64,000 nt of DNA. It comes from Amycolatopsis sp. DSM 110486 (GTDB taxonomy: Bacteria > Actinomycetota > Actinomycetes > Mycobacteriales > Pseudonocardiaceae). Below the pieces are notes generated by a model, which worked only from the letters and a program-made list of their open reading frames with translations, searched no databases and had not been told where the DNA came from. This document shows positions 1 through 64,000 of the stretch, one piece after another (the first letter of the stretch is position 1; each line of letters opens with the position of its first letter). A program made the translations under genes and the position numbers. The stretch covers positions 10,471,001 to 10,535,000 of the forward strand of contig NZ_CP080519.1 in the NCBI RefSeq assembly GCF_019468465.1, read 5' to 3'.

Positions 1-265
1 CTACCCGGACACGGCCGACGCCCCGGTCGTCTGTGCGAACACCACGACCCAGTCCGACACCTACCAGCAGCGCGTGGAATGCCCCGGCTTCCCCGACGGC
101 ACCAGCGGCGGCCCGTGGGTCACGGCGGCCGACCCCGCGACCGGGCTCGGCACGGTGGTCGGCGTGATCGGCGGCTACGAGCAGGGCGGCGACACCGCGG
201 ACGTGTCCTACAGCGCGTACTTCGACGACGACATCCAGCGGCTCTACGACTCCGTCGCCGACTGA
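1..265 (+). CDS. Trypsin-like serine protease, C-terminal part (cut by window start)
   Basis: Reading frame 2 is open from the window edge to the TGA at 263-265. It encodes the last ~87 residues of a chymotrypsin-fold (S1) serine protease. The motif GTSGGPWV carries the catalytic serine in the usual GxSGGP setting, followed by a small-residue strand (GVIGGY) and a terminal helix (DDDIQRLYDSV), as in secreted actinobacterial trypsin-like proteases. Histidine and aspartate of the triad and any signal peptide lie outside the window. Family assignment is firm from the serine motif; substrate is unknown. Confidence 0.85.
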   Translation, partial: YPDTADAPVVCANTTTQSDTYQQRVECPGFPDGTSGGPWVTAADPATGLGTVVGVIGGYEQGGDTADVSYSAYFDDDIQRLYDSVAD

Positions 266-358
266 GCCCAGCAGGTAACAACCAGCACAGTCTCTTGTGA
301 GGACCGACTCCCGCCAGCTAGGTTGCCTTTGCCAACCGAGCTCGACGGGAGCCCGTCC

Positions 359-1765
359 ATGTCCCCAGCCCCGGTCCGTCCCGGCGCGGTCCTGCTCGTG
401 GTCTCGGCCGCGACGTTCCTGGCGAGCCTCGACCTGTTCATCGTCACGGTCGCGTTCCCGGCCATCCGCACGGCCTTCACCGGCGCCGACCTCGCGACGA
501 CGTCGTGGGTGCTCAACGGCTACACCGTGCTCTTCGCCGCCTTCCTCGCCCCGGCGGGCCGGCTGGCCGACCGCTACGGCCGCCGGCGGCTGTTCCTGCT
601 GGGCGTCGCGGTGTTCACCCTTGCCTCGGCCGCGTGCGCGGCGGCGACGTCGATCGAGCTGCTCGTGGCGTTCCGCGCGCTACAGGCGGTGGGCGCGGCG
701 CTGGTGATGCCGACCGCGCTGGCCCTGCTGCTCACCGCGTTCCCACCCCACCGGCGCTCGATGGCGGTCGGGGTGTGGGCGTCGATCGGCGCGGTGGCCG
801 CGGCGCTCGGTCCGCCGGTCGGCGGCCTGCTGGTGGAAGCGTCTTGGCGCTGGGTGTTCCTGGTGAACCTGCCGATCGGGGTGCTCACGCTCGTGTTCGG
901 CCCGCGGGTGCTGCGCGAAACTCGCGACGGCACCACCGGAGTGCCCGACTTCCTCGGCGCGCTCGGCCTGCTCGTCGGCGTCGGGGCGCTCGCGTACGCA
1001 CTGGTCGAGGCGCCCGACCGCGGCTGGGGTTCGCCGGCCGTGCTGATCGCGTTCGTCGTCGCCGCGGTGGCGCTGGCGTGGGTCCCGTGGCGCTCCGCGC
1101 GCCACGCCGTGCCGGTGCTCGACCTGCCGGCGCTGCGCGTGCCGACGCTGTGGCTGGCGTGCCTCGCGGTCGCCGTGTACTCGGCGGGCTTCGGCGCGAT
1201 GCTGTTCGGCAACGTGCTGTTCCTGACGTCGCAGTGGCACGACTCGATCCTCGTGGCGGGCTTGTCGCTGGCGCCCGGCCCGCTCGTGGTCGTGCCGATG
1301 TCGCAGCTCGCGGGCCGCCTCGCGCACCGCACGGGCCCCGGGCCGGTGATCGCGGCCGGCGGCCTGGCCATGGCGCTCGGCGTGACGGTGTGGCTGCTGC
1401 GCATGGGATCCGAACCGGCCTACCTGACGGCGATGCTGCCCGGGCAGCTCCTGACCGGCGCCGGCGTGGGCCTCACCATGCCGAGCGTCTCCGGCATCGT
1501 CGCCACGGTCCTGCCCGCGGCCCGCTGGGGCGCGGGTTCCTCGATGATCAACACCAGCCGCCAGATCGGCACGGTGCTCGGCACCGCCGTGCTCGTCGCG
1601 ATCTACGCCGGCACACAGGACCTCGCGGCCTTCCGGCGCGGCTGGCTGCTGATCCTCGGCACCGGCGTCGCGACGTCCTTGGCGGGCCTCGCGATCGCCA
1701 CCCGCCGACGCACGGACCACGTACCCGAGGGCGCGGCGGAGCCCACTCTCGCCACGCGAACTTGA
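359..1765 (+). CDS. MFS drug-efflux transporter, DHA2 (EmrB/QacA-like)
   Basis: 468-residue polytopic membrane protein with about 14 hydrophobic segments, the count expected for the DHA2 family of proton-driven drug exporters. Segment 1 (SAATFLASLDLFIVTVAFP) has the acidic residue typical of DHA2 helix 1, and the loop after helix 2 has the MFS signature GRLADRYGRRR. The ATG at 359 was preferred over the in-frame ATG at 323 because the 12 extra residues are hydrophilic and not family-like. No regulator is adjacent, so substrate and control cannot be told. A short DNA-ligase-like remnant follows. Confidence 0.9.
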   Translation: MSPAPVRPGAVLLVVSAATFLASLDLFIVTVAFPAIRTAFTGADLATTSWVLNGYTVLFAAFLAPAGRLADRYGRRRLFLLGVAVFTLASAACAAATSIELLVAFRALQAVGAALVMPTALALLLTAFPPHRRSMAVGVWASIGAVAAALGPPVGGLLVEASWRWVFLVNLPIGVLTLVFGPRVLRETRDGTTGVPDFLGALGLLVGVGALAYALVEAPDRGWGSPAVLIAFVVAAVALAWVPWRSARHAVPVLDLPALRVPTLWLACLAVAVYSAGFGAMLFGNVLFLTSQWHDSILVAGLSLAPGPLVVVPMSQLAGRLAHRTGPGPVIAAGGLAMALGVTVWLLRMGSEPAYLTAMLPGQLLTGAGVGLTMPSVSGIVATVLPAARWGAGSSMINTSRQIGTVLGTAVLVAIYAGTQDLAAFRRGWLLILGTGVATSLAGLAIATRRRTDHVPEGAAEPTLATRT

Positions 1766-1834
1766 CCTGGAGTGAGTTCCTAGCCTCGAAGCCATGATCG
1801 TGACACAACAGCTTCCCCGAGATCATGCGAGCAC

Positions 1835-1945
1835 GACGTCGCCCGGCTGCGCGACGTCGTGCTCGACGGGGAGATCGTCGCGCTGGACCTCGTCGTGGCT
1901 TACCAGAAGGTGACCGTGACGCTCGGCTGCGCAGGTGTTGGATAG
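1835..1945 (+). pseudogene. Possible ATP-dependent DNA ligase fragment
   Basis: A short stretch reads VARLRDVVLDGEIVALD before diverging and ending at TAG (1943-1945). LDGEIVAL is the segment just after the nucleotidyl-lysine region in LigD/LigC-type ATP-dependent DNA ligases. No start, lysine motif KYDG or downstream motifs are present, so at most this is a relic. The evidence is one motif, so confidence is low. Confidence 0.3.
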
Positions 1946-1980
1946 GCCTGGCCGGCGCATCAGGAGACGGGAGTTGTCCA

Positions 1981-2934
1981 TTGGGTGAGGTTCGTCGGGT
2001 CACTCTTGATCCCTCGCAGGTCAGGCCGGGATCGACGTTGAGGCCGATCGCGCGTTTTGTGGTGGAGCGCGACGGTGTGGAACAGGCGTCGGCGGTGTTG
2101 GGGCGGGCGGAGATCTTCGAGCGCGAGCCCCTCGAGTACGCGGTGGCTCGGCTGTCCTGGGCAGAGGGCGGGCTGGGTGCCGCACGGGCCGCGGTGACCG
2201 CAGCCGTGGACGCGGCTCCGCAGGGCGTCTCGGTCTACCTGCCCGTCGCGGTGAGCTCCGACCACGCCGCTCGCCGCGACGTCGCGCAGGCGTGCGGGTT
2301 CGAGTTGTTCCAGGAGAAAGAGGGCTTCCGGTGGGCCGATACCGGCCAAGCGCTGCCCGAGCCCGTCGGCCTGCGACTGGAGCCGATGTCGCGGATCGGG
2401 CAGGAGGCGTTCATATCCGTGATCGGGCGGTGCGTGGTCCAGACCCTGGACCGAACCGACGCCCTGGTGTTCGGCCGGCACCAGCCCCAGCAGTGGGTCA
2501 CCACGTTCCTGGACCACCACGCTTCTGCCGCGGACGCCCAGTCGTGGCTGTACGCCGAGACGACCGGCGGTGTGCCGGTCGGGTTCGTGGGCCTGGCCCA
2601 ACGGGAAGGTGATCCAGGGGTGGGCATGATCGTGCTCATCGGTGTCCTACCTGAGCAGCGCGGTCACCGCTACGTGGACCAACTCCTGCTCGCGGCCTAC
2701 CGCGCCGCCCGCGCGCGCGGCTTCGCGGCGGTGCAGTCCCTGGTCGATGTGGACAACCACCCGATGATGGCGGCGATGCTCCGCTCTGGCGCGGACCCCA
2801 ACGCCGATCCATGGCACAAATGGCTCTACACCACCTCGCTGCCGACGGCGAAGCCTTCGTCGCCGGCTCTCTGCTCTGAGGCGTCATCGCCGATAACTAC
2901 CGGCCCAGCCGCTTCGACGTCATCAGCGCCCTAA
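1981..2934 (+). CDS. GNAT-family N-acetyltransferase
   Basis: 317-residue protein starting at TTG 1981, with a GGAG motif about 8 bases upstream. The open frame continues further 5' but that part is Arg-rich and looks like out-of-frame sequence. The C-terminal half has a GNAT core: a beta-strand (VGFVGLAQ), the acetyl-CoA-binding region (IGVLPEQRGHRYVDQLL, a Q/RxxGxG/A-like loop) and a following helix (AAYRAARARGF). The N-terminal half may be a second degenerate GNAT-like domain. Substrate unknown. The last ~25 residues are low-complexity and may be a tail acquired by stop loss. Confidence 0.75.
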   Translation: MGEVRRVTLDPSQVRPGSTLRPIARFVVERDGVEQASAVLGRAEIFEREPLEYAVARLSWAEGGLGAARAAVTAAVDAAPQGVSVYLPVAVSSDHAARRDVAQACGFELFQEKEGFRWADTGQALPEPVGLRLEPMSRIGQEAFISVIGRCVVQTLDRTDALVFGRHQPQQWVTTFLDHHASAADAQSWLYAETTGGVPVGFVGLAQREGDPGVGMIVLIGVLPEQRGHRYVDQLLLAAYRAARARGFAAVQSLVDVDNHPMMAAMLRSGADPNADPWHKWLYTTSLPTAKPSSPALCSEASSPITTGPAASTSSAP

Positions 2935-3062
2935 TCCGCCTCGCCGGCATCGCCGTCATCATGTGCGCCCGCGCGGCTGAATCCAGGAAACACCCGAGGT
3001 CCGCGTCGCGCTGGATACGCTATGGCGGCGCAGTAGATCGGGAGCGCGAAGTCGGGGGTGCC

Positions 3063-3616
3063 ATGAGTCGGCCGTTGCTGTTCCTCGACGTCGACGGACC
3101 CCTGAGCCCGTATGCGGCCAAGCCCGAGAAGTGCCCCGAGGGCTACATCACCCTCCACGTGCCGCAGGAGGGTGGGCCAGTTGGAGAACCCAGAAGACTG
3201 GGACCCACATGAGGCCACCGCGGCTATGGCTCAACCCTGATCACGGGCGAGCGCTGCTTGCTCTCGACTACGACATCTGCTGGGCCACAACTTGGATGAG
3301 TGACGCGAACAAGTGGATCGGACGTGTGCTTGGTCTACCTGAGTTGCCATTCGTCGACTTCGGCAAGGCCCTGCTCAACGAGCGCGCTGACGGCGTTCAT
3401 TGGAAGTCCGAGCCGTTGGTCGCCTACGCTGACGGCCGGCCGTTCGCTTGGGTGGACGACGAGCAGGGCGACGCGGATCATGCATACGTGGCTGCCAACC
3501 ACCGCGCACCCGCCTTGCTCCACCACGTCAATCCGCGGATCGGTCTGCGGAACAACGACTTCGCTGGCCTGGCAGCCTTCGCAGCATCCATCGACACGTC
3601 GACGGGGACTCTCTGA
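3063..3616 (+). pseudogene. HAD-superfamily hydrolase-like gene, frameshifted
   Basis: Two adjacent frames together give one HAD-like protein. From ATG 3063 the first frame reads MSRPLLFLDVDGPLSPYA, where DVDGP is HAD motif I (nucleophile and acid/base aspartates), and stops at 3212. The frame one base back continues with RLWLNPDHG, LLALDYDICWATTW, FAWVDDEQ and ends at TGA 3616. Actinobacterial relatives of about 180 aa have these segments in one frame, so a single base seems lost between ~3165 and 3200. Either the gene is dead or the consensus has an error here. Biological role of the family is not known to me. Confidence 0.75.
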
Positions 3617-3639
3617 GCGGCTAGCAGCCAGCATTGGTT

Positions 3640-3823
3640 CAGAGAAGCCTGCATACGCCACCCAAGCCTGCGGCCAGGTGTATTTGGCCAGCACGTACGT
3701 CCTGGTGCAGCCGTCCCCGCTCGGCCGGGCCGCACGCATGCCCTGGATCGCGAGGAAAGTCGCTTCGTCCACGAGAGCCGGATGGGTGACCTGCTCCGAC
3801 TCTGCTCCACCTCCTGCCGTCAT
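3640..3823 (-). pseudogene. Serine recombinase fragment
   Basis: On the minus strand the frame entering at 3823 reads THPALVDEATFLAIQGMRAA followed by RPSGDGCTRTYVLA. This matches the segment of large serine recombinases just before the zinc-ribbon domain (HPALVSEADFxAAQ...TRxYxLAGLL). The expected next part (LVCGVCGRR zinc ribbon) is missing and the catalytic N-terminal domain is absent. It is a dead remnant of an integrase-type element, consistent with the broken genes around it. Nothing else with gene-like features is seen between 3617 and 4218 apart from the 142-bp repeat. Confidence 0.6.
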
Positions 3824-4014
3824 CGTCGACGTGGCACGCGGTGGTCGGTCGGAGCGGTTGTTCTGGTGCCGTATCGATTTCGAGGACGCACGCAGCCCAG
3901 CCGATCGGCAACCTGCGCCGGTGTTGCCAAATCCTTCATCGGCTCACCTTGTGGACGTGCCGCCATTCCGCCCCGAAACTCGGGGCATCGCCGAAGAAAC
4001 CGCAAGCACGCCAA

Positions 4015-4156
4015 GGCGGATGCTCTTTTGTTCACCTACATGCGACCTGGGCGAACCCGGCCCAGCCGTCCCGACCCGTCCCAGCAATGGCACACCTCAC
4101 GCGCACGCTCCTGCTCCGAAAACATCGGTCGGGACAGGTGGGCATGTCCCCTGCAC
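4015..4156. repeat. 142-bp direct repeat, copy A
   Basis: This segment recurs in the same orientation at 5905-6046 with roughly 80% identity by eye and only small indels. Shared anchors are TCTTTTGTTCACCTACATG, CCGTCCCAGCAA, GGCACACCTCACG and GGACAGGTGGG. It lies at the 3' side of the AraC gene, next to the recombinase fragment. No open frame is shared convincingly between the copies. It could be a small non-autonomous mobile element or a duplicated relic. Confidence 0.7.
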
Positions 4157-4218
4157 CATCCACCTGCCGCCCGCACGCGCGCCGGGACGCGACCCACACT
4201 CAAATCCGGGGAGGCGGA

Positions 4219-4962
4219 CTAATACCTCTGCGCGTACCAGGTCGGTGGCTCGCCGAACATGCTCTTGAAGTCGCGGATGAAGTGGCCCTGGTCGGCGTAG
4301 CCGAGATCCGCCGCCAGCGCGGCCCAGTCGATCGCCCCGCCGGCGGCCATGCGTGCGGTCACCTCGTGCAGGCGGTAGCGGCGGATCACCCACTTGGGCC
4401 CGATGCCGACGTACTCCGCGAACAGCCGTTGTAGCCCCCGCATGCTCAGCCCAAGCTCGTCGGCGAGGCGTTCGACCCTGGTCACGGCCTTGTCCTTGGC
4501 GATCAGCTCGACTGCGGCCACCGCCTGGCGCACCCGGGGATCGTCGTCCGGCAGGTGTTTCAGCAGGAACGCATCCACGGTCGGCACGTCGAGCGTCGTG
4601 GGCAGATCCGGGCCGAACACCTCGGTCGCCGGGACGACGCGGTCGGTGATCGTCGAAACGGAGGCACCGAGGAACGAGCGGAAGCAGCCCGCCCGGAACG
4701 CGACGCCGAAGACGTGGTCGCGGCCCCCTAGGACCTTGATCCGGTAGCCGCTGCACACGCCGTTGACATCCGCGCGGCCGCCGCCGAACGACAGGTGCAC
4801 GTTCGGGTACGGCACGATCTTCTGCCGGTAGGGCTCGGCGTAGTCCCAGCGAGCCTCCCAGTACCGCTCCACCCATGGCGCGAGCGCCGGCGACGGGTCG
4901 TGGAACGCGTGGCGCTGATACGTGGTCCACCCACTCCGCAGCTCACGAACATCCCGCTCCAC
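4219..4962 (-). CDS. AraC-family transcriptional regulator
   Basis: 247-residue regulator. The C-terminal third has the double helix-turn-helix typical of AraC proteins: VERLADELGLSMRGLQRLF (first HTH, about residues 155-175) and LAADLGYADQGHFIRDFKSM (second HTH) followed by the PTWYAQRY end. The N-terminal part resembles the DUF6597-type sensor domain (YEPRQKIVP-like, FGVAFRAGCFRSFLG). GTG at 4962 is the only reasonable start, since upstream codons run into the divergent gene. It is divergent from the DinB-like gene starting 65 bases away and may control it. The effector is unknown. Confidence 0.88.
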   Translation of the reverse strand: MERDVRELRSGWTTYQRHAFHDPSPALAPWVERYWEARWDYAEPYRQKIVPYPNVHLSFGGGRADVNGVCSGYRIKVLGGRDHVFGVAFRAGCFRSFLGASVSTITDRVVPATEVFGPDLPTTLDVPTVDAFLLKHLPDDDPRVRQAVAAVELIAKDKAVTRVERLADELGLSMRGLQRLFAEYVGIGPKWVIRRYRLHEVTARMAAGGAIDWAALAADLGYADQGHFIRDFKSMFGEPPTWYAQRY

Positions 4963-5026
4963 AAGGCAGAGTGTATGTCGCCTTTGTTCAATACCCCTCC
5001 GGCCCGCGCCGCCTACCGTCGCCGCC

Positions 5027-5596
5027 ATGTCACAACTATCCAACGCGGCCGAGGCCATGGCCGCGGTCGCCCGCACCATCACCGACGACCAGCTCTCCAA
5101 CAAGACTCCGTGCACGGAATACGACGTGCGGGCACTGGTCAACCACCTCCTGTTCTGGGGCCCGTCGCTCGCCGGCGCCGGCCGCAAGGAGTCCGTTCCG
5201 CAGCCGGCGGCCGCCGAGTCCGATGTGGACCTGGCTGCCGGCGACTGGCGCGGCCGCCTGCTCGCCCTGCTGGACGACATCACATCGTCGTGGGCGCCGC
5301 CGAGCGCCTGGGCGGGCGAGACGAGCATGGGCACTCCGCACACGCTGCCCGCGCCCGTCATGGGCGACATGATCGTCGGCGAGCTGGCCCTGCACGGCTG
5401 GGACCTGGCGGCCGCGACCGGGCAGCGGCTGGAACTGCCCGCCGACCTGCTGGCGCACCTGCACGACACGGTGTTCGCCGGCGTGGAGCAGGGGCGGGAG
5501 ATGGGCATGTACGGACCGGAGGTCGCCGTGCCGGCCGACGCACCCACCTTGGACCGCATCCTCGGCCTGACCGGCCGTGATCCCGCCTGGACGTAG
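5027..5596 (+). CDS. TIGR03086-family (DinB/maleylpyruvate isomerase-like) protein
   Basis: 189-residue protein. The opening MSQLSNAAEAMAAVARTI with TPCTEYDVRALVNHLL is the N-terminal four-helix DinB/MDMPI fold; the H in VNHLL and the later ELALHGWDLAAATG histidine are the expected metal-ligand positions. Family members are mycothiol-linked or uncharacterised thiol-dependent enzymes in actinobacteria. It is divergent from the AraC regulator at 4962, a common pairing, and lies between the two 142-bp repeats. No substrate can be assigned. Confidence 0.85.
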   Translation: MSQLSNAAEAMAAVARTITDDQLSNKTPCTEYDVRALVNHLLFWGPSLAGAGRKESVPQPAAAESDVDLAAGDWRGRLLALLDDITSSWAPPSAWAGETSMGTPHTLPAPVMGDMIVGELALHGWDLAAATGQRLELPADLLAHLHDTVFAGVEQGREMGMYGPEVAVPADAPTLDRILGLTGRDPAWT

Positions 5597-5737
5597 TCTC
5601 CGACTGGTGATGTCGGCAACATCTGGCGCGAGCTGTCGAAGCGTGGTGCGGTGGCTTCGACGTCCCGGCCGAAAGTAACCGAGCAAAGAGACAAAGGCCG
5701 ACATCGACGCGATGGCCGGCGGTCAGTGCGTAGCGAA

Positions 5738-5839
5738 GTCACCGCGGACGGATACTTCTACGCCTTCGCCAATGATGCCTGGGGCTTCCCCGACCGGAAC
5801 CAAGACAGCGTCACACTCACCATCGGCCGGCTCAACTGA
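5738..5839 (+). pseudogene. C-terminal fragment resembling a LecA/PA-IL-like fold
   Basis: The last 33 codons of an open frame read DGYFYAFANDAWGFPDRN then DSVTLTIGRLN and stop at 5839. The pattern F-x-NDA-x-GF-x-x-N-x-x-S-V-x-L-x-I matches the final strands of PA-IL-like galactose-binding domains (YNDVPGTYGNNSGSFSV in LecA). No start or N-terminal domain precedes it. The rest of 5597-6147 holds only repeat copy B. The fold assignment rests on pattern memory and is tentative. Confidence 0.4.
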
Positions 5840-5904
5840 CCACGGCCTGGATCCAGAAGAAGTCGAGATGTGCGGAATCCCCGTGTGCATGACACGACCG
5901 CCGA

Positions 5905-6046
5905 GGCGGATGGTCTTTTGTTCACCTACATGTGACGTAGAGAACGTGGCCCAGCCATCCCGATCCGTCCCAGCAACGGCACACCTCACGCTCACGCTCT
6001 AGCTGCGAAAACATTGGTCAGGACAGGTGGGACACGTCCCTGCAAC
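5905..6046. repeat. 142-bp direct repeat, copy B
   Basis: Second copy of the segment at 4015-4156, in the same orientation, start-to-start distance 1890 bp. The two copies bracket the AraC regulator, the TIGR03086 gene and the LecA-like fragment. No terminal inverted repeats or target-site duplications could be assigned by eye. Confidence 0.7.
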
Positions 6047-6147
6047 CCCGTCCCAGCTGTCCCTGACAGCCGGTCAAACGCCTCTTTCGTGACGTGTCCG
6101 GCTGGCATTTCGACGCCTGCTACCGGAGGGCCGAACAGGTGTGGTGG

Positions 6148-6789
6148 TCACTTGCTCTCCAGCCGACCGATCGCGTCGAGGCGCGCGAACGCGGCCGCTG
6201 CCGCCGGCCACGCCGAGGTGTCGGACGTGAGGGCGTCGCGCAGGAATGCCCAGCTCATCCGCTGGATCACGGCCACGCGTTCCGGGTCCTCGTCGGTGGT
6301 CTCGACGGTGTCGTAGCCGGTGACGCCGCCGAGCATGTGCTCGCCCCCGTGCAGGGTGAGCAGCGACTTCGGTCCGGGTGCTTGGTGGTAGGCGTCGGCG
6401 TGGTAGCCCGGCCCTCGGTCGGTGAGCTCGGGCGAGTCGTCCCGGTCGCCGACGATCACGAGCGTGGGCGTCGTCATTTTCTCGAACCCGGCCGTCCGCA
6501 GTGCGGTGAACCGCTTCGCCATGTCCGTGAGGTGATCGTCCCCGGCGCCTGTCGATGCGAGGAGGACGCCCGCCTTGACCCGGTCGTCGAACGCGCGGAC
6601 GGTGTCGCCGTCCTCCACCACGTGTGCGCCGAGGAGCATACTCGCCGTCTGCCCGCCCATCGAGTGCCCGGCGACGGCGACCCGGCCGCGGTCGACGCGC
6701 CCGGCGAGCCCCGGTACGGCGGCCCCGACGAGGTCGAAGTGGTCCAGGATGGCGCGGCGCACAACTGCTGGAACGACTGGAGTCGTCAC
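6148..6789 (-). CDS. Alpha/beta hydrolase (chlorophyllase-like), 5'-truncated
   Basis: 213-residue open frame with the nucleophile elbow GHSMGG (about residue 42) and a later acid/histidine region (VGDRDDSPE; LHGGEHMLGG). Relatives run to ~290 aa and carry an oxyanion-loop N-terminal half of about 75-80 residues before ILDHF. Here that part is missing: upstream of ~6765 the DNA is instead the tail of a TetR gene on the opposite strand. The first ~10 residues (MTTPVVPAVVRR) are therefore antisense TetR sequence. Protein is probably non-functional, although the catalytic triad survives. Confidence 0.6.
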   Translation of the reverse strand: MTTPVVPAVVRRAILDHFDLVGAAVPGLAGRVDRGRVAVAGHSMGGQTASMLLGAHVVEDGDTVRAFDDRVKAGVLLASTGAGDDHLTDMAKRFTALRTAGFEKMTTPTLVIVGDRDDSPELTDRGPGYHADAYHQAPGPKSLLTLHGGEHMLGGVTGYDTVETTDEDPERVAVIQRMSWAFLRDALTSDTSAWPAAAAAFARLDAIGRLESK

Positions 6790-7013
6790 TCGACGAGCTT
6801 TTGCAGGGCGCGCGAGTCACGGGGGCGATGGGGGACGGAGCGAGCGCGATGGATCTCCTGCGCGCGGTCGCACACCTGTGCACGCCCGGCCCGTCGCACA
6901 TCGACTACACCCGGCGCATGATCACGCTATTGCTCACCGGACTGCGGCAGGACCCGGCGACACAACGGGCTAAAAGGACTACCCCTGAGCGTCACCGACG
7001 TACCCGCGATTGA
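6765..7013 (+). pseudogene. TetR-family regulator, C-terminal fragment
   Basis: Reading in frame from 6765: LLERLESSLDELLQGARVTG, AVAHLCTPG, YTRRMITLLLTGLRQ. This is the typical ligand-domain end of TetR regulators (RxxGAVRxDV..DVLxxV..LC...ARRMxxLLLDGLR). The DNA-binding N-terminus is gone, and the fragment abuts, head to head, the equally 5'-truncated hydrolase. One deletion spanning the former shared promoter would explain both losses. Confidence 0.6.
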
Positions 7014-7126
7014 CCACCGACGCCTCGACCGCCGCCCTTCCTTCGACGGAACCGCAGCAGTCCGGGCGCAGCGCAAGGCTTGCCGCGAGTACGCGAACCG
7101 CTTCCGGCCCTGTCGAGTCAGTCGAC

Positions 7127-7453
7127 ATGATCGAACCGCGCGACTTCGCGCGGCCCTGCTCTCAGAAACGATCGTTCGCGAGAAACACGTGGCTGATCAG
7201 CGACGAATTTTTGGACGATAGCGATACCGCCGGTATCGTTTACTCGAGAGAAAGGTGGTCTCTCACGGAAAATCCAGAAGCTGACCTAGCAGGAATGTAC
7301 CCGAAGTTATCCGAATGGAACAAAACGAGTACTCCTCTGATAATTAAATTGAGCGAAGAATACGGCGTGCCCGCCGGCCGCCGCTACGGCTTCCAACACG
7401 GCACCGTCACTTGGACCAGCGCCAGCGGAACCACCCAAATCACCTACAACTGA
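7127..7453 (+). CDS. Small LGFP-repeat-like protein or fragment
   Basis: 108 residues from ATG 7127 to TGA 7453. The end, EYGVPAGRRYGFQHGTVTWTS, looks like a half LGFP repeat, found at the C-termini of actinobacterial cell-wall hydrolases and esterases (GxPxG..x..F..G.I.W). The preceding part (NTWLISDEFLDDSD...NPEADLAGMYPKLSEWN) is unrecognised and clearly lower in GC than its surroundings, with A/T third positions near 7195-7350, suggesting transferred DNA. No signal peptide is visible, so it may be a fragment of a larger secreted protein. Confidence 0.4.
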   Translation: MIEPRDFARPCSQKRSFARNTWLISDEFLDDSDTAGIVYSRERWSLTENPEADLAGMYPKLSEWNKTSTPLIIKLSEEYGVPAGRRYGFQHGTVTWTSASGTTQITYN

Positions 7454-7499
7454 CCCTCGCACTGCCGAAAAGAGCCTGCCCCGGAGCACCCCGGTGTGC

Positions 7500-7654
7500 A
7501 GAAGAACATTCAACGCGCCAGCAGCCATGTCCAGGATGAGCTTGCGTTCGGTGATCTTCAGCTTCCCGGAGCGCATATCCTCGAACACCCGCACGCAGAC
7601 CGGACCGAGCGCGTCCCGGCTGGTCGATACCTCGGTCAGCATCGACGAGGTCAT
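7500..7654 (-). pseudogene. Unidentified coding remnant
   Basis: Minus-strand frame entering at ATG 7654 gives about 50 residues with good coding character: MLTEVSTSRDALGPVCVRVF, EDMRSGKLKITERKLILDMA, AGALNVLLHTG. Codon third positions are GC-rich and the helix pattern is amphipathic, then it degrades. It has some resemblance to a regulator ligand-binding domain, but no family can be named. The rest of 7454-7827 shows nothing else besides the lipoprotein ribosome-binding site. Confidence 0.3.
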
Positions 7655-7827
7655 GAGGTGTAAGCCCGGCCAGGTCCGGTCGGGCTTGGAGCTGCCGTAT
7701 TGCCGGGAATCCAACGATCTGGGCGTCTTCGGGTCGAATGGCGCCCCGAATCGTGACCGAAACGGCGTAACCGCTAGCCCAATCCGGCGATAGTGCGGGT
7801 GAACCAATAACCTCCCAGGGGGACTGC

Positions 7828-8714
7828 ATGCGCAAGACCACTTTCGTCGTCGCCGGAGGCGCCGCGCTGGCGCTCGTGCTGACAGGCTGTGGTGCCAAGA
7901 GCCAGACCGGGACGGCATCGGCCCCCGGCGACAAGCCGGAGCTGGGGCTCGCCGCACCGTTCAAGAACGTGCTGGAGCTGGTAACCGCCTCGAAGCAGGG
8001 CACGCAGAAGTCAAAGTCGGCGAAGGTCTCGATGGAGATGAACGCGGGAGGCAAGACGGTCACGGCTCAGGCGACTACTTGTTCCAGCCGGGCAACATCG
8101 AGCTTTCGCTGACTGAGACCGTCGAAGGCCAGCAGGTCGAGGTGCGGGCCGTCGACAAGAGCCTGTACCTGAAAATTCCCCCGGGTGAGGCGAGCCAGAT
8201 CGGCACCGACAAGCCGTGGATCAAGATCACGCCAGGTGCGAGCGACCCGCTTTCGCAGGCGATGTCGGGCACCTTGGGTTCGACCTCCCAGGCGAGCGAC
8301 CCGACCGAGCTGCTCGACCGCATCGCAGAAGCCGGCCAGATCCTCAGCTCCGACCAGACCACTCTGGACGGCGAGAAAGTGAACCACTACAAAATGGACC
8401 TCGATCTCGACAAGGCGCTGGACCAGTTCACCGTGTCGATGCCGGCCGCGGCCAGGGCCAAGGTCGACCAGCAGCTCAAGGGCAAGCACGTCATGCTCCC
8501 CGCCGAGCTCTGGGTGGACAAGAACCAGCTCCCGCGGGAGATCACCTTCGACGAGACCGCGCTGATGCAGGCCGCGGGTGCTGGCGCGGGCACAACCGGC
8601 ATAGGCAAGGTCACGCTCAAGTACAGCGACTGGGGCGCCCCCGTCACCATCACGGCTCCGCCGGCCGACCAGGTCACGGACATGAGCGAGATCGTGAAGA
8701 AGCTGGGCGGCTGA
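7828..8714 (+). pseudogene. LppX/LprG-like lipoprotein, single-base frameshift
   Basis: From ATG 7828 (RBS AGGGGGA) the frame reads MRKTTFVVAGGAALALVLTG then C-G-A, a classic lipobox (LTGC) with the cysteine at residue 21. At about 8068 the reading leaves frame (KTVTAQ then nonsense, stop 8112). The frame one base back continues with GDYLFQPGNIELSLTE to TGA 8714 and contains AELWVDKNQLPREITFD, typical of LppX/LprAFG or related mycolata lipoproteins. Restoring one G in CAGG(G)CGAC rejoins them into about 295 aa. Everything else looks intact, so a recent mutation or consensus error is equally likely. Confidence 0.8.
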
Positions 8715-8728
8715 CCACTTCCATCGCC

Positions 8729-8766
8729 GCGAAGGGCGCCTCGACCACCGTCGAGGCGCCCTTCGC
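8729..8766 (+). terminator. Strong hairpin terminator after the lipoprotein
   Basis: A 17-bp perfect stem (left arm 8729-8745, right arm 8750-8766, core GGGCGCCTCGAC / GTCGAGGCGCCC) with loop CACC lies 15 bases after the lipoprotein stop. No U-run follows, which is usual for GC-rich actinobacterial terminators. Confidence 0.85.
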
Positions 8767-8860
8767 ACTACTGCCGGCAGTACCGCCCGCGGGGATAGAC
8801 CAGAACCTCTCCTCCTTTTTTGCCTGGTCGAGAAGCTGGAAACCAGGCTCGGCCAGCACT

Positions 8861-9085
8861 TGCCAGGTCAAGTCTTCGAATGTCTTGTTCGCTGTCCAGC
8901 TCGACGCGTTGGCCAAGCAGCAGAGAATCCGCGAGTTCGCGTTGCACCCCGGGCCGATCGCGACGCCGCTGCAGCGGCACCTCTCGCGTGAGGAGATGGT
9001 GCAGCGCGGGTAGATCGACAAGAAGGGCAACCTGATCGCGAAGTTCAAGACGCCCGACAGCGGGCTGATCCGGCGTCCGAAGTAG
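8861..9085 (+). pseudogene. Short-chain dehydrogenase fragment with internal stop
   Basis: The frame reads SSNVLFAVQLDALAKQQRIR, FALHPGPIATPLQRHL, SREEMVQRG, stop (TAG 9011-9013), IDKKGNLIAKFKTPDSG. This is the region after the YxxxK active site of a protochlorophyllide/retinol-dehydrogenase-like SDR, where relatives have TANVLFAVELD...HPGGIxTPLxRHL...GWID..G. The TAG sits exactly where the family has Trp (TGG to TAG). The Rossmann N-terminus and catalytic Tyr are absent, so this is a dead remnant. Confidence 0.7.
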
Positions 9086-9089
9086 ACAG

Positions 9090-9920
9090 TCAGCGCGAGC
9101 TGGGCGGCGTGGCCGGCACCTGGTGCAACGTCAGGTTCTGCCCGACGGACGGGTCGGCCGTCCACGCACCCGACTCGGCCGTCCAGGCTTGGCCGGCGAA
9201 GGTGACCTTGTCGACGCCCACCGTGGCGGCGCGGGCGACCAGCCAGGTGCTGATCGCCCAGCCCTGGGCGGCCGGGTGGGCGCCGCTGAGGCGGGCCGTG
9301 CCCAGCTCGGCGCTGGCGGTCTTCACGAGGTCGGCGGTGGCGGGGCCGACGGTGATGTTGCGGCAGGTCAGCGCGGCCGGGATCTGGCCGGTCAGCGCGC
9401 TCGCCGCGGCGCGCGCGACGGGTTCCCACTGGGCGTAGGCGTTGGGTGCGGCGGAGCGCTGCACCGCCTGCGCCGCCTCGGTGATGGGCATCGACTCCCA
9501 GCCCGAGAGCTTGGCCAACTTCTCGTAGAACGCCGTGGCCGCGTAGACCGGGTCCTGCAGCTGCGCCGGTGTGCCCCAGCCCTGGCTCGGGCGCTGCTGG
9601 AACAGGCCGACCGAGTCGCGGTCACCGCCGCTGAGGTTGCGCAGCTTCGACTCCTGCAACGCGGTGGCCAGCGCGACCGTGACGGCGTGCGACGGCAGCC
9701 CCTCCTTCGAGGCCACCGCCGCGATCGTCGCCGCGTTGCTCATCTGCTCGGGCTGCAGCGTGTACTGCGTCGGATCCTGCTGACCCGGCTCCTGCGGCAA
9801 AGTGACCGTGCACCCGGGTGTCGCGACGCTGCCCCGCGACAGCACCACCACCACGACGACCACGGCCACGAGGACCACGACGACCGCAGCGATCGCCGCC
9901 TTGACCCCGCACCCGCGCAC
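9090..9920 (-). CDS. Membrane-anchored lytic transglycosylase-like protein
   Basis: 276 residues from GTG 9920, chosen because GGGGGAGG lies 7 bases upstream; an ATG at 10034 would overlap the upstream gene. Residues ~5-30 form one very hydrophobic helix (AAIAAVVVVLVAVVVVVVVL), then an extracytoplasmic domain. The segment VTVALATALQESKLRNLSGG followed by DSVGLFQQRPSQGWG is the GEWL/SLT-like lysozyme core: ALQES with the catalytic Glu and SxGLFQQRP. Actinobacterial proteins of this kind are peptidoglycan-hydrolase-like or heavy-metal-transporter-annotated. Likely cell-wall remodelling. Confidence 0.8.
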   Translation of the reverse strand: MRGCGVKAAIAAVVVVLVAVVVVVVVLSRGSVATPGCTVTLPQEPGQQDPTQYTLQPEQMSNAATIAAVASKEGLPSHAVTVALATALQESKLRNLSGGDRDSVGLFQQRPSQGWGTPAQLQDPVYAATAFYEKLAKLSGWESMPITEAAQAVQRSAAPNAYAQWEPVARAAASALTGQIPAALTCRNITVGPATADLVKTASAELGTARLSGAHPAAQGWAISTWLVARAATVGVDKVTFAGQAWTAESGAWTADPSVGQNLTLHQVPATPPSSR

Positions 9921-10014
9921 CCGTCCTCCCCCACCCTTCGCCGAGACCTGTTCGGACAATTCTGCCCGGAGGACCGGTAGGGCCCGTGTGTGGGTGAAGG
10001 AGGACGGGCCGGGA

Positions 10015-11538
10015 TCACTTGCCGTCGGCGGCACCCAGGAAGATCGGGTTGGACATGGCGACCATCGCGTTCGGTGTGGTGGTGTTCGGGCCGCCCGACG
10101 GACGCCGCACCTCGACGCGCACCCACCGGCTGTAGCGCGGGTAGGTGGTCCACGTCACGGTGGCGGTGCCGCCGGCGGGCACCGTCTCGACGTGCTCGGG
10201 GCCGAGCTGGTCGAGGAACGTGACGGTGGTGCCCGGCGCGCCGGTCACCGTCGCGCTCACCGTGACCGCGGTGCCGGTGCCGGCCGTGAGCCGCTCGCCG
10301 ATGCCCGCGCTGCGCCCGCCGCCGGACACGCCGAACTCCAGGTTCACGTCTTTCGACTCGGCCAGCCACGTCTGGCCCGCCTTGAGGCCGGCCAGCAGGT
10401 CGGCGCGGCGGAGGCTGTTCGCCTTCACCACGGTGTGCGGCAGGGCCACGATCTGGTCCGGGTTGTGCGCGTCGGAGTCGCCGATCGCGGGGATCCAGCG
10501 GCCGCCGCGCAGCAGGCCGTCCCAGTGCGTGACGCTGGCCTCGTCGTCGGCCGTCCAGGGCCCGTTCCAGACCTCGACGAGGTCGGCGATCTCGTAGGCG
10601 AACTCGTACGTGCAGCCGAAGCAGTTCGCGAACGGGTGCGCCGCGGTGACCAGGCCGCCCGCGCGGTGCACCTGGTCGGTGAAGTGCCGGAAGTCCGCCG
10701 CGTCGGACGCGCGGTAGCGCCAGTCGATCCACGTGCCGGCGGGCAGGCCGATCGCGGGCCAGTGGCCCGAGCGCGTCGTGACCTCTTCGCCGTTGAGGAT
10801 CAGCAGGTCGTCGGTGGCGTAGTCGCCCCAGATCAGCTGCGAGCTCTTGGTGTTGTGGTCGGTGGAGACGATGAAGTCGAGCCCGGCCGCGCGGGCGTCG
10901 GCGACGAGCTGGTCCGGCGTGCGCCTGCCGTCGGAGTGGACGGTGTGCAGGTGGCAGTCGCCGCGGTACCAGGACTTGCCGCGCTGGCGCGCCGGAGCCG
11001 TCTCCGGCGCGGGGTTCGGCTTGAACGGCTTGTCGTCCGCGCCGAACGTCAGCGTGATGTCCACGCGGTAGTTCATGCCCTGCGGCGCCACGGTGTACGG
11101 GCCGAGGATCACGTGCCAGCGGCCCTGCTTGATCGGGCCGGCAACGTAACCGGGCGTGGCGTCGGAAGCGCTGATCGAGAAGCGGTCGCGGAACCCGCCG
11201 GACCAGCCGCGGAAGCCGCGGGTGTTGCCGAGGTCGTGGCCCTCGGGGCCGAACATGCCGATGTCACAGGCGTTTCCGCGCACGCCGGCGGGCACGGTCG
11301 GCCGGTCGTAGGAGTAGACGACATCGATCTGCTTGACCCCGCGGGGCACGTCGACGGGCAGGTAGTACCAGTCCGGCACGTCGGGCTTGAACGTGCCCGT
11401 GACCGTCTTGGTCTGCTGCGCCGTGCCCGGGGCGGGAGCCGCGAACGCGACGCCGGGCAGCATGCCCATCGCCGCTCCGGCCGCCACGACACCACTCACA
11501 CGCAACAAGTTACGCCGGCTGAGATCCCCAGTGGACAT
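10015..11538 (-). CDS. Tat-exported CehA/McbA-family PHP metallohydrolase
   Basis: 507 residues starting at ATG 11538, preceded by GGAGG; an in-frame ATG 30 bases upstream is less well placed. The signal STGDLSRRNLLRVSGVVAAG has the twin arginine of a Tat substrate. The PHP domain shows YRGDCHLHTVHSDG (HxH metal ligands), FIVSTDHNT (DHN), NGEEVTT, TAAHPF and IGDSDAHN, matching the CehA/McbA branch of metal-dependent phosphoesterase-like hydrolases. An N-terminal beta-sandwich and a C-terminal Ig-like segment flank it. Natural substrate is unknown; related proteins hydrolyse carbamates or phosphoesters. It acts outside the cell. Confidence 0.88.
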   Translation of the reverse strand: MSTGDLSRRNLLRVSGVVAAGAAMGMLPGVAFAAPAPGTAQQTKTVTGTFKPDVPDWYYLPVDVPRGVKQIDVVYSYDRPTVPAGVRGNACDIGMFGPEGHDLGNTRGFRGWSGGFRDRFSISASDATPGYVAGPIKQGRWHVILGPYTVAPQGMNYRVDITLTFGADDKPFKPNPAPETAPARQRGKSWYRGDCHLHTVHSDGRRTPDQLVADARAAGLDFIVSTDHNTKSSQLIWGDYATDDLLILNGEEVTTRSGHWPAIGLPAGTWIDWRYRASDAADFRHFTDQVHRAGGLVTAAHPFANCFGCTYEFAYEIADLVEVWNGPWTADDEASVTHWDGLLRGGRWIPAIGDSDAHNPDQIVALPHTVVKANSLRRADLLAGLKAGQTWLAESKDVNLEFGVSGGGRSAGIGERLTAGTGTAVTVSATVTGAPGTTVTFLDQLGPEHVETVPAGGTATVTWTTYPRYSRWVRVEVRRPSGGPNTTTPNAMVAMSNPIFLGAADGK

Positions 11539-11630
11539 GCGTTCCTCCGCATAGGTCGAAGACGGCACGACGCTAGGCGAGGCCGTGCGCCGCCATCAAC
11601 GACGCGCGGGTGAACACTCGGCGACCCGGG

Positions 11631-12350
11631 CTATTCGTCCGTTCCCGCGGGGAAAACACTGGCCAGCCAAGTGGTCCAGGCCACTTCCGGGTCCGCCGGG
11701 CCGCCGAAGACGTGGGCCCCGACGGCGACCGGCCAGCCCCACGCGTCGCGGCCGTAGACGCGGTAGAGCGCGCCGGACGTCCGGATGCCGAGGAAGCGGT
11801 CGGTGCGGTAGTCGACGACGCCGTCGATCCGCGTCGGTCCCGCGGCCACGACCCGGTCGCCGACAGCCGCGTCACCCACGCCGAGCGCGTCGCACACCGC
11901 CGCGAACCCGCCGTCGGCCGAGGACTCCGGCGCGCCTGCCGACACGTACGTCGCGTCGCGGCCCGCGAAGTGGCGGACGTACTCGGTGAGCGAGTGGTAG
12001 TAGAACTTCGTGTGGTGCAGGCACGAGTCGAGCTGCACGTCGTGGTCCTCGCCGAGCACCGAGCGGTGCCGGTAGCGCAGCAGCGAGCCGGCGCCGCGGG
12101 GCTCGAGGTCGTAGTCGAGCTGGTTGAACCACCCGTCGGCGGAGTCGGCGCGCGTCACGAACCGCCGCGCCGGGTCCCACTCGACGACAGTGCCGCCGGT
12201 CGGCGTCAGGCCGCGCTCGGCCCCGCCGGGGCGCGGCTCGTAGGCGATCTCCCACAGCCAGCCGCCGGTGTGCGCGGTGAACGCGTCCCACACCTGCTCC
12301 GGCGTCCCCGCCAGCACGCCTTCCCACCGGACGTCGATCTCCGTGCCCAT
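11631..12350 (-). CDS. SRPBCC-domain (START/Bet v1-like) protein
   Basis: 239 residues from ATG 12350 with AGGAGA 6 bases upstream. The N-terminus EIDVRWEGVLAGTPEQVWDA is the first strand and helix of the SRPBCC fold, followed by a strand series (GTVVEWDPARRFVTRAD; GSLLRYRHRSVLGE). The C-terminal ~90 residues form an additional alpha/beta part seen in AHSA1-like two-domain proteins. It is just downstream of, and codirectional with, the Lrp/AsnC regulator at 12446-12895, which may control it. Ligand and function are unknown. Confidence 0.8.
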   Translation of the reverse strand: MGTEIDVRWEGVLAGTPEQVWDAFTAHTGGWLWEIAYEPRPGGAERGLTPTGGTVVEWDPARRFVTRADSADGWFNQLDYDLEPRGAGSLLRYRHRSVLGEDHDVQLDSCLHHTKFYYHSLTEYVRHFAGRDATYVSAGAPESSADGGFAAVCDALGVGDAAVGDRVVAAGPTRIDGVVDYRTDRFLGIRTSGALYRVYGRDAWGWPVAVGAHVFGGPADPEVAWTTWLASVFPAGTDE

Positions 12351-12445
12351 GTCGTCTCCTTCGCTCGGAGGGGACGCTCGGTGCGCCCCTTCACGGACGC
12401 GTCGGAGGGGGCGGGCGCGCTTCGACAAATCGGCGGGAAATTTCC

Positions 12446-12895
12446 TCAGGCGGGTTTGCGCGGCCCCCGGTACGGCAGCGTCTGGCTGTAGACGACGTTC
12501 GTGGTCGTGCTGCCGAACCGAGCCAGCTCCCCCATGAGCTGCTCGAGATGCGCCATGGACGTGGCGGCGACCTTCAGCGTGTAGCAGTCGTCGCCGGTCG
12601 TGCGCAGGCACTCGAGCAGCTCGGCGCGGTCGGCCAGCAGCCGGTGCAGCGGCTCGTGGCGGTTGCCGGGGAACTTCAGCCGCACCACGGCCAGCACGCC
12701 GAACCCGACCTTGCCGAGGTCGACCTCGGCGCGGTAGCCGGTGATCACGCCGAGCGCCTCGAGCCGCCGCACCCGTTCGGTGGCCGCCGAGGCGCTGAGG
12801 CTCACGCGTTTGCCCAGCTCGGTGAGCGCGAGCCGGCCGTCCTGCTGCAGCTCGGCGAGAATCGCCCAGTCGGTGTCGTCGAGAGTCTCGGCCAT
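12446..12895 (-). CDS. Lrp/AsnC-family transcriptional regulator
   Basis: 149 residues, the standard length for the family. N-terminal HTH: LDDTDWAILAELQQDGRLAL then LGKRVSLSASAATERVRRLE, with the recognition helix in AATERVRRLE. The C-terminal RAM ligand domain follows (VLAVVRLKF; CLRTTGDDCYTLKVAATSMA). It sits 93 bases from the divergent LLM oxidoreductase and upstream of the SRPBCC gene, so either may be its target. An amino acid effector is expected from the family but not shown here. Confidence 0.92.
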   Translation of the reverse strand: MAETLDDTDWAILAELQQDGRLALTELGKRVSLSASAATERVRRLEALGVITGYRAEVDLGKVGFGVLAVVRLKFPGNRHEPLHRLLADRAELLECLRTTGDDCYTLKVAATSMAHLEQLMGELARFGSTTTNVVYSQTLPYRGPRKPA

Positions 12896-12988
12896 TCCCG
12901 CAATCTACCGGCAGATCCACGGCCATCGGGCCGATATGCCGGACGGATTCCCTTCACCGGTCGGGTCCGCGCCGATAGCGTTGGTGGC

Positions 12989-13846
12989 GTGCGACTCGGT
13001 GTGAACATCCCGAACTTCGGCCCCGGCGCCGACCCCGGTGTGCTGCGCGCGTGGGCGCAGACCGGCGAAGGGCTCGGCTACGACCTGCTGATGGTGTCCG
13101 ACCACGTCGCCATCACGCCCGACGTCGCGGCCCAGTACCCCGCGCCGTTCTACGAGCCGTTCACGACGTTGTCGTGGCTGGCGGGCGCGACGGCGAACGT
13201 GCGGCTGGGCACCACCGTGCTGATCCTCCCCTACCGGCACCCGCTGCTCACCGCGCGCATGGTCGCGAACCTGGCGGATCTCAGCGGCGGCCGGTTCGTG
13301 CTCGGCGTGGGCGTCGGCTGGGCGCGCGAGGAGTACGCGGCGCTCGGCGTGCCGTTCGAACGTCGCGGCGCGCTGACCGACGCGCACCTGGCGACCATCC
13401 GCGCCGCGTGGGCCGACGAGGACGACTACCGCGCCGGCCGGGTGCCCCTGTGGATCGGCGGTGGCAGTGACGCCGCCCTGCGCCGTTCGGTGCGCTTCGG
13501 CGACGCGTGGCACCCGCTGCGCTTCCGGCTGCCGTGGGTGCGCGACGCGCTCGGCCGGCTGCGGGACCTCGCCGGCGCCGAGGGCAGACCGGTGCCCGGG
13601 TTCGCGCCGCGGATCGTCCTGCGGCTCACCGACGCGCCGCCTGCCGACCGGCTCGCGGGCGAGGGCACGCTGGAGCAGGTCGTGGGCGATCTGGAGGAAC
13701 TTCGGCGACTCGGCGCCGAAGACGTGGTGTTCGACCCGTTCTCGGGCGACCCTGAAGAGACCCGGCGGCCCTCGGCGGCCTGGCGGGCGCTCGCGGCCGT
13801 CGCGGACGCCTGGAAGCAGCACTCCCGCGAAAGGGGACCACGATGA
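12989..13846 (+). CDS. LLM-class (F420-dependent) oxidoreductase
   Basis: 285 residues from GTG 12989; an upstream extension of the frame is antisense to the Lrp gene and was discarded. The opening VRLGVNIPNFGPGADP and the segments GYDLLMVSDHVAI, YEPFTTLSWLAGATANVRLG and GGRFVLGVGVGWAREEYAALG are the luciferase-like TIM-barrel signature of F420-dependent enzymes (TIGR03619-like). Its stop overlaps the deaminase start (ATGA at 13843), so the two are translationally coupled. The substrate is not predictable. Confidence 0.88.
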   Translation: MRLGVNIPNFGPGADPGVLRAWAQTGEGLGYDLLMVSDHVAITPDVAAQYPAPFYEPFTTLSWLAGATANVRLGTTVLILPYRHPLLTARMVANLADLSGGRFVLGVGVGWAREEYAALGVPFERRGALTDAHLATIRAAWADEDDYRAGRVPLWIGGGSDAALRRSVRFGDAWHPLRFRLPWVRDALGRLRDLAGAEGRPVPGFAPRIVLRLTDAPPADRLAGEGTLEQVVGDLEELRRLGAEDVVFDPFSGDPEETRRPSAAWRALAAVADAWKQHSRERGPR

Positions 13847-14259
13847 CCGAGGCCCTGCTCCGCCATGCGATCGAGCTTGCTGCCACGGCGCGGGCCAGTG
13901 GGAATCCGCCGTTCGGCTCGCTGCTCGCCACCGCCGACGGCAAGGTGCTCGTCGAGGAGTGGAACACGTCGCTCACGGACCGGGACATCACCGCGCACCC
14001 CGAGCTGAAGCTCGCGCGCTGGGCCGCGCGCGAGCTCAGCCCCGAGGCGGCCGCGCTGACGACGATGTACACGAGCTGCCAGCCGTGCGGGATGTGCACG
14101 GGCGCCATCGAACGATCAGGACTCGGCCGGGTGGTCTTCGCGCTGTCCACGCAGCAGCTGGCCACCCTCAAACCGCCCGCGCCCGGCGCGAGTTTCGAAC
14201 TGCAGGGCCCCGCGTTGTTCGACGAAGCCCGCCTGCCCGTGGACGGTTATTACCGCTGA
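13843..14259 (+). CDS. Nucleoside/cytidine deaminase family protein
   Basis: 138 residues. Zinc-site motifs: HPE (ITAHPELKLARWA) supplies the ligand His and proton-shuttle Glu, and PCGMC (TSCQPCGMCTGAIERS) the two cysteines, as in CMP/dCMP-type deaminases such as guanine deaminase and tRNA adenosine deaminase. The spacing and G-N-P-P-F-G (SGNPPFGSLLATADGKVL) fit the GuaD/TadA-like branch rather than dCMP deaminase. ATGA overlap with the LLM oxidoreductase suggests a joint catabolic or salvage reaction. Confidence 0.88.
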   Translation: MTEALLRHAIELAATARASGNPPFGSLLATADGKVLVEEWNTSLTDRDITAHPELKLARWAARELSPEAAALTTMYTSCQPCGMCTGAIERSGLGRVVFALSTQQLATLKPPAPGASFELQGPALFDEARLPVDGYYR

Positions 14260-14288
14260 ATTGCAATTGCAGGGCGACTCGGCGAATA

Positions 14289-14450
14289 TCAGCCGCGGGT
14301 GGTGATCAATTCTCTTTCTTCGGCTCCCCGGCCGACTTCCCGGCGCACGGGAACACAGGCCAGGAGCAGGGAAACAGCCACGACGCCCAGGAGCACGTGG
14401 CCGGCGAGGGCACACAATCCGCACAATGCGGTCCATAGGACGATCTTCAT
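14289..14450 (-). CDS. Small hydrophobic membrane protein, 53 aa
   Basis: An intact short frame from ATG 14450 to TGA 14289. Residues 1-33 are strongly hydrophobic (MKIVLWTALCGLCALAGHVL, then LGVVAVSLLLAC), one long or two short membrane segments, ending in a charged tail (VRREVGRGAEEREL). It is convergent with the deaminase gene. TACACT lies 6 bases before the ATG, the placement of a -10 box for a leaderless transcript; no clear Shine-Dalgarno is seen. No family recognised. Confidence 0.5.
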   Translation of the reverse strand: MKIVLWTALCGLCALAGHVLLGVVAVSLLLACVPVRREVGRGAEERELITTRG

Positions 14451-14565
14451 TCACCGAGTGTAGGGCCCGGCCCACAATGCAGCGGAAAACTTGGGGAAGA
14501 CTTAGGGTTCCCATTCGGGTACGCCCGAGAACGTAGGTAAGCCTCAATTTCTCGATAGGGCGCGG

Positions 14566-15105
14566 GTGCGGGAAGATCACCTCGTGCCCGCTCCCGGAAC
14601 CAGTGCCCTCGTCGTCGAGCTCCCCGCCGCGGCCGGCCTGCTCGAGGCCGCCGTCGCGGTCAGCCCCACGCTCGTGCGGCCCGGCCTGCCCCCGCACGTC
14701 ACGGCGCTCTACCCGTTCCTGCGCGCCACCAAGCTCACGGACGAGGTCGACGCCGCCGTGACCGCGCTGGCGGCCGCCCACGAGGCGATGGACGTCGCAC
14801 TGGGCGAGGTGGTGGTCGCGCCCGGGTTCGTCGCCGCGGCGGCCCCGGCGCTGCAGCCGCTCGCCGACGCCGTGTGCGACCGCTGGCCTGGCGTCGAGCC
14901 GTACGGCGGCCGCTTCGGCCCGCGCCCGCCGGCCCACCTCACGGTCGCGATGGGCGGCAGCGACGAGCAGAACACCGAGGTGACGCGGCGCGTGGAGCAG
15001 CTCCTGCCGGTGACCGCTCGCGCCGAGGCGCTGCACCTGGTCGTGCTCACCGCACAGGGCTGGCAGCTCCGGCTGACCGCTCCGCTCGCAGCGTCCGCGC
15101 GATAG
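14566..15105 (+). CDS. 2'-5' RNA ligase / phosphodiesterase family protein
   Basis: About 179 residues. Two HxT/S motifs mark the 2H phosphoesterase fold: PPHVTALYPFL (about residue 45) and PAHLTVAMGG (about residue 125), spaced as in LigT/AKAP7-like proteins. The start is uncertain: GTG 14566 or GTG 14584, both weakly served by GGGAAG. Its 3' end overlaps the convergent MAB_1171c-type gene by 59 bases. Such proteins hydrolyse 2',3'-cyclic or 2'-5' phosphodiesters; the true substrate here is unknown. Confidence 0.85.
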   Translation: MREDHLVPAPGTSALVVELPAAAGLLEAAVAVSPTLVRPGLPPHVTALYPFLRATKLTDEVDAAVTALAAAHEAMDVALGEVVVAPGFVAAAAPALQPLADAVCDRWPGVEPYGGRFGPRPPAHLTVAMGGSDEQNTEVTRRVEQLLPVTARAEALHLVVLTAQGWQLRLTAPLAASAR

Positions 15106-16126
15106 CCCGCAGCCGCGCCACGTCGGCGGCGAACGCGGTGTCGCCCTCGACGTCGCCCGCCGGGCCCGCCACGGCGTCGCCGCCGCCCTCACGCAGCAGG
15201 TCGGCCGCCACCTCGGGCGGAGCCGACGGCGGGATGCCGGCGAGCAGCAGGCCGTCGTTGATCTCGCTCAGCACCGTCAGCAGCCGCTCGCGCCCGGTCG
15301 CGCCCGCGCGGCCGAGGCGCACGACGTCGGGGAACCGCTCGGCGAGGTGCTCGCGCAGCAGGCGCAGCTCGGCCCGCGTCCGCGCGTCGCGCACCGCGCG
15401 CCCGGCCGCGGGGATCGCCGGCACGGTCAGGCCGACCACGATGAGCAGCACCGAGATCGCCGGGAAGCCCACGGCCAGCGCGCAGTCGACCGTCGAGAAC
15501 GCGCCCCGGCAGACCACCGCGACCGGGTGCTCGGCGGTCACGTCGGCGACGAGATCGACGATCTTGCCCGCGAGGTAGGCCAGCGCGAACACGCACGCCA
15601 CGAGCATCAGCCCGAGTCCGGCCCGCAACGCGCCGGCGCCCGCGCGGACCGCGCCCGCCGACACGATCGCGATGTCCACCACCGCGAACCCGAGGTAGAG
15701 CGTGTAGACCACGATGTAGGCGACCAGCGTCGGATTGGTCCGGTACAGCTCGTCGAACAGGCCGATGCCCACCGGCAGGCCGCGGGTCGAGAAGAACGCC
15801 ACCACGAGCACGACCAGCGCGACCACGAGCGCGGCGAGCCGGCTGCGGCGCCGTTTCCCTGCCACACCACCGATCTCGGCGACGGTGACCTCGATGCCGT
15901 ACGCGGCCACCATCGTCGCGAGGTTCGACAGCAGCCGCCCGAGGCTCGGGTAGATCCGGCTTTCGATCGCCTGCGCGCTGTCGGCCAGCAAGAACAACGC
16001 GAGACCGAGTGCGATCAGGCTCGTGGCCAGCCCGGCGCCCGCGCCGGTGCGCCGCGCCCGCACGGCGCGCCAGATCCCGGCGGCCACGGCGACGAGCCCG
16101 ACCCCGAAGAACAGCGCGTCGATCAT
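15047..16126 (-). CDS. MAB_1171c-type polytopic membrane protein
   Basis: 359 residues from ATG 16126. The first ~240 residues hold seven hydrophobic segments (IDALFFGVGLVAVAAGIW; LATSLIALGLALFLLADSA; AALVVALVVLVVAFF; YIVVYTLYLGFAVVDIAI and others). A cytoplasmic helical tail follows (RTRAELRLLREHLAERFPDV; LTVLSEINDGLLL). It is the third gene after an XRE regulator and an ImmA/IrrE peptidase, the usual setting for the MAB_1171c family annotated as putative transporters. The tail resembles the regulatory tails of these proteins. No transport substrate is known. Confidence 0.75.
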   Translation of the reverse strand: MIDALFFGVGLVAVAAGIWRAVRARRTGAGAGLATSLIALGLALFLLADSAQAIESRIYPSLGRLLSNLATMVAAYGIEVTVAEIGGVAGKRRRSRLAALVVALVVLVVAFFSTRGLPVGIGLFDELYRTNPTLVAYIVVYTLYLGFAVVDIAIVSAGAVRAGAGALRAGLGLMLVACVFALAYLAGKIVDLVADVTAEHPVAVVCRGAFSTVDCALAVGFPAISVLLIVVGLTVPAIPAAGRAVRDARTRAELRLLREHLAERFPDVVRLGRAGATGRERLLTVLSEINDGLLLAGIPPSAPPEVAADLLREGGGDAVAGPAGDVEGDTAFAADVARLRAIARTLRAERSAGAASPVR

Positions 16127-16133
16127 CCGGCCG

Positions 16134-16718
16134 CTACCCGAGCAGCGACGCGAGCCGCCGCGCGCGATCGGCCGAGCGCCCGGACGCACCCGGCCTGAGC
16201 GGTTCGTCCTCGGCCGTCGCCGCGCTCATCAGCAGCACGGCGATGAGCTCGGCCTCGTACTCGTCGACGTCGGTCGTCACGCGTGTGAGCAGGTGCGACA
16301 GCGTGTGGGCGCTGAGGTCGGGCGCCAGCGTCACGGCCTCGGCGTCGGACATCACGCAGGACCCGCGGTGCTCGCACAGCAGGTGTGCGAGCTCGTGGGC
16401 GATGATGTGGTCCTGGTGCAACGGCGAGGTGCCGGCGGTGTAGGCGATGAGGTCGTAGTCCGCGCGCCGCTGCCAGGCGCCCGAGGGCCGGCCCGGCTCG
16501 TACTCGACCGCCACCAGGTCGATGTCGCGACCACGGCCGCGTTCCAGCTCGTCGACCCACGCGTTCATCGACCACGGGCGAGGCGGCGGCACGTCGCGCA
16601 GCAGCTCACGCACTCGGGTGCGAGCGCGTGCCCTCAGGCTCGGGTCGATGACCCCTCCCGGTGCGCTCGGCGGCTGGACCAGCCGGGAGCACCGCGGCGC
16701 CCCGGCGATGATCAGCAT
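16134..16718 (-). CDS. ImmA/IrrE-family zinc metallopeptidase-like protein
   Basis: 194 residues from ATG 16718, two bases after the XRE stop. HELAH in DHIIAHELAHLLCEH (about residue 113) is the zinc-binding gluzincin motif. ImmA/IrrE peptidases cleave or sequester HTH repressors of mobile elements or stress regulons, and the adjacent XRE protein is the natural target. The third ligand is expected in the C-terminal helix EYEAELIAVLL. Gene order XRE - ImmA - membrane protein with 2- and 7-base gaps implies one transcript. Confidence 0.85.
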   Translation of the reverse strand: MLIIAGAPRCSRLVQPPSAPGGVIDPSLRARARTRVRELLRDVPPPRPWSMNAWVDELERGRGRDIDLVAVEYEPGRPSGAWQRRADYDLIAYTAGTSPLHQDHIIAHELAHLLCEHRGSCVMSDAEAVTLAPDLSAHTLSHLLTRVTTDVDEYEAELIAVLLMSAATAEDEPLRPGASGRSADRARRLASLLG

Positions 16719-16720
16719 AG

Positions 16721-17194
16721 CTACTCGGGTTTGCGCCCGCGGCGGGAGCGCTCGCGCCCGGCGTCGTAGCTGTTGAGCTGGTCCACGAGCGCCGACACGG
16801 TGTCGCGGTCGCGTTCGGAGAGGCGCATCGCGCGCTGCGCGAGGTCGCGGGCGCCGGTGTCGCGCCACGCGACGACGTCGGCGATCTGCCCGTCGACGCG
16901 CTCGGCCACGTCGTCGTCGAAGAAGTAGGTGACGGGCACGCCGAAGAACCGCGCCAGCGCCTGGATGTGCGAGCGCTTCGGGTCGCGCCGCGCCCCGACG
17001 GCGAGCTGCTGCACGTGGGTGGCCGACATGCTCACCCCGGTGAGCTCGGCGACCCCCTGCGCGATCTCGCGGTAGGAGTAGGGCTTGCGGTCCGGCGGGT
17101 GCACCATCGAGATCAAGTTCGCGAGCCGTTCGGCGAAGCTGGTCTCCTCGTCGGGACCGCTCGCCGCGTCCCCGGTGTCCGGCGTCCCGGTCAT
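16721..17194 (-). CDS. XRE-family transcriptional regulator
   Basis: 157 residues from ATG 17194 (RBS GGGGGA). The helix-turn-helix is YSYREIAQGVAELTGVSMSA then THVQQLAVGARRDPKRSHIQ, followed by ALARFFGVPVTYFFDDD, the signature end of ESX-1/EspR-like XRE repressors. The C-terminal ~50 residues form a charged helix likely for dimerisation. It heads the three-gene unit and is divergent from the epimerase. A candidate operator sits 57 bases upstream, suggesting autoregulation relieved by the downstream ImmA peptidase. Confidence 0.9.
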   Translation of the reverse strand: MTGTPDTGDAASGPDEETSFAERLANLISMVHPPDRKPYSYREIAQGVAELTGVSMSATHVQQLAVGARRDPKRSHIQALARFFGVPVTYFFDDDVAERVDGQIADVVAWRDTGARDLAQRAMRLSERDRDTVSALVDQLNSYDAGRERSRRGRKPE

Positions 17195-17250
17195 CAGTCC
17201 CCCAACCGTCCTCCGCTCGTGACGACCTGAAGCATAGCTGTCACGAAAAC

Positions 17251-17272
17251 TTGACATCAACCGTCCTGTCAA
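17251..17272. promoter_or_regulatory. Candidate XRE operator (TTGACA-N10-TGTCAA)
   Basis: Perfect 6-bp inverted repeat with a 10-base spacer in the 257-bp region between the XRE gene and the divergent epimerase. Symmetry and spacing fit a dimeric HTH repressor. TTGACA also matches a -35 hexamer. Function inferred from position only. Confidence 0.45.
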
Positions 17273-17451
17273 CGCTACACTCCGACGCACGGGATGTCGC
17301 GAAAACGAGACGGGCGTCCGTGTGTGGTCACTGGGGGTGGCCACACGCGGGCGCCAGGAGCGGGCGGACCTACCGGACATCCGGGACCGATCGGCCCGGG
17401 CGCGCTCGTCCGCTGTCCTGGCTCACAGGCTGCGGAGGTAGGTTGTGCGCC

Positions 17452-18396
17452 ATGGTGCTGGAGAACGGTCCTGAAAGGACACCCGTCGTCGTCACCGGTG
17501 GCAGCGGCTTCATCGGCCGCGCGGCCGTGCGCGAGCTGCGTGATCGCGGCTACCCCGTCACCGTCGTGGACCGAGTCCCGTACGTCACCGAAGACGAGGG
17601 CGTGCGCGTGGTCACCGGCGATCTTCGCGACGCGGAGACCCGCGAAGCCGCCGTCACCGCGGGTACGGGCGCCATCGTCCACCTCGCGGCGCTCACGTCG
17701 GTGCTGAAGTCGGTGGAGCTGCCCGACGACACGTTCACCGAGAACGTCGCCGTGACCCACGGACTGCTGGAGCTCGCGCGCGAACGCGGGGTGCAGACCT
17801 TCGTGCTCGCCTCCACCAACGCCGTGATCGGCGACGTCGGCACCTCGACCATCACCGTGGACCTGCCCACGCGGCCGCTCACGCCCTACGGCGCCACGAA
17901 AGCCGCGTGCGAGATGCTGCTGTCGGGCTACTCCGGCGCGTACGGCATGACGACGTGCGCCTTGCGGTTCACCAACGTCTACGGCCCCGGCATGTCGCAC
18001 AAGGACAGCTTCGTGCCGCGCATGATGCGCGCCGCGATGGCGGGCGAGGGCGTGCGCGTGTACGGCACGGGCGAGCAGCGCCGCGACCTCGTGCACGTGG
18101 ACGACGTGGTGCGCGCCATCGCGCTCGCGCTCGAAAGCGGTTACTCCGGACGGGCGATCGTCGGCGCCGGGCACTCCGTGTCGGTGCTGGAAATGGTGCA
18201 GACCGTGCGCGACGTGACGGGTGCCGAGCTGCCCGTGGAACACGTGGCCGCGCCGAAGGGCGAGATGCCCGCGGTCGTCGTCGACGTGTCCGCCAGCGCC
18301 GGGACGATCGGCTTCACCCCGGCGATCTCGCTCGCCGACGGTCTCGCCACCGCTTGGAAGTACTTCTCGGAACTGGACCTGAAAGCGACCCCGTGA
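17452..18396 (+). CDS. NAD-dependent epimerase/dehydratase (extended SDR)
   Basis: 314 residues from ATG 17452. GGSGFIG (GxxGxxG, residues ~16-22) binds NAD, and YGATK (YxxxK) is the catalytic pair. Downstream FTNVYGPGMSHKDSFVPRMM and VYGTGEQRRDLVHVDDVVRA are typical of UDP-glucose 4-epimerase-like sugar-nucleotide enzymes. An in-frame TTG at 17443 sits nearer GGAGG and is a possible alternative start. Its stop overlaps the glycosyltransferase start (GTGA, 18393), so it likely makes the activated sugar used by that enzyme. The exact sugar is unknown. Confidence 0.9.
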   Translation: MVLENGPERTPVVVTGGSGFIGRAAVRELRDRGYPVTVVDRVPYVTEDEGVRVVTGDLRDAETREAAVTAGTGAIVHLAALTSVLKSVELPDDTFTENVAVTHGLLELARERGVQTFVLASTNAVIGDVGTSTITVDLPTRPLTPYGATKAACEMLLSGYSGAYGMTTCALRFTNVYGPGMSHKDSFVPRMMRAAMAGEGVRVYGTGEQRRDLVHVDDVVRAIALALESGYSGRAIVGAGHSVSVLEMVQTVRDVTGAELPVEHVAAPKGEMPAVVVDVSASAGTIGFTPAISLADGLATAWKYFSELDLKATP

Positions 18397-20567
18397 GCCT
18401 GTTCCTCCGCCGCCACGCCTTCCTGCTCCTTCTGCTCGTCGCGGGCACGGTCCTGCGCGTGCTCACGTGGGTGGCCTACCGGCCGGCGCTGCTGTACATC
18501 GACTCGTACCGGTACCTGGACAACCTGCACGCGCTGCGCGCCGACCAGCTCAACCCGATCGGCTACGACCTGATTCTGCGGCCGCTGCTGGCGGTCGGCG
18601 GGCTGTCGTGGGTCGCGGCCGTGCAGCACGTGGGCGGACTGGCGATCGCGGTGGGGATCTACGCGCTGGCCCGCCGGCTCGGCGCGCGCCGCTGGGTCTC
18701 GGCGCTCGCGATGGCCCCGCTGCTGCTGGACGCTTACCAGCTGCAGATCGAGCAGAACATCATGTCCGAGGTGCTCTTCGAAGCGTTGCTGCTGGGGCTG
18801 TTGTGGCTCCTGCTGGCGAAGGGCGCGCCGAACTGGCGGCGGATCGCGCTCGCGGGTCTCGTGGTCGGGTTCGCCGTGCTGGTGCGGCTGATCGGCGTCG
18901 CGCTCGCGGTGCCGTTCCTGCTGTACGTGCTCAGCGCCGGAAGCGCGTGGCGGACGTGGCGCGGCTGGCGCAACGCCGGCATCGGCGTGCTGGCGATGCT
19001 CGTCGTGATCGTGCCCTACGCCGCGGAAGTCAAGGCGCAGACCGGAAAGTGGGGACTGACCGGACCTTCGGGCAGCATGCTCTACGGGCGCACCGCCGCC
19101 GTCGCCGACTGCGCGAACCTGCACCTGGCGCCCGAGATCCAGGTGTTCTGCCCCACCGAAGACGTGTCCACCCGCCTGGTGGACAACTACACACACGCCG
19201 ACCTCGACCCGGCGTGGCCGGGCCCGCTGCCCCCGGGCGCCGACCGCACCGTGCTGGCGCACGAGTTCTCGATCGACGTGCTCAAGGCCCAGTGGTGGGA
19301 CGTCACGAAGGCGATCCTGAGCGACTTCTCGAAGAGCTTCCGGTTCACGCGCAGCACGGCGATCAACGACGTGCCGATCGACCGCTGGCAGTTCCAGCAG
19401 ACGTACCCGGAGTGGAACGAACCAGCCGACATCGCGATGATCACGCAGCAGTACGACGGCGTGAACCCGAGCGTGAACGAGCCGATCGCGACTTTCCTGC
19501 GCGACTACCAGATCAACGGCGGCTTCGTGCCCGGCGCCGTGCTCGGGTTCTTCGCCCTACTCGGCCTGCTCACCTTGCTGCGCCGCAAGAAACCGCGCGA
19601 CAAGGCCCGCAGCGGCGCGCTGCTCGCCGCGGGGTCCGGGCTGTTCCTCCTGTTCGCGTCGGCCGTGTTCGAGTTCTCCTGGCGCTACCAGCTGCCGGCG
19701 CTCGTGCTGCTGCCCGTCGCGGGCGCATTGGGCTTCACCACGCTCACGGCCGCGAGCCGGCGACGCCTCGCCGCGTACCCGGACGCAGTGGATGTGGGCG
19801 CGGTCAAGGATTTCGACGACCGGCACCCGGGCGCGAAGCTTTCGGAGCTGACCGTGGTGATCGCCGCGTACAACGAGGCCGGCGGAATCGGCCAGGTGCT
19901 CGAGAAGATGCCCGACGAGTGCCTCGGCCTGCCGGTCGACGTGCTCGTGGTCGTCGACGGCGGCAGCGACGACACCGCCGCCATCGCCGAGGAACACGGC
20001 GCCTACGTATGCGTCGCGCCGACGAACCGGGGCCAGGGCGCGGCTTTGCGCCTCGGTTACCACCTCGCGGCCGAACGCGGCGCGCGCTACGTGGTGACGA
20101 CCGACGGCGACGGCCAGTACGACAACAGCGAAATGGCGGAACTGGTCGCACCACTGCTCGACGACACCGCCGACTTCGTCACGGGATCGCGGCGGCTGGG
20201 CCACGAAGAGGCCGACAGCCGCATGCGCTGGCTCGGCGTGCGCGTGTTCGCGTGGCTGGCTTCGGCGCTGACGTGGCGGAAGATCACCGACACGTCCTTC
20301 GGTTTCCGGTCCATGCGCGCGGAGCTCGCGTGCGCTGTTCCGCTCAACGAGCCGCAGTACCAGTCTTCGGAACTGTTGCTGGGAGTCACCGCGCGCGACG
20401 CCCGGGTGCTCGAACGGCCGATGAGCATGCGGCTGCGCAAGGCCGGCAAGAGCAAGAAGGGCGGCAGCGTCGTCTACGGCGCGAACTACGCGCGGGTCAT
20501 GACGGGGACGTGGTGGCGGGGGTACGTGCTGCGCCGCGGGCGAACACGAAGCGGTCGAGCATCGTGA
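18393..20567 (+). CDS. Fused GT-C-like membrane glycosyltransferase and GT2 transferase
   Basis: 724 residues. Residues 1 to ~450 are a multi-pass GT-C-like part: about 8-10 hydrophobic helices, with an acidic pair in the first external loop (LLYIDSYRYLDNL) typical of polyprenyl-phosphate-sugar-dependent transferases. From ~485 on is a cytosolic GT-A domain: LTVVIAAYNEAGGIG, VVVDGGSDDT, GQGAALRLGYHLAAERGA and TDGDGQYD (DxD-like), as in dolichol-phosphate mannose synthase. One protein could thus both charge the lipid carrier and transfer the sugar outside. Coupled to the epimerase by GTGA overlap; its 3' end overlaps convergent GtrA by 71 bases. Confidence 0.88.
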   Translation: MSLFLRRHAFLLLLLVAGTVLRVLTWVAYRPALLYIDSYRYLDNLHALRADQLNPIGYDLILRPLLAVGGLSWVAAVQHVGGLAIAVGIYALARRLGARRWVSALAMAPLLLDAYQLQIEQNIMSEVLFEALLLGLLWLLLAKGAPNWRRIALAGLVVGFAVLVRLIGVALAVPFLLYVLSAGSAWRTWRGWRNAGIGVLAMLVVIVPYAAEVKAQTGKWGLTGPSGSMLYGRTAAVADCANLHLAPEIQVFCPTEDVSTRLVDNYTHADLDPAWPGPLPPGADRTVLAHEFSIDVLKAQWWDVTKAILSDFSKSFRFTRSTAINDVPIDRWQFQQTYPEWNEPADIAMITQQYDGVNPSVNEPIATFLRDYQINGGFVPGAVLGFFALLGLLTLLRRKKPRDKARSGALLAAGSGLFLLFASAVFEFSWRYQLPALVLLPVAGALGFTTLTAASRRRLAAYPDAVDVGAVKDFDDRHPGAKLSELTVVIAAYNEAGGIGQVLEKMPDECLGLPVDVLVVVDGGSDDTAAIAEEHGAYVCVAPTNRGQGAALRLGYHLAAERGARYVVTTDGDGQYDNSEMAELVAPLLDDTADFVTGSRRLGHEEADSRMRWLGVRVFAWLASALTWRKITDTSFGFRSMRAELACAVPLNEPQYQSSELLLGVTARDARVLERPMSMRLRKAGKSKKGGSVVYGANYARVMTGTWWRGYVLRRGRTRSGRAS

Positions 20568-21003
20568 ACTTCACCACGAAAACCAGTGCGTAACTGAGCA
20601 CGTACGCACCGTCGATGAAAACGACCCACCAGGCGTGCGGCAGGTTCAGCGGCGCGAGCAGGTGACCGGTGAGCGTGGTGAGCCCCACGGAGGCGAACCC
20701 GCCGAGCGAGATGACGACGACGTAGGGCAGCAGCTCGTGCCCGAGGGCCGGCTTGCCGCGGCGGCCCCAGACCCAGCGGCGGGTGAGGAAGAAGTTCAGC
20801 ACCGCGCCCGCGGCGAACGCGAACGCGCTGGCCAGCCACGGAGCACCGCCGATCGCGAGCACCGTGAGCAACGCCGCCTGGCTGAGCAAAGTCGCCGCGA
20901 CCGAACTGGTGGCCGCGCGGAAGAACCTTCCGGCAAGGCGACGCCGGGGCCGAGGTGAATCCTCTGTCGTGCGAGGCTCCACCGGGTTGGTTACCGTCGT
21001 CAT
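20497..21003 (-). CDS. GtrA-family membrane protein
   Basis: 168 residues with four membrane helices (AATSSVAATLLSQAALLTVL; PWLASAFAFAAGAVLNFFLT; YVVVISLGGFASVGLTTL; VVFIDGAYVLSYALVFVVKF). NFFLTRRWVW and FTMLDRFVF are GtrA hallmarks. GtrA proteins are thought to flip or channel polyprenyl-linked sugars for cell-surface glycosylation, which fits the neighbouring GT-C/GT2 fusion. It is convergent with that gene and its start (ATG 21003) faces the SqdB-like gene 183 bases away. Confidence 0.88.
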   Translation of the reverse strand: MTTVTNPVEPRTTEDSPRPRRRLAGRFFRAATSSVAATLLSQAALLTVLAIGGAPWLASAFAFAAGAVLNFFLTRRWVWGRRGKPALGHELLPYVVVISLGGFASVGLTTLTGHLLAPLNLPHAWWVVFIDGAYVLSYALVFVVKFTMLDRFVFARGAARTPATTSPS

Positions 21004-21185
21004 GTCCCCCAGTCTCCCCTCGGGCCGATCCGCCTGCCGTCCGGCCCCCCGACGCACAGTAGATTCACAGCTGTCTGCCAGGTGATCATCAGCACCCGGT
21101 CGATAGGTTCGGACGTGTTCAAGGCGTCATGTACAAAGAGGAATCAGCGTGCTTGTCGCGTAAACGATACGGAAAGGCTTCTTCA

Positions 21186-22340
21186 ATGCGAGTGCTGGTT
21201 CTCGGCGGCGACGGCTATCTCGGCTGGCCCACGGCATTGCACTTGTCGGACAAAGGCCACGAAGTGGCTGTTCTGGACAACTACGCCCGGCGCAAGTACG
21301 ACGTGGAGCTCGAAGCCGACAGTCTCGTCTCGATCGAAGACCTGCCCACGCGCATCGCGGCGTGGGAGGAGGTTTCGGGCAAAAAGATCGCCCTGTTCGA
21401 AGGCGACCTGTGCGACGCCGAGTTCACCTATTCGGCCGTGCGCGACTTCGCTCCCGATTCGATCGTCCACTTCGCCGAGCAGCGGTCCGCGCCGTACTCG
21501 ATGATCGACCGCGAACACGCCGTCTACACGCAGCAGAACAACGTCGTCGGCAACCTGAACCTGCTCTACGCGATCGCCGAGATCAACCCGGACATCCACC
21601 TGGTGAAGCTCGGCACGATGGGCGAGTACGGCACGCCCAACATCGACATCGAAGAGGGCTGGCTCGAGGTCGAGCACAACGGCCGCAAGGACCGCATGCT
21701 CTACCCGAAGAAGCCGGGCTCCTTCTACCACCTGTCGAAGGTGCACGACTCCCACAACATCGAGTTCGCTTGCCGCATCTGGGACCTGCGCGCCACCGAC
21801 CTCAACCAGGGTGTCGTGTACGGCCAGCAGACGGCGCAGACCACGCTCGACCCGCGCCTGGCGACCCGGTTCGACTACGACGCGGTGTTCGGCACCGTGC
21901 TGAACCGCTTCGTGATCCAGGCGGTGCTGGGCCAGCCGCTGACCGTCTACGGCAAGGGCGGCCAGACCCGCGGCCTGATCGACGTGCGCGACACCGTGGA
22001 GTGCATCCGCCTGGCCGTGGAGAACCCGGCCGACCGCGGTGAGTTCCGCGTGTTCAACCAGATGACCGAGAGCTACTCGGTGGCGCAGATCGCCGACATC
22101 GTCGCGAACTGCTTCCCCGGCCCGGTGCAGATCGAGAACCTCGAGAACCCGCGCGTCGAGCAGCCCGAGCACTACTACAACGTGAAGCACACCGGGCTCG
22201 TCGAGCTCGGCCTGCAGCCGCACCTGCTGTCGGACACGCTGATCGAGTCGATGTTCGACATCGTCGGCACGAACAAGCACCGCGTGAACTCCGAGCGGCT
22301 GCGCCCGACCGTGCGCTGGCGGGGTGCGGTCAAGTCCTGA
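21186..22340 (+). CDS. UDP-sulfoquinovose synthase-like NAD-dependent epimerase
   Basis: 384 residues. The NAD site is GGDGYLGWPTALHLSDKGHE, the form GxDGYxG found in SQD1/SqdB, and the catalytic pair is in YHLSKVHDS (YxxxK). TMGEYGTPNIDIEEG, FAEQRSAPYSMID and DLNQGVVYGQQT are also characteristic of SqdB. In plants and phototrophs this enzyme makes UDP-sulfoquinovose from UDP-glucose and sulfite. Actinobacterial homologues are often in glycan loci without a sulfolipid synthase, so sulfoquinovose formation is possible but unproven. A strong terminator follows. Confidence 0.85.
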   Translation: MRVLVLGGDGYLGWPTALHLSDKGHEVAVLDNYARRKYDVELEADSLVSIEDLPTRIAAWEEVSGKKIALFEGDLCDAEFTYSAVRDFAPDSIVHFAEQRSAPYSMIDREHAVYTQQNNVVGNLNLLYAIAEINPDIHLVKLGTMGEYGTPNIDIEEGWLEVEHNGRKDRMLYPKKPGSFYHLSKVHDSHNIEFACRIWDLRATDLNQGVVYGQQTAQTTLDPRLATRFDYDAVFGTVLNRFVIQAVLGQPLTVYGKGGQTRGLIDVRDTVECIRLAVENPADRGEFRVFNQMTESYSVAQIADIVANCFPGPVQIENLENPRVEQPEHYYNVKHTGLVELGLQPHLLSDTLIESMFDIVGTNKHRVNSERLRPTVRWRGAVKS

Positions 22341-22365
22341 CCCTGCTTGCTCGTTTGGCACGCTG

Positions 22366-22401
22366 AAACGCCGGATCGCCGTTGTGCGGTCCGGCGTTTT
22401 T
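22366..22401 (+). terminator. Rho-independent terminator
   Basis: Stem AAACGCCGGA (22366-22375) pairs with TCCGGCGTTT (22390-22399), extended inward by one G-U and three more pairs, loop CGTTGT, then TTTT. It lies 26 bases after the SqdB-like stop and isolates it from the SWIM gene. Confidence 0.9.
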
Positions 22402-22501
22402 CATCGCGGCCCGGCAGGTGTCGGAAACTGTCGGTGGCGGATGAGATGCTTCTCCGGTCAGCCCCTCACGGGGGTCGGAAACACGGAGCGGCAAGGGAAA
22501 C

Positions 22502-23857
22502 GTGGCCGAACAGGTGGCAGCGCGCTGGAGTCCCGAGCAAGTCGCCGGACTCGCGCCGGACCCGGCGTCGGCCAAGGCCGGGCGCGGGCTCGCGGTGCCG
22601 GCGAAGTGGTCGGGTGCGGGCGCTTCGGCGCGCGCTGTGTGGGGTTCGTGCAAGGGCAGTGGCGAGAAGCCGTACCGCACGGTGGTCGAGCTGGCGGGGC
22701 CGGCGTTCAAGTGCACGTGCCCGTCGCGGAAGTTCCCGTGCAAGCACGCGCTGGGGTTGCTGCTGCTGTGGTCGGCGGAGCAGGTGCCGTCTGCTGCCGA
22801 GGAACCCGATGTCGCCAGGTGGCTTGCCGAACGAGAGGCGCGGGCGTCGCGCGCGGAACGCAAACCGGACGCGCCGAAGGACCTGGAAGCCGCCGCCAAA
22901 CGGGCGCAGGAGCGGCTCGCGCGGGTCACCGCGGGCGCGGCGGAGCTACGTGGCTGGCTGACCGACCGTGTTGGTGCCGGCTTCGCGAGTTTCGAACGCA
23001 GTGCGTTCGAGGGCGGCGGTTTCGAAGGCGGCGGTGGCTTCGGAGGCGGTGCTGAGCAGCTGCGCGCGGTGGCCGCGCGGATGATCGACGCCCAGGCACC
23101 GGGCCTGGCCGGCGGCCTGCGGCGCGCGGCCGGGCTGGTCGGGCGCGGCCGCGACTGGCCGGGTGACCTGCTGGCCGAGCTGTCGCTGCTGTACGTGCTG
23201 GCGGGCGCTGCGCTTCGCCTGGACGAGCTGCCTTCGGCGCTAGCCGAAACCGTGCGCACGCGCCTGGGGTTCTCGGCGGGCACCGCGCAGGTGCTGGAGT
23301 CGGGCGAACGCCTCGCCGACCAGTGGCTCGTGACCGGCGCGGTCGACGACGAACAGGACAACCTCCGCACCCGCCGCACCTGGCTGCGCGGCCGCCATTC
23401 GGGGCGCGTGGCGCTGGTCCTGTCCTTCGCCCCGCCCGGGCGCCCGTTGGACAGCTCGCTGCCCCCGGGCTACGTCGTCCCCGGCGAGCTCGCCTTCCAC
23501 CCGGGCGCGCTGCCTTTGCGCGCGCTCGTCGCCGACCGCACCGAGGCCGTCCCGACCCCGGTCCCCCGCGGCGACACCGTCGCCGACGCCTTGGCGGCGT
23601 TCGCCGAAGCCCTCGCCGTGGACCCGTGGCTCGACCGCTGGCCCGTGCTCCTGTCCGACCTCACCCCCGCCCGCCACGACGGCGGCTGGGCCCTGTCCGA
23701 TGTGGACGGTGCCGCCCTGCCCCTGCTGCCGGGCATCGACCCGTGGCCCCTGCTGGCCCTCGCCGCGGAACACCCGGTGACCCTCGCGGCCGAACTGACC
23801 CCGGCCGGCCTGCGCCCCCTGACGTGCTGGCACCCGAACGGCGTGGTGCGCCTGTGA
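22502..23857 (+). CDS. SWIM-type zinc-finger protein
   Basis: 451 residues from GTG 22502 (AAGGGA upstream). The SWIM motif CxCxnCxH is in FKCTCPSRKFPCKHALGLLL, about residues 68-87; SWIM domains bind nucleic acid or protein. A charged helical stretch (about 105-150), a Gly-rich linker (FEGGGFEGGGGFGGG) and an unrecognised globular C-terminal half follow. It heads a five-gene block whose other members are DUF5691, MoxR ATPase, DUF5682 and VWA proteins. A SWIM gene (yehQ) accompanies the homologous set in E. coli as I recall. The repeat GTCGGAAAC occurs at 22420 and 22474 in its leader. Confidence 0.88.
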   Translation: MAEQVAARWSPEQVAGLAPDPASAKAGRGLAVPAKWSGAGASARAVWGSCKGSGEKPYRTVVELAGPAFKCTCPSRKFPCKHALGLLLLWSAEQVPSAAEEPDVARWLAEREARASRAERKPDAPKDLEAAAKRAQERLARVTAGAAELRGWLTDRVGAGFASFERSAFEGGGFEGGGGFGGGAEQLRAVAARMIDAQAPGLAGGLRRAAGLVGRGRDWPGDLLAELSLLYVLAGAALRLDELPSALAETVRTRLGFSAGTAQVLESGERLADQWLVTGAVDDEQDNLRTRRTWLRGRHSGRVALVLSFAPPGRPLDSSLPPGYVVPGELAFHPGALPLRALVADRTEAVPTPVPRGDTVADALAAFAEALAVDPWLDRWPVLLSDLTPARHDGGWALSDVDGAALPLLPGIDPWPLLALAAEHPVTLAAELTPAGLRPLTCWHPNGVVRL

Positions 23858-24026
23858 CTACGACACTGTGGGAGAGACCGAAAACCTTGGCACCGCAAGC
23901 ACATCAGCCCGCGCCACGACGGCATCCTCGCCGCCCCGCTGTGCCGGCGGCGCGGCCTTCGCACCACGCGAACCCCGCCGCGCCAAGGCTTCGCCCGAAG
24001 GCCCCGACCGGCGGGCTGCTGCCGAT

Positions 24027-24360
24027 GCGCCCGACCAGCCGGCCCAGGCCGGCAGCACACCTCGCAACCACGTGCCCGCCCGAGGCCGGGAGCCGTCCGG
24101 CAGGCACGGCCGGGCAGCAATTGCCGGCGCGCCCGACCAATCAGCCCAGGCCAGCAGCGCACCTCGCAGCCACGTACTCGACCGAGGCCGGGAGCCGTCC
24201 AGCAGGCGCCGCCGGGCAACAATTCCCGGCGCGCCCGACCAACCGGCCCAGGCCAGCAGCACACCCCACACAACGCAGGCCGGCAATGTTCCTCGCAAAC
24301 ACCTGCCCGACCGAGCCCAGGAACCGTCCGGCAAGCGCGGCCCGACAACGATTCCCGGCC
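24027..24360 (+). repeat. 102-bp tandem repeats between SWIM and DUF5691 genes
   Basis: Three consecutive units begin at 24027, 24129 and 24231 with GCGCCCGACCA; the first two are exactly 102 bp and the third 129 bp (27-bp insertion); a degenerate start of a fourth follows at 24360. All lengths are multiples of 3. The frame shared with DUF5691 is open throughout, with a 34-residue unit of type APDQPAQAxSTPRxHVxxRG, Pro/Arg/Ala-rich; two other frames are open too. The whole gap 23858-24533 holds nothing else. Whether it is translated as an N-terminal extension of DUF5691 is undecided. Confidence 0.8.
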
Positions 24361-24533
24361 CGCCCAGTCCGGCCAACCCGGCCGGCCACCGGCTCGGGAA
24401 CGCACCTCCCGCAGCCGCACCCGCGCTCCGCAGCGGCGACCGGCGTTTCCTCAGCGCCCACCGTCGCAGCGGGGCGGGGTGCGGGTCGTCTGCCGTTGTG
24501 TGCCGGCGGAAAAACCGAGGCGGTGGTGGGCCG

Positions 24534-25976
24534 GTGAAGGCGTGGGAAGACCTCGTCGGCACGGCGCTGCTGGGCACGCGCCGCCGGAGTCTCGACGTGA
24601 GCGGGCTGCCGGCCGAGGTGCGGGAGGTCGCGGGCAAGGCCGAAGATCAGGCCGACGCCGTCCTCGCCGCCGCGGCGTTGCTCACCAACTACCGCCGTGC
24701 GGGCCGCCTTCCCGTGGCCGACGCGCGCCGCGAAGAGCCGGCCAAGCCCGACGGGCGGCGGTTCGTCTCGCCGCTCGCGCGGGAGCGGCTGGCGCGGTTG
24801 CTGCACGCGAACCGGCCCGAGCTGCTCGAGGAGTGGCTGCACACGGCGGCCGGGCGGGGGTTGCGGGTGGGGCCGGAGCTGCTGCCGGCGCTGGCGGACG
24901 CGGCGCGGGCGCGGGTGTCGTTGCGGGCGCCGCTCGCGGAGGTGGCGGGGCCCGTCGGGGCGTGGCTGGGCGAGCGCAACACCGACTGGGCGTTCCTGGT
25001 CGCCGAGGTCGAGGACGACAGCGACGACGCCTGGCAGTTCGGCACTCCCGCGCGACGCCAGGCGTGGTTCGAACGGGCGCTCACGCAGGATCCCGCGGCG
25101 GCGCGCGCGGCGCTCACGACAACGTGGCGCACCGAGCCGGCCGACCTGCGCTCGGTGTTCCTCACGGTGCTGGGCCGCCACCTCACCCAGGACGACGAGC
25201 CGTTTCTCGACGCGGCCCTCTCCGACCGCGCGGCGGCGGTGCGCGACACGGCCGTACGGCTGCTCGGCGGGCTGCCCGACACCGGGCTCGGCAAACGGAT
25301 GGCGGCGCGGCTGCAGGAGTGCGTCACCGTGCGCAGCCGGTCGCTGCGGGCCGACGTCCTGCAGGTCACGCTGCCGAGGCCGGACGACTCGCTGGTACGC
25401 GACGGCGTCCGCGTGCCCCACGGGCCCGGGCAGGACACTGCGCGGCTGAGGGCGATCATCGCCGCCACTCCCCTGGCGTTCTGGGCGGAGTTCGGCACGC
25501 CGGGTGACCTCGTGGGCATGCTCGTGGAGGGCTGCCCGCTCGCCGTGGTGCGCGAAAGCTGGGCCACGGCCGCGATCCGGCAGCTTGACGAAGCATGGGC
25601 GCAGGCGCTCGTCGAAGCCGAACCCGGCGGCCGGGCCACGGCGGCGCTCGTCGGCGTACTCGCGCCGGAGAAGCAGGCCGCGACCATAGCGAAGCTGGCG
25701 CGCGGCCTGAAGGTCGAAGCGCTCACGCGGCTGATCCTCGACCTGCCGCAACCGTGGCCCGAGGAGCTGGGCCGGGTGCTGCTCGACTGGGTCGCCGCGC
25801 AGCAGGACCACCGGCTCGTGGCCCACGCCGCCGCCCTCATCGCCAAGGCCGTGCCGCCGGCTTGCCTGCGCCACCGCCTGTCCCTGATCCTCCAGCCCGG
25901 CGAAGCCGCCCCGTGGCAGCGCGCTGTGGCCGAAACCCTGACTTTCCGCCGCGAAATGCACGAGGAGCTCTCATGA
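24534..25976 (+). CDS. DUF5691-family protein
   Basis: 480 residues from GTG 24534, where family-like sequence begins (VKAWEDLVGTALLGTRRRSL). The same frame is open back to 23868 through the 102-bp repeats, so a 702-aa form is conceivable. The sequence is mostly alpha-helical and HEAT-like: LSDRAAAVRDTAVRLLGGLP, AARAALTTTWRTEPADLRSV and similar units suggest a solenoid scaffold. No catalytic motif is visible. It ends with ATGA overlap into the MoxR gene (25973). Known only from company with SWIM, MoxR, DUF5682 and VWA genes; probably an adaptor or substrate platform. Confidence 0.8.
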   Translation: MKAWEDLVGTALLGTRRRSLDVSGLPAEVREVAGKAEDQADAVLAAAALLTNYRRAGRLPVADARREEPAKPDGRRFVSPLARERLARLLHANRPELLEEWLHTAAGRGLRVGPELLPALADAARARVSLRAPLAEVAGPVGAWLGERNTDWAFLVAEVEDDSDDAWQFGTPARRQAWFERALTQDPAAARAALTTTWRTEPADLRSVFLTVLGRHLTQDDEPFLDAALSDRAAAVRDTAVRLLGGLPDTGLGKRMAARLQECVTVRSRSLRADVLQVTLPRPDDSLVRDGVRVPHGPGQDTARLRAIIAATPLAFWAEFGTPGDLVGMLVEGCPLAVVRESWATAAIRQLDEAWAQALVEAEPGGRATAALVGVLAPEKQAATIAKLARGLKVEALTRLILDLPQPWPEELGRVLLDWVAAQQDHRLVAHAAALIAKAVPPACLRHRLSLILQPGEAAPWQRAVAETLTFRREMHEELS

Positions 25977-27058
25977 CGTCCGCAGTCCTCCGGCCCCACG
26001 CCGAGCAGGAGTACGCCGGTGAACTGGCCGCGCTGGCCGCGGCCGACGACCGCGCGAAGCCGCCGTCGTGGCTGCTCTCGCCGTGGGCCGTGGTCACATA
26101 CCTGCTGGGCGGCACCCTGCCCGACGGCACCGAGATCAGCCCGAAGTACGTCGGCCCGCGCCGTCTGATCGAGGTCGCCGTCGCCACGCTCGCCACCGAC
26201 CGCGCGTTGCTGCTGCTCGGCGTGCCGGGCACCGCCAAGACCTGGGTGTCGGAGCACCTCGCCGCCGCCGTCAGCGGCGACTCCACGCTGCTCGTGCAGG
26301 GCACGGCGGGCACAGCCGAAGAGCAGATCCGCTACGGCTGGAACTACGCGCGCCTGATCGCCGAGGGCCCGAGCGAGCACGCGCTCGTGGAGAGCCCCAT
26401 CCTGCGCGCGATGCGCGACGGCAAGGTGGCCCGCCTCGAGGAGCTCACCCGCATCCCGGCCGACGTGCAGGACTCGCTGATCACCGTCCTGTCGGAGAAA
26501 ACCCTGCCCGTGCCCGAACTCGGCACCGAAGTGCAGGCACGCCCCGGCTTCACGCTCGTCGCGACCGCGAACAACCGCGACAAGGGCGTGAACGAGCTCT
26601 CGAGCGCGTTGCGCCGCCGGTTCAACACGGTGGTGCTGCCGCTGCCCGACACCGCCGAAGCCGAGGTGGAGATCGTCAGCCGCCGGGTCGCGCAGCTGGG
26701 CGCCTCGCTCGCGCTGCCGGCCGAAGCCGCCGAGCTGACCGAGATCCGCCGTGTCGTGACGGTGTTCCGTGAGCTGCGCGCCGGCCGCACCGAAGACGGG
26801 CGCACCGCGGTCAAGACCCCGTCGGGCACGCTGTCGACGGCCGAGGCGATCAGCGTGCTCACCGGCGGGCTCGCGCTCGCCGCGCACTTCGGCGACGGCG
26901 TGCTGCGGGCGCAGGACGTCGCGGCCGGCATTCACGGCGCCGTGGTGAAGGACCCGGTCGCCGACCGCGCGATCTGGATCGAGTACCTCGAGACCGTGGT
27001 CCGCGAACGCGACGGCTGGGGCGACTTCTACCGCGCGGGGCAGGAGATCAGCGGATGA
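25973..27058 (+). CDS. MoxR-family AAA+ ATPase
   Basis: 361 residues. Walker A is GVPGTAKTW (about residues 82-90). A Walker-B-like strand precedes LARLEELTRIPADVQDSL, sensor 1 is LVATANNRDKG, and the arginine finger region is ELSSALRRRFNTVVLPLP. MoxR ATPases act as chaperones that load metals or remodel complexes, nearly always with a VWA protein, present here two genes downstream. Stop-start overlaps with both neighbours (ATGA at 25973 and 27055) imply fixed stoichiometry. The closest named relative is E. coli YehL. Confidence 0.9.
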   Translation: MTSAVLRPHAEQEYAGELAALAAADDRAKPPSWLLSPWAVVTYLLGGTLPDGTEISPKYVGPRRLIEVAVATLATDRALLLLGVPGTAKTWVSEHLAAAVSGDSTLLVQGTAGTAEEQIRYGWNYARLIAEGPSEHALVESPILRAMRDGKVARLEELTRIPADVQDSLITVLSEKTLPVPELGTEVQARPGFTLVATANNRDKGVNELSSALRRRFNTVVLPLPDTAEAEVEIVSRRVAQLGASLALPAEAAELTEIRRVVTVFRELRAGRTEDGRTAVKTPSGTLSTAEAISVLTGGLALAAHFGDGVLRAQDVAAGIHGAVVKDPVADRAIWIEYLETVVRERDGWGDFYRAGQEISG

Positions 27059-29235
27059 CCACGCACCTGCTCGGGATCCGGCACCACGGGCCGGGTTCGG
27101 CTCGGGCGGTGGCCGCGAGGCTCGCCGAGCTGGAGCCCGACGTGGTGCTCATCGAGGGCCCGCCCGAAGCCGACCAACTCGTGGACCTGGCGGCCGACGA
27201 GGACATGCGGCCGCCCGTCGCGTTGCTCGCGTACGCGGCCGACGACGTGTCGCGCGCGGCGTTCTGGCCGTTCGCGGTGTTCAGCCCCGAATGGCAGGCG
27301 CTGCGCTACGCCGCGGAAGCCGGGGTGCCGGTGCGGTTCTGCGACCTGCCGGCCGCGCACCAGTTCGCGCTCGGCGACGAGGACCGCGTGCCACGCACCG
27401 ACCCGCTCGCCGAGCTGGCGGCCGCAGGCGGGTACGACGACCCCGAGCGGTGGTGGGACGACGTCGTGGAGTCGCGCCGCGGCGGGGAGTCGCCGTTCGA
27501 GGTGATCGCGGAGGCGATGACCGCGCTGCGGGAGGACGAACGCCCTGCGGACCTCCACGAACAGCGCCGCGAGGCGTACATGCGCGGCGTGCTGCGCAAG
27601 ACGCGCAAGGAAGGCTTCGAGCGCATCGCCGTGGTGTGCGGCGCGTGGCACGTGCCGGCGCTGGCCGATCCGCTGCCGCCGGCGAGCCACGACCAGACCG
27701 TCCTCAAAGGACTGCCGAAGCGCAAGGTCGTGTGCACGTGGGTGCCGTGGACCCACGGCCGGCTCGCCACGGCCAGCGGCTACGGCGCGGGCGTGCACTC
27801 GCCCGGCTGGTACCACCACCTGTTCACCACGGCCGACGACGTCACCGCCCGCTGGCTCACCGCCGTGGCCGGGGTGCTGCGCGAGGAGGACCTGCCGGTC
27901 TCGACGGCGCACGTGATCGAGGCGGTGCGGCTGGCCGAAACGCTGGCGGTGCTGCGCGGCCGGTCCTCGGCGGGGCTGGCGGAAGTCGACGCCGCCACGC
28001 GCTCGGTGCTGTGCTCGGGCGACGACGTGCAGGCGGACCTCGTCACGCGCAAGCTCGTGGTCGGCGAACGCCTCGGCGAAGTCCCCGAAAGCGTGCCGCA
28101 GGCTCCGCTGGCGGCCGACCTGATCGCGACCGCGCGCCGGCTGCGGCTCAAACGCGAGCCGACCGCGCGCGAGCTGGATCTCGACCTGCGCACGCCCGGC
28201 GGCCTCGACCGCTCGCGGCTGCTCCACCGGTTGAGGCTGCTCGACATCCCTTGGGGCAGCCCGGAAATCTCGGCGACGCGCAGCAAGGGCACCTTCCGCG
28301 AGACGTGGACGCTGTGCTGGGAGCCGGGCTTCGAGGTCGACCTGGTCGCGGCCGCCGTGCACGGCACCACCGTCGCCTCGGCGGCGTCCGCCCGCGTGCG
28401 CGAGGCCATGGGCGGCAAGCCGCCGCTCGCCGACATCACCACGGCCGTCGAGGGCTGCCTGCTCGGCGGTCTCGGCGACGCGCTGCCGGAGGTGCTCACC
28501 GCACTCGACGTCCGCGCGGCGGCCGACACCGACGTCGCCGACCTCATGACCTCGCTGCCTCCGCTGGCCCGGTCCACCCGCTACGGCGATGTGCGTGGAA
28601 CCGACACCGCGCAGCTGCGGGAGGTCGCGGACCGCCTGCTCACCCGCGTGTGCGCCGGGCTGCCGCCGGCCGTCCATGGCATCGACGACGACGCGGCCCG
28701 GAAGTTCTGCGACCTGGTCGACAACGTCCACGAAGCCACCACTCTCCTGGGCGACGCGGCGCGCGAACGCTGGCTCACCGCGCTGCGCAAGCTCGCCGGC
28801 CGAGACTCCCTGCCGCCGCTGCTGGCCGGCCGCATCGTGCGGCTGCTGCACGACGCCGACCTGTTCGACAGCGCGGAGGTCGAGCTGCGCCTCGGCCGCG
28901 CGCTCACCCCGGGTGTCGAGCCGGCCGCGGGTGCGGCCTACGTCGAGGGCTTCTTCGCCGGCGGCGCGCTCCTGCTGGTCCACGACGAGCGCATGCTGCG
29001 GGTCGTCGACACCTGGCTGGGCACCATCCCGTCCGACGTGTTCACCGAGGTGCTTCCCTTGCTGCGCCGCACTTTCGGCGCCTTCGCGGGACCGGAGAAA
29101 CGCGCCATCGGCCAACGCGCCGCCACCCTCTCCGGCGGCGCCCCCGCGGCTCGCCTCGCCGCCGACGAGCTGGACGAGATCCGCGCCCGCAGTGCCCTGC
29201 CCGTGCTCGCGACCCTTCTCGGAGCAGCGTCATGA
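27055..29235 (+). CDS. DUF5682-family protein
   Basis: 726 residues, full length for the family. The start MTTHLLGIRHHGPGSARAV carries the conserved IRHHGPG motif and is followed by VVLIEGPPEADQLV. A later region, ERIAVVCGAWHVPALADPLP, with Cys-Gly-Ala-Trp-His, recalls the TraB/PrgY (ChaN/EreA-like) fold, in which paired His/Glu residues bind a metal. The remaining ~450 residues are helical. Coupled by ATGA to MoxR upstream and VWA downstream (29232). Family function unknown; by motif it may be the enzyme of the set. E. coli YehM is of this family. Confidence 0.85.
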   Translation: MTTHLLGIRHHGPGSARAVAARLAELEPDVVLIEGPPEADQLVDLAADEDMRPPVALLAYAADDVSRAAFWPFAVFSPEWQALRYAAEAGVPVRFCDLPAAHQFALGDEDRVPRTDPLAELAAAGGYDDPERWWDDVVESRRGGESPFEVIAEAMTALREDERPADLHEQRREAYMRGVLRKTRKEGFERIAVVCGAWHVPALADPLPPASHDQTVLKGLPKRKVVCTWVPWTHGRLATASGYGAGVHSPGWYHHLFTTADDVTARWLTAVAGVLREEDLPVSTAHVIEAVRLAETLAVLRGRSSAGLAEVDAATRSVLCSGDDVQADLVTRKLVVGERLGEVPESVPQAPLAADLIATARRLRLKREPTARELDLDLRTPGGLDRSRLLHRLRLLDIPWGSPEISATRSKGTFRETWTLCWEPGFEVDLVAAAVHGTTVASAASARVREAMGGKPPLADITTAVEGCLLGGLGDALPEVLTALDVRAAADTDVADLMTSLPPLARSTRYGDVRGTDTAQLREVADRLLTRVCAGLPPAVHGIDDDAARKFCDLVDNVHEATTLLGDAARERWLTALRKLAGRDSLPPLLAGRIVRLLHDADLFDSAEVELRLGRALTPGVEPAAGAAYVEGFFAGGALLLVHDERMLRVVDTWLGTIPSDVFTEVLPLLRRTFGAFAGPEKRAIGQRAATLSGGAPAARLAADELDEIRARSALPVLATLLGAAS

Positions 29236-30401
29236 CCACCCCGGACCCCGATCGTCTGCGCCGCTGGCGCCTCGTGCTCGGCGGCGGCGAGGACGGCACC
29301 GGCCGCTCACTGTCCGAAGAGGACAGCGGCCTCGACGCCGTTCTCGCGGCCCTCTACGACCGGCGCGACGAGCCCGTCCGCTCGGGCGACCGCCGCGGCG
29401 CGACCCTCAACTCCTCGGCGCCGCGCGTCGCCCGCTGGCTCGGCGACATCCGGCGGTACTTCCCGGGTTCGGTCGTGCAGGTGATGCAGCGCGACGCCGT
29501 CGACCGGCTCGGCCTCACCCGCATGCTGATGGAGCCGGAGCTGCTGAGCGCGGTCGAGCCCGACGTGCACCTGGTCGGCACACTGCTGTCGCTCAACGGC
29601 GTGCTGCCCGAGGAGACGAAGGAGACGGCGCGCTCGGTCGTGCGCACCGTGGTGGCCCAACTCGAGGAGCGGCTGGCCGAACCCACGCGCGCGGCGATCC
29701 GGGGCGCGCTCGACCGCGCCGCCCGCACGCAGCGCCCGCGCGCCGCGGACATCGACTGGGCCCGCACCGTGCGCACGAACCTGAAGCACTACTCCCCCGA
29801 GCTGGAAACCATCGTGCCCGAGCGGCTGGTCGGCTTCGGCCGGCGCCAGCTCAGCGTGCAGCGCGAAGTGATCCTCGCAGTGGACCAGTCGGGGTCGATG
29901 GCGGAGTCGGTGGTGTACTCGGGCCTGTTCGGTGCCGTGCTGGCGTCGATGCGGGCGCTGAGCACGAAGTTCGTCGCCTTCGACACGGCCGTGGTGGACC
30001 TCACCGAGCACCTCGACGACCCCGTCGAGCTCCTCTTCGGCACCCAGCTCGGCGGCGGCACCGACATCAACCGCGCCATCACCTACTGCCAAGGCCTCGT
30101 CGAACGCCCCGAGCAGACGCTGCTGGTGCTCATCAGCGACCTCTACGAGGGCGGCGTGCGAGACGAGCTGCTGCGCCGCGTCGGCGAACTGGTCGGTTCG
30201 GGCGTGCAGGTCGTGACCCTGCTGGCACTGTCGGACTCCGGCGCGCCGTTCTACGACCACGAGAACGCCGCCGCGCTGGCCGAGCTCGGCGTGCCGGCCT
30301 TCGCGTGCACCCCGGACCTGTTCCCCGAGCTGATGGCCGCGGCGCTGCGCCGCGAGGACCTCGGCCGCTGGGTGAGCGCCGCCACCGCGACCGTGGATTG
30401 A
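29232..30401 (+). CDS. VWA-domain protein of a MoxR/DUF5682 set
   Basis: 389 residues. The N-terminal ~200 residues are helical (WLGDIRRYFPGSVVQVMQRD; HLVGTLLSLNGVLPEETKET). The von Willebrand A domain starts near residue 210: VILAVDQSGSMAES is the MIDAS DxSxS motif, TQLGGGTDINRAI supplies the Thr, and LLVLISDLYEGG the second Asp, so the metal site is complete. VWA proteins usually act as the partner recruited by a MoxR ATPase. Last gene of the coupled run. E. coli YehP is the counterpart in my recollection. Confidence 0.9.
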   Translation: MTTPDPDRLRRWRLVLGGGEDGTGRSLSEEDSGLDAVLAALYDRRDEPVRSGDRRGATLNSSAPRVARWLGDIRRYFPGSVVQVMQRDAVDRLGLTRMLMEPELLSAVEPDVHLVGTLLSLNGVLPEETKETARSVVRTVVAQLEERLAEPTRAAIRGALDRAARTQRPRAADIDWARTVRTNLKHYSPELETIVPERLVGFGRRQLSVQREVILAVDQSGSMAESVVYSGLFGAVLASMRALSTKFVAFDTAVVDLTEHLDDPVELLFGTQLGGGTDINRAITYCQGLVERPEQTLLVLISDLYEGGVRDELLRRVGELVGSGVQVVTLLALSDSGAPFYDHENAAALAELGVPAFACTPDLFPELMAAALRREDLGRWVSAATATVD

Positions 30402-30474
30402 GGCTCGGGATTAAACCGACCGGTCATCTGGTTGAAGAAGACAGAACGAGACTTCGAAGAGAGGACGGGTAACC

Positions 30475-30597
30475 ATGAAGGTTCGCGCGTCGGTCAGGTC
30501 GCTGGCTCGCCAGCAGGGGGCCCAGGTCATCCGCAGGCACGGCAAGATCCTCGTGATCAACCGCGACAACCCGCGGAACAAGGCTCGCCAGGGCTGA
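30475..30597 (+). CDS. rpmJ: 50S ribosomal protein L36, cysteine-free paralogue
   Basis: 40 residues: [40 protein letters not shown]. Conserved L36 landmarks (KVRxS, GKxxVIN, NPRxKxRQG) are all present, but the four zinc-ligand residues of the C+ form (CxxC...C...H) are absent. In actinobacteria, C- paralogues replace zinc-binding L36 under zinc starvation and are usually Zur-repressed. GAGG lies ~11 bases upstream. I see no clear Zur box in the 73-base leader. Too short for most gene callers but unambiguous. Confidence 0.92.
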
Positions 30598-30610
30598 GCT
30601 GCACTGCGTC

Positions 30611-30648
30611 GGGCGCCATCCACCTCAGGTGGGTGGCGCCCTTTTTTT
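30611..30648 (+). terminator. Strong terminator after rpmJ
   Basis: Left arm 30611-30625 (GGGCGCCATCCACCT) pairs with 30627-30641 (AGGTGGGTGGCGCCC) with one G-U pair, followed by seven T at 30642-30648. It separates rpmJ from the convergent monooxygenase ending at 30677. Confidence 0.92.
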
Positions 30649-30676
30649 GTGTGCTCAGTGTGCGCTCAGTGTGTGC

Positions 30677-32161
<1,485 letters not shown>

Positions 32162-32248
32162 TCTCCCCGGCTCGAGCGTGTTCCCGAGATCGTACCGTCG
32201 GAATGGCCTTTCGGCGGGGCCCGGGCCGAACGAGGTTCGGACGTGGGG

Positions 32249-32287
32249 CCCTGCCGGGCCGGGCGGGGAATCACCGGCCCGGCAGGG
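32249..32287 (-). terminator. Hairpin terminator after PL8 lyase
   Basis: Perfect 14-bp inverted repeat, CCCTGCCGGGCCGG at 32249-32262 and its complement at 32274-32287, loop 11 bases. It begins 10 bases past the lyase stop (32298, minus strand). No U-run. Confidence 0.75.
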
Positions 32288-32297
32288 AAACCGAGGG

Positions 32298-34679
32298 TCA
32301 GCGCGGCAGGTTCACGACCTGCGTCGCGCCGAAGGTGCCCTTCAGCGGGACCTCCACGGTCTGGCGCCGCACCGTCACCCGCACGCTGTCCTGCGACTGC
32401 GTCGGATCCGAGACGGCGAGCTGCCAGCCCGAGCCGCTGCGCCCCAGAGCCACGGAAGCCGGACCTGAGACAGTTACCTCATCTACAGTATCCGCCTTGT
32501 AGAAGTTTGCGAGGAGTGTGTTGTCCCACAGCCGGATCGCCTGAACGGCGGCTGTGTTCGCCCGCACTCGCCACGCGAGCACCGAAGCGACGGTGCTCAC
32601 CACCGAGGCCGCGGGCAACACCGCGTACGCGTATTTCGCGTCCGAAGGCTTCACTCCGTGCTCGATCACGAGCTTCTGGTAACGCCGCGTGTACGGATCG
32701 GTCGTGCCCTTGGTGTTGGCGCCTGTGTCGATGTCGCGCCACGCGCCGGTGCGGTCCTCGCGCAGCGCGGTCACGTCGGCCTTGTCGAGCAGCACGTAGC
32801 CGGCGACGTCGTCGAGGTGCAGCCAGTGCGGGTTGCGCAGCGACGTCGTGCGGCCTAGCGCGGACGAGACGAGCCGCCCGTCGGCCAGCAGCGTGCCCCG
32901 GCCGTTCTCCCCCAGGTTGCGGTTCTCGATCGTGGTCCGCACCTGCTGCCCCGACGTGTCGGTGATCCCCGCGCCGAGGCAGACGACGCCCGCCGGCGTG
33001 AAGAACCACGACTTCTTCGCGGTCAGCGTGCCGTCCAGCGACACGAAGTCAAAAGCGTACGCACCGTGGCGCGCGTCCCACCGGACGCCGCCGACGTGGG
33101 CCTTGGTCGACATCGGCGTGGACTGCAGCGCACCCGTCGGGCCGGCTTTCGTGGTGGCACCGGGCAGCAGCAGCGGGTCGACGGTCGGCCAGTACGCGTC
33201 GGAGTAGTGCCCCTTGGCCTTCGGCAGGAACAGGTACAGCACGCCGTCGCCGACGTACCAGCCGTGCTGGTTCATGCCGTTGATCGACTCGTAGCGCGAG
33301 ATCCGCGTGGACCCCACGGCGAGCGAGCTCGACCAGCCCTCGGTCACGTGCAGCATCCGGTCCTGCTGGCCGAAGATCCGGTGCGTGGCCGTGATCGGCG
33401 TCGGCCGCACGTGGGTCGCGAGCATCTCCTGCGCGAACTCGATGCCCGGCGTCGCCACGAGGTCCGGGCCCGGCGCGAACCGCTCCGGGTCGGGGATCTC
33501 CAGGAACGGCGCGTACGTGCCTTCGGAGATCCACTTCGCCGCGAGACCCGACAGCTCGGCCTTGGCCGCGCCGGTGGCCGCGCGCGCCAGCACGAGCGTG
33601 GCGACAGTGAGCTGGTGGCCGATGTCGTGGCCGGTCTCGCCTTGGCGCGAGAGCATTCGCCCGCGCACCGGCTCCATCAGCGCGCCCGCGTAGACGAACG
33701 GGGCGAACGTGTCGGGCACCAGCGCGTAGATCTTCTGCTTGAGGTCCTCGGGCAGCGCGTACTCGGTGCCTTCGGTCACGTGGATCGCGCCGGAGAGCGC
33801 GGTCAGCAGCACGATGCCGTAGTGCCCGGGGTACGGGATGGTGTCGTGCTGGATGAACGAGCCGTCCACGTGGAAGCCGTCGCTGCCCGCCTTGTCCAGC
33901 TTGGCCACGAGGCTCGCCGCGCCGCCGCCGGCGACGTCGGTGAGCGCGTCGATGCCCGTCTTGATCCACGCGGTGTCGCCGATGAGCGCGCCGGAGACGA
34001 TCGAGATCAGGGCCTTGTCGGCCCGGTTGGCGCCGGTCTCGACGGTGCTCGGGCTGTTCGCCCGCACGTTGGGGTTGCCCACGAACCGCTTGATCGGGCT
34101 GACGTAGCGCGCGAGCTCGTCGGCCGTCAGCTCGTCGGCGACCGTGACGAGCGTGTGCAGCACGTAGTACGGCACGCCGATCTCGTAGGTGTACCAGTTG
34201 CCGATCTCGCCGACCTGCGGGTTGTACTGGCTCGCGTAGATCAGCTCGAGCGCCTTCTTGATGCGGTCGAGCACCTGCGGGTCGCCCGAGAGCGTGCCGC
34301 CCGGCGTGCCCCAGTCGACCGCGATGGCCCGCAGCCGCGCGTACATCGACGTGGTGTAGTCGCTGCCCGGCCCCAGCGGCAGGTCGGTCCACAGTGGACC
34401 ACCGGTGACGGTCATCGTGTCGTTGTAGGCCTTCGCGACGCGGCCGAGGTTCTTCAGCGCGGCCGTGCGCTCGGCCGACGGCCGGTTGATCCCGGTCTGC
34501 ATCTCGCGGTAGCCGGCCACGATCGCGTTGAGGGGATCGGCGGCCGCGCCGTTGGCGGCGGACACCGTCGCGGCGGGCGCGGAACCCGCCGCGAATGCCG
34601 GGTGCGCGGCGGCGGTCAGGGCCACCGAGGCGGCCGCGACGGCGCCGCCGCGCAGGGCAGTTCTCCGGTTTACGGGCAT
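32298..34679 (-). CDS. Exported polysaccharide lyase family 8 (hyaluronate/chondroitin/xanthan lyase-like)
   Basis: 793 residues from ATG 34679 (GGGAGG 7 bases upstream; the ATG at 34700 lacks one). A Tat-like signal, MPVNRRTALRGGAVAAASVA, precedes Ala-rich sequence. The alpha/alpha-toroid has WTDLPLG, STVETGANRADKA (the Asn of the PL8 triad) and DGSFIQHDTIPYPGHYG (catalytic His and Tyr). The beta-sandwich has GMNQHGWYVGDG and the C-terminal PL8 domain. PL8 enzymes cleave uronate-containing polymers by beta-elimination. The adjacent uronate catabolic genes fit consumption of the released sugars; polymer specificity cannot be read. Confidence 0.92.
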   Translation of the reverse strand: MPVNRRTALRGGAVAAASVALTAAAHPAFAAGSAPAATVSAANGAAADPLNAIVAGYREMQTGINRPSAERTAALKNLGRVAKAYNDTMTVTGGPLWTDLPLGPGSDYTTSMYARLRAIAVDWGTPGGTLSGDPQVLDRIKKALELIYASQYNPQVGEIGNWYTYEIGVPYYVLHTLVTVADELTADELARYVSPIKRFVGNPNVRANSPSTVETGANRADKALISIVSGALIGDTAWIKTGIDALTDVAGGGAASLVAKLDKAGSDGFHVDGSFIQHDTIPYPGHYGIVLLTALSGAIHVTEGTEYALPEDLKQKIYALVPDTFAPFVYAGALMEPVRGRMLSRQGETGHDIGHQLTVATLVLARAATGAAKAELSGLAAKWISEGTYAPFLEIPDPERFAPGPDLVATPGIEFAQEMLATHVRPTPITATHRIFGQQDRMLHVTEGWSSSLAVGSTRISRYESINGMNQHGWYVGDGVLYLFLPKAKGHYSDAYWPTVDPLLLPGATTKAGPTGALQSTPMSTKAHVGGVRWDARHGAYAFDFVSLDGTLTAKKSWFFTPAGVVCLGAGITDTSGQQVRTTIENRNLGENGRGTLLADGRLVSSALGRTTSLRNPHWLHLDDVAGYVLLDKADVTALREDRTGAWRDIDTGANTKGTTDPYTRRYQKLVIEHGVKPSDAKYAYAVLPAASVVSTVASVLAWRVRANTAAVQAIRLWDNTLLANFYKADTVDEVTVSGPASVALGRSGSGWQLAVSDPTQSQDSVRVTVRRQTVEVPLKGTFGATQVVNLPR

Positions 34680-34745
34680 GACAATGCCTCCCAGGATCAA
34701 GACGTCCTTGGCTTGCGGGATTTTCGGGGACCGCTGTGCCGATCG

Positions 34746-34836
34746 TTGCCGATCCGACCACAGTCACGGCCGAATGGCTTCGTAGCAACGGTTACGTGCC
34801 GTGTGGGGGTCGGCCTACTTTTGGCCGGATCGGCAA
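34746..34836. promoter_or_regulatory. Paired inverted sites in the PL8 upstream region
   Basis: TTGCCGATCCG at 34746-34756 recurs as its exact complement CGGATCGGCAA at 34826-34836, centre-to-centre 80 bp (about 7.6 turns). They lie in the 206-bp gap upstream of the PL8 gene. Could be a two-site operator acting by looping. Position-based inference only; nothing else is seen in this gap. Confidence 0.35.
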
Positions 34837-34885
34837 AAGGAGAATTCAGTTGTGGTTGTTCAGCGCGGAAAATTCAGGCGGAAAG

Positions 34886-36340
34886 TCAGCGCGCTCCGTC
34901 CGTGCGCCTCGGCAGCTGCCACGGGTTCTGCTCCTGCAGCGGCTCGGGCAGCAGCGCGTCGGGGAAGCCCTGCCACGCGACCGGGCGCAGGAACCGCTCG
35001 ATGGCAGCGGTGCCGACCGACGTGGTGGTGGGCGCGGTGGTGGCCGGGTACGGGCCGCCGTGCTGCTGCGCCCAGCTCACCGTGACGCCGGTGGGCCAGT
35101 CGTTCCACAGCAGCCGCCCGGCGAGGCGGGTCAGCGAAGGCAGCAGCGGGCGGACGTAGTCGGCCTCGTCGGCCTCGCCCTGCACCGTCGCGGTCAGGCC
35201 CGGCTCCAGCGTGTCGAGCACGCCGATGAGCTCGTCGGCGTCGCTGTAGGTGACGATCAGCGACGCGGGACCGAAATGCTCCTCCCGCACCGCTTCCCCG
35301 CCGGCCAGGAACTCCTTGGCCGTGGTCGAGAGCAGGCTCGGGGTGAACGACTCGCCCTGGTGCGTGCCGTCGACGACCGTGGTCACACCCGGGGCCTGGC
35401 GCAGCTCGGAGAGCTTGTGCGCGAAGCCCTGCGCGATGCGCTCGTTGAGCATCGGCTGGCCCGCGACGGCGCCGACGGCCTCGCGCAGCACGTCGTCGAG
35501 ACCGTGGCCCTCGGGCAGGAACAGCAGGCCCGGCTTCGTGCAGAACTGGCCGGCACCGAGGCTGAACGACCCCGCGTACGCCCTGGCCACGGCCTCGCCG
35601 CGCTGGGCGACCGCACCCGGCGTGACGACGACCGGGTTCACGCTGCCGAGCTCGCCGTAGAACGGGATCGGCGTGGGCCGCGAGACGGCGATGTCGAACA
35701 GCGCGCGCCCGCCCGGCACGGAGCCGGTGAACGACGCGGCCTGGACGCGCGGGTCCTTGAGCGCGGTCACGCCCTGCTCGAACCCGTGGATCACGGCGAA
35801 CGCGCCCGCAGGCGCACCGGCGGCGGCGAGCGCGCCGACGACGATCTCGCCCGTGCGCGTGGACAGCTCCTCGTGGCCCGGGTGCGCCTTGAGGATCACC
35901 GGGCACCCCGCGGCCAGCGCGGAGGCGGTGTCGCCACCCGCGACGCTGAACGCGAACGGGAAGTTGCTGGCCGCGAACACCAGCGTCGGGCCGATCGGCA
36001 CGAGCACCCGGCGGATGTCGGGGCGCGGGCCCATGGGCCACTCGGCGTCGGCGTGGTCGACGGTGGCCCCGAGGAACGCGCCGTCGCGCAGGACCTGGCC
36101 GAACAGGCGCAGCTGGAACGTGGTGCGGGCGAGCTCGCCCTTCAGACGCGGCGCGGCGGGCAGGTGGGTCTCGGTGTGGGCGAGGGCGATCAGCTCCTCG
36201 GCTTCGGCGTCAAGAGCGTCGGCGGCGGCTTCGAGCCAGCCGGCGCGCTCGGCGGGCGTGCTCGCCGCGAACGGGCGGGCGGCCGCGGCCGCGGCGGCGA
36301 GGGTGCGCTCGAGCTCCGGTTCGGAGGTTTCTCGGCTCAT
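34886..36340 (-). CDS. 2-oxoglutarate semialdehyde dehydrogenase (NADP+ aldehyde dehydrogenase)
   Basis: 484 residues from ATG 36340. Catalytic motifs: FYGELGSVNPV holds the general-base Glu and GAGQFCTKPGLLF the nucleophilic Cys, and ASNFPFAFSVAGGD is the cofactor region typical of the KGSADH-III/AldH group acting in hexarate catabolism. It oxidises 2-oxoglutarate semialdehyde to 2-oxoglutarate, the last step after KdgD. It lies in the same minus-strand run as gudD and kdgD, separated by one unknown gene. Confidence 0.9.
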   Translation of the reverse strand: MSRETSEPELERTLAAAAAAARPFAASTPAERAGWLEAAADALDAEAEELIALAHTETHLPAAPRLKGELARTTFQLRLFGQVLRDGAFLGATVDHADAEWPMGPRPDIRRVLVPIGPTLVFAASNFPFAFSVAGGDTASALAAGCPVILKAHPGHEELSTRTGEIVVGALAAAGAPAGAFAVIHGFEQGVTALKDPRVQAASFTGSVPGGRALFDIAVSRPTPIPFYGELGSVNPVVVTPGAVAQRGEAVARAYAGSFSLGAGQFCTKPGLLFLPEGHGLDDVLREAVGAVAGQPMLNERIAQGFAHKLSELRQAPGVTTVVDGTHQGESFTPSLLSTTAKEFLAGGEAVREEHFGPASLIVTYSDADELIGVLDTLEPGLTATVQGEADEADYVRPLLPSLTRLAGRLLWNDWPTGVTVSWAQQHGGPYPATTAPTTTSVGTAAIERFLRPVAWQGFPDALLPEPLQEQNPWQLPRRTDGAR

Positions 36341-36385
36341 GGTGGAACGTGTCTCCTCGGTGAATCGCTCAGGTTCAAGCACGGT

Positions 36386-37534
36386 TCAGGGCAGGCTGCG
36401 TGCGGCCGCCGTGGCCGCGTGCAGGTCCGGCCATCGGCCGGGACCCGCCAAGCCCAGATGGTAGAGGTGCAGCTCGGCCGCGCCGGCCTTGCCGAGCTCG
36501 GTGACGTACGCCTTGATGTCGGGCACGGGGCTCGCGGCGACGGCGGTGATGTAGCTGCCCACCGCCACGTCCTCCGGCAGCGCCCGCCGGGCCGCGGCCA
36601 CGGCGTCGACGCTGCCCTGGCCCGGCGCCCAGTTCTGCAGCACGACCGCGGAGGCGTCCTCGGCCGCGGTCGGCGTAAGGCCCGGCAGCGCACCGGTGAC
36701 CCACGGGTCGAGCGCGCCGTGCAGCACGATCCGCATGCCCGGTTCCAGCTCGGCGAGCACCGCGGCCCGCAACGCGTCGGTGGCGCGGTGGCGCCCGGCG
36801 AGCACGGTGTCCTTGAGCGCGACGGGCAGCCGGTCCTCGGTGACGGTGAGGTCGGCCGTGTCGAGCAGCCGGCGGACCTCCGTGCGCAGCGTCTCGCGCA
36901 CCTCGGCGGCGGCGAGGCCGGTCCAGCCTTCGGCGCAGGCATCGCAGCAGCAGATCGACAGCAGGCGCGCCACGGCGGGCGCCCACACTCCGTCGGTCTT
37001 CTCGTGCTGGTGCTGGTGCACCGCGCCGAGCGGGCCGCACGCCTCGAGGATCACCGACGAGACCTCCAGCCCCGCCACGGCCTCGGCGGTCAGCGTGGCC
37101 GCGTACTCGCGCACGGCAGGCTGGGCCGGGCACAGTGCCCACGGGTAGGACTCGCCGAAGCAGTTGCGCACGGTGTACTGCGGGAAAGCCGTGCCCAGCC
37201 GGGAATTGTGCGTGAGCACGATCCAGGCGGCGGCCGGAATCCCCGCGGCGTTGAGCAGGCGCACGGCATCGCCACCGCTGTCGGGCTGCGCGACCCAGTC
37301 CGGAGTGGACGGACGCAGTTCCCGGCCCTGCCACGCTTCTTCACGCACGGGCCGGTAGCTCGCCGCCGTGCGAGCGATCACCGAGGTGCGCTCGGCGGAG
37401 TACGGCGTGGCGGCCCGGGCGCTGTGGTAGGTCAGCGCCACGGCGACCTCGTCCACCTCCAGGTCCTGCACGCGCTCCACGAAACCGGGGTCGCCGAGGA
37501 CGTCCCAGGAGTAGGCGTATCCGGTCACCTTCAC
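36386..37534 (-). CDS. Unknown protein of the hexuronate locus (putative TIM-barrel)
   Basis: 382 residues, no family I can name. The start MKVTGYAYSWDVLGDPGFVE, EVDEVAVALTYHSARAATP and NAAGIPAAAWIVLTHNSRLG suggest alternating strands and helices of a TIM barrel, like glycoside-hydrolase-fold proteins. VILEACGPLG, HQHQHEKTDG and LLSICCCDACAEGW (four Cys and several His) could form a metal site. It lies 4 bases after gudD and is followed by the semialdehyde dehydrogenase, so it is very likely in the same operon. Possible roles are a glycosidase on unsaturated uronides or an isomerase; neither is proven. Confidence 0.7.
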   Translation of the reverse strand: MKVTGYAYSWDVLGDPGFVERVQDLEVDEVAVALTYHSARAATPYSAERTSVIARTAASYRPVREEAWQGRELRPSTPDWVAQPDSGGDAVRLLNAAGIPAAAWIVLTHNSRLGTAFPQYTVRNCFGESYPWALCPAQPAVREYAATLTAEAVAGLEVSSVILEACGPLGAVHQHQHEKTDGVWAPAVARLLSICCCDACAEGWTGLAAAEVRETLRTEVRRLLDTADLTVTEDRLPVALKDTVLAGRHRATDALRAAVLAELEPGMRIVLHGALDPWVTGALPGLTPTAAEDASAVVLQNWAPGQGSVDAVAAARRALPEDVAVGSYITAVAASPVPDIKAYVTELGKAGAAELHLYHLGLAGPGRWPDLHAATAAARSLP

Positions 37535-37538
37535 GGGG

Positions 37539-38795
37539 TCACCACCGGGCCGTGTTGGGTTCGAAGTCCGGCACGTAGGAGCGCATGTAGGTCACGTCGT
37601 CCCGTTTCGTCAGTCCACAACGGACGTAGTCCTCGTGCGCGCGGGCCAGCGCGTCCTGGTCCAGCTCGATGCCCAGCCCCGGCTTGTCCGGCACCGCCAC
37701 CGCGCCCTCGACGAACTCCAGCACCCCGGGCACGATCACATCGGCCGTCTTCCACGGCCAGTGCGTGTCGCACGCATACGTCAGGTGCGGCGTCGCGGCG
37801 GCGACGTGGACCATCGCGGCCAGGCTGATGCCGAGGTGGCTGTTGGAGTGCATCGACAGCCCGACCCCGAAACTCTCGCACAGCACCGACAACGCCTGGG
37901 TGTCGCGCATCCCGCCCCAGAAGTGGTGATCGGACAACAGCACCCCGATCGCCCGGGCCCGGAACGCGGGCTCGATGTCGCCGAAGTTGACCACGCACAT
38001 GTTGGTCGCCAACGGCATGCTCGCCTCGGCCGCGACCCGCGCCATGCCCTCGATGCCCGGCGTCGGGTCTTCGAGGTACTCCAGGACACCGTCGAGCTCG
38101 GCCGCGACCCGGATGCTCGTCTCGACGGTCCACGCGGCGTTCGGGTCGATCCGCAACGGGTGACCCGGGAACGCCTCCGCCAACGCCCGGATGCCCTCGA
38201 CCTCTTCCTCAGGCTTGAACACGCCGCCCTTCAGCTTGATCGACCGGAACCCGTACTGCTCGATCATCCGCCGGGCCTCGCCCACGAGCGCCTCCGGCGT
38301 GATCACCTCGCCCCAGGAATCCACCTCGGCTCCGACGTGAGCGCCGAACTTGTAGAACAGGTACGCCGAGAAATCCACCGCATCACGGGCCTTGCCGCCC
38401 AGCAGATCGACGACCGGACGACCGAGCACCTGGCCCTGCGCGTCCAGGCACGCGACCTCGAACAGCGAATACACGCTGGCGATCGTCTTGCGGATGGAGA
38501 ACCCGCCGATCAACCCGTGCTCGTCGGTCAGCACCGTCCCGGCCAGCACCCGCGTCACGATCCGCTTCAACCCCGGCAGATCGAACACATCGTGCCCGGC
38601 GAGCTCCGGCACGACCTTGCGCACCTCACCCAGAAACGCCGCGTCACCGTAGGACTCACCGAGCCCGACCACACCGTCGTCGCACACCACCTGCACCACG
38701 CTGCGCAACGCGAAAGTCTCGTGCACCCCCATCACGTTCAACAACGGAGGATCCGCGAACGCGACGGGCGTGAGCACCACATCCCGGATGTTCAT
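37539..38795 (-). CDS. gudD: Glucarate dehydratase family (enolase superfamily)
   Basis: 418 residues, close to GudD length (~440). Enolase-superfamily active-site elements are in order: SIKLKGG (KxK base), RIDPNAAW (metal Asp and Asn), YLEDPTPG (Glu), NMCVVNFGDI (Asn), LLSDHHFWGGM (Asp) and SMHSNSHLGIS (His of the His-Asp dyad). They match glucarate dehydratase, which converts D-glucarate to 5-dehydro-4-deoxyglucarate. ATGA overlap with kdgD (38792-38795) puts the next pathway enzyme on the same message. Related dehydratases for other diacid sugars cannot be fully excluded. Confidence 0.92.
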   Translation of the reverse strand: MNIRDVVLTPVAFADPPLLNVMGVHETFALRSVVQVVCDDGVVGLGESYGDAAFLGEVRKVVPELAGHDVFDLPGLKRIVTRVLAGTVLTDEHGLIGGFSIRKTIASVYSLFEVACLDAQGQVLGRPVVDLLGGKARDAVDFSAYLFYKFGAHVGAEVDSWGEVITPEALVGEARRMIEQYGFRSIKLKGGVFKPEEEVEGIRALAEAFPGHPLRIDPNAAWTVETSIRVAAELDGVLEYLEDPTPGIEGMARVAAEASMPLATNMCVVNFGDIEPAFRARAIGVLLSDHHFWGGMRDTQALSVLCESFGVGLSMHSNSHLGISLAAMVHVAAATPHLTYACDTHWPWKTADVIVPGVLEFVEGAVAVPDKPGLGIELDQDALARAHEDYVRCGLTKRDDVTYMRSYVPDFEPNTARW

Positions 38796-39733
38796 CGGCC
38801 CTCGATCCCCTTGAGCACCTCGAACCCGCGTTCCACGATTCCGCCGAGCCGGTCGACCTGCTCGGTCGTCGGCTCCACCAGCGGCGGCCGGACGGGGCCG
38901 ACCTTGTCACCGCGCAGCCGGGCGGCGGCCTTGACCAGCGACACCGCGAACCCCGGCGTCTCATCTCGCAACGCCACCAGCGGCAAGTAGAACCCGGCCA
39001 GCAACGTGTCCATCACGTCCGTGTCGCCCTCGGCTAGCGCGCGGTGGAACCGGTGCGCGATCTCCGGCGCGAAACAGTGCACCGCCGAGGAATACCGCGC
39101 CACGCCGATCGCCGCGTACGCCTTCGCCGACACCTCCGCCGTCGGCAACCCGTTGAAGAACAAGAAGTCCTCGGATCGCTGCGTGCCCAGCGAACGGATC
39201 GTGGTGACGATGCGCGTCATCACTTCCGCGTCGCCGTACCCGTCCTTGAGCCCGACGATCGACGGGATGTCGAGCAGCCGTGCGGCCGACGGAGCCGTGA
39301 ACACCCCGGTGCCGCGGTGGTACACGATCACCGGCACCGACGTGTCGCCCACGGCGAACCGCACGAAATCGACCAGCCCCGCCTGCGGCCCGGAAACCAG
39401 GTACGGCGGCAGCAACAGCACACCGTCGGCGCCACCGGCCTGAGCCGCGGCCACACCCGCGCGCGCGGCGGCCGCACCGCCACCGGCCCCGATCCACACG
39501 GGCACGCGCCCGGCCACGACTTCGCGCGCCCGCGCCAGCAGCGCCGCGACCTCGTCGGGCGAGAGCGAGGAGAACTCGCCCGTGCCGCACGCGACGAACA
39601 ACGCGCCCGCGCCGGCGGCCACGTGGCCCTCCACGTTCTCCGCGAACCCGTCGAGGTTCACCTCGAGGTCCTCGGTGAACGGCGTCAGCGGGAACGCCAG
39701 CAGGCCGTCCAGCTCGATCTTGGGCTGTGCCAT
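38792..39733 (-). CDS. kdgD: 5-dehydro-4-deoxyglucarate dehydratase
   Basis: 313 residues from ATG 39733. DHDPS/NAL-superfamily barrel: LLAFPLTPF, ACGTGEFSSLSPDE (GTGE in place of GTTGE, characteristic of KdgD), VIVYHRGTG with the Tyr, and SIVGLKDGYGD with the Schiff-base Lys. The enzyme dehydrates and decarboxylates 5-dehydro-4-deoxyglucarate to 2-oxoglutarate semialdehyde. First gene of the minus-strand operon, divergent from the iclR gene; the shared 217-bp region carries a candidate operator. Confidence 0.93.
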   Translation of the reverse strand: MAQPKIELDGLLAFPLTPFTEDLEVNLDGFAENVEGHVAAGAGALFVACGTGEFSSLSPDEVAALLARAREVVAGRVPVWIGAGGGAAAARAGVAAAQAGGADGVLLLPPYLVSGPQAGLVDFVRFAVGDTSVPVIVYHRGTGVFTAPSAARLLDIPSIVGLKDGYGDAEVMTRIVTTIRSLGTQRSEDFLFFNGLPTAEVSAKAYAAIGVARYSSAVHCFAPEIAHRFHRALAEGDTDVMDTLLAGFYLPLVALRDETPGFAVSLVKAAARLRGDKVGPVRPPLVEPTTEQVDRLGGIVERGFEVLKGIEGR

Positions 39734-39847
39734 CAGTTTCTGCTCTTTCCGTCCTCGTCGGGGCGTCCGGGTGGCGTGCCCGGCCACGGGTTCGACGATC
39801 CCACCGCCGCCGTCTCCTCGCTTGAGACCGCCCCGGTGTTCACACTC

Positions 39848-39886
39848 TTGAATGGAGTCTGTTATGCTGATTATGTTCATCCATAA
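39848..39886 (+). promoter_or_regulatory. Promoter and candidate IclR operator
   Basis: TTGAAT (39848-39853) and TTATGT/TATGTT (39871-39877) with 17-18 spacing look like a plus-strand promoter for iclR. An inverted repeat TTATG-N6-CATAA at 39871-39886 overlaps the -10 box, and another TTATG lies at 39862. This local AT-rich patch in high-GC DNA between divergent genes is the likely regulator site for both kdgD and iclR. Confidence 0.5.
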
Positions 39887-39950
39887 GAATGCTGTTCGGG
39901 ACGCTAATATGGCCGGAGTCACAAGTCAACGGCCCGGTTGGAGGACGCAC

Positions 39951-40760
39951 ATGGCGCAGAAGCCGGCCACCGCGGAGCGGATCGCGACGCCCGGTGCGGA
40001 GAGCGCGGGCGTGAAGTCCGCGCGGCGCGCCATCGACCTCATCGAGACGTTCGCGGCCAACGACGTGTGGTTGTCGCTGTCCGACCTGCACGCGCGCACC
40101 GGCTTCCCGCGTTCCAGCCTCCACGGCCTGCTGCGCACGCTGCTGGAAGCCGGCTGGCTCGAAGCCGACGCGAACACCGCGCGCTACCGCCTCGGCGTGC
40201 GCGCGCTGATCTGCGGCACCGCCTACCTCGATCGCGACGCGATCGTCCCGTTCGCCACCGAGGCGCTGGAGCGCATCCGCGAGAAGACCGGGTTCACCGC
40301 GCACTTCGCGCGCCGCAACGGCACCGAGGTCGTGTACCTCGAGACCCGCGAGTCGCAGCACTCGACGCACCTCGTCTCGCGCGTCGGCCGCACGCTGCCC
40401 ACCCACGCCACGGCGCTGGGCAAGGCGCTGCTCGCCGAGCTGACGCACGACGAGATCGAAGAGCTGATGCCGGCGAAGCTCCCGCCGCTCACGCCGCACA
40501 CGATCACCACTCGCGAGCAGCTGCACGCCGACCTCGCGCGCACCCGCGAGGTCGGCTACGCCGCCGAGATCGAGGAAGGCACGCTCGGGGTCCGGTGCGT
40601 CGCCGCCGTGATCCCGTACCGCATCCCGGGCACCGACGCGATGAGCTGCTCGATGCCGGTCGGCCAGGTCACCGACGCCGACGTCCAGCGCGTCGGCGAG
40701 CTCCTGGCCGAGACGACCGCCGAGCTCGGGCAGCAGCTGCGCCGGGCCGGCATCCGCTGA
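39951..40760 (+). CDS. IclR-family transcriptional regulator of hexuronate genes
   Basis: 269 residues from ATG 39951 (GGAGG at spacing 7). Winged HTH: SARRAIDLIETFAANDVWLS, LSDLHARTGFPRSSLHGLLR, TLLEAGWLEADANTARYRLG. The effector domain has LPTHATALGKALLAEL and VRCVAAVIPYR, standard IclR signatures. Divergent from kdgD-gudD and codirectional with udh, so it probably responds to a uronate or its keto-deoxy intermediate, as KdgR-type IclR proteins do. Confidence 0.92.
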   Translation: MAQKPATAERIATPGAESAGVKSARRAIDLIETFAANDVWLSLSDLHARTGFPRSSLHGLLRTLLEAGWLEADANTARYRLGVRALICGTAYLDRDAIVPFATEALERIREKTGFTAHFARRNGTEVVYLETRESQHSTHLVSRVGRTLPTHATALGKALLAELTHDEIEELMPAKLPPLTPHTITTREQLHADLARTREVGYAAEIEEGTLGVRCVAAVIPYRIPGTDAMSCSMPVGQVTDADVQRVGELLAETTAELGQQLRRAGIR

Positions 40761-40803
40761 CCGCCGCCATTCCCCTGTTGCGAAGCGTTTCGAGAGGAAC
40801 CCC

Positions 40804-41628
40804 ATGGCAGACCAGCGCGTGCTGATCACCGGATCGGCAGGCATCGTCGGCACCCTGATGCGCCCGCGGCTGCGCAAGCCCGGCCGGGTGCTGCGGCTGC
40901 TCGACCTGGCCGAGCAGGCTCCGGCCGAGGCGGGCGAAGCCGTCGAGATCGTGACCGGCTCGGTCACCGACCGCGAGGCGATGGCGGCGGCCTGCTCCGG
41001 TGCCGACGCCCTGATCCACCTCGGCGGCCACAGCCGCGAGAACACGTGGGAAGCCACGCTCGACGTCAACATCAACGGCACCCACACGGTGCTCGAGGCC
41101 GCCCGCGAAGCCGGGGTCAAGCGGGTGGTCCTCGCGTCGAGCAACCATGCGGTGGGCTTCCGCCGCAACGCCGACGCCGGTGCCGCCGGCGTGCCCGCCG
41201 ACTCGAGCCCGCGGCCGGACACCTACTACGGCGTGAGCAAGGCGGCCATCGAGTCGCTGGGCAGCCTGTACGCGTCGCGGTTCGACATGGACGTGATCGT
41301 GATCCGCATCGGCTCGTGCTTCGAGACGCCGCTGCCGCTCGGCCCGCGCGGGCTGACCACGTGGCTCTCCCCCGACGACGGCGCGCGCCTGTTCGAGGCC
41401 TGCCTGAGCGCGCCTTCGCCCGGCTACCGGCTGGTCTGGGGCGTCTCGGACAACACCCGGCGCGTCTACTCGCTCGCCGAGGCCGAGGCGCTGGGCTACA
41501 AGTCCCTCGACAACGCCGAGGTCTACGCCGGGCAGCTCGCCGACAAGCCCGCCCCGACGGGCGCGGCCGCGGAGTTCGTCGGCGGGCCGTTCTGCACCGC
41601 TCCGCTCGGGCAGTTCAACCCGCTCTGA
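40804..41628 (+). CDS. udh: Uronate dehydrogenase
   Basis: 274 residues, matching the ~265-aa bacterial uronate dehydrogenases. NAD site RVLITGSAGIVGTLMRPRL, catalytic YYGVSK (YxxxK) and SSNHAVGF in place of the usual SDR Ser region. LGGHSRENTWEATLDVNING and RIGSCFETP are recognised features of Udh. It oxidises D-glucuronate or D-galacturonate to the aldarolactone, the first step before GudD. GAGAGGA precedes ATG 40804, 43 bases after iclR. Confidence 0.9.
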   Translation: MADQRVLITGSAGIVGTLMRPRLRKPGRVLRLLDLAEQAPAEAGEAVEIVTGSVTDREAMAAACSGADALIHLGGHSRENTWEATLDVNINGTHTVLEAAREAGVKRVVLASSNHAVGFRRNADAGAAGVPADSSPRPDTYYGVSKAAIESLGSLYASRFDMDVIVIRIGSCFETPLPLGPRGLTTWLSPDDGARLFEACLSAPSPGYRLVWGVSDNTRRVYSLAEAEALGYKSLDNAEVYAGQLADKPAPTGAAAEFVGGPFCTAPLGQFNPL

Positions 41629-41686
41629 GCCGCCCCCGCTTGCCGTGAGGGCCCGCCGACCTGGACCGATTCGAGGGGTCGGGGCA

Positions 41687-41769
41687 ACTTGTCCACTGGC
41701 TTCGGTCAGAAGCCAGGCCAAGCGCTCGGCTGGGGTGTCCCAGCCGAGCGTTTTGCGAGGACGGCCGCC
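41687..41769 (-). pseudogene. IS30-family transposase, C-terminal remnant
   Basis: On the minus strand: GGRPRKTLGWDTPAERLAWL then LTEAS. RPRKTLGWxTPAE is the conserved end of IS30-type DDE transposases. No catalytic DDE residues, no inverted ends and no further frame are visible, so it is a terminal scrap of an insertion sequence. The palindromic DNA of GWDTPAE forms the hairpin annotated next. Confidence 0.65.
41720..41754 (+). terminator. Hairpin with T-run after udh
   Basis: CGCTCGGCTGGG (41723-41734) and CCCAGCCGAGCG (41739-41750), perfect 12 bp, loop GTGT, then TTTT, preceded by AAG. It fits a factor-independent terminator for udh, 95 bases past its stop. The sequence itself is transposase-derived. 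Confidence 0.75.
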
Positions 41770-41919
41770 TGGCGACGAACGCTCATCGCATCCCCTGAAC
41801 CGGGGTGTCGCGACCACTCGGGGAACCCGAGCTGCCCGGCGGGCCTTCGCGCATCCGGTGCAGCCGCGCAGGCGCCTACACTCGTGGTGTTCGGAGACGG
41901 CGTGACGAGGAGGACGCGG

Positions 41920-42804
41920 GTGGGTGAGCTTTCGGCCGCCGACACCAACGGCATCCTCGCGCTGCCCTGGATCCGGCCCGAACGCACCAGCGCCGGTCTC
42001 GGCTGGGAGCACCTCTACCTGTCGAAGCAGCACGAACGGCCCCACCGCGGCCTGTTCGCCGCGGCCCCGACCCACCAGCTCATCCTGCACCTAGCCGGGC
42101 CCGTGACGGTCCGCCGCCGGGTCGGCACGCCGGGAGAGCAGAGCCGGCGTGTGCCGGCCGGCGGCCTGTTCCTGCAGCCTTCGCACGCGGACCTGTCCGT
42201 GGAGCTGGGCGGGGAGCTCGACACGCTGCACGTGTACGTCGCCGACTCGGCCGTGCAGGAGGCCGCGGGTACCGACACGCCGATCCGGCTCTCGGAGGAG
42301 CTCGGCACCGTCGACCCGCTGCTGGAGCAGCTCCTGCTCTCCCTCGACGGCGTGGTCCGCGACTGGGAGCCGAGCGCTCGCACGTACGCCGACCAGCTGT
42401 GCGCCCTCGTGGCCACCCACCTCGCCCGCCGCCACCGTGCCGGGGGCACCACCGCCGAGCCGGTCCCGGCGGCGCCCGCCGCGCTGTCGGACCGGCAGTT
42501 CGACCGCGTGCGCGACCTGATGTGCGAGCGGCTCGCGGAACCGCTGGGCCTGCCCGAGCTGGCGGCCGTGACCGGGCTGAGCGTGAGCCGGTTCGCCCGC
42601 CGCTTCAAGGCCCGCACCGGCCTGCCGCCGCACCAGTACCTGCTGAAGCTGCGCGTCGAGCAGGCCCGGCTGTTGCTGCGCACCTCCAGCGACCCGATCG
42701 CCGACATCGCGGCCGGCTGCGGCTTCTCGCACCAGGAGCACCTCACGCGGGTGCTGCGCACGCAGCTCGGCACCACTCCGGCGGCCCTGCGGCGCGAGGG
42801 ATAA
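41920..42804 (+). CDS. AraC-family regulator of the hydroxyquinol operon
   Basis: 294 residues from GTG 41920, with GAGGAGG 6 bases before. C-terminal AraC domain: LAEPLGLPELAAVTGLSVSR, FARRFKARTGLPPHQYLLKL, DPIADIAAGCGFSHQEHLTR, VLRTQLGTTPAAL, both HTHs complete. The N-terminal half is a cupin-like sensor (HQLILHLAGPVTVRRR; GGLFLQPSHADLSVEL). It lies 110 bases upstream of, and codirectional with, the maleylacetate reductase fusion, so it is probably its activator. Effector is likely an aromatic pathway compound. Confidence 0.88.
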   Translation: MGELSAADTNGILALPWIRPERTSAGLGWEHLYLSKQHERPHRGLFAAAPTHQLILHLAGPVTVRRRVGTPGEQSRRVPAGGLFLQPSHADLSVELGGELDTLHVYVADSAVQEAAGTDTPIRLSEELGTVDPLLEQLLLSLDGVVRDWEPSARTYADQLCALVATHLARRHRAGGTTAEPVPAAPAALSDRQFDRVRDLMCERLAEPLGLPELAAVTGLSVSRFARRFKARTGLPPHQYLLKLRVEQARLLLRTSSDPIADIAAGCGFSHQEHLTRVLRTQLGTTPAALRREG

Positions 42805-42913
42805 GCGCCCTCCGGGTGACGCGCGCGTTTCGTGCTGCCTGCGCGGCAGGAACGTGCAGGAAACCGGGCGGCGACATCCGGATACTCGAGGCACCCGCGT
42901 GGAAGGACCAACG

Positions 42914-44839
42914 ATGTTCAGCTACACCGCGAACCCGGCCCGGGTCGTCTTCGGCAGCGGCACCCTCGCCTCGCTGCCCGACGAGGTGCGCCGCCTCGGC
43001 GCGACCCGCGTCCTGCTGCTGGGCAGCCCGCCGCTGGCCGGGCCTGCGGACCGCGTCGCCGAGTCGCTCGGCCCGCTGCTCGCCGCCCGCTTCGACGAAG
43101 CCGCGATGCACACACCCGTGGACGTGACCGAGCGCGCGCTCAAGGTCGTGACCGAGAACGACGTCGACTGCGTCCTCGCCATCGGCGGCGGCTCGACGAC
43201 CGGTCTGGCGAAGGCGATCGCGTTGCGTACGGATCTGCCGCAGATCATCGTGCCCACGACCTACGCCGGCTCGGAGATGACCCCGGTGCTCGGCGAGACG
43301 GCCGACGGGCGCAAGACCACGCAGACCACACCCAAGGTGCAGCCCGAAGTCGTCGTCTACGACGTGGACCTCACCCTGAAACTGCCCGTGCAGGTGTCGC
43401 TCACCAGCGGCATCAACGCCATGGCCCACGCCGTCGAGGCCCTCTACTCGCCCGACGCCAACCCGATCGTCGACCAGTTCGCGCTCGAAGCGATCCGGCT
43501 GCTCGCCTCCGCCCTCCCCCGCATCGCCGCCGATCCGTCCGATGTGGACGCCCGCAGCGAAGCCCTGCGCGCCGCGTGGCTGGCCGGGACCTGCCTGGGC
43601 TCGGTCGGCATGGCCCTGCACCACAAGCTCTGCCACACCCTCGGCGGCAGCTTCGACCTGCCCCACTCCGAGACCCACACCGTGGTCCTGCCCTACGCCA
43701 TGGCCTACAACACCACCGGCGCCCCCGACGCCCTGCGCCGCATCGCCGACGTGCTCGGCACACCCGACGCCGCGACCGGCGTCTACGACCTCATCGCGAG
43801 CCTGCCCGTCCCGCACTCGCTGGGCGAGCTCGGGTTCACCGAGAACGACATCGCCACGGCCGCCGAGATCGCCACGGCCAAGCCGTATCCGAACCCGCGC
43901 GAAGTCACCCGCGACGGCATCGAAGACCTGCTGCGCCAAGCCTGGGCCGGCACCCGCCCCGCACCCGCCGAAGGCACCAAACCGGACCTGCGCAGCCTCA
44001 CCAGCGAGGTCGTGGAGAGCTTCGCCGCCACTCCGGACACCCGCCTGCGCGAACTCCTCCAGGAACTCGTCCGGACCCTGCACTCCTATGTGGTCCGCAC
44101 CGACCTCACCCAGCAGGAGTGGGAGTACGCCATCGGGTTCCTGACCCGCACCGGCCAGATCTCCGACGACAAGCGCCAGGAGTTCATCCTCCTGTCCGAC
44201 ACCCTCGGCGTGTCCAGCGTGGTCGACGTCCTCACCAACTCCCGCACCCCCGACACCACCCCGTCGGCGGTACTCGGGCCGTTCTACGTGCAGGGCCCGC
44301 CCGAGACCGCCCAAGGCGCCGACCTCGCCGACGGCCTGCCCGGCACTCCCCTGTGGACCGACGTCACCGTCACCGACACCCACGGCACCCCCGTCGCCGA
44401 CGCCATCGTCGACGTCTGGCAGTCCAATGAGGACGGCTTCTACGACGTGCAGCTCCCCGACGTCGACGGCCCGGTACTGCGCGCCCGCTTCCGCACCGAC
44501 GCCGAAGGCCGGCTCAAGTTCTGGACCATCGTGCCCTCGGCCTACCCGATCCCGGCCGACGGCCCGGTCGGGCACATGCTCGACGCGGTCGAGCGCCACC
44601 CGTTCCGCGCGCCTCACGTGCACTTCATGATCGCCAAGCCGGGCTTCCGCACGCTCGTGACGCAGCTGTTCGTCCGGGGCGGCGACTACCTCGACTCCGA
44701 TACGGTGTTCGGTGTCAAGGACGGGCTGATCGTCGACTTCGCCGAGCAGTCCGGCCCCGCGCCCGACGGCCGCGAGCCCGCGAACGGCTGGCGCCGCCTC
44801 GACTTCACGTTCCGCATCTCCCCCGCCCCCGCGCACTGA
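42914..44839 (+). CDS. Maleylacetate reductase - hydroxyquinol 1,2-dioxygenase fusion
   Basis: 641 residues. Residues 1 to ~350 are maleylacetate reductase (iron-ADH family): IGGGSTTGLAKAIAL, PTTYAGSEMTPVLGETADGR, GINAMAHAVEALYSP and HHKLCHTLGG. From ~357 on is an intradiol dioxygenase: helical lid (RLRELLQELVRTLHSYVVRT), SAVLGPFYVQGPP (first Tyr), PSAYPIPADGPVG (second Tyr), and APHVHFMIAKPG (two His) binding Fe(III), as in hydroxyquinol 1,2-dioxygenase. One polypeptide would cleave hydroxyquinol to maleylacetate and reduce it to 3-oxoadipate. It is followed 14 bases later by a flavin phenol monooxygenase. Confidence 0.93.
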   Translation: MFSYTANPARVVFGSGTLASLPDEVRRLGATRVLLLGSPPLAGPADRVAESLGPLLAARFDEAAMHTPVDVTERALKVVTENDVDCVLAIGGGSTTGLAKAIALRTDLPQIIVPTTYAGSEMTPVLGETADGRKTTQTTPKVQPEVVVYDVDLTLKLPVQVSLTSGINAMAHAVEALYSPDANPIVDQFALEAIRLLASALPRIAADPSDVDARSEALRAAWLAGTCLGSVGMALHHKLCHTLGGSFDLPHSETHTVVLPYAMAYNTTGAPDALRRIADVLGTPDAATGVYDLIASLPVPHSLGELGFTENDIATAAEIATAKPYPNPREVTRDGIEDLLRQAWAGTRPAPAEGTKPDLRSLTSEVVESFAATPDTRLRELLQELVRTLHSYVVRTDLTQQEWEYAIGFLTRTGQISDDKRQEFILLSDTLGVSSVVDVLTNSRTPDTTPSAVLGPFYVQGPPETAQGADLADGLPGTPLWTDVTVTDTHGTPVADAIVDVWQSNEDGFYDVQLPDVDGPVLRARFRTDAEGRLKFWTIVPSAYPIPADGPVGHMLDAVERHPFRAPHVHFMIAKPGFRTLVTQLFVRGGDYLDSDTVFGVKDGLIVDFAEQSGPAPDGREPANGWRRLDFTFRISPAPAH

Positions 44840-44853
44840 CGAGGACTCCCACC

Positions 44854-46614
44854 ATGAACGAGTACGACACCGACGTCATCGTGGTCGGCAGCGGGCCGGC
44901 CGGGGGAACCGCGGCCTTGCTGCTCGCTACCTACGGCGTGCGCACGGTGCTGGCCACCAAGTACGGCTGGACGGCGAACACGCCGCGCGCCCACATCACC
45001 AACCAGCGGGCCATGGAGGTCCTGCGCGACCTCGGCATCGAGGAGCAGGCCCTGGCGCAGGGCACGCCGCCGGAGCTGATGGGCGACACCGTGCTGTGCA
45101 CGTCGCTGGCCGGCAACGAGATCGGCCGCATCGCGAGCTGGGGTACCGGCGACCGCTCGGCGACCGAGTACGGCGCGGCGAGCCCGTGCCACATGATCGA
45201 CCTGCCCCAGACCTACCTGGAGCCGATCCTCGCGACCAACGCCGCCGAGCGCGGCGCGAAACTGCGCCTGGACACGGAGTTCCTCGACTTCACCCAGGAC
45301 GCCGACGGCGTCACCGCGCGCTTCCTCGACCGCGTGCGCGGCGACGAGTTCACGCTGCGGGCCCGGTACCTCATCGGCGCCGACGGCGCGCGCAGCCGGG
45401 TCGCGGAGCAGGCGGGGCTGCCGATCGCCGGCGAGACGGGCAAGGCCGGCAGCATGAACATCACGTTCACCGCCGACCTCGGCAAGTACGTGGCCCACCG
45501 CCCGAGCGTGCTCTACTGGGTCATGCGGCCGGGCGCGCACCTGGGCGGCATCGGCATGGGCCTGGTCCGCATGGTGCGGCCGTGGAACAAGTGGCTGCTC
45601 GTGTGGGGCTACGACATCGCGCAGGCGCCGCCGGAGGTCGACCCGGAAGAGGCGACGCGGATCGTGCGCGACCTCATCGGCGACCCGGAGCTGGAAGTCG
45701 AGATCACCTCGACCTCACTGTGGACGGTCAACCACAGCTACGCCACGCAGTACTCCAGCGGCCGCGTGTTCTGCGCCGGCGACGCCGTGCACCGGCATCC
45801 GCCGTCCAACGGCCTCGGCTCGAACACGTCCGTCCAGGACTCGTACAACCTCGCGTGGAAACTCGCGATGGTCGTGCGCGGCGAGGCGGGCGAGGAGCTG
45901 CTGGAGAGCTACTCGGCCGAGCGCGCGCCGGTCGGCAAGCAGATCGTGGACCGCGCGAACCTCTCCCGCGACCAGTTCGGCCCGATCTTCGAGACGCTCG
46001 GCATCACCGGCGACACCGACGCCGACGCCATCGCCGCCGGCCTGGCCGCGTGCGAGGCGCCGACCGAGGACGGGGCGCGCAAGCGCCGCCAGCTGGAGAA
46101 GGCCATCGAGCTCAAGCACTACGAGTTCAACGCCCACGGCGTGGAGCTGGACCAGCGCTACGACTCGACCGCCGTGATCCCGGACGGCTCGGGCGACACA
46201 GCCTCGGTGTCCGGCCGCGACCCGGAGCTGTTCCACCAGGCCACGACCACGCCGGGCGCGAAGATCCCGCACGTGTGGCTCGTCGGCTCGCACGGCCGCC
46301 GGGTGTCCACTTTGGACCTCGTCGGCCACGGCCGCTGGAGCGTCGTCACTGGTCTGTCGGGCGAGTCCTGGCGCGTCGCCGCGGAGAAGGCGGCCGCGGA
46401 GCTCGGCCTGGACCTGCGCGTGGTGACCGTCGGCGCCGAGGGCGCCCGCGACTCCTACGGCGACTGGACCCGCGCGAGCGAGATCGACGAGGCCGGCGCG
46501 CTGCTGGTCCGCCCGGACGGCTACGTGGCCTGGCGCCACTCGACCGGCGCCGCGGAACCCGAAGCGACGACGGCGCTGCTTTCTGCGTTGAAGACGGTGC
46601 TGTCCCGCGCCTGA
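44854..46614 (+). CDS. FAD-dependent aromatic (phenol/resorcinol-type) monooxygenase
   Basis: 586 residues of the TfdB/PheA group. FAD-binding GxGxxG in VIVVGSGPAGGTAALLLATY, the DG motif in LIGADGARSRVAEQAGLP, and GD motif in VFCAGDAVHRHPPSNGLGSN. A C-terminal thioredoxin-like domain follows (VTGLSGESWRVAAEKAAAEL; LLVRPDGYVAWR). These enzymes hydroxylate phenols with NAD(P)H and O2. Directly behind the hydroxyquinol fusion, it probably makes hydroxyquinol from resorcinol or a related diphenol. Last gene before a bidirectional terminator. Confidence 0.92.
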   Translation: MNEYDTDVIVVGSGPAGGTAALLLATYGVRTVLATKYGWTANTPRAHITNQRAMEVLRDLGIEEQALAQGTPPELMGDTVLCTSLAGNEIGRIASWGTGDRSATEYGAASPCHMIDLPQTYLEPILATNAAERGAKLRLDTEFLDFTQDADGVTARFLDRVRGDEFTLRARYLIGADGARSRVAEQAGLPIAGETGKAGSMNITFTADLGKYVAHRPSVLYWVMRPGAHLGGIGMGLVRMVRPWNKWLLVWGYDIAQAPPEVDPEEATRIVRDLIGDPELEVEITSTSLWTVNHSYATQYSSGRVFCAGDAVHRHPPSNGLGSNTSVQDSYNLAWKLAMVVRGEAGEELLESYSAERAPVGKQIVDRANLSRDQFGPIFETLGITGDTDADAIAAGLAACEAPTEDGARKRRQLEKAIELKHYEFNAHGVELDQRYDSTAVIPDGSGDTASVSGRDPELFHQATTTPGAKIPHVWLVGSHGRRVSTLDLVGHGRWSVVTGLSGESWRVAAEKAAAELGLDLRVVTVGAEGARDSYGDWTRASEIDEAGALLVRPDGYVAWRHSTGAAEPEATTALLSALKTVLSRA

Positions 46615-46629
46615 GGTCCAGTGCGCACT

Positions 46630-46668
46630 GTCCGCCCGCGGGTCACTTCGGTGGCTCCGCGGGCGGAC
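46630..46668. terminator. Bidirectional hairpin between convergent genes
   Basis: GTCCGCCCGCGG (46630-46641) pairs perfectly with CCGCGGGCGGAC (46657-46668), loop 15 bases. It lies between the monooxygenase stop (46614) and the ATPase stop (46673, minus). Confidence 0.75.
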
Positions 46669-46672
46669 CGCG

Positions 46673-48231
46673 TTACAGGGCCTCGAGATCCACGGCTTCG
46701 TGCGCGAGGTTGAACCCGTCGGGCGGCACGCCCTTCGGCAGCGTGAGCCACGAACCGCGCGCGTGCGGGCGGCGGGCGGCGTCCTTGCCCAGCAGCAGAG
46801 CCACGTAACAGCCGTAGTCGATGGCGAAGCCGTCGTACAGCGTGCCGGGCCGGTGCGGATCGGCGAGCCCGCGGCGCAGGACGTGCAGCAGCCGCGCGTC
46901 GTAGAGGTCGGCGATCACGGCGTGGCGCGGGCCCGGCGAGCGGTCGAGCAGGAAGGTGCGCGAGCGGCGCCGGCCGACGACCTCGTCGACGAGCAGGCGC
47001 AGCAATGTCGTGGCCGCCTCGTCGGCGCTGATGGCGCTGTGCTTGTCGCGCAGGTACCAGTCGCGGGCGGCGAGGCGGACCTCGCGCAGCCCGAGGGGCT
47101 GGTCCTGCGCGTGCTGGGCCGCCAGGGCCGCGATGTTGATCGCGTCGCGCGGCACGCCTTCGGCCGCGCGCACGAACTCGGCGAACGCGGTGCCGCGGAA
47201 GGTTTCCGCGACGAACGCCTCGGCGTCGGGCGGCGGCGGGAGTGTGGCGACCAGCCGGACGGCGGCGTGGTTGTGGAACAGCTGCGCGAAGAACTCCAGC
47301 GCGCGGGTGCGGGCGTCATCGAGGATCATGATGTCGTCGAGGCTCACGGCCGAGGCGGCGTCGGCGCCGACCTCGATGCCGAGGTGGTCGCCGTCGGCGA
47401 GCCGTTCACGACAGTGTTTTCCCATGCATGCTCACGCCGTTCGATGGCGGCGATCTTCACGGTGACCCCCGCCGTCGGCAGGAACGTACGGCGCAGCAGA
47501 TCGGCCAGCAACGGCTGCAGCTGCAAGGGAAGCGCGCTCCACTCGTCGAGCAGCAGCCACAGCCGGCGGCCTTCCAGCGCCCGGATCACCGCGCGCAGTG
47601 CGCGCCCCAGCGGGCCGAACACCACGTGGTGGCGCTCCGTACCGGTGCGCCGTAGCCGACTCTCGCGGCCGGCGGAACGCTTGTGCCCCAGCGAGATCCA
47701 CGCCGTGGGCGGCAGGCCGACCTCGACGCCGAGGGCCGCTTCCTCCGACGCGCTCGCCCGCGTCTCGCGCTCCACCTCCCCCACCACCTCGACCGCCGTG
47801 GCCGCCTCGGCGAGCGCGTCGAGTGCCGGCAACAGCGTGTCCGGGTTGCCCAGCTCGCGCTCCACGGCCACGGTCAGCAGTTCCTCGTGCACCGCCTCGA
47901 TCGTGTCCACGAGCAGCTGCGTCCCCCGGACAGCCGCCGACGTTCCGCCGTCCGAGTACAACCCGCCGGCACCGCCGAGCGTGCGCAGGTCGGCATAGAC
48001 CGCGACGTCGCCGGTGCGGTCCACGAGATCACTGAGGTACAGCAACGCGTACGTCTTGCCCGCGCCGCGGCGGCCGTAGAGCACCTGGTGGTCGGTCGAG
48101 TGCAGCATCGCCGAAAACGACCCGGCCGCCACGAAAGTCCGCGTCAGCGTGGCCCGGTCCGACGACTCCGCCCGTCGCGGGATGCCCATGAGCGCCTGGT
48201 TCAGATGCCGTTGCCGCCTGACGGAAGCCAT
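46673..48231 (-). pseudogene. ORC/CDC6-like AAA ATPase with apparent frameshift
   Basis: Two frames make one ~518-aa protein. From ATG 48231, the first reads VLYGRRGAGKTYALLYLSDL (Walker A), LWLLLDEWSAL (Walker B) and KIAAIERREHAWENTV, then leaves frame near 47409 and stops at 47344. The frame one base back gives RERLADGDHLGIEVGADAAS, LDDIMILDDARTRALEFFAQ and continues to TAA 46673. Joining ENTV-RERLADG needs one added base. Actinobacterial relatives annotated as ORC-CDC6 family ATPases are ~500 aa in one frame. Function is unknown; it lacks phage or plasmid neighbours. Real decay versus consensus error is open. Confidence 0.75.
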
Positions 48232-48333
48232 CGGGAGAGCCTGCCGTCCCGGCGAGCGGGGCCGCAGCCGCCGTCCGCGTGCTGGCCGGGGTGACGCCGG
48301 GTGCTCGGCTCCGGACCGCCAACCCCGCGCTGC

Positions 48334-49209
48334 TCAGCCTTGGACCGACACCGCCGTGAAGGTGACGGGGATCCGCGGCCGTCCTGTGCCGTCGCCGTAC
48401 GCGCCCGCCGACGACGTGTCCACACCACCACGCGCGACCTTGTCCAGAACGGTGAGCCCGGCGTCGGAGACGGTGCCGAACACCGTGTACGTCGGCGGGA
48501 TCGGCGTGTCGCCGAACATCAGGAAGAACTGGCTGCCGCCGGACGTGGGCTGGCCTGTGTTGGCCAACGCGACCAGGCCGCGGCCGTAGGCCAGCTGCGG
48601 GAAGAACTCGTCCGGCACCGTGTACCCCGGCCCGCCCGTGCCGTCGCCGGCCGGGTCGCCGCACTGCAGCATCTGCAGATCGGTCGTGCCGAGCCGGTGA
48701 CAGCTGGTCCCCGTGTAGAAGCCCTCCTTGGCCAGCGTCACGAAACTCGCCACCGTGCACGGCGCGAGCGCGCGGTCCAGCGTCAGCCCGATGTCGCCGG
48801 CCGTGGTGGCCAGCGTCGTGCCGACGGTGCCACTCGCGGGCTCCGGCCCGTCGGCGGGCGGCGTCGCGGGCTTGGCGGCGGGCCCGTTCGGGTCGGCCGG
48901 GTAGCTGCAGCTCGACGGGTCGGCCAGCGGTTGCGGGCGATGCGGTTCCGCCGTGCGCGCGGTCGGGATGGAGACCGGCGGCGCGTCGCCCGCCGACGGC
49001 GCAGCGGCGTCCGAAGACGGCGGAGCCGCCACGGAAGCGCCCGGCACGACCTGTCCCACGCCCGACACCGTGCGCGTCGGGCGGAGGAACCCCGGGGCGA
49101 CGAACGCGGTCACCCCGAAAGCGACCACGACCACCACCACCGCGCCGAACACCACCCACGCGCCAGTGCCACTTCGCCGTGGCGGACCGGGCTGCTGCGG
49201 CCACGTCAT
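48334..49209 (-). CDS. Membrane-anchored cyclophilin-type peptidyl-prolyl isomerase
   Basis: 291 residues. An N-terminal membrane helix (GAWVVFGAVVVVVVAFGVTA, residues ~17-36) is followed by a Pro/Ala-rich linker to ~residue 125 and a cyclophilin domain: TAGDIGLTLDRALAPCTVAS, FVTLAKEGFYTGTSCHRL, LQCGDPAGDGTGGPGYTVPD, VALANTGQPTSGGSQFFLMF and YTVFGTVSDAGLTVLDKVA. The catalytic Arg after FH is changed: CHRL retains H-R, and the Q of QGGD appears as QCGD. It helps fold exported proteins. Confidence 0.9.
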   Translation of the reverse strand: MTWPQQPGPPRRSGTGAWVVFGAVVVVVVAFGVTAFVAPGFLRPTRTVSGVGQVVPGASVAAPPSSDAAAPSAGDAPPVSIPTARTAEPHRPQPLADPSSCSYPADPNGPAAKPATPPADGPEPASGTVGTTLATTAGDIGLTLDRALAPCTVASFVTLAKEGFYTGTSCHRLGTTDLQMLQCGDPAGDGTGGPGYTVPDEFFPQLAYGRGLVALANTGQPTSGGSQFFLMFGDTPIPPTYTVFGTVSDAGLTVLDKVARGGVDTSSAGAYGDGTGRPRIPVTFTAVSVQG

Positions 49210-49267
49210 GGACGCCCCCTTCGTCAGGCCGCTATTCTGCCCGCCCCGGCTCGCGCGGGGGAACGGG

Positions 49268-50686
49268 TTACAGCTCCGGCAGCGCGGGTGTCTCCAGCCA
49301 AGCTGTGAAGAACGGCCGCAGGGAGCGAGCGGCGTAGGCCTCGGCGGACGCGACGAACTCCTCGGTGCTCACCGTGGCGTGGCGGTGTTCCGAGGTCCAC
49401 GCCTTGACGAGCGCGAAGAACGCCGGGTCGCCGATCTCGCCGCGCAGGGCGTGCAGCGTGAGCGCGCCGCGTTTGTACACGCGCTCGTCGAACATCCGTC
49501 CCACACCCGGGTCGCTGATGCGCACGTCGGCCGGCCTGGTCTTCATGCGCGCGTGCCACATCCGCGCCAGCGACTCCGCCGACTGACCGCCGGATTCCTC
49601 CGACCACAGCCACTCCGCGTATGTCGCGAAGCCCTCGTTGAGCCAGATGTGGCGCCAGTCGGCGACGGTGAGGCTGTTGCCGAACCACTGGTGCGCGAGC
49701 TCGTGCACGACCAGGCGCTCGTAGGTACGCCGGCCGTCGACGTGGTTGGCGCCGAAGATGGACATCCCCTGCGCCTCGATCGGGTCGTCGAGCTCGTCGT
49801 CGGTCACGACCACCACGTACTCGCCGAACGGGTACGGCCCGAAGAGGCGCTGCAGCACGTCCATCATCCGGCCCTGGCGGCCGAAGTCGCGCCCGAACGC
49901 CTTGCGCAGCCGCGGCGGCACCGCGGCCCGCTGCGGCACGGTCGACACCACGGACTCGACGCTGCTGGCGCGCCCGAACCCGAGGCGCAGCCGGAACGCC
50001 CGCGCCTCGGGGTGCGAGAACCAGCCTGAGCCGGCCCCGGCCACGAGCTCGATGTCGTCGTAGCGCCCGACCTGCACGCTCATCAGGTACGTCGCCGTCG
50101 GCTCCGGCCGCTCGAACACCCAGGTCGCGGTGCTCGCCGACTGGTAGCGCGACACGAGGTTCCCCGTCACCGCGACCAGGTACAACGACGAGGTCGTCAC
50201 CGTGACGCGGTAGGTCGCCTTGTCGGCCGGGTGGTCGTTGCACGGGAACCACGACGGAGCGCCGATCGGCTGGCTCGCGACGAGCGCGCCGTCGGTGAGT
50301 TCGTCCCACCCGATGTCGCCCCATCGGCTCGGCACCGGCCGCGGGTTGCCGACGTAGCGGACCTCGACACGGAACTCCGTGTCGGCCGCCATCGACCGGA
50401 CGGGCTTCACCTGGAGCTTCAGCCCGCGCCGGACGAACTTCGCCGGCCGGCCGTCGACGAATACCCGCGAGACGCGGAACTCGCCGAGGTCGAGCGTCAG
50501 CCGCGACAGAGCCTGCGTCGCCACGCAGGTGAGCACCGCGGTACCGCTGAGCCGGTTGGGCCCGACGCGGTAGTCGAGGTCCAGGTCGTAGTGGCTGACG
50601 TGGTAGCCGCCGTTGCCGTGACCGGGGAGGTACGAATCTGCGGAGGTTTCCGCGCCGGGTGCCGGCGCGGCAGCCTTCGAGGTCAC
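49268..50686 (-). CDS. M1-family zinc aminopeptidase
   Basis: 472 residues, without the C-terminal ERAP1-like domain of longer members. HELAHQW plus the Glu in LNEGFATYAEWLW (19 residues on) are the zinc ligands. The usual GxMEN exopeptidase motif is replaced by EAQGMSIFGANH, as in the actinobacterial short M1 group. N-terminal beta-saddle: YDLDLDYRVGPNRLSGTAVL. No signal peptide is obvious. Start GTG 50686. The peptide synthetase lies upstream in the same direction, with 82 bases between. Confidence 0.9.
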   Translation of the reverse strand: MTSKAAAPAPGAETSADSYLPGHGNGGYHVSHYDLDLDYRVGPNRLSGTAVLTCVATQALSRLTLDLGEFRVSRVFVDGRPAKFVRRGLKLQVKPVRSMAADTEFRVEVRYVGNPRPVPSRWGDIGWDELTDGALVASQPIGAPSWFPCNDHPADKATYRVTVTTSSLYLVAVTGNLVSRYQSASTATWVFERPEPTATYLMSVQVGRYDDIELVAGAGSGWFSHPEARAFRLRLGFGRASSVESVVSTVPQRAAVPPRLRKAFGRDFGRQGRMMDVLQRLFGPYPFGEYVVVVTDDELDDPIEAQGMSIFGANHVDGRRTYERLVVHELAHQWFGNSLTVADWRHIWLNEGFATYAEWLWSEESGGQSAESLARMWHARMKTRPADVRISDPGVGRMFDERVYKRGALTLHALRGEIGDPAFFALVKAWTSEHRHATVSTEEFVASAEAYAARSLRPFFTAWLETPALPEL

Positions 50687-50768
50687 GCGAGCAGAACCCC
50701 GCTTTCCGTCAGGTGGTCGTCTTCCAGCAGGATCGCGCGGATCTTGGCGCGCCGCAACGGTCCCGGGC

Positions 50769-53700
50769 TCACCGACGCCAGGTCGAGATCGGGTTGCCGA
50801 GCCAGCGCGTGTCGGCCGGCACCGCGTCGCCGCGCGTGACGAGCGAACCCGGGCCCACGGTGGTGCGCGCGCCGATGCTCGCGCCCGGCAGCACGATGCC
50901 GTGCGGGCCGAGCGTGGCGCCCTCGTCCAGCTCCACCCGGGACATGCTCATGATCCGGTCGTGGAACAGGTGTGTCTGCACCACGCAGCCGCGGTTGATC
51001 GTCGCGCCGTCGCCGAGGCGGACGAGGTCCGACTCCGGCAGCCAGTACGTCTCCAGCCACACGCCGCGCCCGATCTTCACGCCCATGGTGCGCAGCCAGG
51101 CGGTGAGCAGCGGCGTGCCGCCGACCGAACCGATCAGCCACGGCACCGCGAGCGTTTCGACGAAGGTGTCGGCCAGCTCGTTGCGCCACACAAAGGAGCT
51201 CCACAACGGGTGCTCGATCGCGCGGAACTTCCCGACCAGCAGCCACTTCACCACGGTGGCGGTGAGCGCGGCGACGACACCGGCGGCCAGCAGCACCGGT
51301 CCGGCCAGCAGCGCGGCTATGCCGAACCCCCAGAGCGACGCGATCGCCAGCAGCGAGAACGCGACGCCCACGGTGAGGGCGACCCCGCACATCACCGGCA
51401 CGATCCGCAGCAGTTCCACGAACGCCCGCGCGGCCTTGAGGTGCAGCGCCGGGGTGTAGGTGCGGCTGGTGTCGGCGTCGCCGACCGCCCGGCGGACCGG
51501 GAGCGGCGGCATGCCGAGGTAGGACGAGCCCTTCTTGGCCTTCAGCGGCGTCGAGGACAGCACGCCCACGAGGCCGCGCTTCGGGACCGAACGGCCCGCC
51601 GCGGTCATGCCGGAGTTGCCGAGGAACGCCTGCTTGCCGATGCGCGCCGGGGCGACGTGCAGCCAGCCGTGCCCCAGCTCGTAGGTCGCGACCATCGTGT
51701 CGTCGGCGAGGAACGCGCCGCTGTCGACCTTGGTCATCTTCGGCAGCGCGAGCACGGTCGACGCCTCGACGTTGCGGCCGACCTTCGCGCCGAGCAGCCG
51801 CAGCCACACCGGCGTGAACAGGCTGGCGTACAAGGGGAACAGGCCTTCGCGGGCCATCCCCATGAGGCGCTCGGTGGCCCACACCTGCCACGCGACGCGG
51901 CCGTGGACCGGGTGGTAGCCCTCGACCATGCCGACGCCCAGCAGGCGCACGCCGGACAGCACCAGCAGCGCGTAGGTGAGGAAGTAGGCGACGGTGGCGA
52001 CAGGGGTGAAGATCAGGGCCTGGGTCACGGCGGCGCCCAGCGTCGGCGCGCCCCACAGCGCGGCGCCCACCACGGCCACGCCCGGCAGTGCCGCGATGCC
52101 CGGCAGGAAGCCGAGCACGACCGACGTCATGCCGTACACGGTCGCCCAGAACCGCGACCGCGGCGGGCGGCTGGCCGGCCACTTCAGCGCGTCCTTGGCG
52201 TCCTTGCCCGAGCGGACCGCGGGTGAACCCGCCCAGCGCTGCCCGGCCGGCACGGCACCGCGCACGGTCGAACCAGCGGCGATCTCCGCGCCCTTGCCGA
52301 TGCGGGCGCCCGGGAACAGCGTGCTGCGCGAACCGACGCGGGCCTCCGCGCCGATCCGGATCTTGCCGATGTGCACGAGGTCGCCGTCGACCCAGTGGCC
52401 GGTCAGGTCCACCTCGGGCTCCACGGCGGCGCCGCGGCCCAGCTTCAGGAAGCCGGTGACCGGCGGCGGCGAGTGCAGGTCCACGTCCTTGGCGACCCGG
52501 GCACCGAGCGCCTTGGCGTACGTCGTCATCCACGAAGCACCGGCGACGCTGTCCGCGCCGCTGAACTCCGCGAGCTTCTCGGCCGTCCACAGGCGCAGGT
52601 GCACGCTGCCGCCGCGCGGGTAGCTGCCCGGGCGCACGCCTGACAGCAGCACGCGCGCACCGCCCGCGGCGATCGCGATGCGGCCGGCAGGGCTGAACAG
52701 CACCAGCCACGCCAGCACGAGCCACGCCCAGTTCAGCGTCGGCGCCCAGGAGAACCCGAGCAGCGACAGCACGTTGGAGGCCACCGCGGCGAGCGACGCC
52801 CAGCGCAGGCCGACCAGACCCATGAGCGGGAGCATCAGCAGCGTCTGGACCACGCCCGCGCGGCGCGGCGTCGGCGCGATGTCGCGGCGTTCGGTCTCCT
52901 GGCCGCTGAGCTTGTCGAGCATCGTGGCCAGTGACCCGAGCCTCGGGTGCTGGTAGATGTCGTTGACCGACACCTCGGGGTGGCGGGTGCGGATGCGCGC
53001 GATGAGCTGCGCGGCGGTGAGGCTGCCGCCGCCGTGGGTGAAGAAGTCGGCCTTCGGGTCCGTCACGGACACACCGAGGATCTCCGACCAGCCCTCGGCC
53101 AGCCACGCCTCGGTGGCGGACAGGCCGGCGGCCCCGGCGTCCACAGTGGACAGCGGCCACGGCAGCGCGGCGCGGTCGACCTTGCCCGAGGTGCGCGTGG
53201 GCAGGTCGTCGACGACCGCGAGCAGCGGCACCAGCGCGGCCGGCAGCTGCTCGCGCAGCCGGGTGGCGGCGTCGTCCGAATCGAAGGTGGCGCCGGCGCT
53301 CGGCACGACGTACCCGACGAGGACCTGGTTGCCGGCCTTGGTGCGGCGGACCGCGGCGGCCGCGCCCTGCACGCCGGGCAGCGACTGCAGCGCGGCGTCG
53401 ACCTCACCCAGCTCGATGCGGCGGCCGCCGAGCTTCACCTGCTCGTCGAGCCGGCCGAGGAACAGCAGGCCCTCGTGCTCGGCGCGGACCATGTCCCCGC
53501 TGCGGTAGGCGCGCTGCCAGCCCAGCGAGGGCAGCGGCGCGAACTTCTGGGCGTCCTTCTCCGCGTCGAGGTAGCGCGCGAGACCGACGCCGCCGATCAC
53601 GAGCTCACCGGTCTCGCCCATGGCGACCGGGTCGCCCGCCTCGTTGACCACGGCCAGCTGCCAGCCCACGAGGGGCAGGCCGATGCGCACCGGCCCTTCG

Positions 53701-54719
53701 CCGGTCATCTGCGCGGCGCAGGCGACGACGGTGGCCTCGGTGGGGCCGTAGGTGTTCCAGACTTCGCGCCCTTCCACGGCCACGCGCTCGGCCAGCTCCG
53801 GCGGGCACGCTTCGCCGCCGAAGATGAGCAGGCGCACGTCCTCGAGCGCGTCGGCGGGCCACAGCGCGGCCAGCGTCGGCACGGTGGAGACGACGGTGAT
53901 GCGCTGCGCGACCAGCCACGGGCCGAGGTCCACACCGGTGCGCACCAGCGTGCGCGGCGCGGGCACCAGGCAGGCGCCGTGGCGCCACGCGAGCCACATC
54001 TCCTCGCAGGAGGCGTCGAACGCGACGCTCAGGCCCGCGAGCACGCGGTCGCCGGGGCCGATGGGCTCCTCGGTGAGGAACAGCTCGGCCTCGGCGTCCA
54101 CGAAGGCCGCGGCGGAGGCGTGCGTGACCGCGACGCCCTTGGGCTTGCCGGTGGACCCGGAGGTGAAGATGATCCACGCGTCGTCGGCCGGGCCGGGGCG
54201 GCCGTCACGGCCGCCCGAGGTGCCGGCGACGGTGATGGTGCCGTCGGTGACGATCGCGGCCACGCCGGCTTCGCCGAACACGAGCTCCGCGCGCTCTTCG
54301 GGGTCGTCCGCGTCGACCGGCACGTAGGCGGCGCCGACGGACAGGGTGGCGAGGATCGCGACGTAGAGCTCGGCCGTGCCGGACGAGACGCGGACGCCGA
54401 CGCGGTCTCCGAGGCCGACGCCGTGTGCCCGCAGGCGGCGGCCGTAGGTCTCGATCTCCTCGAGCAGCCGGCGGTAGGTCAGAGTGGTGGTGCCGTCGTC
54501 GATGGCGGCGGCGTTGGGGTGCTGCTCGGCCGTCTCCGTGAGGATCTGGAGCAGCGTGCGCTCGCTGGCGCCGAGGCCGGACCAGAACAGGGCGCGGTCG
54601 CCGATCGGGGTGTCGGAGGGAGCGTGGGTCACCTCGGCGACGCAGGCCAATGCTGTGGTTGCCTCGTCGGCGGCGAGGGCGAGTTCGGTGGTGGGGGCGT
54701 GGTCGGCGGTGAGAGTCAC
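50769..54719 (-). CDS. Pls/PosA-type single-module peptide synthetase
   Basis: 1316 residues from GTG 54719. An adenylation domain covers ~55-530: FTSGSTGKPKGVAVTH (core A3, ~residue 185), NTYGPTEATV (A5), YRSGDMVR (A7) and GKVDRAALPWPL (A10). A carrier domain follows with GGGSLTAAQLIA (phosphopantetheine Ser, ~565). The rest has about six membrane helices in three pairs and three tandem left-handed beta-helix (hexapeptide) segments near 780-815, 975-1025 and 1215-1306. This A-T-TM-C1-C2-C3 plan is that of epsilon-poly-L-lysine synthetase (Pls) and relatives making amino-acid homopolymers. The monomer cannot be read reliably by eye. No accessory biosynthetic genes adjoin. Confidence 0.9.
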   Translation of the reverse strand: MTLTADHAPTTELALAADEATTALACVAEVTHAPSDTPIGDRALFWSGLGASERTLLQILTETAEQHPNAAAIDDGTTTLTYRRLLEEIETYGRRLRAHGVGLGDRVGVRVSSGTAELYVAILATLSVGAAYVPVDADDPEERAELVFGEAGVAAIVTDGTITVAGTSGGRDGRPGPADDAWIIFTSGSTGKPKGVAVTHASAAAFVDAEAELFLTEEPIGPGDRVLAGLSVAFDASCEEMWLAWRHGACLVPAPRTLVRTGVDLGPWLVAQRITVVSTVPTLAALWPADALEDVRLLIFGGEACPPELAERVAVEGREVWNTYGPTEATVVACAAQMTGEGPVRIGLPLVGWQLAVVNEAGDPVAMGETGELVIGGVGLARYLDAEKDAQKFAPLPSLGWQRAYRSGDMVRAEHEGLLFLGRLDEQVKLGGRRIELGEVDAALQSLPGVQGAAAAVRRTKAGNQVLVGYVVPSAGATFDSDDAATRLREQLPAALVPLLAVVDDLPTRTSGKVDRAALPWPLSTVDAGAAGLSATEAWLAEGWSEILGVSVTDPKADFFTHGGGSLTAAQLIARIRTRHPEVSVNDIYQHPRLGSLATMLDKLSGQETERRDIAPTPRRAGVVQTLLMLPLMGLVGLRWASLAAVASNVLSLLGFSWAPTLNWAWLVLAWLVLFSPAGRIAIAAGGARVLLSGVRPGSYPRGGSVHLRLWTAEKLAEFSGADSVAGASWMTTYAKALGARVAKDVDLHSPPPVTGFLKLGRGAAVEPEVDLTGHWVDGDLVHIGKIRIGAEARVGSRSTLFPGARIGKGAEIAAGSTVRGAVPAGQRWAGSPAVRSGKDAKDALKWPASRPPRSRFWATVYGMTSVVLGFLPGIAALPGVAVVGAALWGAPTLGAAVTQALIFTPVATVAYFLTYALLVLSGVRLLGVGMVEGYHPVHGRVAWQVWATERLMGMAREGLFPLYASLFTPVWLRLLGAKVGRNVEASTVLALPKMTKVDSGAFLADDTMVATYELGHGWLHVAPARIGKQAFLGNSGMTAAGRSVPKRGLVGVLSSTPLKAKKGSSYLGMPPLPVRRAVGDADTSRTYTPALHLKAARAFVELLRIVPVMCGVALTVGVAFSLLAIASLWGFGIAALLAGPVLLAAGVVAALTATVVKWLLVGKFRAIEHPLWSSFVWRNELADTFVETLAVPWLIGSVGGTPLLTAWLRTMGVKIGRGVWLETYWLPESDLVRLGDGATINRGCVVQTHLFHDRIMSMSRVELDEGATLGPHGIVLPGASIGARTTVGPGSLVTRGDAVPADTRWLGNPISTWRR

Positions 54720-54951
54720 CGGGCCACCCCGTCACGCCGCGTAGCCGCGGGTTTCGAAAAAAGGCCGTAAGGGGTCGTACCGTGGGCGCGCAAGCCCATC
54801 ACTCACCTTCCGCGAGCGTCATTCGGGCTGGCTCTCCGAATGAGGCGCCCGGGTGCAGCCATCCACCATACGCGGAGGTGAACGTCAGATAGCGCAAGGG
54901 TCACGGTCGAGTGTCGGACGTCACCGGTTCCGCACTTGATGACAGAGCGCG

Positions 54952-54984
54952 AAAACGCGCCGGGGAAGCGATCTCCCCGGCGCG
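54952..54984 (-). terminator. Terminator after der
   Basis: On the minus strand CGCGCCGGGGA / TCCCCGGCGCG (11-bp perfect stem, arms 54956-54966 and 54974-54984, loop 7) is followed by TTTT at 54955-54952. It starts 22 bases after the der stop. The remainder of 54720-55005 shows no gene. Confidence 0.85.
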
Positions 54985-55005
54985 TCCGAACCGCGTCCGA
55001 CGAGG

Positions 55006-56490
55006 TCAACGGGTCTTCGCGGCTTTGCCCCCGACCTTGGGTTTCGCCTTCTTCTCGCGCACGCGGACGTTCACCCGGACGGGACTGCCCTCGAAGCCGA
55101 ACCGCTCGCGGAACTTCCGTTCGATGAACCGTCGGTAACCGGCCTCGAGGAAACCGGTGGTGAAAAGGACGAGCGTCGGCGGGCGGATGCCGGCCTGCGT
55201 GGCGAAGAGCACCTTCGGCTGCTTACCGCTGCGCACCGGCGGCGGCGTGGCGGCGATGAGGTCCGACAGCCACCCGTTGAGCTGGCCGGTGGGCACGCGC
55301 TGGTCCCACGACTTCAGCGCCGTCCGCAGCGCCGGCGCGAGCTTGCGCACGGACCGGCCGGTGAGCGCGGAGATGTTCACCTTCTCCGCCCACGGCACGC
55401 GGACCAGGCCGCGGTCGAGCTCGCGCACCATCGCGTGGCGGCGGTCCTCGTCCACGAGGTCCCACTTGTTGAAGGCGAGCACGAGCGAGCGGCCCGCCTC
55501 GACGACCATCGTGAGCACCCGCAGGTCCTGTTCGGACAACGGCTCGCCGGCGTCGAGCATCACGATCGCGACCTCGGCCGCGTCGATCGCCGTCTTGGTG
55601 CGCAGGGAGGCGTAGTACTCGGCGCCGTTGGCGGAGTTCACGCGCTTGCGCAGGCCCGCCGTGTCCACGAACCGCCAGATCTCGCCGTCGAGGTCGACCA
55701 GTGAGTCGACCGGGTCGACGGTGGTGCCGGCGACCGAGTCGACCACCGAGCGCTGCTCGCCCGAGAGCTTGTTGAGCAGGCTCGACTTGCCCACGTTCGG
55801 CTTGCCGACGAGCGCGACGCGGCGCGGGCCGGTGCTCACGGTACCGGCTTCGCGCGGCGCGGTGGGCAGGGCCTCGATGATCGCGTCGAGCAGGTCGCCC
55901 GAGCTGCGCCCGTGCAGGGCGCTGACCGGGTACGGTTCGCCTAGGCCGAGGCGCCACAGCGACGCGGTGTCGGCGAGCAGCCGGTCGTCGTCCACCTTGT
56001 TGGCGGCCAGCAGCACCGGCTTCTTCGAGCGCCGCAGCACGCGCGCCACGGCCTCGTCGGTGGTCGTGGCGCCCACGGACGCGTCGAGCACGAGCAGCAC
56101 GGCGTCGGCCGTCTGCATCGCGATCTCCGCCTGCGCGGCCACGGAAGCCTGCAGGCCGGTCGCGTCGGGCTCCCAGCCGCCGGTGTCGACGAGCGTGAAC
56201 CGCCGGCCGCCCCAGTAGGCGTCGTAGGCGACGCGGTCGCGCGTCACGCCCGGCACGTCCTGCACCACGGCCTCGCGCCGGCCGAGGATGCGGTTGACCA
56301 GCGTGGACTTGCCCACGTTGGGCCTGCCCACCACGGCCAGCACCGGCTGCGCGAGGTTCGCCTGCTCGGCGGCGCCCTCCGCCTCGATCTGCGCGTCGAG
56401 CGCGGCGAACTCGGTCTCGTCGGACCAGGTGCCGTCGATCTCTCCGGCACCTTCAAACCCGGCGTCAGCGGCGCCGTCAAACCCTGTCAT
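55006..56490 (-). CDS. der: Ribosome-assembly GTPase Der (EngA)
   Basis: 494 residues. Tandem GTPase domains: first P-loop [14 protein letters not shown] (~residue 55) with DTGGW and NKVD; second [14 protein letters not shown] (~residue 230) with DTAGL and NKWD. The C-terminal KH-like domain follows ([36 protein letters not shown]) with a basic tail. Essential factor for 50S maturation. The first ~45 residues (acidic) are an extension common in actinobacteria. Last gene of cmk - acyltransferase - der, a conserved actinobacterial order. Confidence 0.97.
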
Positions 56491-56506
56491 CGTGTTCCCA
56501 CTTCAC

Positions 56507-57166
56507 CTACGGCGAGCCGATTCGGTTCTCGGCGCGCCAATCGTCCAAAGTCTTCACGAGCCCCGCGAGCTGCAGGCGCAGCTCCTCGGTGCCCTCTTCC
56601 AGGCCGGTCCGGCCCGGGCCCACCTTCGGCAGGAACGGCTCCCCCACGAGGATGTCCACGCGCGGGCGCCAGCGCCGCTTCCCGTCCGCGGGCTTCAGCG
56701 TGCCCCGCGTCGCGACCGGCAGCACGGTCGCCCCGGCGGCGCGGACCAGCCACGCCGCACCCTTCTCGGCCACGCCGACGTCGCCGGCGCCCCGGGTGCC
56801 CTCGGGGAAGATGCCGACGACCCCGCCGGCCTTCAGCACGCCGACCGCCGTCATCAGCGGTGTGCGGTCGATCTCGCCCCGCTTGACCGGGATCTGGCCG
56901 ATCGCCCGCAGGAACCACCCCGCCGCGCCCTTGAACATCTCGGCCTTGACCAGGAACGCCGAACGCCGCGGCAGCATTCCGAAAATCAGCTGCGGCTCGA
57001 TCATGGAGCTGTGGTTGGCGATCACCACGACCGGGCCGGCGTCGGGCATCCGGTCGCGCCCGTGCACGCGGATCCGGAAGACCGATCGCAGATGGTACCG
57101 CCCGAAGACACGACCGGCGTCGTGCAGGAGGCCGATCGCACCCTCGGGGAGAGCGCCACCGGTCAT
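56507..57166 (-). CDS. Lysophospholipid acyltransferase family (PlsC-like)
   Basis: 219 residues from ATG 57166, overlapping the cmk stop as ATGA. Acyltransferase block I is VVIANHSSMIEPQL, where the usual HxxxxD reads H-SSMI-E. Block III is VVGIFPEGTRGAGDVG. These match 1-acylglycerol-3-phosphate acyltransferase-like proteins found between cmk and der in actinobacteria. Role in membrane lipid synthesis is inferred; the Asp-to-Glu change is seen in this subgroup. Confidence 0.92.
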   Translation of the reverse strand: MTGGALPEGAIGLLHDAGRVFGRYHLRSVFRIRVHGRDRMPDAGPVVVIANHSSMIEPQLIFGMLPRRSAFLVKAEMFKGAAGWFLRAIGQIPVKRGEIDRTPLMTAVGVLKAGGVVGIFPEGTRGAGDVGVAEKGAAWLVRAAGATVLPVATRGTLKPADGKRRWRPRVDILVGEPFLPKVGPGRTGLEEGTEELRLQLAGLVKTLDDWRAENRIGSP

Positions 57167-57900
57167 GCCCGCGCCTCGACCTCGACTTCGGCGGGGCAGT
57201 CGTCGAGCAGGCCGCGGCGGCAGGCCAGCTCGGCGAGCGCCACGATCACCTGGTCGATGGACAGCTCCGAGGTGTCGACCGGCACGGCGTCCTCGGCCGC
57301 GCGCAGCGGCGACGTCGCCCGCGTGGAGTCGAGGCGGTCCCGGCGTTCGACGGACTCGCGCGCCGCCTCGACGCTCGTGTCGCGCCCGGCGGCGCTGTCC
57401 TGCCCGCTGCGGCGCGCGGCGCGGACGTCGGCCGACGCGGTGAGGTAGACCTTGAGCGGCGACTCGGGCGCCACGACCGTGCCGATGTCGCGGCCTTCCA
57501 CGACGATGCCGCCGGTGTCGGCGAGCACGTCGGCGATGATCCGGCGCTGCCGCGACACGAGCAGCTCGCGCACCTGCGGCACCGCGGAGACGGCCGACAC
57601 GGCCTGCGTGACCTCGGGCCCGCGGATGTCGGCGGCCACGTCCTCGTCGCCGAGGCGGACCTCGGGACGCTCGGGGCTGGTGCCGATGCTGAAGTGCACG
57701 TCGTGGGCGAGGTGGCCGACGGCGTCGGTGTCGGCCGGGTCGGTGCCCGCGCGCAGCACGGCGAGCGTCACGAGCCGGTACATCGCGCCCGTGTCGAGGT
57801 AGCCCGCACCGAGCCGGTCGGCGAGCTTGCGCGCGACCGTGGTCTTGCCGGTTCCCGACGGGCCGTCCAGCGCGACCACACCACGTAGGGCTCCCGTCAC
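57163..57900 (-). CDS. cmk: Cytidylate kinase
   Basis: 245 residues from GTG 57900. P-loop VVALDGPSGTGKTTVARKLA, then YLDTGAMYRLVTLA, VVEGRDIGTVVAPES (CMP-binding) and LTASADVRAARR with the lid arginines. Phosphorylates CMP and dCMP. The C-terminal tail (CPAEVEVEARA) is slightly longer than average. Head of the three-gene run with the acyltransferase and der. Confidence 0.96.
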   Translation of the reverse strand: MTGALRGVVALDGPSGTGKTTVARKLADRLGAGYLDTGAMYRLVTLAVLRAGTDPADTDAVGHLAHDVHFSIGTSPERPEVRLGDEDVAADIRGPEVTQAVSAVSAVPQVRELLVSRQRRIIADVLADTGGIVVEGRDIGTVVAPESPLKVYLTASADVRAARRSGQDSAAGRDTSVEAARESVERRDRLDSTRATSPLRAAEDAVPVDTSELSIDQVIVALAELACRRGLLDDCPAEVEVEARA

Positions 57901-58051
57901 CGAAACTCTCCTCGCGTTCGTCCTGCTCTGCGTGATCGGCGTTCATTCTGCCCGCCGCCCGGCACGGCCGGTGAGGCGGCTATGCCGCGCTGTTCGTGCG
58001 GGGCCGGCAGTGGGTCCGGCAACGGTTCCGGCGGTGCGCCCGGCGGGCGGC

Positions 58052-58281
58052 TCAGCCACCGAAGCGCGACACCAGCACGGCCAGCCGCTCTTCGCGGTGA
58101 CCCGGGCTCAGCCGGCGCCCGCGGCCGACGGTGACCAGGCCGTGCAGGGCGCCCCAGAACACCTCGGTCAGCGTCCCCGGGTAACTGGCCCCCACCACCG
58201 GTTCGATCACCGCGAGCAGCTTCGCGAGGGCGTCCGTTCCCGGTCCGCTCGATCGCGCTCCTTGCGCAGTCGCTGGTTCAT
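58052..58281 (-). pseudogene. TetR-family regulator with internal deletion
   Basis: From ATG 58281 the frame reads MNQRLRKERDRADRER, the usual opening of TetR/WHG regulators, then goes out of frame and stops. A second frame supplies the C-terminus: LAKLLAVIEPVVGASYPGTL, TEVFWGALHGLVTVGRGRRL, SPGHREERLAVLVSRFGG to TGA 58052, a TetR WHG-domain end. The helix-turn-helix and roughly 110 residues between them are missing, with the junction near 58230-58240. No functional repressor can be made. Its operator-like palindromes survive just upstream. Confidence 0.7.
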
Positions 58282-58291
58282 GAGCAGAGAC

Positions 58292-58358
58292 TCTAGCGCT
58301 GCTAGACAAACTAGCGTCCACAAGTTAGCGTTGTCAGTGTTCCTAGCACCGCTAGATT
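58292..58358. promoter_or_regulatory. TetR-type operator pair and promoter of the DUF4267 gene
   Basis: Two palindromes share half-site CTAGC: TCTAGC-GCT-GCTAGA at 58292-58306 and CTAGC-ACC-GCTAG at 58343-58355; single half-sites ACTAGCG and GTTAGCG lie between. TTGTCA (58331-58336) and TAGATT (58353-58358), 16 bases apart, form a plausible promoter whose spacer contains the second palindrome. This is the expected layout for a TetR repressor controlling itself and a divergent gene. Confidence 0.7.
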
Positions 58359-58372
58359 CACCGGAGGGCCCT

Positions 58373-58741
58373 GTGATCGTCACCGCCTACGTCATCGCCG
58401 GAATCGTCGCGATCGGCATCATCTACGTGGGACTGAGCTACCTGCTGGCTCCGGAGAAGACCGCCGCCGGCTTCGGCCTCGCCACGATCCCGACCGGCAC
58501 GACGGCGTTCTTCCACATCAAGGGCGTGCGCGACATCGCGTCCGGGCTGGTGGTGGGCGCGGCAATGCTCGCGGGCGGCCCGCACGTCCTCGGCTGGATC
58601 CTGCTCGCCGAGGCGTTCATCCCCGTGGGCGACATGCTGATCATCCTGCGCCACAAGGGAAGCCGGGCGATCGCGTTCTCCGTCCACGGCGCGACGGCGG
58701 CCGTGATGGTCGTGGCGACGCTCCTGCTCGAGCTCTCCTGA
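58373..58741 (+). CDS. DUF4267-family small membrane protein
   Basis: 122 residues from GTG 58373 (GGAGG 7 bases upstream). Four hydrophobic segments: VIAGIVAIGIIYVGLSYLLA, IASGLVVGAAMLAGGPHVLG, WILLAEAFIPVGDMLIIL and VHGATAAVMVVATLLLELS. FFHIKGVRDIASGL is the DUF4267 signature. Family function is unknown; members are typically next to TetR regulators, here the deleted one, so the gene may now be constitutively expressed. Confidence 0.85.
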   Translation: MIVTAYVIAGIVAIGIIYVGLSYLLAPEKTAAGFGLATIPTGTTAFFHIKGVRDIASGLVVGAAMLAGGPHVLGWILLAEAFIPVGDMLIILRHKGSRAIAFSVHGATAAVMVVATLLLELS

Positions 58742-58789
58742 CCGGCGGCACCGTGGGGCTGCGCCACCGCACGTGGCGCGGCCGGTCAG
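58738..58789. terminator. Bidirectional two-stem terminator
   Basis: Outer stem CTGACCGGC (58738-58746) with GCCGGTCAG (58781-58789); inner stem GCGCCAC (58761-58767) with GTGGCGC (58773-58779). It includes the stop codons of both convergent neighbours. Confidence 0.65.
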
Positions 58790-59682
58790 CCGGTGCGGTT
58801 CAGCCAGCCGCTGATGCGGTCGTTGAGCTCCTTCGGCCGCTCGACGAGCATGAAGTGGCCGACACCCTCGATCAGCTCCGACTCGGAGCCGGGCCCGCCG
58901 AACTCCTTCACCCGCTCGACCTGGGCCGCGGTCATCCCGTGGCAGCCGTCGGTGGTGCCGTGCAGGTAGAGCAGCGGCTGGGGCGCGCTGCCACCCCACG
59001 CGGCGGCCTGCTCGGCCACCCACTCGGGCGTGCCGAAGCGCGTCGGGTCGAACTGGCCCCAGTAGTAACCCAGCGCGGCGTGCAGGTGGTCGGGATCGGC
59101 GAGCGCGGCACGCAGGTAACCCAGGTCCTCGTCGGCCGAGTAGCCGGGAGACCAGTCGCCCCAGATGTCGCGGATGAAGGCGAAGTCGTCCTGGCGGATC
59201 CGGTCCTCGATCACCCGCTGCATCTGGAAGTACCAGAAGTAGAAGCTGCGCTTGATCTGCGCGTAGGTGCCCAGGTTCTCGCCGAAGATCTCGAAGGGCG
59301 GGATGTTGAGGATCACCGCGCGCCCCCACAGCTCGGGAGCCCGCCCGAGCGCGCCCCACGCCCCGACCGCGCCCCAGTCGTGCGCCACCAGCAGCGCGTC
59401 CGGTCCGCCGCCGAGCGCCCGCGTGAGCGCGATCTGGTCGGCGACCATCACGCTGGAGTGCACGAAGTGGCGCAGCGGCGGCAGTTCCGTCGGCGCGAAC
59501 CCGCGCACGAACGGCGCGACCGCGTGGAACCCGGCCGCGGCGAGCGCGGGCAGCAGGTGCCGGTAGGTGAACGGCGTGTCCGGGAACCCGTGCATGCACA
59601 ACGCGAGTGGGCCCTCACCGGCCTCGAGGTACTCGAACGTGATCCCGTTGGCGGTGACGCGGTCCCGTGCGAACTCGGCCAT
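58786..59682 (-). CDS. Alpha/beta hydrolase, epoxide-hydrolase-like
   Basis: 298 residues. Oxyanion motif LCMHGFPDTPFTYRHLL (HGxP), nucleophile elbow VAHDWGAVGAWGAL with Asp as nucleophile, which marks the epoxide hydrolase/haloalkane dehalogenase branch, and terminal His in VGHFMLVERPKEL. A cap domain with Tyr residues (SFYFWYFQMQRVIED; ALGYYWGQFDPTRFG) fits epoxide ring opening. Single gene; substrate unknown. Confidence 0.88.
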   Translation of the reverse strand: MAEFARDRVTANGITFEYLEAGEGPLALCMHGFPDTPFTYRHLLPALAAAGFHAVAPFVRGFAPTELPPLRHFVHSSVMVADQIALTRALGGGPDALLVAHDWGAVGAWGALGRAPELWGRAVILNIPPFEIFGENLGTYAQIKRSFYFWYFQMQRVIEDRIRQDDFAFIRDIWGDWSPGYSADEDLGYLRAALADPDHLHAALGYYWGQFDPTRFGTPEWVAEQAAAWGGSAPQPLLYLHGTTDGCHGMTAAQVERVKEFGGPGSESELIEGVGHFMLVERPKELNDRISGWLNRTG

Positions 59683-59853
59683 CGTGGCCTCCTCCCACCA
59701 CGGGGAACCCTAGGCGAGCACGACCGTGGTGCTCCAGACCTCCTGCGAGCCGGGAATTTCACCGGGCCGCCACGGTCGGCGACGCGCGCGGTGGTCGTGA
59801 CCACTCGGCTGCCGGAGCTCGCCTGAGCCTCGCGAATCGGACAATGGGTTACC

Positions 59854-60345
59854 GTGGCCGGTGTGAACGTGGAAGTGACCCCCCTGCCCGGAATCGGTGT
59901 CCGGAAGGACTTCGCCACGCGTGCGGGACGGCGCATCGGTGTCGTGACCCAGCGGGACGGCAAGATCGAGCTCATCGTGTCCAAAGCCGACGACCTCGAC
60001 GCCTGCCTCGCCTCGCTGCCGCTCACCGCGGACGAGGCCGGCGCGCTGGCCAACCTGCTCGGCGCGCCGCAGCTCGTGGCACAGCTGACCGAAGAGCACC
60101 GCGAGCTGCCCGGCATCCACACGCGCCAGCTGCCGATCACCGAGGACGGGCCGTTCGACGGCCGCACGCTCGGCGACACGGCAATGCGCACCCGCACCAG
60201 CGTGTCGGTGGTCGCGGTGGCGCGCGCGGGCCAGGTCCACCCGTCGCCGACGCCCGACTTCACCTTCACCGCGGGCGACCTGCTCGTCGCGGTCGGGACG
60301 TCCGAAGGTCTGGACGCCGCCGCCAAGATCCTCAAGCAAGGCTGA
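59854..60345 (+). CDS. K+/H+ antiporter regulatory subunit (TrkA-C domain)
   Basis: 163 residues from GTG 59854. The N-terminus (VEVTPLPGIGVRKDFATRAG) and C-terminal RCK_C/TrkA-C fold (LGDTAMRTRTSVSVVAVARA; PDFTFTAGDLLVAVGTSEGL) match KhtT/AmhM-type regulatory subunits, which gate the antiporter according to nucleotide or pH. Stop and start of the next gene overlap by one base (TGATG at 60343), showing tight coupling to the antiporter. Confidence 0.9.
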   Translation: MAGVNVEVTPLPGIGVRKDFATRAGRRIGVVTQRDGKIELIVSKADDLDACLASLPLTADEAGALANLLGAPQLVAQLTEEHRELPGIHTRQLPITEDGPFDGRTLGDTAMRTRTSVSVVAVARAGQVHPSPTPDFTFTAGDLLVAVGTSEGLDAAAKILKQG

Positions 60346-61535
60346 TGGACCACACCGCGCTGTCCCTGATCGAACTCGGCGGGGTCTTCTTCGTGCTCGG
60401 TGTGCTGGGCAGGCTCGCCGGCCGGATCGGGCTCTCCCCCATCCCGCTGTATCTGCTCGGCGGCCTGTGCTTCGGCTCCGGCGGCCTGATCCCGCTCACC
60501 GACATCGGCGACTTCACGCACCTGGCCAGCGAGATCGGCGTGGTGCTGCTGCTCCTGCTACTGGGGCTGGAGTACTCGGCGGCGGAGCTGTTCACGGGCC
60601 TGCGCCGCTCGTGGACGGCGGGCGTGCTCGACATCGTGCTCAACGGGCTGCCCGGCGCGGCCGTGGCGCTGCTGCTGGGCTGGGGCCCGATCGGCGCGTT
60701 CGTGATGGCGGGTGTCACCTACATTTCGTCGTCCGGGATCGTCGCGAAGGTTCTCGGCGACCTCGGCCGCCTCGGTAACCGCGAAACGCCGGTGGTGCTG
60801 TCGATCCTGGTGTTCGAGGACCTCGTGATGGCCCTGTACCTGCCGATCCTCACGGCGATCCTCGGCGGCGTCAGCTTCCTCGGCGGCGTCGAAGCGGTCG
60901 GCATCTCGCTCATGGTGATCACCGTGGTGCTGGTGATCGCGCTGAAGTTCGGCCGCTACGTCTCCGCGATCGTGGACAGCGACGACCGCGAGGTGTTCCT
61001 GCTCAAGATCCTCGGCGCCGCGCTGCTCGTGGCGGGCCTCGCGTCGGCGATGCAGGTCTCGGCCGCCGTCGGCGCGTTCCTGCTCGGCATCGCCGTCTCC
61101 GGCTCGACGGCCCACAACGCCACGCGCCTGCTCGAACCCCTGCGCGACCTGTTCGCGGCGGTGTTCTTCGTGGTGTTCGGCCTGAACACCGACCCGGCGT
61201 CGATCCCGCCGGTGCTCGGCTGGGCCGTGGTGCTGGCCGTGGTGACCACGCTGACCAAGGTCGGCACGGGCTGGTGGGCCGCGCGAAGACAGGGCATCGG
61301 CAAACTGGGCCGCGCCCGCGCCGGCGCGGCACTGGTGGCGCGCGGCGAATTCTCCATCGTCATCGCCGGCCTGGCCGTCACCGCGGGCGCGGTCGACGGC
61401 GAACTCGCCGCACTGGCCACGGCCTACGTGCTCCTCATGGCCATCCTCGGCCCCACCGCGGCCCGCATCGTCGAGCCGATCGCCAAGGCTGTGCAACGGA
61501 AACCCCGGACCCAGCACAGCGAAGCACCCGCGTGA
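60345..61535 (+). CDS. CPA2-family cation:proton antiporter
   Basis: 396 residues with about 12 membrane helices. LLGGLCFGSGGLIPL, LLLLLLGLEYSAAEL, YISSSGIVAKVLGDLGRLGN, LSILVFEDLVMALYLPIL (with the conserved acidic pair ED), SAAVGAFLLGIAVSGS and ARGEFSIVIAGLAV are landmarks of KefB/KhtU-type K+(Na+)/H+ antiporters. There is no RCK domain fused, consistent with the separate regulatory subunit upstream. Likely K+ efflux and pH homeostasis. Confidence 0.93.
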   Translation: MDHTALSLIELGGVFFVLGVLGRLAGRIGLSPIPLYLLGGLCFGSGGLIPLTDIGDFTHLASEIGVVLLLLLLGLEYSAAELFTGLRRSWTAGVLDIVLNGLPGAAVALLLGWGPIGAFVMAGVTYISSSGIVAKVLGDLGRLGNRETPVVLSILVFEDLVMALYLPILTAILGGVSFLGGVEAVGISLMVITVVLVIALKFGRYVSAIVDSDDREVFLLKILGAALLVAGLASAMQVSAAVGAFLLGIAVSGSTAHNATRLLEPLRDLFAAVFFVVFGLNTDPASIPPVLGWAVVLAVVTTLTKVGTGWWAARRQGIGKLGRARAGAALVARGEFSIVIAGLAVTAGAVDGELAALATAYVLLMAILGPTAARIVEPIAKAVQRKPRTQHSEAPA

Positions 61536-61559
61536 GCCGCGCTCAGCACCTATGACGCC

Positions 61560-62957
61560 TTACGGCGTCTGTGTCGTACGCAGGCTCTCGGTCAGCGCGT
61601 GCAGGGACTTGGTGCGGGGCAGTGCGTAGATCTCTTCCCTGACCCGCTCGGCCCCGGCGGCACCGTAGACGCGGCTCAGAAGGCTCGTTGCCTTGGCCAG
61701 CCGCTCCTCATCGGTCACAGGGGCTTCGGGCGTACCACGCGGGTGGATGACCGTGCGGGAGACGACACGGCCGTTGCCGAGCTCGACGCGCACTGTGCCG
61801 GCCCGACCGGTGGGCTTGTGCACGTCGAGCTCGGGGTCGTGCGAGACGCTGATCCGGTCCATCAGTGGCCGGAGGGTGCCGAGGTCCAGCAAACCTTCGT
61901 CATCGAGCGCGCCGAACCGGATGGCCGCGGCCACCGTCGCCCGAGCGCTGAACCGGGCATCCAGGTCGTTCTTCGGCTCGGCGCAGTCGATCGCCATCCC
62001 CTCGTCGAAGATCCGCACGTCGACCCGGCGTACGTCGTCCTCGCCGAAGCGCTCCTCCGCCAGCAGGGCGGACACCGCGTCGTTCACGCCGTGCAAGTGC
62101 GCACACGAGGGGTGGAGTTTAAAGTAGCCGTTCACGATCTCATAGCTCGCCCAGGTCCCGTCCGCGACACCGTCGAGCATCGCCTCGGCGTGGAAGTCCT
62201 CGGCCAGGAACGGCCCGTAGAACGAGCTCAAGGCCCCGCGCCGCGCCGTGAGACCGGCCGCGGCTCCGCGGGCCACGTTGAGCGCTGTCGTGCAGGCCGT
62301 CGCGGGGTAGAGATGGTGGAGCGTGGCGCCGGACGTGGTGGTCCAGCGGTCGAAATGGAGACCGAGCGAGGCGGCGCCGTCGATGCCGGCCGCGACCGCT
62401 CGGTCATCGGCCCCGCTCACCAGCGAGGTCGCCGCTCCGGCGGCGCCGACGGTCACCCAGTTGCCGATGTCGTGGAGGTGGCCGGGCACGCCCCCGATGC
62501 CGAGCCCGATGCGAGCCGCCAGCTCGTAACCACCGACGAACGCGTTGAGGAACTCCCGAGCTCCCACCTGTCGCTCCTCGCCGAGACCCAGCAGGACGGC
62601 GGCGACCTGGATGGCGGGGTGCCCCTTCATCCTCGAGTAGCCGTCCTGCCGCTGGAGCACCGAGATCGTGGCACCGTTCAGCAGCACGGCGTCCTGGACC
62701 CCTGCGCCACGGCTCTCCCCGAACACGGTGCTCGGTCCCGCGGCCGGCGCGACGGAGCCGCGCAGCGCCCGCATGTCCGGATGGGCGGAGCCGGCGGCCA
62801 TGACGGCGACCGAGTCGAGCAGGAGGTCGAGCGCACTGACCTGCGCGGCCGCCGGAACGGTGTCCCAGCTCGTGGTGGCCACCGCCCGAGCCAGCTGTCC
62901 GACGACGTCCGCAGACGCCTCGTTCGGCCCGCCGTTCGTCGAACCGTCACTCACCAT
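61560..62957 (-). CDS. MmgE/PrpD family protein 1
   Basis: 465 residues from ATG 62957; GTG 62954 is an alternative. Features: SALDLLLDSVAVMAAGSAHP, GESRGAGVQDAVLLNGATIS, FLNAFVGGYELAARIGLGIG, GYFKLHPSCAHLHGVNDAVS. They match the MmgE/PrpD (2-methylcitrate dehydratase, cis-aconitate decarboxylase-like) superfamily. YSRMKGHPAIQ replaces the usual HPG-S substrate region, so the substrate is not clearly 2-methylcitrate. Start overlaps the stop of the second MmgE/PrpD gene by 11 bases, so the two are co-translated. Confidence 0.88.
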   Translation of the reverse strand: MVSDGSTNGGPNEASADVVGQLARAVATTSWDTVPAAAQVSALDLLLDSVAVMAAGSAHPDMRALRGSVAPAAGPSTVFGESRGAGVQDAVLLNGATISVLQRQDGYSRMKGHPAIQVAAVLLGLGEERQVGAREFLNAFVGGYELAARIGLGIGGVPGHLHDIGNWVTVGAAGAATSLVSGADDRAVAAGIDGAASLGLHFDRWTTTSGATLHHLYPATACTTALNVARGAAAGLTARRGALSSFYGPFLAEDFHAEAMLDGVADGTWASYEIVNGYFKLHPSCAHLHGVNDAVSALLAEERFGEDDVRRVDVRIFDEGMAIDCAEPKNDLDARFSARATVAAAIRFGALDDEGLLDLGTLRPLMDRISVSHDPELDVHKPTGRAGTVRVELGNGRVVSRTVIHPRGTPEAPVTDEERLAKATSLLSRVYGAAGAERVREEIYALPRTKSLHALTESLRTTQTP

Positions 62958-63999
62958 CGGAGTCCGTCCCTCCTGTCGGCCGGAGCAGGCGGGCGAGGCC
63001 GCCGAGGTTCGAGTGGGCCGGGAGCGCACCCAGCCACTCTCGCAGCGGGTGCACGAGTTCGGCCGACCTGCCGTGGGTCACCAGCTGGTCGAACTTCTCG
63101 TCGATGACCGCCTCTGGATAGGGGTTGTCGAAGCCGCCCGGGGCACGATCCTCCACTTCGGACAGACGTCGCCCGTCGGTGGTGAGCACTTCCACGCGTG
63201 CGGTGCGGACGGCCGGCTGCACCCGGGTGTAGTCCGGGTCCTCGACGACCCGGATCCGCGAGGCCAGGGCGCGAACCTCGTCATCCGCCACGACGTCTCC
63301 CCGGTAGGCCTCCAGCCCGTTGTGGCCGAGCACGGCCTGCACGGCCACGTTGTAGGGAATGGAGTGCTTGCCGGCGAACCCGTTCGCCGGGGCCGTCTCG
63401 TCGAGGCGCGTCGCGGGGGCGTAAGTGAACACGGTGACCTGCTCGATGTCGGCGCTCGTCACGCCGGTGCGGGCCACGAGCTTGCCCATGGCCTCGATGG
63501 GAGCGTGGTTCCAGCGGCTGCAGGCATGCAGCTTGAAGTAGTTCTCCAGGATCAGCCACCGCTGTCCGAGACCATCGCCGAGCACGGAGGGCTCGAAGTG
63601 CTCGCCGAGTACCTGGCCGTAGACGGTTTCCAAGGCCTGCGTCTCACCGGTGACGCCGCCGCGGGCGGCGTGCGCGCCCAGCACACCCGCGGCCGACGAC
63701 ACGCCGGTCAGCAGATTGCGCACGGTGGCTCCCATGTTGGCCGCCCGCTGCGTCGAAGCGGGGGTCATCGCCGCCGCCACGCGAACGGTCTCGATGATCT
63801 CGGCGACCGAGAACCCCCGCAGCCGGGCGACGCCGGCGGCGGCTCCGACGACCATGGCGGTGCCGAAGGGGTGGACCGGGGCTCGGAGCGTCAGCGCAAG
63901 CCCGGCCCGCACAGCCGTCTCGTAGGCAGCGACGAAGGCCACCAGGAACTCCCGGCCGCTGCTGCCCAGCTCCTCGGCGGTGGCGAGGACCGCGGGCAG
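62947..63999 (-). CDS. MmgE/PrpD family protein 2 (5' end outside window)
   Basis: At least 350 residues, open to the window edge. FLVAFVAAYETAVRAGLALT, HPFGTAMVVGAAAGVARLRG, NYFKLHACSRWNHAPIEAMG and KHSIPYNVAVQAVLG are the C-terminal two-thirds of an MmgE/PrpD protein, with FKLHACSR the conserved helix also seen in its neighbour. It is paralogous to, and upstream of, the 61560-62957 gene. Two different MmgE/PrpD genes in tandem suggest a hetero-oligomer or successive isomerase/dehydratase steps. The start lies beyond 64000. Confidence 0.88.
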   Translation of the reverse strand: MPAVLATAEELGSSGREFLVAFVAAYETAVRAGLALTLRAPVHPFGTAMVVGAAAGVARLRGFSVAEIIETVRVAAAMTPASTQRAANMGATVRNLLTGVSSAAGVLGAHAARGGVTGETQALETVYGQVLGEHFEPSVLGDGLGQRWLILENYFKLHACSRWNHAPIEAMGKLVARTGVTSADIEQVTVFTYAPATRLDETAPANGFAGKHSIPYNVAVQAVLGHNGLEAYRGDVVADDEVRALASRIRVVEDPDYTRVQPAVRTARVEVLTTDGRRLSEVEDRAPGGFDNPYPEAVIDEKFDQLVTHGRSAELVHPLREWLGALPAHSNLGGLARLLRPTGGTDSDGE

Positions 64000-64000
64000 C

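Follow-up and report, generated by a model that had tools for sequence, protein, structure and literature searches.

We found that five adjacent genes of Amycolatopsis sp. DSM 110486, encoding a SWIM zinc-finger protein, a DUF5691 protein, a MoxR-type AAA+ ATPase, a DUF5682 protein, and a VWA protein, are a real, conserved system, and that in many actinobacteria the operon is preceded by a promoter sequence of the PafBC/RecA-NDp type. Judged from sequence, the block is best read, at a probability of roughly 0.6, as encoding a DNA-damage-inducible MoxR-VWA remodeling machine with DUF5682 as its partner or substrate.

Gene organization of the block

The block lies on the forward strand of a 64,000-nucleotide stretch of DNA that was analyzed as a whole (the window), to which all coordinates refer. 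A Pfam scan returned the five open reading frames and families given in an initial annotation of this DNA: (i) the SWIM protein (22502..23857, 451 aa), with CxC-x6-CxH at residues 71-82 (PF04434, E 1.6e-5); (ii) the DUF5691 protein (24534..25976, 480 aa from its probable start; PF18944, E 1.1e-117), a HEAT/ARM-like alpha-solenoid as predicted; (iii) the MoxR ATPase of the YehL kind (25973..27058, 361 aa; AAA_5/MoxR, E 2.6e-38); (iv) the DUF5682 protein (27055..29235, 726 aa; PF18934, E 1.7e-276); and (v) a CoxE-type VWA protein with a full MIDAS (29232..30401, 389 aa; VWA_CoxE, E 1.1e-52). The ATGA stop-start overlaps that had been described between the last four genes were read in the sequence at 25973-25976, 27055-27058, and 29232-29235. 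Since the Pfam DUF5691 model first aligns at residue 228 of the long reading frame from 23868, and since 112 of the 120 homologues listed are 440-510 aa long, the start of DUF5691 is probably the GTG at 24534 and not 23868. The longer frame crosses a spacer of 676 nt between the SWIM and DUF5691 genes (23858..24533), which carries three copies of a repeat of about 100 nt. Among 30 Amycolatopsis loci (those of the best 30 of 51 SWIM matches), 10 lack the spacer and have the two genes overlapping by 4 nt; five-gene coupling may therefore be the ancestral state.

Conservation and relationship to the E. coli yeh locus

Related loci were picked by DUF5682 (the best 80 of 584), and mapping of the block covered named families. 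The MoxR, DUF5682, and VWA genes were all present in 86 of the 94 DUF5682 loci listed, from many phyla, and 84 of the 94 had them on one strand in the order MoxR, DUF5682, VWA; at locus L026 the DUF5682 and VWA genes are fused into one reading frame. All five genes were found in each of the 16 SWIM-type loci. Across 149 genomes of the phylum, DUF5691 scored above the cut-off in nine; each of these is one of the ten genomes that have DUF5682, and the two families share their loci. Co-occurrence of the families in other genomes, which the initial annotation had put forward as a check on its reading, was thus borne out in the 94 loci and the 149 genomes.

Two layouts were distinguished: layout A, the arrangement of the window, is SWIM-DUF5691-MoxR-DUF5682-VWA, and layout B, that of E. 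coli yeh, is WGR/DUF4132-MoxR-DUF5682-VWA-YehQ. The window has a MoxR of the YehL kind followed in order by DUF5682 and VWA, and these three are homologous to E. coli yehL, yehM, and yehP, which have the same order (41.7%, 28.4%, and 36.5% identity, respectively). The E. coli locus differs in having WGR and DUF4132 genes at its head and the SWIM gene, yehQ, at its end. The window SWIM protein and YehQ both contain the PF04434 SWIM domain and are further related by a local profile match (probability 88) that spans 85 columns and lies outside the zinc finger. DUF5691 gave no match in E. coli, examined as one control genome. The parallel with yehL/M/P/Q that had been drawn earlier therefore holds for MoxR, DUF5682, VWA, and SWIM and fails for DUF5691. 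We also considered YehQ as a SWIM-DUF5691 fusion, and DUF5691 as kin of the DUF4132 or VWA proteins; both ideas were rejected, as profile comparison matched DUF5691 to none of the three.

Features of the encoded proteins

Alignments of 88 rows upheld the earlier description of the VWA protein as having a full MIDAS site and of the MoxR protein as having a Walker A and sensor 1. The MIDAS residues D218xSxS, T277, and D303 are each kept in 87 or 88 of the 88 rows. In MoxR the Walker A and sensor-1 Asn are conserved and an Arg finger is present, while the Walker B is Glu-Glu in all 88 rows, with Glu in place of the usual Asp. The SWIM zinc-ligand set of three Cys and one His is conserved in 17 of 17 rows, and comparison of this protein with solved structures gave nothing better than E 0.027. 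The predicted structure of DUF5691 (pLDDT 92.3) is mostly helical, with weak matches to HEAT/ARM-type solenoids, none at E ≤ 0.001. The parts list proposed at the outset, a chaperone ATPase with a VWA partner, an enzyme-like protein, a SWIM protein, and a helical scaffold, is in keeping with these results.

A search of PDB sequences with MoxR at E ≤ 1e-5 returned seven entries, five midasins followed by two NorQ; the same search with the VWA protein found no solved relative at E ≤ 0.1. The closest known kind of system is the MoxR-VWA chaperone systems. The pairs NorQ, CoxD-CoxE, RavA-ViaA, and midasin, as described in section 8 of Kaur 2020 and in PMC3893208, likewise join an AAA+ ATPase of the MoxR clade to a VWA partner with a MIDAS, and the VWA of the window is of the CoxE type, as in CoxD-CoxE. 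Compared with these pairs, the window adds a fixed set of DUF5682, SWIM, and DUF5691, the Glu-Glu Walker B, and a promoter of the DNA-damage type. The PDB matches and the CoxE-type VWA, together with conserved His and Glu residues of DUF5682 that are compatible with a metal site, would also fit a pair that matures a metalloenzyme, either DUF5682 or an unlinked protein, in the manner of NorQ and CoxD/CoxE, with DNA damage as one inducing stress among several. We regard this as possible, if rather unlikely: among the named families mapped, the block has no oxidoreductase or obvious metalloenzyme, and in Streptomyces-like genomes its promoter motif is found ahead of repair genes.

The DUF5682 protein is composed of an N-terminal alpha/beta domain (residues ~1-240) and a long, mostly helical C-terminal region (predicted model with pLDDT 89.4 and pTM 0.83). 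The TraB/TIKI/EreA/ChaN hallmark consists of two GX2H motifs and a conserved Glu. The conserved residues of the N-terminal domain are H10, H11, E34, and H199; H10, E34, G196, and H199 are invariant over 77 rows, and the first G of GX2H varies. Sequence searches gave a TraB identity little backing: (i) the window protein had no match to the Pfam members PF01963 and PF04187; (ii) the ChaN model reached an E of 0.11, a weak score, for one of seven DUF5682 proteins scanned; and (iii) a profile comparison of the domain with one TraB sequence and a PDB sequence search both came up empty. The best 120 of 1,391 matches to the domain profile all bear the DUF5682 domain, one of them being named 'pheromone shutdown protein TraB' at its source. 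With Foldseek, neither the DUF5682 nor the DUF5691 model matched a PDB entry at E ≤ 0.001, and the structural matches to the C-terminal part of DUF5682 (VIA rows) were chiefly helical repeat proteins of diverse kinds. The TraB/EreA reading offered earlier draws on the motifs and a weak fold match, which make a hydrolase of this type plausible.

A PafBC/RecA-NDp-type promoter sequence ahead of the SWIM gene

The PafBC/RecA-NDp consensus is TTGTCRGTG-N8-TANNNT. On the forward strand at 22428..22450, 51 nt 5′ of the SWIM start codon, the sequence CTGTCGGTG-N8-GATGCT was read directly. Its upstream element agrees with the consensus at eight of nine positions, and with GATGCT as −10 it conforms to a loose form but not to the strict TANNNT form. 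The pattern TGTCRGTG-N8-NANNNT was used to scan the DNA 5′ of SWIM genes. In Amycolatopsis, where the loci of the best 30 of 51 SWIM matches were scanned, 29 of 30 had it, as did 18 of 29 other Pseudonocardiaceae loci (from the best 30 of 34 family matches) and 6 of the 12 remaining type A actinobacterial loci, compared with 7 of 11,167 control windows; the genome under study was counted in both the genus and family sets of 30 loci. The 11 Pseudonocardiaceae and six other type A loci that failed the test include some with near variants. Where a TANNNT box was present (20 loci), the spacing was 8, with spacings of 5-11 tried. The strict form occurred in 0 of 30 Amycolatopsis loci (best 30 of 51) because the −10 of this genus is NATGCT, and was found at other type A loci and at layout B loci. 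For actinobacterial layout B and variants the strict motif was present at 11 of 40 loci, many of whose heads lie at or past the edge of the fetched DNA. At L017-L019 both divergent promoters carry the motif, in a looser form on the MoxR side. In its loose-form element and its spacing the window resembles the mycobacterial PafBC/RecA-NDp regulon, and a close form precedes recA of the genus. A literature search found no earlier report assigning these genes to that regulon, and the promoter sequences suggest a new link between DUF5682-system genes and it.

Occurrence of the motif at recA and repair genes

Ahead of Amycolatopsis recA, TGTCRG[TG][GC]-N8-TANNNT was detected in 28 of 30 cases, 10 of the 30 having TGTCRGTG exactly; an SOS box was present in 29. 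The motif was also examined in three genomes of one genus (G023, G107, and G128), called Streptomyces-like because, among named matches to one G128 protein, the best came from Streptomyces. The exact motif occurs there at 14, 26, and 37 sites (77 in all, with none for the reversed pattern), including six of the seven DUF5682 loci. From the 77 sites, 30 loci were fetched and 20 downstream proteins scanned, the downstream gene being picked automatically as the longest reading frame starting ≤260 nt from the site; of the ten loci left unscanned, L256, L272, and L273 are the system genes themselves and the others mostly short or distant reading frames. Of the 20 proteins, eight match one of the families RecA, UvrA, UvrB, UvrD (two proteins), UDG, RecD2-HHH, and DEAD-helicase; a further two match endonuclease families. 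A published S. venezuelae study had suggested from a first search that the M. smegmatis PafBC motif was not conserved in that species; our results suggest a PafBC-type, LexA-independent damage regulon in Streptomyces-like genomes.

The promoter might instead be a common housekeeping or ClgR-type element that is uninformative on DNA damage. The genome under study holds 145 loose matches, the genes behind nine strict matches were by eye mixed and not mainly repair genes, and ClgR has been cited in a paper as recognizing the same P1 promoter. We nonetheless consider this unlikely, as 10 of the 20 proteins scanned downstream of exact sites in the Streptomyces-like genomes are of repair or nuclease families and a close form precedes recA in 28 of 30 Amycolatopsis. 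The genome under study also has pafA, two WYL genes, and tatC inside ~7 kb, with one other reading frame between, a point in favor of the DNA-damage reading.

LexA was rejected as a general regulator of layout B. The head of the E. coli yeh locus, yehF-yehH, is what we take to be molR, and a LexA-like box matching at 13 of 20 positions starts 27 nt 5′ of yehF; molR is listed in papers as LexA-regulated. Against this, seven proteobacterial layout B heads never exceeded 6 of 20 with the E. coli consensus, from which some lineages differ. Strict LexA, DdrO, and SOS patterns gave nothing consistent at the automatically set heads of the 94 listed loci, several of which lie at a locus edge and one of which, in E. 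coli, was taken as a later gene. In D. radiodurans, a WGR gene and a DUF4132 operon are reported to be upregulated on DdrO depletion; this and the LexA listing of molR are further hints, in other lineages, for a DNA-damage-inducible system.

Neighborhood and the question of conflict systems

The block had been called a stress or conflict machine; the promoter speaks for stress, and the conflict or defense part found no support. None of the five proteins matched PADLOC-DB, and the bpMoxR conflict-system model scored 25.7 bits against a cut-off of 27. Ten neighboring reading frames were scanned: five have families, all metabolic (epimerase, glycosyltransferase, flavin monooxygenase-like, polysaccharide lyase, and aldehyde dehydrogenase), and none a defense family; some of the five without a family are probably not genes. 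A conflict or abortive-infection system akin to the MoxR-vWA ternary systems, set free when damage or a phage is sensed, would draw on the weak bpMoxR score and on the common MoxR-vWA core proposed in section 8 of Kaur 2020, where further components accompany MoxR and vWA as in the window. Among the Pfam matches of the five proteins there is no third component of those ternary systems, the main text of Kaur 2020 does not mention SWIM, YehL, or bpMoxR, and the system of the window differs in its sub-cut-off bpMoxR score and in occurring also in E. coli. We thus find a conflict role very unlikely.

A gene for ribosomal protein L36 (rpmJ) without Cys codons begins 73 nt past the VWA gene, with no predicted terminator between, and adjoins VWA in three of six Amycolatopsis loci. 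Beside a SWIM zinc finger, this could point to a zinc-stress module, an idea we consider highly improbable, as rpmJ was not found in the other three loci or in L017-L029.

Proposed role of the system

In the DNA-damage-inducible machine that we favor, PafBC activated by single-stranded DNA would switch on the operon once DNA is damaged. An ATP-driven chaperone pair would be formed by the MoxR ring of the YehL type and the MIDAS VWA, as in other MoxR-VWA pairs. DUF5682 would be the direct partner or substrate, possibly a TraB-like hydrolase that depends on metal and has a helical scaffold. SWIM (and WGR in layout B) would recruit the machine to nucleic acid or nucleoprotein that is damaged, and DUF5691 may serve as an adaptor scaffold. 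Because recA and further repair genes are preceded by this type of promoter, the system may help cells cope with damaged DNA. For the handling of proteins on damaged DNA, the SPRTN-p97 route offers a comparison. A bacterial counterpart, in which the AAA+/VWA pair pulls DNA-stuck proteins, SWIM or WGR locates them, and DUF5682 cuts them with its TraB-like domain, is a speculative and quite unlikely extension; if true, such a machine would clear stalled nucleoprotein complexes or crosslinks between DNA and protein. Among MoxR ATPases, the YehL branch, for which we found no function in the literature, spans E. coli to Streptomyces, and the promoter evidence now opens the question of this branch to direct tests.

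Gene content and conservation of the five-gene system

The five-gene block of the initial annotation was confirmed when its ORFs, families and three ATGA overlaps were read again. In this 10.98-Mb genome, ORFs and family matches on the plus strand placed the genes for the SWIM (22502-23857), DUF5691 (24534-25976, probable start), MoxR (25973-27058), DUF5682 (27055-29235) and VWA (29232-30401) proteins, with the last four coupled through the overlaps; the closest DUF5682 proteins among the matches listed were from Amycolatopsis (98% identity). It is unlikely that the long ORF starting at 23868 represents the DUF5691 gene, because the Pfam DUF5691 model starts only at residue 228 of the ORF and homologues were 440-510 aa in 112 of 120 cases among the matches listed. 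The resulting SWIM/DUF5691 spacer (23858-24533, 676 nt) holds three repeat copies of about 100 nt, and in 30 Amycolatopsis loci this spacing ranged from a 4-nt overlap (10/30) up to 676 nt. An rpmJ gene (30475-30597), encoding a cysteine-free L36 ribosomal protein, starts 73 nt past the VWA gene and is followed by a terminator-like site (30611-30641). Its best model was type B L36 (62.1 bits vs a cut-off of 70), rpmJ_bact scored above its own cut-off, and adjacency to VWA was retained in 3/6 Amycolatopsis loci.

Families were mapped in 94 loci picked by DUF5682 (the best 80 of 584, plus loci L016-L029). MoxR, DUF5682 and VWA genes were all present in 86 of these, and in 84 they followed the order MoxR>DUF5682>VWA on a single strand. 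Sixteen loci had the layout of the window, each with all five genes (layout A); 66 paired MoxR/DUF5682/VWA with a YehQ-like SWIM gene, including DUF4132 in 61 and a WGR match in 24 (layout B and variants); and the remaining 12 lacked one or more parts, several of them lying on short contigs. Outside actinobacteria, layout A was found in Chitinophaga, another Bacteroidota genome, Sphingomonas and one Thermus/Deinococcus-group genome. Among 149 sampled genomes of the phylum, 10 contained DUF5682. DUF5691 scored over the cut-off in nine, every one of them a genome with DUF5682, and the two families shared their loci; one further genome had a DUF5691 match below the cut-off but lacked DUF5682. Thus, the families co-occur in other genomes and form one system. 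A DUF5682-VWA fusion in one Streptomyces-like paralogue (L026) hints at direct contact between the two proteins.

Two Streptomyces-like paralogous loci differed from layouts A and B, each lying downstream of a damage-type motif. At L029 (4577-9217), a 1161-aa VWA-ended protein precedes MoxR; at L026 (1573-12454), a 1962-aa ORF, for which no Pfam family was significant, is followed by MoxR and the fusion.

The parallel drawn initially with E. coli yehL/yehM/yehP/yehQ held in part. YehL, yehM and yehP are homologues of the MoxR, DUF5682 and VWA genes in identical order, and YehQ shares the SWIM domain and aligned locally with the SWIM protein of the window in a profile comparison; however, DUF5691 had no match in the one E. 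coli control genome.

A putative damage-type promoter upstream of the SWIM gene

An element read directly at 22428-22450, CTGTCGGTG-N8-GATGCT, lies upstream of the SWIM gene and resembles the PafBC/RecA-NDp-type promoter. The RecA-NDp-type pattern TGTCRGTG-N8-NANNNT was sought near SWIM starts and found in 29/30 Amycolatopsis loci (best 30 of 51 SWIM matches), 18/29 loci of other Pseudonocardiaceae (from the best 30 of 34) and 6/12 other actinobacterial layout A loci, compared with 7/11,167 random control windows of those loci. The element was the longest conserved stretch in the consensus of the 30 Amycolatopsis upstream regions, and the N8 spacing was constant in all 20 loci with a TANNNT box. 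Where the SWIM pair and MoxR set are divergent (L017-L019), both promoters carried it, with a loose match before the MoxR set. Among 40 actinobacterial loci of layout B and variants, the strict form (-10 TANNNT) stood just before DUF4132/WGR, MoxR, a VWA-bearing ORF or a long first ORF in 11 and was not seen in 29. According to excerpts of published work, PafBC uses the RecA-NDp element for switching on DNA-damage genes (PMC6789036, PMC8223512, PMC11804915).

Just upstream of the SWIM promoter, eight loci (L105-L108, L110, L114, L116 and L118) showed a palindrome-like element of the TATTCTAG..CTAGAATA type, placed by eye between that promoter and a possible divergent gene; it is a possible operator.

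Association of the motif with DNA-damage genes

In Amycolatopsis, recA carried TGTCRG[TG][GC]-N8-TANNNT in 28/30 loci (exact TGTCRGTG in 10/30) and an SOS box in 29/30. Exact TTGTCAGTG-N8-TANNNT occurred at 14, 26 and 37 sites (77 total) in three Streptomyces-like genomes (G023, G107 and G128), with 0 sites for the reversed pattern. Six of their seven DUF5682 loci had an exact site, and the motif of the seventh (L026) deviates by the first T alone. Of 20 proteins scanned behind exact sites, eight belonged to RecA, UvrA, UvrB, UvrD (two), UDG, RecD2-HHH and DEAD-helicase families and two to endonuclease families; the other ten were two sigma factors, a transposase, AAA_16, SUKH-4, one transporter, and four proteins matching no family. 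These sites mark a candidate LexA-independent damage regulon. Furthermore, pafA, two WYL genes and tatC cluster in the window's genome as a candidate pafBC locus. The PafBC reading is weakened by the 145 loose sites in that genome, by nine strict sites there, whose genes, judged by eye, did not consist chiefly of repair genes, and by the -10 box of the Amycolatopsis SWIM promoters, which was TANNNT in 0/30.

Other lineages offered further hints. E. coli molR corresponds to present-day yehF-yehH, and M. smegmatis MoxR1, MoxR2 and von Willebrand protein are members of other MoxR systems. A LexA-like box (13/20 positions) starts 27 nt upstream of yehF, its score being reached by 1.3% of 300 control windows; none scoring above 6/20 was found at the first genes of seven other proteobacterial loci with the E. 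coli consensus, and some of these lineages use different boxes. In the published excerpts, molR appears in the LexA-regulated gene lists of two papers, a table has the three M. smegmatis proteins reduced without pafBC, and a WGR gene and a DUF4132 operon of Deinococcus radiodurans, alike by family, go up when DdrO, the damage repressor, is depleted (PMC8533742).

Among the open-access papers listed, at most 20 of hundreds matched in several searches, no report linked PafBC to these genes. The mechanism of the system is inferred. Overall, the stress-or-conflict machine first proposed is partly supported: the promoter element favors stress, specifically DNA damage; conflict is not supported. DNA-damage regulation of the five-gene system is a prediction with strong sequence support.
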